Virus record (IMG/VR): IMGVR_UViG_3300007765_000728
Span: 1-20,921 of that record
Length of the DNA stretch: 20,921 nt
Strand: one strand, 5' to 3'
DNA from: a virus
Position 1 is the stretch's first letter, and each line of letters starts with the position of its first letter. Position numbers and translations under genes: made by a program. This document shows positions 1 to 20,921 of the stretch, piece by piece. The notes below the pieces were generated by a model that saw only the letters and a program-made list of their open reading frames with translations, had not been told where the DNA came from and did no database searches.

Positions 1-171
1 AGCCTTATTGGCATTGGGGTGAAGATAATTAAGTGTCATCCACTTACTATCTAACATCAAAAAACTGGCACTGTGGCCATGTAGTGAATATGCAGGGTCG
101 TATGCATATGTATTGGAAACGCCTAATACCACTAGTATAAACGCAACCAATGTTGCAATATACTTTTTCAT
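1..171 (-). CDS. Secreted protein, N-terminal part (runs off the window)
   Basis: The gene reads leftward from an ATG at 171 and stays open to base 1, giving 57 codons. The product starts MKKYIATLVAFILVV and has a clear Sec signal peptide: two lysines, a hydrophobic core to about residue 19, and a likely cleavage after NTYA (residue 23). The mature part begins YDPAYSLHGHSASFL and is not recognised. An AAGGA ribosome binding site lies 7 nt before the ATG. The 123-nt gap upstream (172-294) holds only a one-mismatch late promoter (TATAAATT at 244-237 on the minus strand) and no other gene. The product is probably periplasmic or envelope-associated. Confidence 0.6.
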   Translation of the reverse strand, partial: MKKYIATLVAFILVVLGVSNTYAYDPAYSLHGHSASFLMLDSKWMTLNYLHPNANKA

Positions 172-294
172 ATAAGAATCCTTGTCGATATTATTATGAC
201 TTAATTGAGATTCTTAATAATTGATAAAGTCTGTATAATTTATAATAGTATGTTATTATTTAAGTAAAATTTCACAAAGAATAATATACGCATA

Positions 295-1227
295 TTATCC
301 TTTAAATTTTGGACATGGATGTATCGTGCCAAACTCACCCCAAATACCTGGCTCGCCTGTGCCAATGCAAACCCAACCTATAGGTTTGCCCTGTCTTGGC
401 TCAAGGTTCCAAACAATTTCGCCACGTACATGATAACCAGAGTCTGGTTGAATTTTAGAGGATGACATCGTAGTTTGTGCAAATTTAATATCACCGCGCA
501 CTTCTAATTTAGTGCTAGGATCAATAGTGCCAATGCCTACATTGCCGTCAGGTGTGATAGTTAGATGGGATTGTTTTTCGGTAGTCATAGCATCTGTGCC
601 CAGATGCATTTTTTCTTTTCTTGCAGTACCTATGTAGCCTTCACCTTTTTTGCCGTCAATAAAAAGTTCTGCGCCACCTTGTGTAATAACATGTAAAGTA
701 GCGGCGGGCTCTGATGTATTAATACCAATTCTTTGGTCTGTTGCATTTACCATGAACGTACCATAACCAGCAGAAAGATTGCCCATTACACCAAGTTTTT
801 CCAAATTACCTACACTTCTTAAATTACTATATACAATACTTGGTCCCAATTCATTGCGAGATAAGACCTTATCTGCACCCATGTGAATAAAGTTGCCTTT
901 GCCTAAGTGTAAGTCAGTTTCAAATTCGTTTGATGAAAAAACATAATGTAAATTTTGTACAGTAAGTTTATTACTGACCGTCATCGTTCGTACATTAATA
1001 TCTGATGCATCAATGTCTGTTACATAAATGCTGTCTACACTTAAACCGTCGTTATCTAAATGTAAAACTTGCTGTGTTGCTTCATCTCTAATACCAGTAC
1101 TAGAAAAATCGGTAATTGTTCCGCCTTTAATATAATCACCTGATAAATCATCTTCAGAAAATTTTAAATAATTTACTGTAATTAAATCCGGATGTATTAA
1201 TGTTTCTAAAGATGCAATGCTTCCCAT
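295..1227 (-). CDS. Phage tail-fibre-like structural protein
   Basis: The product has 310 residues and the composition of a phage fibre or baseplate-decoration protein. The middle is rich in short beta-strand repeats such as RIGINTSEPAATLHV (about 166-180) and NVGIGTIDPSTKLEVRGDI (about 228-246). The V/I-GIGT-x-P-x-x-KLEV signature is common in phage tail fibres and their chaperone-containing relatives. The C-terminus (GWVCIGTGEPGIWGEFG) looks like a small terminal tip domain. No peptidase-type intramolecular chaperone domain is visible. The start is supported by GAGG 8 nt upstream of the ATG. The gene follows the methyltransferase-like gene by 10 nt, so the two are probably co-transcribed. 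The exact virion location cannot be read from the sequence. Confidence 0.75.
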   Translation of the reverse strand: MGSIASLETLIHPDLITVNYLKFSEDDLSGDYIKGGTITDFSSTGIRDEATQQVLHLDNDGLSVDSIYVTDIDASDINVRTMTVSNKLTVQNLHYVFSSNEFETDLHLGKGNFIHMGADKVLSRNELGPSIVYSNLRSVGNLEKLGVMGNLSAGYGTFMVNATDQRIGINTSEPAATLHVITQGGAELFIDGKKGEGYIGTARKEKMHLGTDAMTTEKQSHLTITPDGNVGIGTIDPSTKLEVRGDIKFAQTTMSSSKIQPDSGYHVRGEIVWNLEPRQGKPIGWVCIGTGEPGIWGEFGTIHPCPKFKG

Positions 1228-1237
1228 AATTTATTCC

Positions 1238-2008
1238 TCATCGAGTTATAGATATAATATATTGATTCTCACTACTATACATTGGCTTGTAAATAAGTTT
1301 TTTATGTACAACAAAATTGTTCCAGCCCAGTGATGCTGTATGATAAGCAAGTTGCTTAAAGAACATTGCTTGGCGATCTACTGGTTCAAATGAATTTAAT
1401 TCATTCGTAGTTTGATTAATAACGTATGCATAATGACGCCATTTCTTTCTATCTTCTTGATTCCATTTTCTATTGTTAATAAAGATAAATTCGGAATCAT
1501 CATTTCTTAGATAAAATGGATCTGCGAATAATTTACTGTTAAATTTGATATTTTTATAATCCATTAGCGTAGTTAACAATATTCCATCATCATTAAGTAA
1601 CGTTAGTGAGTCTTGTAGTTGTGAATGTTGGTCGTCTTCACTAGTAGAAAATGTATAATACTGATCTAGTGCTAATACACAATCATATTTTTCAATATCT
1701 TCATCCATATGGAACTTCATACTAAATGTGTCTAATGGTGCATTATGGTTGGTAATAGTAACATCATATGCTTCACACAATGCGTTAGCATAATCTATGG
1801 CATCAGGATCATCTGAAATATAGCTGACATCGTAACCACTGGTGGCGAAATCGACCAAGGAACAATGCCAATTCAAACTAATAATTTTTTTAGGACTAAC
1901 ATTACTTTCTTCAAATGCTTTAAGAATAGTTTCTGTTTTACGATTAATTATTTTTTGAATCTTGTCTTTATTAATTAACGTTTTCGCTAAATTATAGAAA
2001 TCTTTCAA
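1238..2008 (-). CDS. SAM-dependent methyltransferase-like protein
   Basis: The product has 256 residues and looks like a class I Rossmann methyltransferase. A strand and glycine-poor loop (KIISLNWHCSLVDFATSG, about 40-57) is followed by an acidic strand end (YDVSYISDDPDAIDYA), a second acidic region, then YDCVLALDQYYTFS (about 109-122) at the usual motif IV position and LLNDDGILLTTLMDY (motif V/VI-like). The classic GxGxG loop is degenerate, so SAM binding is likely but not proven and the substrate is unknown. The start is TTG at 2008, preceded by GGAG at a 7-nt spacing; no ATG is available near the N-terminus. A late promoter lies 48 nt upstream. Its position directly before the fibre gene could mean that it modifies a virion protein, but that is speculation. 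Confidence 0.55.
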   Translation of the reverse strand: MKDFYNLAKTLINKDKIQKIINRKTETILKAFEESNVSPKKIISLNWHCSLVDFATSGYDVSYISDDPDAIDYANALCEAYDVTITNHNAPLDTFSMKFHMDEDIEKYDCVLALDQYYTFSTSEDDQHSQLQDSLTLLNDDGILLTTLMDYKNIKFNSKLFADPFYLRNDDSEFIFINNRKWNQEDRKKWRHYAYVINQTTNELNSFEPVDRQAMFFKQLAYHTASLGWNNFVVHKKLIYKPMYSSENQYIISITR

Positions 2009-2056
2009 AAGTGTCTCCGGTAAATCTTAATAATAGTTAAAGTAATTTCTTTATGG

Positions 2057-2064
2057 TATTTATA
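2057..2064 (-). promoter_or_regulatory. T4-type late promoter TATAAATA
   Basis: An exact TATAAATA on the minus strand, 48 nt upstream of the TTG start at 2008. Its position before the methyltransferase and fibre genes fits late structural expression. The leader would be about 42 nt and includes the GGAG ribosome binding site. Confidence 0.6.
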
Positions 2065-2137
2065 CAAAATTCCGCAGAAATACGCTATAAGTTTAGCCGT
2101 TAAAATACTTTTAGGTTATGAAGTCGTGCAGAAACCC

Positions 2138-2156
2138 ATATAACAAATTGTTATAT
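2138..2156. repeat. 19-bp near-perfect inverted repeat
   Basis: ATATAACAA, one central A, then TTGTTATAT. The two 9-base arms are exact reverse complements. It lies 13 nt past the stop of the 66-aa gene in a 160-nt gap (2009-2168). The one-base centre makes it a poor RNA hairpin and a better candidate for a dimeric protein operator. The rest of this gap holds only the late promoter at 2057-2064. Confidence 0.45.
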
Positions 2157-2168
2157 AGTGTAATTAAT

Positions 2169-2369
2169 TTAGGATTGTTCGCCAGTAGAGATGAATTCTA
2201 AACCGGCATATCTACCAACGTATGTTTTATCAACAGGAGTTTTTCTATATAGCTTAATAGGAACGTCTGTTCCATGAATAGCCACCTCAAGTATTTTATC
2301 GCTTTTACGTAAAATATCTGCTGGAACCTTTTGATTGTTGTCAGTACAAGTTAATTCAGTTGTTTTCAT
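2169..2369 (-). CDS. 66-aa protein of unknown function
   Basis: A small soluble protein starting MKTTELTCTDNNQK, probably all-beta (alternating segments such as ILEVAIHGTDVPIKLYRK and TYVGRYAGLEFIST), with no known motif. Its ATG overlaps the stop of the upstream SGNH-like gene (ATGA), so translation is probably coupled. It also has its own late promoter 10 nt upstream inside that gene, which would let it be made alone late in infection. The size, fold type and abundance of charged residues would fit a small virion or regulatory protein. I do not recognise the family. Confidence 0.65.
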   Translation of the reverse strand: MKTTELTCTDNNQKVPADILRKSDKILEVAIHGTDVPIKLYRKTPVDKTYVGRYAGLEFISTGEQS

Positions 2370-3127
2370 TTAAGTAATTTATTTATAAACTCCTGTTCTA
2401 TATAGTTTGCATAATCTTTATGTGCTTCGGGACCAAAATGTTGCCATTTGTCCGATTTATGACCTAAGGCCACTGACTTACGAGTGAAAGCAATGGATGG
2501 ATCATAGGGATCATTAAACAACCATGCGTCATTATTCCAGTTATTTTTAAAGAATTCGTTTACATTAAAAACCTCGTGTAAATGTAAAAACATGTGCTTA
2601 AAGTTTCTTTTAGTTAACCAATCACTAAATTCTTTAAAGTAGTATTGAAACTCTAGAGTTCTAGATTGAAATATTATGTTGCCTGTTTCCTTATGGTCAT
2701 TTAATAGTCTATTTGTATAGTTAGACCACATCATGCTAAGTGTAATCCATTCAGCACTTTTGTCATGCCAGCGTATTTTATCAAAATTGGGAGGAAGCAC
2801 ACTTTCGCGAAAATTATACTGGTATAACGGTTCGCCACATATTTGATGCCATACTCCATCTGCATACCATTCGGTACGTTCAACTGTTGACCACCCTATT
2901 AGAACTATAGTATTTTCAGGGTCTTTATCTCTTAGAAATTCTTTACTAGTGCGAATAATTCTGTTGTTACTACATCCAGCAACGGATTCATTTATATAGT
3001 CTAGATTATGTTTTTTTGCTAGTAATCCAGCAAATGATACTTCAGGCTGAAACATTATAGATTCTTCACTGTTTGGATGTTGGTAAGTTGCCGCAAGATG
3101 GCTGTCGCCGTTAGTGTATAAAAGCAT
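2366..3127 (-). CDS. SGNH/GDSL-hydrolase-like protein
   Basis: The product has 253 residues. It starts with MLLYTNGDSHLAATY, where GDS (residues 7-9) matches block I and the nucleophile serine of SGNH hydrolases. VAGCSNNRI (about 49-57) fits the block II Gly/Asn region, and IVLIGWSTVERTEW the strand before block III. Near the C-terminus HFGPEAHKDYANYI supplies the block V histidine; the canonical DxxH aspartate is not obvious, although a D lies a few residues upstream (SDKWQHFG). SGNH enzymes are esterases or deacetylases, and in phages they often act on surface polysaccharide. There is no signal peptide, so the protein acts in the cytoplasm or in the virion. A more distant SGNH-like gene lies at 10931-11722. 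Confidence 0.65.
   Translation of the reverse strand: MLLYTNGDSHLAATYQHPNSEESIMFQPEVSFAGLLAKKHNLDYINESVAGCSNNRIIRTSKEFLRDKDPENTIVLIGWSTVERTEWYADGVWHQICGEPLYQYNFRESVLPPNFDKIRWHDKSAEWITLSMMWSNYTNRLLNDHKETGNIIFQSRTLEFQYYFKEFSDWLTKRNFKHMFLHLHEVFNVNEFFKNNWNNDAWLFNDPYDPSIAFTRKSVALGHKSDKWQHFGPEAHKDYANYIEQEFINKLLK
2380..2387 (-). promoter_or_regulatory. Late promoter TATAAATA inside a coding region
   Basis: An exact TATAAATA on the minus strand within the last codons of the SGNH-like gene. Ten nt separate it from the ATG of the 66-aa gene at 2369, so the leader would be only a few bases and no Shine-Dalgarno sequence is present. Confidence 0.5.
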
Positions 3128-3145
3128 TATTTACAAGTCAATATG

Positions 3146-3604
3146 TTAATTAACATAATCATCAAATAAACCATGTATTACATCAACAGCATTTTGAAAA
3201 TCGTTAAACACCCAATTTGCCTTCGCTTTAATAAGTGGATGGTTAGCGAGATATTCATCATCTGTGACGACAATAAGAGGTTTTCTTAAGCCAATTGCCC
3301 AACCAATTTCAATAATTGTGCCATATGACGGTCTACGGTTATTTAGTTCTTTTGGCAAAAATGCTAATACTAAGTCACATGTTTCTGTGTCATACCAATT
3401 TTTAGCGGCAATTGCTCCGGGAGCATTAAATCTTGGGTCATTTCCAGGACCATATGTTTCTCCTTGCATTGGCTCACAACGCAACGGAGAAATTCCAATA
3501 ATATTAGGATTTAGTTTTTCACTAACTTCATTTCGCCAGTCGTTCGCTTCGCCGTAAGTGCATTCCGCAATCGGGCCTGCGAGATAGATGTATTTTTTAG
3601 TCAT
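3146..3604 (-). CDS. Nucleoside 2-deoxyribosyltransferase
   Basis: The product has 152 residues, the usual length of this family. The N-terminus YIYLAGPIAE (5-14) is the family's first strand and glycine loop. ETCDLVLAF (74-82) carries the conserved acidic residue D77, and GTIIEIGWAIGLRKPLIVV (95-113) contains the catalytic nucleophile glutamate, probably E99. The enzyme cleaves or exchanges the base of 2'-deoxynucleosides, or hydrolyses deoxynucleoside monophosphates in the related DNPH1/Rcl group. In a phage this would recycle host DNA bases or remove unwanted nucleotides. The start ATG has no Shine-Dalgarno sequence but sits at the expected start point of a sigma-70-like promoter (3611-3639), so the mRNA may be leaderless. 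Confidence 0.8.
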   Translation of the reverse strand: MTKKYIYLAGPIAECTYGEANDWRNEVSEKLNPNIIGISPLRCEPMQGETYGPGNDPRFNAPGAIAAKNWYDTETCDLVLAFLPKELNNRRPSYGTIIEIGWAIGLRKPLIVVTDDEYLANHPLIKAKANWVFNDFQNAVDVIHGLFDDYVN

Positions 3605-3610
3605 AACACA

Positions 3611-3639
3611 ATTTTATACTATGTTACTAAGAAAGTCAA
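3611..3639 (-). promoter_or_regulatory. Sigma-70-like promoter before the deoxyribosyltransferase gene
   Basis: On the minus strand, TTGACT (3639-3634), a 17-nt spacer and TAAAAT (3616-3611). Each hexamer is one mismatch from consensus. Transcription should start about 6-7 nt later, at or next to the ATG at 3604. This suggests early or middle expression by host RNA polymerase. Confidence 0.5.
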
Positions 3640-3649
3640 GTATATTGTT

Positions 3650-4282
3650 CTAGTCTGCTAAACCTGCGGCCTTAAGGAATAACTCGTCGTTAAAACGTGG
3701 GTTGTCTTGTCTAAACAAGGTTACCAAACGATCAGCAAAGTCCATTCTTGCATTAAGGTCTGTAATTTCTTGCAACATACTTGCAAATAGTTCATAATGC
3801 TTGCGTGAAAATGCTTCGTCTAGTTGTTGATCAGAAGTTTCATCAACTTCTTCAACACTTTCTGATGTTGCTAACATAGCACGTTGAACGGCTGGGTGCT
3901 CTGATAAGCCTGGAGCAATACCTTCAATTGCTTCTATTGCGTCTGTTAAGTTGCCACCTTTATAACGTGGATCATTTAAAATACCAAAAGCCATTCTAAT
4001 TTGTTTTTCTGTGAACTCGCCATCTTCTCTTTCATACTTGGATTTATGGAGTGTTCCATGGTCTGTGTCTTCTTCTTCACTGCTTACAAGTTTATATTCA
4101 CTCGCTGGGCGATCATCAAAGTCATCAACACTTACCCATGCTTCTTCTAACTCGTCATCTTCTTCTAATGCTTCGAGTTCTTCTAGAGTAAGTTCTTCTT
4201 CAACCTCGTCCTCTGCAATAACATCTGCAGGCTTTGGTTGGTTAATTAAGTCTAGTGTTGTTAAAATGCTTCTCATATCCAT
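3650..4282 (-). CDS. Acidic protein, possibly prohead core or virion-associated
   Basis: The product has 210 residues in two parts. Residues about 17-75 form a very acidic, probably disordered segment (EDEVEEELTLEELEALEEDD and more). After a linker, the C-terminal region from about 157 (FSRKHYELFASMLQEITDLN, then DFADRLVTLFRQDNPRFNDE) is a compact helical domain. Proteins of this plan, with a C-terminal domain ending in DNPRF..FLKAAG, are familiar from marine T4-like phages, usually as unnamed structural or core proteins. I cannot assign a precise role. A late promoter (CATAAATA) lies 38 nt upstream. Acidic scaffold-like proteins in T4-like heads are normally cleaved by the head protease, which would be a sensible alternative to a regulatory role. 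Confidence 0.65.
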   Translation of the reverse strand: MDMRSILTTLDLINQPKPADVIAEDEVEEELTLEELEALEEDDELEEAWVSVDDFDDRPASEYKLVSSEEEDTDHGTLHKSKYEREDGEFTEKQIRMAFGILNDPRYKGGNLTDAIEAIEGIAPGLSEHPAVQRAMLATSESVEEVDETSDQQLDEAFSRKHYELFASMLQEITDLNARMDFADRLVTLFRQDNPRFNDELFLKAAGLAD

Positions 4283-4320
4283 AGTAATGTTTCCATCGTA
4301 AAGTTAATAAAGTACTATTG

Positions 4321-4328
4321 TATTTATG
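4321..4328 (-). promoter_or_regulatory. Late promoter CATAAATA
   Basis: Minus-strand CATAAATA, 38 nt upstream of the start at 4282. It overlaps the plus-strand near-match at 4327-4334, so this 57-nt gap serves two divergent genes. Confidence 0.55.
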
Positions 4329-4334
4329 TAAATA
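4327..4334 (+). promoter_or_regulatory. Near-consensus late promoter TGTAAATA
   Basis: One mismatch from NATAAATA. Five nt separate it from the ATG at 4340, so the predicted start point coincides with the start codon. No Shine-Dalgarno sequence is present. The same variant occurs at 19281-19288. Confidence 0.4.
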
Positions 4335-4339
4335 TTAAT

Positions 4340-5227
4340 ATGAACGATGATTTAAAAAAAGTCCGTAAAATGGATTTAGATGTACTAGACAAATTTCTAC
4401 TAGAAAAAACAGATTATTCTAATGTAAAACCATTAAATTTAAAGTTTGATGTTATTTTTATGAGTTATTATGAAAAAGATGCTGATAAAAACTTTGAAAC
4501 TTTAAAAAAACTAGTACCAAATGCAAAAAGAGTAAATGGCGTTACGGGCATACTCAATGCTTATAACGCATGTAGGGAATTGTCCGAAACAAAATTTTAT
4601 TATATTGTCGAAGGAGACAATATTATATGTAATGATTTTGACTTTAAACTTCCTATTCAATGGTATAAAAACGTTTTGTACCATAATATTCGTGATCAAA
4701 AAGAAAATTCTATTCCGGTTGACATAGAAACAATTTATCCAAATTTATCAGTTATGTGGGATACAGTAAATCCTATTAACGGAGAAATTTTACCACACAG
4801 TCCAATAGGCTTTACATATAAATCTAATAAACCATATATATATTATCCAAAAGCTACCGCAGCTGATACATTTAAAGCGTCCGGAGTTCCTGTACGACGA
4901 ATCGGAAGTATTGATGCATTTAATTCTTCTCCTTACGATGCATGGAAGGCAGGCTTTAGAATAGGAAATAGACTTACTTATCAAATACTAAATATGAAGA
5001 CACCCAAGCACGATACACTTTACCAAGAAGAAAGATTGCACCATTGGGAAAGCGTAGGTTATGATCGTTATAACGGTAAATATTGCATAGAAGGTGTTAA
5101 GTTAGGAATGTCGTTAGCCTTGAAGGACGATAATTGGTGGCTAAAATATAGAGAGACGTCACAAAATTTTAATAATTTAAAAAATATTTTTAAAAAAGAG
5201 TATGGAACAGAGTATCACAATAACTGA
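4340..5227 (+). CDS. Glycosyltransferase-like protein (GT-A type)
   Basis: The product has 295 residues. After about 35 N-terminal residues, FDVIFMSYYEKDADKNFETL (36-55) begins a GT-A-like nucleotide-sugar fold. KRVNGVTGILNAYNAC (63-78) follows, then FYYIVEGDNII (86-96), where EGDN (91-94) is at the DxD metal and sugar-nucleotide position. WDTVNPINGEILPHS and WKAGFRIG are further conserved-looking blocks. Proteins of this plan occur in many marine T4-like phages and are assumed to modify DNA, virion proteins or surface glycans; the acceptor is unknown. No membrane segment or signal is present, so it acts in the cytoplasm. The mRNA is predicted to be leaderless. The 3' end overlaps the Fe-S carrier gene by 26 nt in another frame. 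Confidence 0.6.
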   Translation: MNDDLKKVRKMDLDVLDKFLLEKTDYSNVKPLNLKFDVIFMSYYEKDADKNFETLKKLVPNAKRVNGVTGILNAYNACRELSETKFYYIVEGDNIICNDFDFKLPIQWYKNVLYHNIRDQKENSIPVDIETIYPNLSVMWDTVNPINGEILPHSPIGFTYKSNKPYIYYPKATAADTFKASGVPVRRIGSIDAFNSSPYDAWKAGFRIGNRLTYQILNMKTPKHDTLYQEERLHHWESVGYDRYNGKYCIEGVKLGMSLALKDDNWWLKYRETSQNFNNLKNIFKKEYGTEYHNN

Positions 5228-5534
5228 ATCAGCACTAGCACAACTACTAGTGATTGCAAACAAAAACGAAGTATCCGACGTTAGATACTTTTTAGATGGC
5301 GGCGGATGTTCCGGGTTGCTTGGTAAATGGGCAATTGGAACAGGTAAAGAGGAAAGCGATATTACTTTTGATCTAGGCGAAAGTAAAGAACTTCTAATAG
5401 ATAGTTTAACAGCATCATATATGAAAGATGCTACTATAGATTATACTGGTGATTTTATGCCTGCTTTTAAAGTAACAATACCAGACACTAATTCATGCGG
5501 TTGTGGCGAATCTTTTCAGATGCCTAATAATTAG
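5202..5534 (+). CDS. A-type iron-sulfur cluster carrier (IscA/ErpA/SufA family)
   Basis: The product has 110 residues with the family's three invariant cysteines at standard spacing: GGGCSG (C36) and CGCG (C99, C101), 63 residues apart as in IscA. The ITITESALAQLL start is also typical. Such proteins accept Fe-S clusters from a scaffold and pass them to apo-enzymes. Phage copies are known in marine viruses, but the recipient is uncertain. In this window the radical SAM protein (14932-15999), with a [4Fe-4S] motif and extra cysteines, is the obvious candidate client; this is inference. The gene overlaps the glycosyltransferase gene by 26 nt, so it is probably translated from the same transcript, and it meets the HAD gene end to end with a 4-nt overlap. 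Confidence 0.9.
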   Translation: MEQSITITESALAQLLVIANKNEVSDVRYFLDGGGCSGLLGKWAIGTGKEESDITFDLGESKELLIDSLTASYMKDATIDYTGDFMPAFKVTIPDTNSCGCGESFQMPNN

Positions 5535-6190
5535 ACTGTAAATCTTTCCGCACTTTTATTAATAATTAAATTATAAATTTCTTCCCAATTTTTTGCTAAG
5601 GGAATGTCACCTTCATAGTCCATATTATGCCCGTGTTCGAATATAACGCTGTTAAGTCCTAAACGTTTTCCTACTTCTGCATTTTTTACTTTATCTTCGA
5701 TCCACCAGCATTGTGTATTTCTGTACGGCGATAGTGCTTCATCTTTGTCGGCACCAGTATCTAGACAAATAACTTTCTCAAATGCTGTTTCACCAAACAG
5801 TTTTGCCAAGTTTCTCTCACGTAGTTTACCTGCGTATGGATCTGTGCTTAGTGATGTAATAGCATGGAAAACATAACCGTGCTGTTCATGTAATTTCTTA
5901 ACATAGTGAACAGAGTCACGCGAGGGCGGCAAAAATCCAATTGACGCACTTTCATTAAAACTTGATGTGAGTCGTTTGCCTTGTTCTGGTGTAATGCTAA
6001 AACGTTTAGCAATACCATATATTTGTTTGTGTTCTTTTATAGGAGTGTGTCCGTGTTTTTCCATCCATACATGAAAAGCAAACTCCCAATCTAGTAAAAC
6101 GCCATCTACGTCTGTTAGTATTATTTTGTCTTTTATCATGTCTTTGTATTGTTCATAAGTTTTTATATTATATGTGGATATTGTAGTCAC
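5531..6190 (-). CDS. HAD-superfamily phosphatase or 5'-nucleotidase-like protein
   Basis: The product has 219 residues with HAD motifs in order. Motif I is IILTDVDGVLLDW (23-35), with nucleophile D27 and acid/base D29. Motif II is the threonine/serine in HAITS (about 114-118). A lysine in GADKDEAL fits motif III, and CWWIEDKVKNA with E-D is motif IV. A helical cap of about 70 residues lies between motifs I and II (C1 cap). The size and DVDGVLLDWE pattern resemble phage deoxynucleotidase-like HAD proteins, which would fit nucleotide metabolism together with the deoxyribosyltransferase at 3146. The start is GTG, sharing bases with the stop of the zinc-ribbon gene (TAGTG), so translation is coupled. 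An internal ATG at residue 18 would still keep motif I. Confidence 0.75.
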   Translation of the reverse strand: MTTISTYNIKTYEQYKDMIKDKIILTDVDGVLLDWEFAFHVWMEKHGHTPIKEHKQIYGIAKRFSITPEQGKRLTSSFNESASIGFLPPSRDSVHYVKKLHEQHGYVFHAITSLSTDPYAGKLRERNLAKLFGETAFEKVICLDTGADKDEALSPYRNTQCWWIEDKVKNAEVGKRLGLNSVIFEHGHNMDYEGDIPLAKNWEEIYNLIINKSAERFTV

Positions 6191-6387
6191 TATTCACTAG
6201 AAGGCTTTGCTGTGGTTTTAAACCAGCCAGTCCCTTTAAGAACAAAGTTAGATTGTGATATTATTTTTTTAAGTGTTTCTTGAGAGCAATGTGGGCAAAA
6301 CTTTAATGGCTCATCATTTATTTTTTGCATGACTTCTACCATCATTTCACATACTTCATTTGTGCATTTATATTCGTATATTGGCAT
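6190..6387 (-). CDS. FmdB-type zinc-ribbon protein
   Basis: A 65-residue protein that starts MPIYEYKC, the hallmark of the FmdB family, with two cysteine pairs: C8 and C13 in KCTNEVC, and C32 and C35 in FCPHC. The tail FVLKGTGWFKT is also typical of the family. These small zinc-binding proteins are called putative regulators, but their biochemical role is not established. The gene lies 2 nt after the 98-aa gene and is coupled to the HAD gene by TAGTG, in an operon driven from the promoter at 7496. Confidence 0.85.
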   Translation of the reverse strand: MPIYEYKCTNEVCEMMVEVMQKINDEPLKFCPHCSQETLKKIISQSNFVLKGTGWFKTTAKPSSE

Positions 6388-6389
6388 AT

Positions 6390-6686
6390 TTAAATATCCA
6401 AATCTTGATCATCCAATATTGATTCAATATGTGGTGATACTGTTTTATAATCAGCGATTTCCATTAAAAGCGCATCATCTTTAACCATATATATATAGGC
6501 TATACTATTTGGATTTCTCTTTCGCATAACTTTTTCAAGCCACACTATTTTATTTGATTCTGCAACCTTTCTTTCTTCGCCTTTTGAAATGATATGCCAA
6601 AGTCTTACTGGCTTCCAAGCAAACCAAATATGCCATTCTTGTAATCTTATACGCTTTTCATCCCTGGTTTCTTTTGTCCAATGCAT
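6390..6686 (-). CDS. 98-aa protein of unknown function
   Basis: A basic, tryptophan-rich N-terminal half (IRLQEWHIWFAWKPVRLWHI, about 13-32) and an acidic C-terminus ending DDQDLDI. No known motif is visible. The N-terminal half is too charged to be a standard membrane segment. The EWHIWFAWKPVRL stretch reads as alternating beta strands, so a small single-domain protein is likely. It follows the nucleotidyltransferase-cupin gene by 12 nt and precedes the zinc-ribbon gene by 2 nt, so it is part of the same operon. I do not recognise the family. Confidence 0.65.
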   Translation of the reverse strand: MHWTKETRDEKRIRLQEWHIWFAWKPVRLWHIISKGEERKVAESNKIVWLEKVMRKRNPNSIAYIYMVKDDALLMEIADYKTVSPHIESILDDQDLDI

Positions 6687-6698
6687 TGTTGAGATTTC

Positions 6699-7490
6699 CT
6701 ATGCAAACTGTTCTCCATATTCATCAATTGATTCAAAATCATGCTCATTTGCTAACATCGCATTTCCATATTCAATAACCATTAACTTACATGCTTTGCG
6801 TTTGTTTTCATTACGCAATGCATGGAATTGACCCAATGGAATATAAAAATGTTGATGAGCGTCTAAATCACGTGATTTAATATTTCCTAATGTTTCTTCC
6901 CATGCATAGTCTACTATACATTGACCACCCATAACAAACCAAAATTCACTTTTTCTCATATGGCGCCCAAAAGTCATTTGATGTTTGGGTTCCAAACTTA
7001 CTTCTTTTACTCTACAATTACTATCTTGATATACAACATTATAATAACCATAATCCGTATAACACATACCAAATTTATAATTACGAATCAATTGACTAGA
7101 TGAAGTCTTCTTTTCAAAACCACCAACGCCAAAAATAAACTCAACGTCTGCTATTGCTTGTTCAGGAACATTGGTGGTGTCTCTGTCACCCCCGTTGGCA
7201 AAAACAATTGTATCATTTGGATAATGTTCCTTTATTTTTTCTAATGCATGGATGGCAGTATTGTCTTTGTCATTAAATCCAACTACATCGTCTACTACTG
7301 AAAGACTATTAAGAATAAGTGCCCTCTCTTCAAAAAGCATAAATGATCTACCTTTTTTACGAGAAAGCCACTTGTCACTGTTTAAAGCCACGATAAGTTT
7401 GTCGCCAAGTTTTTTGGCCTCATTAAATAATGCAATGTGCCCTTTATGAATCGGATCAAATCCGCCTGAGACTACTACTATCGTCGCCAT
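6699..7490 (-). CDS. Cytidylyltransferase-like domain fused to a cupin
   Basis: The product has 263 residues. Residues 1 to about 140 are a cytidylyltransferase-family nucleotidyltransferase: VVVSGGFDPIHKGHI (5-19) carries the HxGH signature, and KTSSSQLIRN (about 128-137) matches the ISSSxxxR signature. The best analogues are RfaE C-terminal-like and TagD-like enzymes, which make CDP- or ADP-linked sugars and alcohols. Residues about 150-245 look like a cupin barrel: a strand with histidines (PKHQMTFGRHMRKSEFWFVMGG), then HQHFYIPLGQFHALRN, similar to the cupin part of type II phosphomannose isomerase/GDP-mannose pyrophosphorylase. The fusion suggests a sugar-nucleotide enzyme for glycan or surface modification; the true substrate is unknown. 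A late promoter ends 5 nt before the ATG, with no Shine-Dalgarno sequence. Confidence 0.75.
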   Translation of the reverse strand: MATIVVVSGGFDPIHKGHIALFNEAKKLGDKLIVALNSDKWLSRKKGRSFMLFEERALILNSLSVVDDVVGFNDKDNTAIHALEKIKEHYPNDTIVFANGGDRDTTNVPEQAIADVEFIFGVGGFEKKTSSSQLIRNYKFGMCYTDYGYYNVVYQDSNCRVKEVSLEPKHQMTFGRHMRKSEFWFVMGGQCIVDYAWEETLGNIKSRDLDAHQHFYIPLGQFHALRNENKRKACKLMVIEYGNAMLANEHDFESIDEYGEQFA

Positions 7491-7495
7491 ATTAA

Positions 7496-7503
7496 TATTT
7501 ATT
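7496..7503 (-). promoter_or_regulatory. Late promoter AATAAATA fused to a start codon
   Basis: Minus-strand AATAAATA, then five bases, then the ATG at 7490. The expected transcription start falls on the ATG. It drives the operon 7490 to 5531. Confidence 0.6.
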
Positions 7504-7552
7504 CGTAATCTATTTTACTGTACTATAATTATATATTACATTACGGTCATTG

Positions 7553-8575
7553 TCAAGAAATAGCGTATTTGTTTAGATTGCGCTCGAATTCGCTCAAACG
7601 TTTATATATTGAACGCAATTCTGTAATTGTTGTCCAGTTATGCAAGAATAATGCAAACCCACCATGTACTTTCTGGAACGCATTTGACACTTGCACTACT
7701 ACACCTAATAATACAGCACCAGTAAACAAACTTGGACCTACGATTAAGTAAGGCACAATAACCATTGCTTGATCATACATAATCATCCATGTGTCAAAAT
7801 ATCCATAGTGTAAGTACAAACGTTGATAGTTGAAACGTATGCCTGTGAATAAACTTGCTAATGTTTCTGGTTGTGCATAGTTTACTTTGTCATCTTCACC
7901 AAACACTAAATCCTTTCTAAATGCGGCTTCGACACGTTGATTGTTATATTCAAGTCCGGGCAGTTTAATACCTACAAACCATGAAATAACCAACCCGCCT
8001 ATAGATACAAATAATGCTACCCATACAAGTGAGCCAGGAATGTCGCTAAAGAATGGAATAGTAACTGAAGAACTTAACCCCCACAGCACTGGAATAAACG
8101 CAACGAGTGTCATTAACGCCCGCACAACTTGCAATCCCAAACTTTCTACAATTCTAGCAAACCGATTGCAGTCCTCTTGAATACGCTGTGATGCACCTTC
8201 AATTTCTTCTTCAACATTGCGCCAACGCGGAATGTAGTCAAAGGTCATTGCCTCTCGCCAACGGAGTCCGTATATGCGTGTAAACCACCCAGTGAGCACC
8301 GCTAACAGCACATATGGAAATGCTAATACAGCAAATGAGGGATCACCATCACTAAAATATTGTAAGCCTAGTAATTTTTCATAAAATAAAGAAATGCCTT
8401 CACTGGCATTATTTTTATATTCACCAGACTTTTGTAGTAAGTCATAAAATCCACCATACCATGTGTTTATCGCTACTGTTAATTGAACTTGTAACCATAA
8501 CGATATAACTAATAGAGAGCCACCGCCATAAGCCCATAGTGCCCATTTCTTAGTTTTATAAAATGCTTTTATCAT
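7553..8575 (-). CDS. SbmA/BacA-like inner-membrane transporter
   Basis: The product has 340 residues with several hydrophobic helices (about 14-35, 83-102, 147-168, 180-203, 265-300). It has the feel of the SbmA/BacA family: WYGGFYDLLQ near the N-terminus (39-48), RWREAMTFDYIPRWR (about 107-121), NQRVEAAFRKDLV (about 216-228) and FALFLHNWTTITELRSIYKRL near the end. SbmA and BacA use the proton gradient to import peptides, including antimicrobial peptides, and have no ATP-binding domain; none is present here either. Cellular members have about 400 residues, so this copy is shorter, mostly in the N-terminal part. It is the last gene of an operon with a periplasmic thioredoxin and overlaps its upstream neighbour by ATGA. 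Why a phage would carry it is open: nutrient peptide uptake, or changed sensitivity to peptides. Confidence 0.8.
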   Translation of the reverse strand: MIKAFYKTKKWALWAYGGGSLLVISLWLQVQLTVAINTWYGGFYDLLQKSGEYKNNASEGISLFYEKLLGLQYFSDGDPSFAVLAFPYVLLAVLTGWFTRIYGLRWREAMTFDYIPRWRNVEEEIEGASQRIQEDCNRFARIVESLGLQVVRALMTLVAFIPVLWGLSSSVTIPFFSDIPGSLVWVALFVSIGGLVISWFVGIKLPGLEYNNQRVEAAFRKDLVFGEDDKVNYAQPETLASLFTGIRFNYQRLYLHYGYFDTWMIMYDQAMVIVPYLIVGPSLFTGAVLLGVVVQVSNAFQKVHGGFALFLHNWTTITELRSIYKRLSEFERNLNKYAIS

Positions 8576-8817
8576 TTATTTTTGTGCCGATAAATTAAAG
8601 TGTCCATTAATTGAACTATGATTGATAGATCATGATTAAAATCTTCATTATCAGTATCAATACCGCTTTCTGCTAAAACATCGAGTGTCTTAATTAACCA
8701 ACGATCAGATACTGTTTTAGTAAATTCATCATCGAAAATTTTATGTAGGAAATTTCCGTCAATATTGGTTTCGTCTATTTTCTTTCCTTTAATATCAACG
8801 ACGTTGTCATCACTCAT
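8572..8817 (-). CDS. 81-aa protein of unknown function
   Basis: I take the start at the ATG at 8817 (MSDDNVVDIKGKKID), which overlaps the stop of the upstream gene by 8 nt (ATGAGTGA). A longer reading frame upstream lies inside the neighbour and has no better start. The protein is acidic and mostly helical (FLHKIFDDEFTKTVSDRW, then LSIIVQLMDTLIYRHKNK). No motif is recognised. Its stop overlaps the transporter start by ATGA. Overlaps at both ends mean it is translated as part of the operon and probably made in fixed ratio with its neighbours. Confidence 0.65.
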   Translation of the reverse strand: MSDDNVVDIKGKKIDETNIDGNFLHKIFDDEFTKTVSDRWLIKTLDVLAESGIDTDNEDFNHDLSIIVQLMDTLIYRHKNK

Positions 8818-9163
8818 CTGGCCAGTCCCTGTATAATGCGTGTTGGATATCATCTGCTACAAATTGATTGAACGACTTATGTTTTTCATCAACCTTGCCT
8901 TCCACTTCATCTAAAACATAGCGATCAGGCCTGGCAACGCGATGGAAAGCTGACTCCAATTGCGACATGTCTGTTGTTTCAATCATAATATGCCATTCTG
9001 GCAAATCTTGTATACTGCGAAATCCTAACTTACAACGTGTAATACGATATGATTCGATTTTATTTTCTTCTTTGAGTTGATTAAGGAAACTTTTAATATT
9101 GTCGACAAATTCTTCGTCGGTAATATCACCTTCAATATTTGCCCAGACGTGATAGATATCCAT
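8810..9163 (-). CDS. Small alpha-beta protein resembling a bacterial DUF family (DUF6614-like)
   Basis: The product has 117 residues and starts MDIYHVWANIEGDITDEEF. The central block SYRITRCKLGFRS (about 38-50), followed by LPEWHIMIETTDMSQLESAF, gives a beta-alpha-beta pattern like a ferredoxin-type or dimeric alpha-beta barrel fold. The same words, YRITRxKLGF and LPEFHIxIE, are familiar to me from a small uncharacterised family of cellular proteobacteria (DUF6614 from memory), whose members also end with LYRD-P. The function of that family is not known. The gene lies between the thioredoxin and the transporter genes, and overlaps the next gene by 8 nt. Confidence 0.65.
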   Translation of the reverse strand: MDIYHVWANIEGDITDEEFVDNIKSFLNQLKEENKIESYRITRCKLGFRSIQDLPEWHIMIETTDMSQLESAFHRVARPDRYVLDEVEGKVDEKHKSFNQFVADDIQHALYRDWPDE

Positions 9164-9192
9164 AATAATACTTATGCATAAAGAATTTATGT

Positions 9193-9612
9193 TTAATTTA
9201 AATTGAAATTGTTACATACATTATGTTCTTCACAATCTTTAATAGAATTTTTAGCAACGTCTATTGCTTTTTCTAGCATTGCGAACCAATGTTCAGCGTC
9301 GATATAACCAACCCATCTTACAATTTCTCGCTTTTTTTCTTCGTCCCATATAAAGAACGTAGGAGTGGCATAAAGTTTTTTTATTTTGCCGTCACGATAG
9401 TATTGAATATAATCTAAGTTTTCAATAATACCATGTGTAATGTTAATTTCTATCAAAGGAAGATACGAATCTAATTCTGGAGTATAGAGTGGCTGTACTT
9501 GTGCCTGCCATGCGCGACACGACGGACACCAATCTGCTTCTACAACAAATAGTTGTAAACTATACGCTGTTGTTGGTATTAATAATAACAAGAATAATAA
9601 TAATTTTCTCAT
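9193..9612 (-). CDS. Periplasmic thioredoxin-like protein
   Basis: The product has 139 residues. A signal peptide (MRKLLLFLLLLIPTTAYS, 1-18) is followed by a thioredoxin fold. The active site is ADWCPSC (C28 and C31), and the cis-proline loop is YATPTFF (about 81-87). The core is of usual length, so this is a single thioredoxin domain. The two extra cysteines near the C-terminus (DCEEHNVC) could form a second disulfide. It probably reduces or isomerises disulfides outside the inner membrane. Possible clients are the secreted, cysteine-rich HNH nuclease at 10443 and the transporter downstream; this is inference. The late promoter ends 4 nt before the ATG. Confidence 0.85.
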   Translation of the reverse strand: MRKLLLFLLLLIPTTAYSLQLFVVEADWCPSCRAWQAQVQPLYTPELDSYLPLIEINITHGIIENLDYIQYYRDGKIKKLYATPTFFIWDEEKKREIVRWVGYIDAEHWFAMLEKAIDVAKNSIKDCEEHNVCNNFNLN

Positions 9613-9616
9613 ACTG

Positions 9617-9624
9617 TATTTATT
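9617..9624 (-). promoter_or_regulatory. Late promoter AATAAATA fused to a start codon
   Basis: Minus-strand AATAAATA with four bases before the thioredoxin ATG at 9612 and no Shine-Dalgarno sequence. It is half of a back-to-back pair with 9629-9636. Confidence 0.6.
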
Positions 9625-9628
9625 ATTT

Positions 9629-9636
9629 AATAAATA
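9629..9636 (+). promoter_or_regulatory. Late promoter AATAAATA fused to a start codon
   Basis: Plus-strand AATAAATA with six bases before the ATG at 9643. Only 30 nt separate the two divergent start codons at 9612 and 9643, and both promoters fit into them. Confidence 0.6.
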
Positions 9637-9642
9637 TTGATT

Positions 9643-9876
9643 ATGGACGATGGCATAATAGACTTTGACAAAATATTGAAGTTAAAGAAGAAAAAACAAC
9701 AAGAAATTGAAGAACTTCGTACAAGAATTAAAGAATTAAACAACAACAAATTTTGGATTGAAAAGGAAATTCAAATAGCCGAGTTTCTCATTTTTTCTAT
9801 AGAAAAAGAAATTGCGCCCGGGGCAGTTGTAGCTGCATTAATCGAAAATGAGTTGAGAGATCTTGATGAAGAATAA
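9643..9876 (+). CDS. 77-aa coiled-coil protein
   Basis: I start this at the ATG at 9643 (MDDGIIDFDKIL) because the frame upstream offers only TTG and the late promoter ends at 9636. Residues about 11-57 are a heptad-like, lysine- and glutamate-rich helix (LKKKKQQEIEELRTRIKEL), so an oligomeric coiled coil is likely. The C-terminal part (APGAVVAALIENELRDLDEE) is a short helix. No known family. It overlaps the next gene by 11 nt, so the two are co-translated. Confidence 0.65.
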   Translation: MDDGIIDFDKILKLKKKKQQEIEELRTRIKELNNNKFWIEKEIQIAEFLIFSIEKEIAPGAVVAALIENELRDLDEE

Positions 9877-10450
9877 TATAGCATTTGTACTAGGGAATGG
9901 CACAAGTAGACAAGCGATATCTTTAGACAGTTTAAAAGAAAATGGAATAGTCTATGGATGTAATGCATTGTATAGAGAGTTCACTCCACATCATCTTGTC
10001 GCCGTTAATCCTGAAATGATATTTGAAATTAATAAGGCAAAATATAAAGGAGCAACCTACTTTGAAAATCCACACGGCTGGAGTTCTGGACCTACAGCAT
10101 TGTGGTTAGCAAGTAACATTGGACATACCACCATCTACATATTAGGATTTGACTTTACTGGTTTAAACGGAAAAATTAATAATATATATGCCGGCACACC
10201 AAACTATCTAGACACTGATTCTGAAGAAGTGTATTATGGTAACTGGTTAAAACATACTGCTGAAGTTATAGAAGAGTTCCCACAAATAGATTATATTAGA
10301 ATTAAAAACAACAATTATAATCCTGAAAAATTATCTATACTTAGTAATTACAATGAAGAGGAAATAAGTATGTTTGCAAAAAGAATAAACTTAGCAAATG
10401 ATATCGGCCAAATTCATCAGGTATTACGAACTAAAAAAGTTTTTAATTAG
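9866..10450 (+). CDS. DUF115/GT42-like Rossmann protein
   Basis: I start at the ATG at 9866, just after an in-frame TTG, giving 194 residues. The N-terminus AFVLGNGTSRQAISLDSLKE resembles the GNGPS loop of DUF115 proteins (MptE/Maf type) and GT42 sialyltransferases. VYGCNALYREFTPHHLVAVNPEM follows the same plan, as do SSGPTALWLASNIGHTTIYILGFDF and the later YYGNWLKHTAEVI. The fold is therefore a nucleotide or CMP-sugar-binding Rossmann type, and a sugar transfer role is plausible but unproven. Related proteins are common in marine T4-like phages. The gene overlaps the coiled-coil gene upstream and converges with the HNH gene, overlapping it by 8 nt. Confidence 0.6.
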   Translation: MKNNIAFVLGNGTSRQAISLDSLKENGIVYGCNALYREFTPHHLVAVNPEMIFEINKAKYKGATYFENPHGWSSGPTALWLASNIGHTTIYILGFDFTGLNGKINNIYAGTPNYLDTDSEEVYYGNWLKHTAEVIEEFPQIDYIRIKNNNYNPEKLSILSNYNEEEISMFAKRINLANDIGQIHQVLRTKKVFN

Positions 10451-10934
10451 CGGGGTTTGAAAGGAAACGATCTTTTTCTAGGCCATACTTGTCTAATATA
10501 TAGTAATATAAATCTACATATTTTTCATAATGCAGTATTTCGTAATCTCTGCCGCGCCCATCTTGCGATCGTTCTAGCCATGTTTCTGGATTTGCTGATC
10601 CTTTTGACCTGTTAATAGAAGAACATGCCGGAACATGATTTTCCGAATCATTAGCAAACTCTACCCAAAGTTCTTTTGGTAATCCTAACTCACATGCTTC
10701 TTTTAAACTTACAACATGGTCAATGTCAATACCGTCGCATAGTGGATGAACGCCTCGTTCATAGCCTGTATACCAACCATGTGTTGCATCACTTGAGTAG
10801 GATCGAAAGTTAAATTGTTCTCTAACGTTAGTACAACCTTCAACACACGCAACCGCATTAATGCTTGCGTATGTTAGTAAGCCTAATAACCCTAATACTA
10901 ATATAACATTTTTAATAATATTTCTTGTTATCAT
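10443..10934 (-). CDS. Secreted HNH nuclease (DUF1524-like)
   Basis: The product has 163 residues. Residues 1-29 form a signal peptide or signal anchor (VILVLGLLGLLTYASINAVA|C), with an AxA-type cleavage site. The nuclease part contains IDIDHVVSLKEACELG (about 70-85), then FANDSENHVPACSSINRSKGSANPETWL. The D-H, N and N-x-x-K pattern with final P-x-x-W matches the HNH core of DUF1524/GmrSD C-terminal proteins. Six cysteines suggest disulfides in the periplasm. A secreted nuclease could degrade DNA entering from competing phages or DNA outside the cell; this is inference. The ATG overlaps the stop of the SGNH-like gene (ATGA). Confidence 0.8.
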   Translation of the reverse strand: MITRNIIKNVILVLGLLGLLTYASINAVACVEGCTNVREQFNFRSYSSDATHGWYTGYERGVHPLCDGIDIDHVVSLKEACELGLPKELWVEFANDSENHVPACSSINRSKGSANPETWLERSQDGRGRDYEILHYEKYVDLYYYILDKYGLEKDRFLSNPAN

Positions 10935-11722
10935 GAATACATACTTCCATATAAATCTAAATAAGGTACTAACACATTTTTACACCAGTCACAATGACCT
11001 TCATAACTCGGATGCATCCCGTCTTCATAGAGGGTAATATTTTTATCTATAGACCATTGCAGTATGCTTTTTTCTAGAGGTATTACTTTAATATTAGAAT
11101 ATCTATGTAAAAAATCCAATGTTTGTGGGTACATCTCGTCTTTGTATTCTCCATACCAATCCCAACCAAAATATAATATTATTTCTTTGACCGTATTAGA
11201 CCATAAGCCTATATTAACAAGCGTTTCTTGCAAATGATAAATTGTTCGGGTAAGGCAGCCAAATTTCATTTCATAATGAAATCTTTGATTGTTTGCTCTA
11301 ATACTTATTGCTTTCCTGTTAAAAATACTCCATTCTTCTTCAGTATAACTTTTTAGTTTATTGTGATAGAACCACATCCAATCCCAGTCAGGTTTCTTCT
11401 CAACGTCGTCTTCCCCATATTTAAGACCATGAAACTCTACATCTTGATCGTCATTCAATAGATAAAAAAGTCTATCTGGCGCTGTTAACTGCCAAAGTAG
11501 TGTGGTATCTTTATTAATTAAATTTTTTGCATAAAGATTAGATAATCTATGGTGTTGTAAATAATTGTCTCCACCGCCTTGTGAAATATGTTTAATATCT
11601 AAACTATAGGTACCATTTAAATAGTGCACATAGCCGTGCTGTTGAGTTAAACTACATCCTGTTAAACTACATCCTAAAGCAACATATTTGTAAGGCGTTT
11701 CTTCTTTCGTTTCCATACACAT
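10931..11722 (-). CDS. Second SGNH-like protein
   Basis: The product has 263 residues starting at 11722; a second ATG two codons later (11716) is equally possible. ALGCSLTGCSL (about 15-25) is at the block I position but has GCS instead of GDS. ISQGGGDNYLQHHRLSN (about 42-58) fits block II, LLWQLTAPDR (about 75-84) the strand before block III, and YEDGMHPSYEGHCDW near the end gives a good D-x-x-H block V. The overall plan is the same as that of the protein at 2366-3127, though identity is low. The loss of the aspartate in GDS means activity should not be assumed. The gene starts just after the tmRNA, so the two may share the promoter at 11992. Confidence 0.6.
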   Translation of the reverse strand: MCMETKEETPYKYVALGCSLTGCSLTQQHGYVHYLNGTYSLDIKHISQGGGDNYLQHHRLSNLYAKNLINKDTTLLWQLTAPDRLFYLLNDDQDVEFHGLKYGEDDVEKKPDWDWMWFYHNKLKSYTEEEWSIFNRKAISIRANNQRFHYEMKFGCLTRTIYHLQETLVNIGLWSNTVKEIILYFGWDWYGEYKDEMYPQTLDFLHRYSNIKVIPLEKSILQWSIDKNITLYEDGMHPSYEGHCDWCKNVLVPYLDLYGSMYS

Positions 11723-11729
11723 ATTTAGT

Positions 11730-11986
11730 GGGGGCGACTTTGTTAAGAAGGTGTCGCCCCCGAAACCCCCTACGCGACCGCTAATTAGGCGGCTAATGCG
11801 TAATCGTAATAATCGTCATTTGCAATTATATAGTTTGCTGTTTTTTAATATGGAACTGCTCCCATATGTCGTCCATTTATCCTCTTCACCCTGTCGAAAC
11901 TGTGTCACCCCCGTAAAAAATTTGGTGGAGGTGCCGGGCACTGCCCCCGGGTCCAGAATGCGTACTTTCAACTTCATACGACAATC
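11730..11986 (-). ncRNA. ssrA: Permuted two-piece tmRNA (alphaproteobacterial type)
   Basis: Reading the minus strand, the acceptor piece comes first. A T arm with stem CCGGG/CCCGG and loop GGCAGTG leads to CACCTCC-ACCA, with CCA encoded and ending at 11923. A 10-nt intervening segment follows (11922-11913). The coding piece starts with GGGGGTG (11912), which pairs with CACCTCC in a 7-bp acceptor stem whose third pair is G-U, the alanyl-tRNA synthetase identity signal. CAGGGTG after the D-like loop can pair with CATTCTG before the T arm (helix P2). The resume codon is GCA at 11823 and the tag reads ANDDYYDYALAA, ending with TAA at 11785. H5-like CCGC/GCGG surrounds the stop. A 9-bp hairpin or pseudoknot (11761-11753 with 11738-11730) closes the 3' end. 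The ends are predictions. With SmpB, tmRNA frees stalled ribosomes and tags the product for ClpXP/ClpAP. Confidence 0.93.
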
Positions 11987-11991
11987 AAAAT

Positions 11992-11999
11992 TATTTATA
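11992..11999 (-). promoter_or_regulatory. Late promoter TATAAATA of the tmRNA
   Basis: Exact TATAAATA on the minus strand. Six bases later, about position 11986, the tmRNA precursor should start, shortly before its acceptor piece. This implies phage late transcription of the tmRNA. Confidence 0.6.
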
Positions 12000-12011
12000 T
12001 AGGTGTAGAAG

Positions 12012-12041
12012 AATAAAGGAATACCTGAGCATTCCTTTATT
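12012..12041 (-). terminator. Hairpin between bL33 and the tmRNA
   Basis: AATAAAGGAAT and ATTCCTTTATT are exact 11-base arms around an 8-nt loop. The first arm overlaps the bL33 stop codon. The stem is AT-rich and the T tract after it is weak, so it may be a partial terminator, an RNA processing site or an mRNA 3' end protector. Confidence 0.5.
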
Positions 12042-12210
12042 TAATTTTCTTTTCTTCAAACCAGACGTGTTTTCTTAAAACTGGATCGTATTTCTTTTTA
12101 CGTAGTTTTTCAGGATTGCGTCCGTTTTTAGTAGTAGTATAATAGTAGCCAGTGCCTTCTGTTGACACTAGTTTAACTATTCTAATTGATTTACTAGTAG
12201 GATAAGACAT
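12037..12210 (-). CDS. rpmG: Ribosomal protein bL33
   Basis: This 57-residue gene is below the length many gene callers report. Its product matches bL33 along its length: [20 protein letters not shown] (8-27), [20 protein letters not shown] (28-47), then [10 protein letters not shown] (48-57). The key words G-T-G-[YH]-[YF]-Y-T-T-T-K-N, P-E-K-L, K-[KF]-[YF]-D-P-V-[LV]-R and H-V-x-[YF]-x-E-x-K-I-K are all present. It has no cysteine pairs, so it is the zinc-independent type. bL33 binds 23S rRNA near the E site of the 50S subunit. Its ATG shares the A of the upstream stop (TAATG), so translation is coupled. Ribosomal proteins are known from phage surveys, bS21 being by far the most frequent; a phage bL33 is much rarer. 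The host version would be replaced or supplemented. Confidence 0.93.
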
Positions 12211-12536
12211 TAGTATTGATTTTTTGTTGTGTTGTCGGCAAACGCATGATTGTCAATAACATGTTCTTTTGCTTTTTCATTTGTCATTTCATCAGATGTT
12301 TCCGGAATAAAAGGAACATCAAGATTTGTGTAAGTGTTATACCAACGTGATGATGGGCCCCATGTTGCGGGCCCGCAATCGAAATATGGTGTTTCAGTGT
12401 ACCTATGTGTTTCTTTGAGTATTTGTTTTGAATTTGATTCTTGCAGATCTTTACAAAATGCGTAAAAAGTTTCTGCTTTTTCAACATCGCCTTCTGCAAG
12501 TTTGAGACACTCTAATTTTAAAGTTGAGTCATCCAT
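12210..12536 (-). CDS. 108-aa protein of unknown function upstream of bL33
   Basis: I start at the ATG at 12536 ([16 protein letters not shown]); the frame runs two codons further up only to a TTG. Residues 1-40 are predicted helical ([21 protein letters not shown]), a pattern seen at the N-terminus of several small phage proteins that I cannot name. The middle ([23 protein letters not shown]) is aromatic and proline-rich, the end acidic and polar. No catalytic motif is visible. The gene follows the 55-aa membrane protein gene by 14 nt and is coupled to bL33 by TAATG. Given its neighbours a role around ribosomes is possible, but nothing in the sequence shows it. Confidence 0.65.
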
Positions 12537-12550
12537 AATCAAATCCTATA

Positions 12551-12718
12551 TTAGTCTTGCCAAATTCTCCATGCACCGTAAATAATAGCGGCCCATGCAA
12601 TCCAAGTAACTAGTGGTGAAAATAATAGTGCAAGAACACCAACACCTACTAGTACTGTGCCATCCCAAGTTGATCTTTCTGACCATTTTGCTTTGGCCCA
12701 ATCAATTAAATTAAACAT
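12551..12718 (-). CDS. 55-aa small membrane protein
   Basis: A short gene with a good ribosome binding site (AAAGGAGC, 6 nt before the ATG). The product starts MFNLIDWAKAKWSERSTWDG and continues with one or two hydrophobic segments: TVLVGVGVLALLFSPLVTWI (about 21-40) and AWAAIIYGAWRIW (about 41-53). Tryptophans cluster at the predicted membrane borders. The short second segment suggests a helical hairpin in the inner membrane. It lies between ClpS and the gene before bL33 in the same operon. It has no similarity that I recognise to holins or to known toxins, although a holin-like role cannot be excluded from size alone. Confidence 0.75.
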   Translation of the reverse strand: MFNLIDWAKAKWSERSTWDGTVLVGVGVLALLFSPLVTWIAWAAIIYGAWRIWQD

Positions 12719-12741
12719 AATAAGCTCCTTTAAAATATAAG

Positions 12742-13041
12742 TTATTTATCCGCTTCTACTTTAACTTGTAGCGGATAATTATTATTTCGTGCCAAAAGTG
12801 TCACTTCAATACCGTGTTGTTCAGCAATTTCATATGGCAAAATAGCAACAATAGCAGAACCTTCTGCATCTACTTTATATGTTAGTTCTTGTGCTTCTTC
12901 TAATGTGTGGCTAAACACAGTCATAAGAACATTAACAACAAAGTCCATTGGTGTTACATCATCATTGATGAATATAACTTTATACAATGATGGCTCTTTT
13001 AAATCTAATTGCTTTTTAATCTTGGTTGCAGTATCAGACAT
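12742..13041 (-). CDS. clpS: ClpS, N-degron adaptor of ClpAP
   Basis: The product has 99 residues and aligns without gaps to ClpS over its folded domain. LYKVIFINDDVTPMDFVVNV (19-38) is the family signature, with N26 and D27/D28 corresponding to E. coli N34 and D35/D36, and the gatekeeper methionine M32 to M40. LLARNNNYPLQVKVE closes the domain, as does ARENEHPL in E. coli. ClpS binds proteins with N-terminal Phe, Tyr, Trp or Leu and brings them to ClpA for degradation. At the position of E. coli H66, which contacts the alpha-amino group of the N-degron, this protein has D58 (KVDAEG instead of xVHxxG). The N-terminal tail before the fold is about 18 residues. AAGGA precedes the ATG, which shares its A with the upstream stop (TAATG). 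Confidence 0.93.
   Translation of the reverse strand: MSDTATKIKKQLDLKEPSLYKVIFINDDVTPMDFVVNVLMTVFSHTLEEAQELTYKVDAEGSAIVAILPYEIAEQHGIEVTLLARNNNYPLQVKVEADK
12743..12750 (-). promoter_or_regulatory. Late promoter GATAAATA
   Basis: Minus-strand GATAAATA at the very end of clpS, overlapping its stop. The ATG of the 55-aa gene is 24 nt downstream with a Shine-Dalgarno sequence in between. It would allow the small membrane protein, bL33 and their neighbour to be made without ClpS. Confidence 0.45.
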
Positions 13042-13604
13042 TAATTATCCTTTTCGTAATCTTTCTTAATATTTTTATCTACAAAGTCTTTTAGTCTATA
13101 TATTTTATATCTTGCGCCTTCTCGAGTTTGTCCACTTTGCCCTCGCTCCAGCATACCCTCTAAAAATTCAATAACTAGTGGGTTTCCTTTTTTCTTTGCT
13201 TCTCTTCCACGTTTAAGTTCTTCTTGCATTTCTCGTGAGAAAGGTATTTTATATAAACGAGTATTTCTCTCTCCTAAATGTTGCACCCATATTTCTATTA
13301 CATGCCCTTGTCGTTGTCCATCAAGTAGCACAACTTTTCCTGAAGGGTATGTAGGAAGTGCATATCCTAGAAAATTATTTAACTTCACTATTGTACTATA
13401 GAATAAGAAAAAAATCAATGGAATTGTTAAAAACTTTATATAAAACTTAGCTGGTGTTTTTAGTAATGCGTATAATACTAATATTGCTAATACTAGCATG
13501 GCACCCAATTGTAAACCAAACTCGTATATAATATTATACCAGTCTGATAAAACGATTTCATCCGTAGTATAATCAGTAAAATCTATTATTTCTTTCTCTG
13601 ACAT
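13041..13604 (-). CDS. Two-TM inner-membrane protein linked to the ExbB/ExbD-like pair
   Basis: The product has 187 residues. Residues about 29-47 and 56-75 are two membrane helices separated by a short TPAKFY turn. A 110-residue soluble domain follows: VVLLDGQRQGHVIEIWVQHL, then SREMQEELKRGREAKKKGNPLVIEFL, which is basic and helical. With a two-helix hairpin the soluble part lies on the same side as the N-terminus, which is acidic and most likely cytoplasmic or periplasmic depending on charge; the basic C-terminal domain argues for the cytoplasm. It follows the ExbD-like gene by 2 nt and is coupled to clpS by TAATG. I do not recognise the family. Its position suggests a third subunit of the proton-channel-like complex. 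Confidence 0.65.
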   Translation of the reverse strand: MSEKEIIDFTDYTTDEIVLSDWYNIIYEFGLQLGAMLVLAILVLYALLKTPAKFYIKFLTIPLIFFLFYSTIVKLNNFLGYALPTYPSGKVVLLDGQRQGHVIEIWVQHLGERNTRLYKIPFSREMQEELKRGREAKKKGNPLVIEFLEGMLERGQSGQTREGARYKIYRLKDFVDKNIKKDYEKDN

Positions 13605-13606
13605 AA

Positions 13607-14437
13607 CTAATTAGTTCCCTCTTGTTGCCATTTTCTCAATTGAGTTGTCATTCCATCCCATAGACTAGGATCATATGTATCACCAATTGCCATAGGATGA
13701 TTGCCATTATCGTCTTCAAAGTGTGTTAACCCATCTGTATATACAAATGGTGTCGGATGATTATTAACGTATTCTATAGAATATGTATAACTTTGGGTAC
13801 CGTCTGGGGTTGCGATTCCATTCTCTCTTTGTACAACTGTAAAGTTAAATGCAGTAACTTCTTCGCCAGTTTCTGTCATTTCAAATTTGGCAGTAGTAAT
13901 TTCTTTAAACGGATTTACTCTTACTAATTCAACTGTTACAGGTATTGGATATTTGGGAGGATTTGGAGATATGTCCTCAGGATTATCTGCTCCCGTGTAT
14001 CCGGAAAGTCTTGACCGATGTGCATAATAGTGTACATTAACTGTCCATTCACCTGGAATCCAGCCACGTATAGTAGCAACTTCAACATTTTCATCTACTG
14101 CTACTATAGTGCCGTCTGCTAACATAAGTGTATCGTTTGCCGCGCCCAAATCATCTCTATCTAAATGCATTAAGCCTGATGTGCGCGATTTAAAACTAAC
14201 AACATTACCTTCAGGATCTTTTACCCACAAGTCAATATCACTGTAATTGCCAACTTCCCAAGTCAATGTAATAATTAGTTCAGACTTAGGGTCTATTTTT
14301 TTATTCGTAGGTATAGGAGGTTGTATTAGCAAAAAAGAGATAACAAACAGAAATACGAAACCTACTAATGTATTAAAAAGTAGATCAGTAAATCCTAGTC
14401 CTGAAAATTTTGATCGCTCACGCTTTCCTGTGGTCAT
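13607..14437 (-). CDS. ExbD/MotB-like anchored protein with a YfaP/DUF2135-like domain
   Basis: The product has 276 residues. A basic N-terminus (TGKRERSKFSGLGFTDLLFN) leads to one membrane helix at about 22-42 (LVGFVFLFVISFLLI). This is the plan of ExbD, TolR and MotB, including a polar aspartate (D18) at the entrance of the helix. The periplasmic part contains LIITLTWEVGNYSDIDLWVKDPEGN (about 54-78), RDDLGAAND and GWIPGEWTVNVHYYAHRS (about 126-143), which follow the DUF2135/YfaP pattern of W-x(n)-D-x-D-L-x-V-x-D-P-x-G and G-x-Y/W-x-V-x-V-x-Y-Y. Such beta domains are found in secreted or surface proteins. The gene overlaps the ExbB-like gene by 20 nt. The combination suggests an energised envelope complex rather than a flagellar stator. 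Confidence 0.7.
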   Translation of the reverse strand: MTTGKRERSKFSGLGFTDLLFNTLVGFVFLFVISFLLIQPPIPTNKKIDPKSELIITLTWEVGNYSDIDLWVKDPEGNVVSFKSRTSGLMHLDRDDLGAANDTLMLADGTIVAVDENVEVATIRGWIPGEWTVNVHYYAHRSRLSGYTGADNPEDISPNPPKYPIPVTVELVRVNPFKEITTAKFEMTETGEEVTAFNFTVVQRENGIATPDGTQSYTYSIEYVNNHPTPFVYTDGLTHFEDDNGNHPMAIGDTYDPSLWDGMTTQLRKWQQEGTN

Positions 14438-14888
14438 ATTCTAAGTTTATCAATTGAAGTTTTGAAAGTAACGAACACGTTAAACCCACCAATGTAGTAG
14501 TTAATGCTGTACTCATACCAGCAGCCATGTCGCGAATGACTTCTTTTGCCTGTCCGATGTTTGATAAATCTAGATCGTTAAACGAGCCACCAAGCATTAT
14601 AATAAATCCAGTTACTGTTCCAATTAGTCCTAGTGATACCATCGACTCGGCGAAGAACCAAGATACTTCTATAGATCTAAAGTTTAATGGTTTGCGTTTA
14701 GAAACTTTGTATGTTTGTAACCCTATATTGGCTGTTACGCCTGTAAACAATGCTATAATAAAGAAACTAATTTTTGTTTGGTCTAAATACCAAAGAGTAC
14801 GCCACATATCAAAATAATATAATACTGCGGCACTACATGCTATTACGCAGGTCAATAACCACCACTTTAAGAAACTATTAGACTTCAT
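14418..14888 (-). CDS. MotA/TolQ/ExbB-like proton channel protein
   Basis: I start at the ATG at 14888 (MKSNSFLKWW), as the frame above only offers TTG and the late promoter ends 5 nt before the ATG. The product has 156 residues and four hydrophobic segments (about 8-26, 38-55, 78-99, 119-141). The last two enclose the MotA/TolQ/ExbB signature: ESMVSLGLIGTVTGFIIMLGG (80-100), then DMAAGMSTALTTTLVGLTCSL (about 118-138). This G-L-x-G-T-V-x-G and G-x-x-x-A-L-x-T-T-x-x-G pattern forms the proton-conducting helices of the family. The large cytoplasmic loop of MotA is missing, so it is closer to minimal ExbB/TolQ. It should sit in the inner membrane with the ExbD-like protein encoded next. Confidence 0.85.
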   Translation of the reverse strand: MKSNSFLKWWLLTCVIACSAAVLYYFDMWRTLWYLDQTKISFFIIALFTGVTANIGLQTYKVSKRKPLNFRSIEVSWFFAESMVSLGLIGTVTGFIIMLGGSFNDLDLSNIGQAKEVIRDMAAGMSTALTTTLVGLTCSLLSKLQLINLEYDHRKA

Positions 14889-14893
14889 TAATA

Positions 14894-14901
14894 TATTTAT
14901 G
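14894..14901 (-). promoter_or_regulatory. Late promoter CATAAATA fused to a start codon
   Basis: Minus-strand CATAAATA with five bases before the ATG at 14888. It should drive the operon 14888 to about 12037 as a leaderless mRNA. Confidence 0.55.
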
Positions 14902-14915
14902 TAAAAGAATATTAT

Positions 14916-14923
14916 TATAAATA
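14916..14923 (+). promoter_or_regulatory. Late promoter TATAAATA
   Basis: Exact plus-strand TATAAATA with eight bases before the ATG at 14932. The expected leader is about 3 nt. It forms a divergent pair with 14894-14901. Confidence 0.6.
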
Positions 14924-14931
14924 TTTGTACC

Positions 14932-15999
14932 ATGCACGACAAAAAGTTCTTTTGTATAGAGCCTTTCGTAAGTCTTTCTATAGTTAAAGAAGATCATATT
15001 TTTCCTTGTTGTCTTAATGAAGGGCAAAAAAGCACTCAAAAAGATGACCTATGGAACGATCCTTATCTTGAAAATATACGAAAACAAATTCTAAACAACG
15101 AAGTTCCTGAAGAATGTCGCGCCTGTGTTGAACAAGAAAAGTTTGGTCGATATAGCAGACGATTACATTCTAATGATGTTTGGTTAGAACAACACGGCAA
15201 TTTTGAAGATGCTCTTGAAAATGATGCTCCGTATAAGTTAGATTTTTGGACTGGAAACTTGTGTAATTTGGCTTGTAGTACTTGTACATATACAAATAGT
15301 TCATCATGGTTTACACTTCTTAAAAAAGCAGATAAAGCAGGAAAAACTGATTTACGTTATAAAGGAAACTATGTAAGTAATTTAGATTACTCTTATGAAT
15401 TTAAAAAAGAAGATATTCCGAATATTGACTTTAAAAATATGGAAAATATACACTTCAACGGCGGTGAACCCTTGCTAACAGATTCACACTTTAAAATTTT
15501 AAATTTAATTCCGCCAGAACAAAGAAAGGATGTTTATGTCATTTATAACACAAACGGTACCGTCAGAATAGATTTAGAAGATGAAAAATGGAGTATTTTC
15601 AAAGAATACAAAAGTGTCGATATGTGTTTTAGTATAGATGGCATTGAAGAAACATTTAATTATGTTAGATGGCCTGCTAAATGGGAAGAAGTACAAAGCA
15701 ACATTGATCTATGGGCTGAATATTGTTATGGAAAATATGATGACTGCCACTTTGAAATGAGTGTAAACATGGTAAAAACTCCGCACAATTATACAACGTT
15801 TGATAATGCCGTTAAATATGTCACTGATCGTTGGTTTACCAAACTTATTGCGATTCGAAACGCAAGCATTGATGAATATGTGTTTACTACTAATGATCAT
15901 TCTTTTATGGATTGGTCAGACGCACAATTTGAAGAATACACAAAGACAGAAGAATTTTTCTTGCAAACAAAAAATTTAGAAACACTACGAAATCTTTGA
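14932..15999 (+). CDS. Twitch-domain radical SAM protein
   Basis: The product has 355 residues. The radical SAM [4Fe-4S] motif is C111, C115 and C118 (GNLCNLACSTCTY), followed by NGGEPLL (176-182), the SAM-binding GGE motif. In front of it lies a small extra-cluster region with C8 (FFCIEPF), C26/C27 (FPCCLNEG) and C62/C65 (ECRACV), like the SPASM/twitch region of peptide-modifying enzymes but placed at the N-terminus, as in the twitch proteins found in marine bacteria and phages. The enzyme would cleave SAM and modify a protein or peptide; the substrate is not known. No precursor peptide is obvious next to it. The Fe-S carrier at 5202 could help mature it. The late promoter directly before the start predicts an almost leaderless mRNA. 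Confidence 0.85.
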   Translation: MHDKKFFCIEPFVSLSIVKEDHIFPCCLNEGQKSTQKDDLWNDPYLENIRKQILNNEVPEECRACVEQEKFGRYSRRLHSNDVWLEQHGNFEDALENDAPYKLDFWTGNLCNLACSTCTYTNSSSWFTLLKKADKAGKTDLRYKGNYVSNLDYSYEFKKEDIPNIDFKNMENIHFNGGEPLLTDSHFKILNLIPPEQRKDVYVIYNTNGTVRIDLEDEKWSIFKEYKSVDMCFSIDGIEETFNYVRWPAKWEEVQSNIDLWAEYCYGKYDDCHFEMSVNMVKTPHNYTTFDNAVKYVTDRWFTKLIAIRNASIDEYVFTTNDHSFMDWSDAQFEEYTKTEEFFLQTKNLETLRNL

Positions 16000-16005
16000 T
16001 AAATA
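15998..16005 (+). promoter_or_regulatory. Late promoter-like GATAAATA upstream of the Hsp20 gene
   Basis: Plus-strand match overlapping the stop of the radical SAM gene and ending 3 nt before the -35 box of the sigma-70 promoter. It would give a longer leader of about 90 nt for late transcription of the Hsp20 gene. Confidence 0.35.
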
Positions 16006-16008
16006 TTA

Positions 16009-16037
16009 TTGACATATTAAAGCAAAGATGCTATAAT
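16009..16037 (+). promoter_or_regulatory. Perfect sigma-70 consensus promoter
   Basis: TTGACA (16009-16014), a 17-nt spacer and TATAAT (16032-16037): full consensus in all three respects. Transcription should start near 16044, leaving a leader of about 60 nt before the Hsp20 ATG. It is the strongest host-type promoter in the window. Confidence 0.85.
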
Positions 16038-16103
16038 ATGTAATATAAGTGCTCAATTGGGAGGCTTATAACTTTACTCGCTTAATATAAGGAGGAACTT
16101 AAA

Positions 16104-16538
16104 ATGACAGAGTATAGAATCACATCTGGGAATCTAATCCCAACACTTAACCGACACATGGTAGGCTTCGATCGTCTCTTTGGCGATATGGACAGATTGT
16201 TTACAAGGGGCCAAGCACCATCTTACCCACCTTACAACATCGAAAAACTTAGCGATACAGAATATGTTATCACTATCGCTGTCGCTGGTTTTGATCAAGG
16301 TGATCTTTCAGTAACCGTTGACAACGGCGTTCTTAATGTCTCAGGACACAAAGAAGATTCAGATAAGCAAACATGGTTACACAAGGGCATCGCTACACGC
16401 GACTTCCAACGCTCTTGGAACCTTGCTGAATTTGTTAAGGTTGTCTCAGCAGAGTGTAAAAACGGTATGCTTGAAGTTCGTTTGGTTCAAGAAGTTCCTG
16501 AAACCGCTAAACCCAAGGAAATTGAGATTAAATTTTAA
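16104..16538 (+). CDS. Hsp20 small heat-shock protein (IbpA-like)
   Basis: The product has 144 residues, the length of IbpA/IbpB-type proteins. The N-terminal part has the IbpA-like GFDRLFGDMDRLF (21-33), and YPPYNIEKLSDTEYVITIAVAGF (41-63) opens the alpha-crystallin domain. NGVLNVSGHKE (about 74-84) and AECKNGMLEVRL (about 121-132) are its usual beta strands. The C-terminal IEI (in KEIEIKF) is the IxI motif used in oligomer assembly. It holds unfolding proteins in soluble form, for example during massive late protein synthesis or head assembly. The ribosome binding site is excellent (AAGGAGG, 8 nt spacing). It has its own sigma-70 promoter and terminator, so it is an independent unit. Codon use looks less AT-biased than in the neighbours, in line with high expression. 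Confidence 0.92.
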   Translation: MTEYRITSGNLIPTLNRHMVGFDRLFGDMDRLFTRGQAPSYPPYNIEKLSDTEYVITIAVAGFDQGDLSVTVDNGVLNVSGHKEDSDKQTWLHKGIATRDFQRSWNLAEFVKVVSAECKNGMLEVRLVQEVPETAKPKEIEIKF

Positions 16539-16561
16539 TCTTTTTAGGGAGGAGATGGAAG

Positions 16562-16584
16562 TGGGGGCAGTTTGCCCCCATTTT
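16562..16584 (+). terminator. Intrinsic terminator after the Hsp20 gene
   Basis: TGGGGGCA, loop GTT, TGCCCCCA, then TTTT. The strong 8-bp GC stem lies 23 nt past the stop codon. It also separates the gene from the convergent bS21 gene. Confidence 0.85.
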
Positions 16585-16609
16585 CATAGCAAATTTTGTA
16601 TCTTAGTCG

Positions 16610-16918
16610 TTAGTATAATCTATTTTTACTAGGTATTCTTTCTGCTTGCTCTTTAAGATGCCGCTTGCGGGCAACGTCTCTTGCTCTTTTTCTTTTAATA
16701 CTTGGCTTTTCATAATGTTCGCGGGCTTTTAGTTCTTGCAATTTGCCGTCGTTGTCTATTTTCTTCTTAAGTTTACGTATTGCCTTTTCAACATTTCCGT
16801 CATTAACCCAAACTCTGAGTCCTGTAATTTTTACTGGAGCCCGTTTATCTTTTTGTTTGAATGGCGCTCTTCTATTATTATTCCATTTTGTATTTCTATT
16901 ATTCCAAGTTTGTGCCAT
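16610..16918 (-). CDS. rpsU: Ribosomal protein bS21 with N-terminal extension
   Basis: Two ATGs lie in a row; I choose the second (16918, MAQTWNN) because GGAGG is 5 nt before it but only 2 nt before the first. The product then has 102 residues. From about residue 34 it is a full bS21: VWVNDGNVEKAIRKLKKKID, KLQELKAREHYEKPSIKRKR and ARDVARKRHLKEQ, ending KNRLY. The E-x-Y/H-Y-E-K-P and K-R-x-R/K-A core is conserved. The first 33 residues form a basic, asparagine-rich extension not seen in typical bS21. bS21 sits beside the anti-Shine-Dalgarno region of the 30S subunit and affects initiation. Marine phage bS21 is known and has been shown to enter host ribosomes. Translation is coupled to the upstream gene. 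Confidence 0.92.
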   Translation of the reverse strand: MAQTWNNRNTKWNNNRRAPFKQKDKRAPVKITGLRVWVNDGNVEKAIRKLKKKIDNDGKLQELKAREHYEKPSIKRKRARDVARKRHLKEQAERIPSKNRLY

Positions 16919-17307
16919 CATTCCTCCAAGTATTGTAGTGGCTCTATAATATTTTTTATTCTGTTTTTATTTAATAAACTATATGATTCTGCGATACTAT
17001 CATCGCAAAAGTAATAGCAGTTATTTTTATTTAACATCCATCCAAACACGTGAGCAATAATATGATTGTATCGTAAATCAATTATTATGATATCTGATTG
17101 TTGCGTAGTATTAAGCAACCAATCTATATTGTCATTCATAACCGGATCATAGATACATAAACTAACATCTAAATCTACATGTTTTAGTGTATTTAAAATT
17201 TCTCTTTGATCTTCTAAACCACATGCCGCAATTAATATGTTTAATGCTGATCCGTAATATTTGTCAGGTGGAGTTATAAGTGTAATTGTGTTATTCGCCG
17301 AGGACAT
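16918..17307 (-). CDS. 129-aa protein of unknown function
   Basis: The alternating beta-alpha pattern suggests a small Rossmann-like or response-regulator-like fold: NTITLITPPDKYYG (6-19), LNILIAACG, VDLDVSLCIYDP, QQSDIIIIDLRYNH (about 69-82) and NNCYYFCDDSIAES (about 95-108). The strand SDIIIIDLRY ends with an acidic residue at a typical active edge, but no nucleotide-binding glycine loop is present. The gene begins 17 nt before the end of the long coiled-coil gene and ends on the start of bS21, so the three are one translational unit. I do not recognise the family. Confidence 0.6.
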   Translation of the reverse strand: MSSANNTITLITPPDKYYGSALNILIAACGLEDQREILNTLKHVDLDVSLCIYDPVMNDNIDWLLNTTQQSDIIIIDLRYNHIIAHVFGWMLNKNNCYYFCDDSIAESYSLLNKNRIKNIIEPLQYLEE

Positions 17308-19231
17308 CTTTACGTTTTAAGGTTGTTTGTAAGTATTCTTGTTCTTCTTCTGTAAACTCTGTAACACTTACACCATTATTTACACGTGACATTAAGTCGT
17401 CGATCTGTTTTTGACTTAATTTCTTTTGTTTGTCAGACTTGTTTAATTCTTTCTTAAGTTTTTCTATTTCTTTTTCTAACTTTTTAACTTTTTTAGTATC
17501 TTCTTTATGTACCACAAATGGTTTGCCTTCTAACTGTTCCTTTTCTACTACTTTCTTTTCTACAATTTTCTCTACAATAACTTCAACAGGAACTTCTTTA
17601 ATCACTTCCTTTTCAACTATTACCTCTACTGGCACTTCCTTCTCAACCAGTTTCTCAACCTCTACTATCTTTTCAACTTCAACAGGAACTTCCTTTTCTA
17701 CTATCTTCTCAACCTCTACTATCTTTTCTACAACCTTCTCTACTTCAACAGGAACTTCCTTCTCAACTAGTTTCTCAACTTCTACAATTTTCTCTACAAC
17801 TTTCTCTACTTCGACAGGAACTTCCTTTTCTACTATCTTCTCAACCTCTACTATTTTCTCTACGACTTTTGGCTGATCAGTCTTTTTTTTACTAGCAGGT
17901 GGTTCTGTAGGTGGTGTTGGTTTTCGTGGTTTATCTGTGCGGAATCTTATTAGTGTCATATTACCAGCAATAACTAACAATACTGCTAATGGATCAAATA
18001 CAAATATAATAACAATAATAACCCATCTTACAGCATCTTCCAGTAAGTCAGTCGTAATATCATTGCCATATATTAAACCAGCAATGTACTTAATTGGGCC
18101 CACTTCTGCTTCTAATTCTCTTACTTGGCTTGCTAACACAAAACGTTCTTCATTTAATGTGTCTATTTGTGTATAATAGTTTTCAATTTCTATCTCTAAC
18201 TCTTTTACTTTGCCTTCTACTTCGTCTGCTTTAACGCCCATTTGCTCTTGTAATGATTTAATTTCATTATTAGCGGCGGTAATTTCTGCTTGTGTTTGCT
18301 GTCTTAACTCATCAATCTTTTGCTGATGTGGTTTAACTTTATTAGTGTAGTCTGCTCTTAATGCTGTTATTTGTTTTTGAACATCATCTGATACATCAAT
18401 CTCTTTTTGTCGCAGTTCATTAATTTCGTTTTCAATTTCTCTAATTTGTGCGGCAAGTTCATCTCTGCGTGGTTGCTGTTCTTTTCTTAATTCTCTACCT
18501 TTTTCAACCCAATCTGTAATATTACCCCACGCACTTTTTTCTACACCTTTGTCTGTATATGCTTTAACATCAGTGTCTAATTGTGCTATTGTTTGATTAA
18601 CACGCTCGATGGCTTGTTGTTTTACTACAACATCTTCTTGAACACGAGATTGTGCTACTTTAATGCGTTCTTCTTCTACGTCAATATTGTTTTCTAACTG
18701 CTCACGTAATGACTGTATCTGTGCTTCTTCTTGTGCTATTAAACTGCTGACTCTATTCCAAGCACCATCACGTATTTGCTCTTGCTGTTCTATTGCTCTT
18801 GCTATATTTGTATTGTGTTGTCCTGTATCATTACTTTCTAATCTAGTAATTTTTTCTTTAGTAACATTTACTCTGCCATTATAGCGAGCAATTTTTTCAT
18901 CAATACGTTCTACTTGTGCTTGTGCTTGTCCTGCGCCAGTAGTTTGTTCTACGTGGGCCTTGGATAAAAAGCCAAAGATACCCATAGAGGTAATAAACAT
19001 TAGCACAACAACCGCAAGAGTAAGATAATACTTTAAAAATTTAGGTATGTTGAACCAAAACTGGTAGAGCCACGAGGCAGTTACTAACTTACCTACTTCA
19101 AGAACCGCCCCCATAATAGCAATGGGTACAGCCGCGGCGGCAAATATAGCCATTAATCCTATAATGCTATAATATGCGGCAACGGCACTGATAGACAGCG
19201 CCGTCAATAGTACAAATAATGCAAAACCCAT
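17291..19231 (-). CDS. Large membrane-anchored coiled-coil protein with Val-Glu-Lys repeats
   Basis: The product has 646 residues. Residues 1-95 hold three membrane helices (about 3-22, 25-48, 68-90), with EVGKLVTASWLYQFW between the second and third. Residues about 96-375 are an almost unbroken, glutamine- and glutamate-rich coiled coil. One more membrane helix lies at about 393-420 (VRWVIIVIIFVFDPLAVLLVIAG). A proline-rich linker and a repeat region with VEKIVEVEK and EKEVPVEVEK units follow (about 453-560), then a final short coiled coil. With an even number of helices, the coiled coil lies outside the inner membrane while the repeat tail is cytoplasmic, if the N-terminus is inside. Related proteins occur in marine T4-like phages with no known function. 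The late promoter ends 8 nt before the ATG. Confidence 0.75.
   Translation of the reverse strand: MGFALFVLLTALSISAVAAYYSIIGLMAIFAAAAVPIAIMGAVLEVGKLVTASWLYQFWFNIPKFLKYYLTLAVVVLMFITSMGIFGFLSKAHVEQTTGAGQAQAQVERIDEKIARYNGRVNVTKEKITRLESNDTGQHNTNIARAIEQQEQIRDGAWNRVSSLIAQEEAQIQSLREQLENNIDVEEERIKVAQSRVQEDVVVKQQAIERVNQTIAQLDTDVKAYTDKGVEKSAWGNITDWVEKGRELRKEQQPRRDELAAQIREIENEINELRQKEIDVSDDVQKQITALRADYTNKVKPHQQKIDELRQQTQAEITAANNEIKSLQEQMGVKADEVEGKVKELEIEIENYYTQIDTLNEERFVLASQVRELEAEVGPIKYIAGLIYGNDITTDLLEDAVRWVIIVIIFVFDPLAVLLVIAGNMTLIRFRTDKPRKPTPPTEPPASKKKTDQPKVVEKIVEVEKIVEKEVPVEVEKVVEKIVEVEKLVEKEVPVEVEKVVEKIVEVEKIVEKEVPVEVEKIVEVEKLVEKEVPVEVIVEKEVIKEVPVEVIVEKIVEKKVVEKEQLEGKPFVVHKEDTKKVKKLEKEIEKLKKELNKSDKQKKLSQKQIDDLMSRVNNGVSVTEFTEEEQEYLQTTLKRKDVLGE
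17540..17872. repeat. Tandem repeat coding for Val-Glu-Lys units
   Basis: Imperfect direct repeats with a basic period of about 66 nt (22 residues: VEKIVEVEKLVEKEVPVEVEKV). About three near-full copies occur, followed by shorter, diverged ones. The copies keep the amino acids while differing at third positions, so the protein repeat seems selected. Copy number could vary by slippage or recombination. Confidence 0.8.
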
Positions 19232-19239
19232 TGTACTAG

Positions 19240-19247
19240 TATTTATT
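19240..19247 (-). promoter_or_regulatory. Late promoter AATAAATA close to a start codon
   Basis: Minus-strand AATAAATA with eight bases before the ATG at 19231 and no Shine-Dalgarno sequence. It drives the coiled-coil gene, the 129-aa gene and bS21. Confidence 0.6.
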
Positions 19248-19280
19248 GTTATATATAAACTTTATAACCACTAATTTTGC

Positions 19281-19313
19281 TGTAAATATGGGTAACCACA
19301 CCGAGTGTGGTTA
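19281..19313 (+). promoter_or_regulatory. Late promoter variant with a 5' mRNA hairpin
   Basis: TGTAAATA (19281-19288) is one mismatch from the late motif. The expected start, about 19294, coincides with the base of a perfect hairpin: TAACCACAC, loop CGA, GTGTGGTTA (19293-19313). The mRNA of the small secreted protein would thus begin with a stem-loop, which usually protects RNA against 5' end-dependent decay. Confidence 0.5.
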
Positions 19314-19331
19314 TATTATGGAGGTATTATA

Positions 19332-19547
19332 ATGATAAAGGCTCTTTTAAGCGCAGCTTTATTACTAGGTCTTTCTGGAATCGCATCTGCAGAAGGTCGT
19401 GATGTAGCTTGGGAGAATTTCCAAGGAACAGTCGGCACTCCTGGCCCTTGCGAAGTTCTAGTAAATGATAAAGGTAAACCATATGTTTGTTGGACTATCT
19501 TTCCAGGACCTGGTGCAGAAGGCTCCGGAGAAGATTACCGCAAGTAA
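19332..19547 (+). CDS. 71-aa small secreted protein
   Basis: I start at the ATG at 19332, which follows GGAGG by 7 nt; the frame is open further up but without a ribosome binding site. The product has a clear signal peptide, MIKALLSAALLLGLSGIASA, cleaved after residue 20. The mature part has 51 residues with two cysteines (GPCEVLV and YVCWTIF), probably joined by a disulfide, and a glycine-rich acidic tail ending GEDYRK. No family is recognised. The gene has its own promoter, leader hairpin and terminator, so it is a stand-alone, probably highly expressed unit. It could be a periplasmic inhibitor, an exclusion factor or a secreted effector; nothing in the sequence decides this. Confidence 0.8.
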   Translation: MIKALLSAALLLGLSGIASAEGRDVAWENFQGTVGTPGPCEVLVNDKGKPYVCWTIFPGPGAEGSGEDYRK

Positions 19548-19573
19548 ACATTAATTTATTTCTATTATAGGAG

Positions 19574-19624
19574 AAGGGCGTACGGAATGGTTTTGCTATT
19601 AGCAGGATTACCGGCGCCCTTTTT
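19574..19624 (+). terminator. Intrinsic terminator after the small secreted protein gene
   Basis: AAGGGCG pairs with CGCCCTT (19574-19580 with 19615-19621), and TTTTT follows. An inner TGCT-ATT-AGCA hairpin and a CGG/CCG pair fill the long loop, giving a branched stem. It lies 27 nt past the stop codon. Confidence 0.7.
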
Positions 19625-19631
19625 CACTCCA

Positions 19632-20465
19632 TTAATTATTATACATTTCCATAGCACGAATAAAACGTGTCATACCAATGCCACCGCCTACTCTTGGAAA
19701 GAAGTCCATTGCTAAAAAGTCTTCCAACTCTTTTTCAACTCTTTCTCTACCAAACGTATCAAATAGTATATTAGCATAACCGCCGTCACTAATAGTATGG
19801 AACATATGTTTCATTTGTTCTTTATCTGTAGCACGTTCTGCTGATCCAATTGTTTCTTGTCCAGCAATAATAACATCAATCTTTGCCGCAGTTTCGCCAT
19901 CGTCGTTTTGTTTCATGTTCCAAAATGGACTTGTGTAGTTTGGAAAGTTTTTAATCATTGCTACACGGCCATTAAAGTTTTGGCACATTTTTTCTTCATG
20001 CTCGTGTTCTAATTCTTTAACGCCGTAAATATCACACCATTCTAAATAATCTTTAGCAACAATGTTTTCGCCATCGGACCATGTTAAGTAGTCCATAAGT
20101 TCGCGTTCCATCTTCTCTAAATCTAAAATAGTTCCTGGAAACTCAAACTCAAACATTGGAAATATTAGTTCATGTCTACCAGCTACCGGATTTGGCTCTT
20201 GCCTATAGGAGGTGGAAATACAAAAAAACCCCGGAACGTCGGGGCGTGTTAGTAATTCATGTTCGAGCCACATTTGGCCCGTTTGTGGCAGGGGCCATAG
20301 TTGCCCTGCGTAATTATAGGTCGCTATTGTTGTTGGATCTTCGCATGCCGCTAGTATGCTTAATCTATTTTGTGTGTGTACTTCTAAGAATCCTTTAGCC
20401 ATAAAAAAAGACCTTAATAGGTCTGCGGCTTGTGTAAAGTGTTGTGGATTGATAAGTTGTGTCAT
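19632..20465 (-). CDS. Class II aminoacyl-tRNA-synthetase-like protein (AsnA/AsnRS type)
   Basis: I start at the second ATG (20465, MTQLINPQHF) because GGAG lies 8 nt before it, inside what would be the first codons of a start at 20477. The product has 277 residues. Motif 2 is ISTSYRQEPN...RHELIFPMFEFEF (about 83-109), with the arginine and glutamates that bind ATP and the amino acid. KIDVIIAGQETIGSAERATD (about 194-213) is the next core block, and GGGIGMTRFIRAME (about 262-275) is motif 3. No anticodon-binding domain is present, so it should not act as a normal synthetase. The plan matches the asparaginyl-tRNA-synthetase-like asparagine synthetases of archaea, but a tRNA-free ligase such as an EpmA-like protein modifier is also possible. 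Late promoter 49 nt upstream. Confidence 0.75.
   Translation of the reverse strand: MTQLINPQHFTQAADLLRSFFMAKGFLEVHTQNRLSILAACEDPTTIATYNYAGQLWPLPQTGQMWLEHELLTRPDVPGFFCISTSYRQEPNPVAGRHELIFPMFEFEFPGTILDLEKMERELMDYLTWSDGENIVAKDYLEWCDIYGVKELEHEHEEKMCQNFNGRVAMIKNFPNYTSPFWNMKQNDDGETAAKIDVIIAGQETIGSAERATDKEQMKHMFHTISDGGYANILFDTFGRERVEKELEDFLAMDFFPRVGGGIGMTRFIRAMEMYNN
20222..20244 (-). terminator. Terminator-like sequence inside the synthetase-like gene
   Basis: On the minus strand CCCCG, a 6-nt loop, CGGGG, then seven Ts. It lies about 230 nt after the start codon, within the codons for PDVPGFF. It has the shape of an intrinsic terminator, but with a 5-bp stem it may be only partly active. Confidence 0.4.
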
Positions 20466-20513
20466 TGTTTTCTCCATTCAAAATTTTTTTAGGCCTGTTG
20501 CCTAAACTGTTTC

Positions 20514-20521
20514 TATTTATA
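20514..20521 (-). promoter_or_regulatory. Late promoter TATAAATA, minus half of a palindrome
   Basis: Exact match for the synthetase-like gene. It shares two bases with the plus-strand promoter at 20520-20527. Together they form the perfect 16-bp palindrome CTATTTATATAAATAG at 20513-20528. Confidence 0.65.
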
Positions 20522-20527
20522 TAAATA
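20520..20527 (+). promoter_or_regulatory. Late promoter TATAAATA, plus half of a palindrome
   Basis: Exact match, 33 nt upstream of the ATG at 20561. The leader contains GGAG 8 nt before the start. Confidence 0.65.
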
Positions 20528-20560
20528 GTATAAAATAGATACTATATATGGAGTAATAAT

Positions 20561-20821
20561 ATGGCAGCAAACGGAATTTCAACACTAGGAACAAGACAAG
20601 CAAGGCAAGATGCAAAACTTAATATTGCTGAAGCCAAGCGACAAGGTAAGGTTGTGGCAACTGATGGCACAATCACTGGCGCGGCTGATCCATCTAAACC
20701 ATATTATAGAACTTTAAATACATTAGACAAGAATTTACTTCCTAATCCATATAACGGAAACAATGTCGCTCCGGATGATGGAGCAAGTGCGCCTTTAACT
20801 TCTGGTAGGCCCTGGACTTAA
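20561..20821 (+). CDS. 86-aa late protein, possibly virion-associated
   Basis: The product starts MAANGISTLGTRQARQDAKL and continues with a helix (NIAEAKRQGKVVATDG), then TITGAADPSKPYYRTLNTLD and a polar end with SGRPWT. I recognise this pattern of NGI-x(n)-T-K/R-Q-A-R-Q, RQGK and PYYR-x-LNT from small unnamed proteins of marine T4-like phages, where it is a common, conserved item. The function is unknown. A good ribosome binding site (GGAG) and an exact late promoter suggest abundant late expression, as for a structural protein. The 3' end overlaps the convergent partial gene by 3 nt. Confidence 0.7.
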   Translation: MAANGISTLGTRQARQDAKLNIAEAKRQGKVVATDGTITGAADPSKPYYRTLNTLDKNLLPNPYNGNNVAPDDGASAPLTSGRPWT

Positions 20822-20921
20822 TACTTGTCTCGGAAGTCTGAAGGATTATTTTTATCATAGTCATATGCGCGACTATGCTTTTCTAATTTACCAACAGTTT
20901 TACTAGCATAATCCTTGGCAA
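20818..20921 (-). CDS. C-terminal part of a gene entering from the right edge
   Basis: An open frame on the minus strand runs from the right edge to a TAA at 20818-20820. The visible end reads AKDYASKTVGKLEKHSRAYD and then YDKNNPSDFRDKY. It is basic and polar with no motif. It converges with the 86-aa gene, which supports it as a real gene, but only 33 codons are visible. Confidence 0.5.
   Translation of the reverse strand, partial: AKDYASKTVGKLEKHSRAYDYDKNNPSDFRDKY

What the first reader, a model, noticed from the sequence alone, without database searches (positions are those of the whole stretch)
11730..11986. A phage-encoded, circularly permuted two-piece tmRNA under a phage late promoter
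All core parts are visible: acceptor stem with G3-U70, T arm with the alphaproteobacterial loop GGCAGTG, encoded CCA, a very short 10-nt intervening segment, P2 pairing, and the tag ANDDYYDYALAA with stop. The upstream TATAAATA puts it under late phage control. The phage could keep ribosome rescue active, or change the tag, when host RNA is degraded. The permuted type also points to the host group. tmRNA genes are known in some large phages; a permuted one next to bL33 and clpS is, to my knowledge, not a described arrangement.
Basis: partly seen in the sequence, partly recalled or inferred. Interest (0 to 1): 0.85.

Follow-up and report, generated by a model that had tools for sequence, protein, structure and literature searches.

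The report
Phage split tmRNA with altered elbow
A large virus of bacteria carries its own two-part ribosome-rescue RNA; such genes were already known in phages, but this one has a tRNA "elbow" of one bacterial group in the body of a closely related phage RNA, which makes the fit between that elbow and its partner protein testable.

Summary
A permuted (two-piece) tmRNA gene lies on the minus strand at 11985-11727: RF04321 121.8 bits, RF01849 83.7 bits; ARAGORN tag ANDDYYDYALAA. The carrier is a Gp23-type jumbo phage: five further contigs, up to 201,690 bases, hold the same tmRNA DNA. TATAAATA is a real gene-start motif of this phage (19 of 31 sites within 60 nt of a start; random 3%) and sits 8 nt before the RNA, but L126 and L127 lack it.

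The kind is not new: phage two-piece tmRNAs were reported in 2022 (PMC9004378). The RNA itself is unusual. Its nearest relative (L126) is almost identical except at the elbow: 8 of 17 T-arm bases differ against 9 of 172 compared elsewhere, four of the nine in the D loop (p 1.1e-5). The window has an alphaproteobacterial T arm; L126, L127 and L270 have the canonical one. No SmpB was found in 21 related records. I infer refitting to an alphaproteobacterial host's SmpB.

The 10-nt spacer may be a remnant: L127 and L270 hold a small hydrophobic-protein gene there.

The parts
11992..11999 (-). TATAAATA, T4-type late-promoter motif, 8 nt before the first RF04321 base
   Evidence: motif enriched at gene starts over 200 kb of the same phage
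12012..12041 (-). 11-bp A+T-rich hairpin overlapping the end of bL33, before the tmRNA; possible transcript end of the bL33 operon
   Evidence: fold, sequence; nearly the same hairpin in L270
11923..11985 (-). acceptor piece (tRNA 3' half with encoded CCA)
   Evidence: RF04321 from 11983
11934..11950 (-). T arm CCGGG-GGCAGUG-CCCGG, alphaproteobacterial type, unlike relatives L126, L127, L270
11913..11922 (-). intervening segment AAUUUUUUAC, 10 nt; 192 nt with a small protein gene in L127 and L270
11727..11912 (-). coding piece (tRNA 5' half, linker hairpin, tag frame, 3' hairpin)
   Evidence: RF04321/RF01849; alignment of four relatives
11898..11905 (-). D loop ACACAGUU, lacking the GG found in the D loops of L126, L127, L270
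11785..11823 (-). tag reading frame ANDDYYDYALAA and stop
   Evidence: ARAGORN
11730..11761 (-). 3'-terminal hairpin GGGGGCGAC/GUCGCCCCC
   Evidence: fold
12037..12210 (-). bL33 (57 aa), next gene upstream
   Evidence: PF00471 57.1 bits
12742..13041 (-). ClpS adaptor (99 aa), fourth gene upstream
   Evidence: PF02617 94.6 bits; phrog_27368
10931..11722 (-). gene of unknown function, starting 4 nt after the tmRNA
   Evidence: no Pfam or PHROG match

Best explanation
This is a phage gene for a working two-piece tmRNA. Shown: the gene's anatomy, its presence in a Gp23-type jumbo phage lineage, its upkeep in relatives, and the lack of a recognisable SmpB gene in the related records. Inferred: late in infection a transcript starts at or next to the acceptor piece; host tRNA-processing enzymes cut out the 10-nt spacer; the two pieces pair, are charged with alanine, bind the host's SmpB, release ribosomes stalled on broken mRNA and tag the product with ...ALAA for host proteases. 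Inferred with less certainty (about 0.45): the elbow (T arm and D loop), which SmpB binds, was rewritten in this lineage from the canonical to an alphaproteobacterial form, perhaps by a short gene-conversion tract from an alphaproteobacterial tmRNA followed by changes in the D loop, because the phage depends on an alphaproteobacterial SmpB; the rest of the RNA stayed as in its relatives.
For: RF04321 and RF01849 far over cut-off, ARAGORN tag. A 273-base core is identical in all 9 loci tested, from 5 IMG/VR contigs. Relatives keep the tag while the sequence drifts: ANDDYYDYALAA, ANDDYYDYAMAA, ANDDYYEYALAA (my reading of L127 and L270); a linker-hairpin pair changed on both sides and kept (columns 48-65). 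Phage context: Gp23 in 3 of 12 records searched, the window's lineage G002 among them; terminase, portal, sheath. SmpB in 0 of 21 records, control positive in 10 of 14 genomes. Elbow, window against L126: 8 of 17 T-arm bases differ, 0 of 33 just before it, 0 of 18 in the acceptor stem and CCA, 4 of 8 in the D loop (with one inserted L126 base left out), 5 of 113 from there to the tag stop; Fisher 1.1e-5 for T arm against the rest; L126 against L127 p 0.10. The 32-base string from GGAC to CCA is exact in 9 genome contigs, whose titles all name alphaproteobacterial taxa. Of 70 permuted tmRNAs from a sample of 249 genomes of one phylum, 58 parsed with a GGC-type T loop. D-T loop contact is required for SmpB binding (review passage, PMC3968760). 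Late motif.
Against: No expression, processing or charging data. T-loop type varies among phage tmRNAs of one wider set: UUC, GGC and UGC types all occur in the loci, so elbow change may be common and need not mean a new host. The canonical-elbow L282 is called alpha (RF01849), so elbow and Rfam subtype do not go strictly together. L162, L163 and Phosso have GGC-type loops, so the direction of change rests on L126, L127 and L270. Host unknown; donor not identified. The late motif is absent in L126 and L127. One pairing helix is weak. The fold predicted pairs the acceptor strand with the 3' hairpin, contrary to the tmRNA model, so its other two covarying pairs are of little weight.
Confidence: 0.72

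Rival explanations
1. The RNA is a dominant-negative or retargeting device: it takes host SmpB and stalled ribosomes away from the host tmRNA, or tags proteins so that they go to another protease route, with phage ClpS shifting ClpAP away from tagged proteins.
For: Phage ClpS is the fourth gene upstream. [quoted passage not shown] coli (passage in PMC11915505). That ClpS lowers ClpA action on ssrA-tagged substrates is recalled, not tested.
Against: The tag frame is intact, ends in ALAA and is kept in relatives, as expected for normal tagging.
Confidence: 0.15
2. The gene is a passenger: a captured tmRNA with no role, kept by chance.
For: No expression evidence; a permuted tmRNA was not found in 5 of 6 isolate phages of the wider group (one-piece tmRNA not searched).
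Against: Kept tag and kept place next to bL33 in window, L127 and L270, with about 0.7 kb between in L126; RF04321 over cut-off in 14 of 21 clpS-linked records.
Confidence: 0.07
3. The elbow difference is drift or convergence without host meaning.
For: The D loop is not the usual alpha one; T-loop types vary among phage tmRNAs in general; the T-stem change is compensated and could arise stepwise.
Against: Eight of 17 bases changed while 33 before and 11 after are identical, and the outcome is an exact alphaproteobacterial string.
Confidence: 0.35
4. The T arm is an assembly chimera.
For: Four of the five contigs with the identical core show the same contig coordinates for this region, so they may be reassemblies of related samples.
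Against: Same letters in five contigs besides the window, one of them (201,690 bases) with other coordinates.
Confidence: 0.05

Closest known systems
Two-piece tmRNA of marine phages (Methylophilales phage Melnitz, PMC9004378)
   Same: Permuted, phage-encoded, alpha-like T loop GGCAGUA, tag ending ALAA.
   Different: Melnitz has a 142-nt spacer, lies after an early promoter and upstream of the late-transcription coactivator; the window has a 10-nt spacer, a late motif, bL33 beside it and a jumbo-phage background.
[quoted passage not shown]
   Same: RF04321 and RF01849 over cut-off in the window.
   Different: Near-identical L126 is called beta (RF01850 87.2 bits), so the gene straddles the two subtypes.
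tmRNA and SmpB in huge phages (PMC7162821, passages)
   Same: Large phages carrying ribosome-rescue parts.
   Different: No SmpB found here; permuted form. The passages do not say which tmRNA form was seen.
Sinorhizobium phage Phosso permuted tmRNA (PV764938)
   Same: Same wider phage group (capsid 70.5% identical), ClpS, permuted tmRNA.
   Different: 410-nt spacer and GGCGGUA T loop; tmRNA about 48 kb from clpS.

Membership tests
permuted (two-piece) tmRNA | covariance-model match over curated cut-off | tested here: met
   RF04321 121.8 (47), RF01849 83.7 (50)
permuted (two-piece) tmRNA | acceptor piece precedes coding piece, encoded CCA, G3-U70 | tested here: met
permuted (two-piece) tmRNA | tag frame with resume Ala codon and stop | tested here: met
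permuted (two-piece) tmRNA | two mature RNAs, alanine charging, tagging | not testable with these tools
   needs infected cells or purified RNA
permuted (two-piece) tmRNA | partner SmpB | tested here: inconclusive
   none in 21 related records, which may be fragments; the host would have to supply it
alphaproteobacterial subtype (RF01849) | alpha T arm CCGGG-GGCRGUR-CCCGG | tested here: met
alphaproteobacterial subtype (RF01849) | common alpha D loop AAAYAGGA | tested here: not met
   ACACAGUU
betaproteobacterial subtype (RF01850) | canonical UUCGA T loop | tested here: not met
   window GGCAGUG; relatives L126, L127, L270 have it
T4-type late promoter | TATAAATA just upstream of genes | tested here: met
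   19 of 31 sites within 60 nt of a called gene start, first of 56 permutations
T4-type late promoter | phage late sigma factor and coactivator genes | not tested
   not searched for in the 201,690-base record

The most novel reading that the evidence does not exclude
Phage permuted tmRNA genes are modular. The SmpB-binding elbow can be exchanged as a small cassette to match a new host, and the spacer between the two pieces is a slot that carries small protein genes. The window's gene is a derivative that changed its elbow and lost its nested protein gene, leaving a 10-nt spacer.
Probability: 0.45. Interest if true: 0.78.

Novelty: new variant of a known kind. Interest (0 to 1): 0.55.

Why it matters
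The contact between tmRNA and SmpB is at the elbow. A natural pair of near-identical phage RNAs (window and L126) that differ mainly in the elbow is a ready-made test of whether the elbow decides which SmpB, and so which host group, an RNA can work with. It also warns that the Rfam subtype (alpha or beta) should not be read as host evidence for phage tmRNAs. The protein genes nested in the spacers of related tmRNAs would be an unusual way of packing a gene inside an RNA gene.

Tried and rejected
DNA search of isolate phages with the window's tmRNA gave one weak hit in an unannotated record. ARAGORN's two overlapping tmRNA calls in L127 were set aside in favour of RF04321, since the spacer there is long. 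Host identification from the T-arm string was dropped: 9 contigs match and none is tied to the phage. The small spacer protein found nothing among isolate phages (the low-complexity filter may have hidden it); PHROGs and Pfam gave no match over a curated cut-off or below E 0.01. DNA searches with two other phage tmRNAs gave Melnitz and short matches only. One-piece tmRNA (RF00023) was not searched in the isolate phages. Where the relatives' canonical elbow comes from was not pursued.

Full report
CHECK. Rfam finds tmRNA_permuted RF04321 (121.8 bits) at 11983-11785 and alpha_tmRNA RF01849 (83.7 bits) at 12021-11727, both minus strand; ARAGORN finds the permuted form with tag ANDDYYDYALAA. Exact parts were read back: acceptor piece 11985-11923 ending in CCA, spacer AAUUUUUUAC, coding piece from 11912, tag frame 11823-11785, 3' hairpin. 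The acceptor stem GGGGGUG/CACCUCC has seven pairs with G3-U70.

CARRIER. The window is the whole of a 20,921-base IMG/VR virus record. Relatives found through ClpS (21 loci) include four contigs with 100% identical ClpS, one of them 201,690 bases (G002). A 273-base core of the tmRNA region is identical in all 9 loci tested, from 5 contigs; four of these five show the same contig coordinates, so they may not be independent. G002 holds a Gp23-type capsid gene (positive in 3 of 12 records searched), terminase, portal, ribonucleotide reductase and an EF-G-like protein, and sheath and DnaB-like helicase genes. Of 17 phage-collection records with a ClpS match, 11 are Pseudomonas phages. The best terminase matches are PA5oct-like Pseudomonas phages (53%), the first-ranked capsid match is Phosso (70.5%). 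HSP20 and ClpS are neighbours in PA5oct and one gene apart in Phosso; in the window they are 3 kb apart on opposite strands. RF04321 is over cut-off in 14 of 21 clpS-linked records; SmpB is in 0 of 21, though records may be fragments. Of six isolate phages searched, only Phosso has a permuted tmRNA.

PROMOTER. TATAAATA at 11999-11992 lies 8 nt before the first RF04321 base. In 200 kb of G002 with simple gene calls, 19 of 31 TATAAATA sites lie within 60 nt upstream of a gene start against 3.1% of random positions; its reverse complement gives 4 of 31; among 56 permutations of its letters it ranks first. So the motif is real in this phage. But in the 100 nt before their tmRNAs L126 and L127 lack it, and L270 has CATAAATA at the same distance as the window, with nearly the same hairpin upstream. 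Late control is therefore likely here and is not a fixed property of the gene.

ELBOW. Searches show the main new point. L126 has the same acceptor-piece strand, acceptor stem, a 9-nt spacer and nearly the same coding piece, but a canonical T arm (GCGGG-UUCGACU-CCCGC) where the window has CCGGG-GGCAGUG-CCCGG. T arm: 8 of 17 bases differ; other compared segments: 9 of 172, four of these nine in the 8-base D loop (Fisher p 1.1e-5). Left out of that test: the spacer (one base shorter in L126) and the 75 bases from the tag stop on, in which 4 differ. Between L126 and L127 the T arm shows no clear excess (4 of 17 against 17 of 172, p 0.10). L127 and L270 are canonical as well, so the simplest order is a change on the window's branch. 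The window's D loop (ACACAGUU) has lost the GG of these relatives. The 32-base string from GGAC to CCA is exact in 9 genome contigs titled Acetobacteraceae, Rhodospirillales or Ca. Enterousia, all Alphaproteobacteria. Of the 71 permuted tmRNAs in a sample of 249 genomes of the phylum of one of these, I parsed 70 (all but the centre's own; fetched): 58 have a GGC-type T loop, 3 UGCGAUU, 9 did not parse; of the nine, L227 and L237 show a UUCGA-like loop. Eleven loci reached through the T-arm string itself are left out of this count. The Rfam subtype differs with the elbow between the sisters: window alpha 83.7, L126 beta 87.2. A review passage (PMC3968760) states that D- and T-loop contacts are required for SmpB binding. 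With no phage SmpB found, adaptation to an alphaproteobacterial SmpB is the reading I prefer; it is inference.

AGAINST THAT READING. The window's D loop is not the usual alpha form. L162, L163 and Phosso, more distant relatives, also carry GGC-type loops, so both types occur in the wider group. Among the loci the T loop is UUC (L278, L282, L283), GGC (L286, L289, L290, L293, L301) or UGC (L287, L288, L292, L294, L296, L299, L300, L302): elbow change among phage tmRNAs may be frequent. L282, with a canonical loop, scores as alpha RF01849.

SPACER. The 10-nt spacer may be a remnant. L127 and L270 have 192-nt spacers containing a 47-residue frame (66% identical) ending ...GGIVYLIFF, with AGGAGG shortly before its start. 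Searching with the pair gave 28 loci. In 18 of the 24 printed the frame lies inside a permuted tmRNA; the four not printed are the other contigs of the L127 group, which have the tmRNA: 22 of 28 in all, and 6 stand alone (L284, L297, L298, L303-L305). The 13 representatives with the nested frame scored over RF04321's cut-off, as did L038, L045 and L090; the four stand-alone loci tested did not. Over the last 30 codons the 13 show mean pN 0.20 against pS 0.66, with pN below pS in 78 of 78 pairs (not independent pairs), so it is a protein under selection. At E up to 0.1 neither G002 nor the 62,329-base G005 (window and L126 lineages) has it. Other spacers carry unrelated frames: among the 32 distinct spacers of at least 100 nt from the tmRNA-pattern scan, 15 hold an ATG/GTG frame covering at least 70% (my count, about 8 sequence groups, not tested for selection). 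Over all 50 distinct spacers of that length 27 do, 13 with a Shine-Dalgarno-like word, against 1.55 expected from shuffles, but the other 18 were reached through ClpS (2) or the frame itself (16). Of 52 distinct bacterial spacers one reaches 100 nt. Melnitz, a cultivated phage, has a 142-nt spacer with an ATG frame, GGAG before it, that runs into the coding piece; the record annotates only the tmRNA there.

PRINT. PMC9004378 (passages; section 8 whole): phage two-piece tmRNAs, 53 of 133 unique structures, 50 of the 53 from marine or aquatic phages. PMC11915505 (passages): 79 phage tmRNAs in the database, a tRNA gene inside one permuted spacer and a repetitive element in another; no protein frame in a permuted spacer mentioned in the passages seen. 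PMC10504331 (one passage): no tmRNA in phage Skadi. PMC6375957, PMC7824862, PMC7162821, PMC3968760 (passages). No report of an elbow exchange or of protein genes in tmRNA spacers was seen in the listings; that library lacks most subscription papers.

JUDGEMENT. Real gene, known kind, unusual variant. I rate the two-piece tmRNA identity about 0.95, function in trans-translation about 0.8, the elbow change as host fitting about 0.45.

Noticed in passing
L127:9126-9269, L270:646-789, L282, L286, L287, L289, L292-L294, L296, L300-L302: A conserved small protein of about 38-50 residues with a hydrophobic C-terminal half (ends GIVYLIFF; probably membrane, not tested) is encoded inside the spacer between the two pieces of phage permuted tmRNAs; mean pN 0.20 against pS 0.66, tmRNA confirmed by RF04321 in 13 of 13 representatives.
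   Followed up: partly
L038/L091, L045 group, L090/L100, L017/L043, L033, L076, L116, L112, L144: Other, unrelated small frames cover most of the spacers of phage permuted tmRNAs, as if the spacer were a cargo slot; not tested for selection.
   Followed up: partly
L311 (Melnitz, MZ577097) 1190-1642: An unannotated ATG frame with GGAG upstream starts in the 142-nt tmRNA spacer and runs into the coding piece.
   Followed up: partly
L303, after position 1475: The stand-alone spacer-protein gene is followed by letters resembling a tmRNA coding piece (GAATTGTCGGATGA), perhaps a relic of a lost tmRNA; no RF04321 match.
   Followed up: no
G002 193911-195980 (L176:13911-15980): The same phage encodes a 689-residue EF-G-like translation factor (phrog_6880).
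   Followed up: no
window 19632-20477: Class II (D, K, N) tRNA-synthetase-like protein of 281 residues (PF00152); short for a full synthetase.
   Followed up: no
window 7553-8575: SbmA/BacA-family protein in a phage (PF05992, 408 bits), 95% identical in L126.
   Followed up: no
L301:2271-2477: A manA RNA (RF01745) directly downstream of a phage permuted tmRNA.
   Followed up: no
L126 tag: Tag ends AMAA instead of ALAA in the nearest relative.
   Followed up: no
L186 (CAKLQF020000008, 'Acinetobacter phage MD-2021a'): The ClpS-bearing stretch of this record holds ilvA, rpiA, argC, clpA and other genes that look bacterial rather than phage.
   Followed up: no
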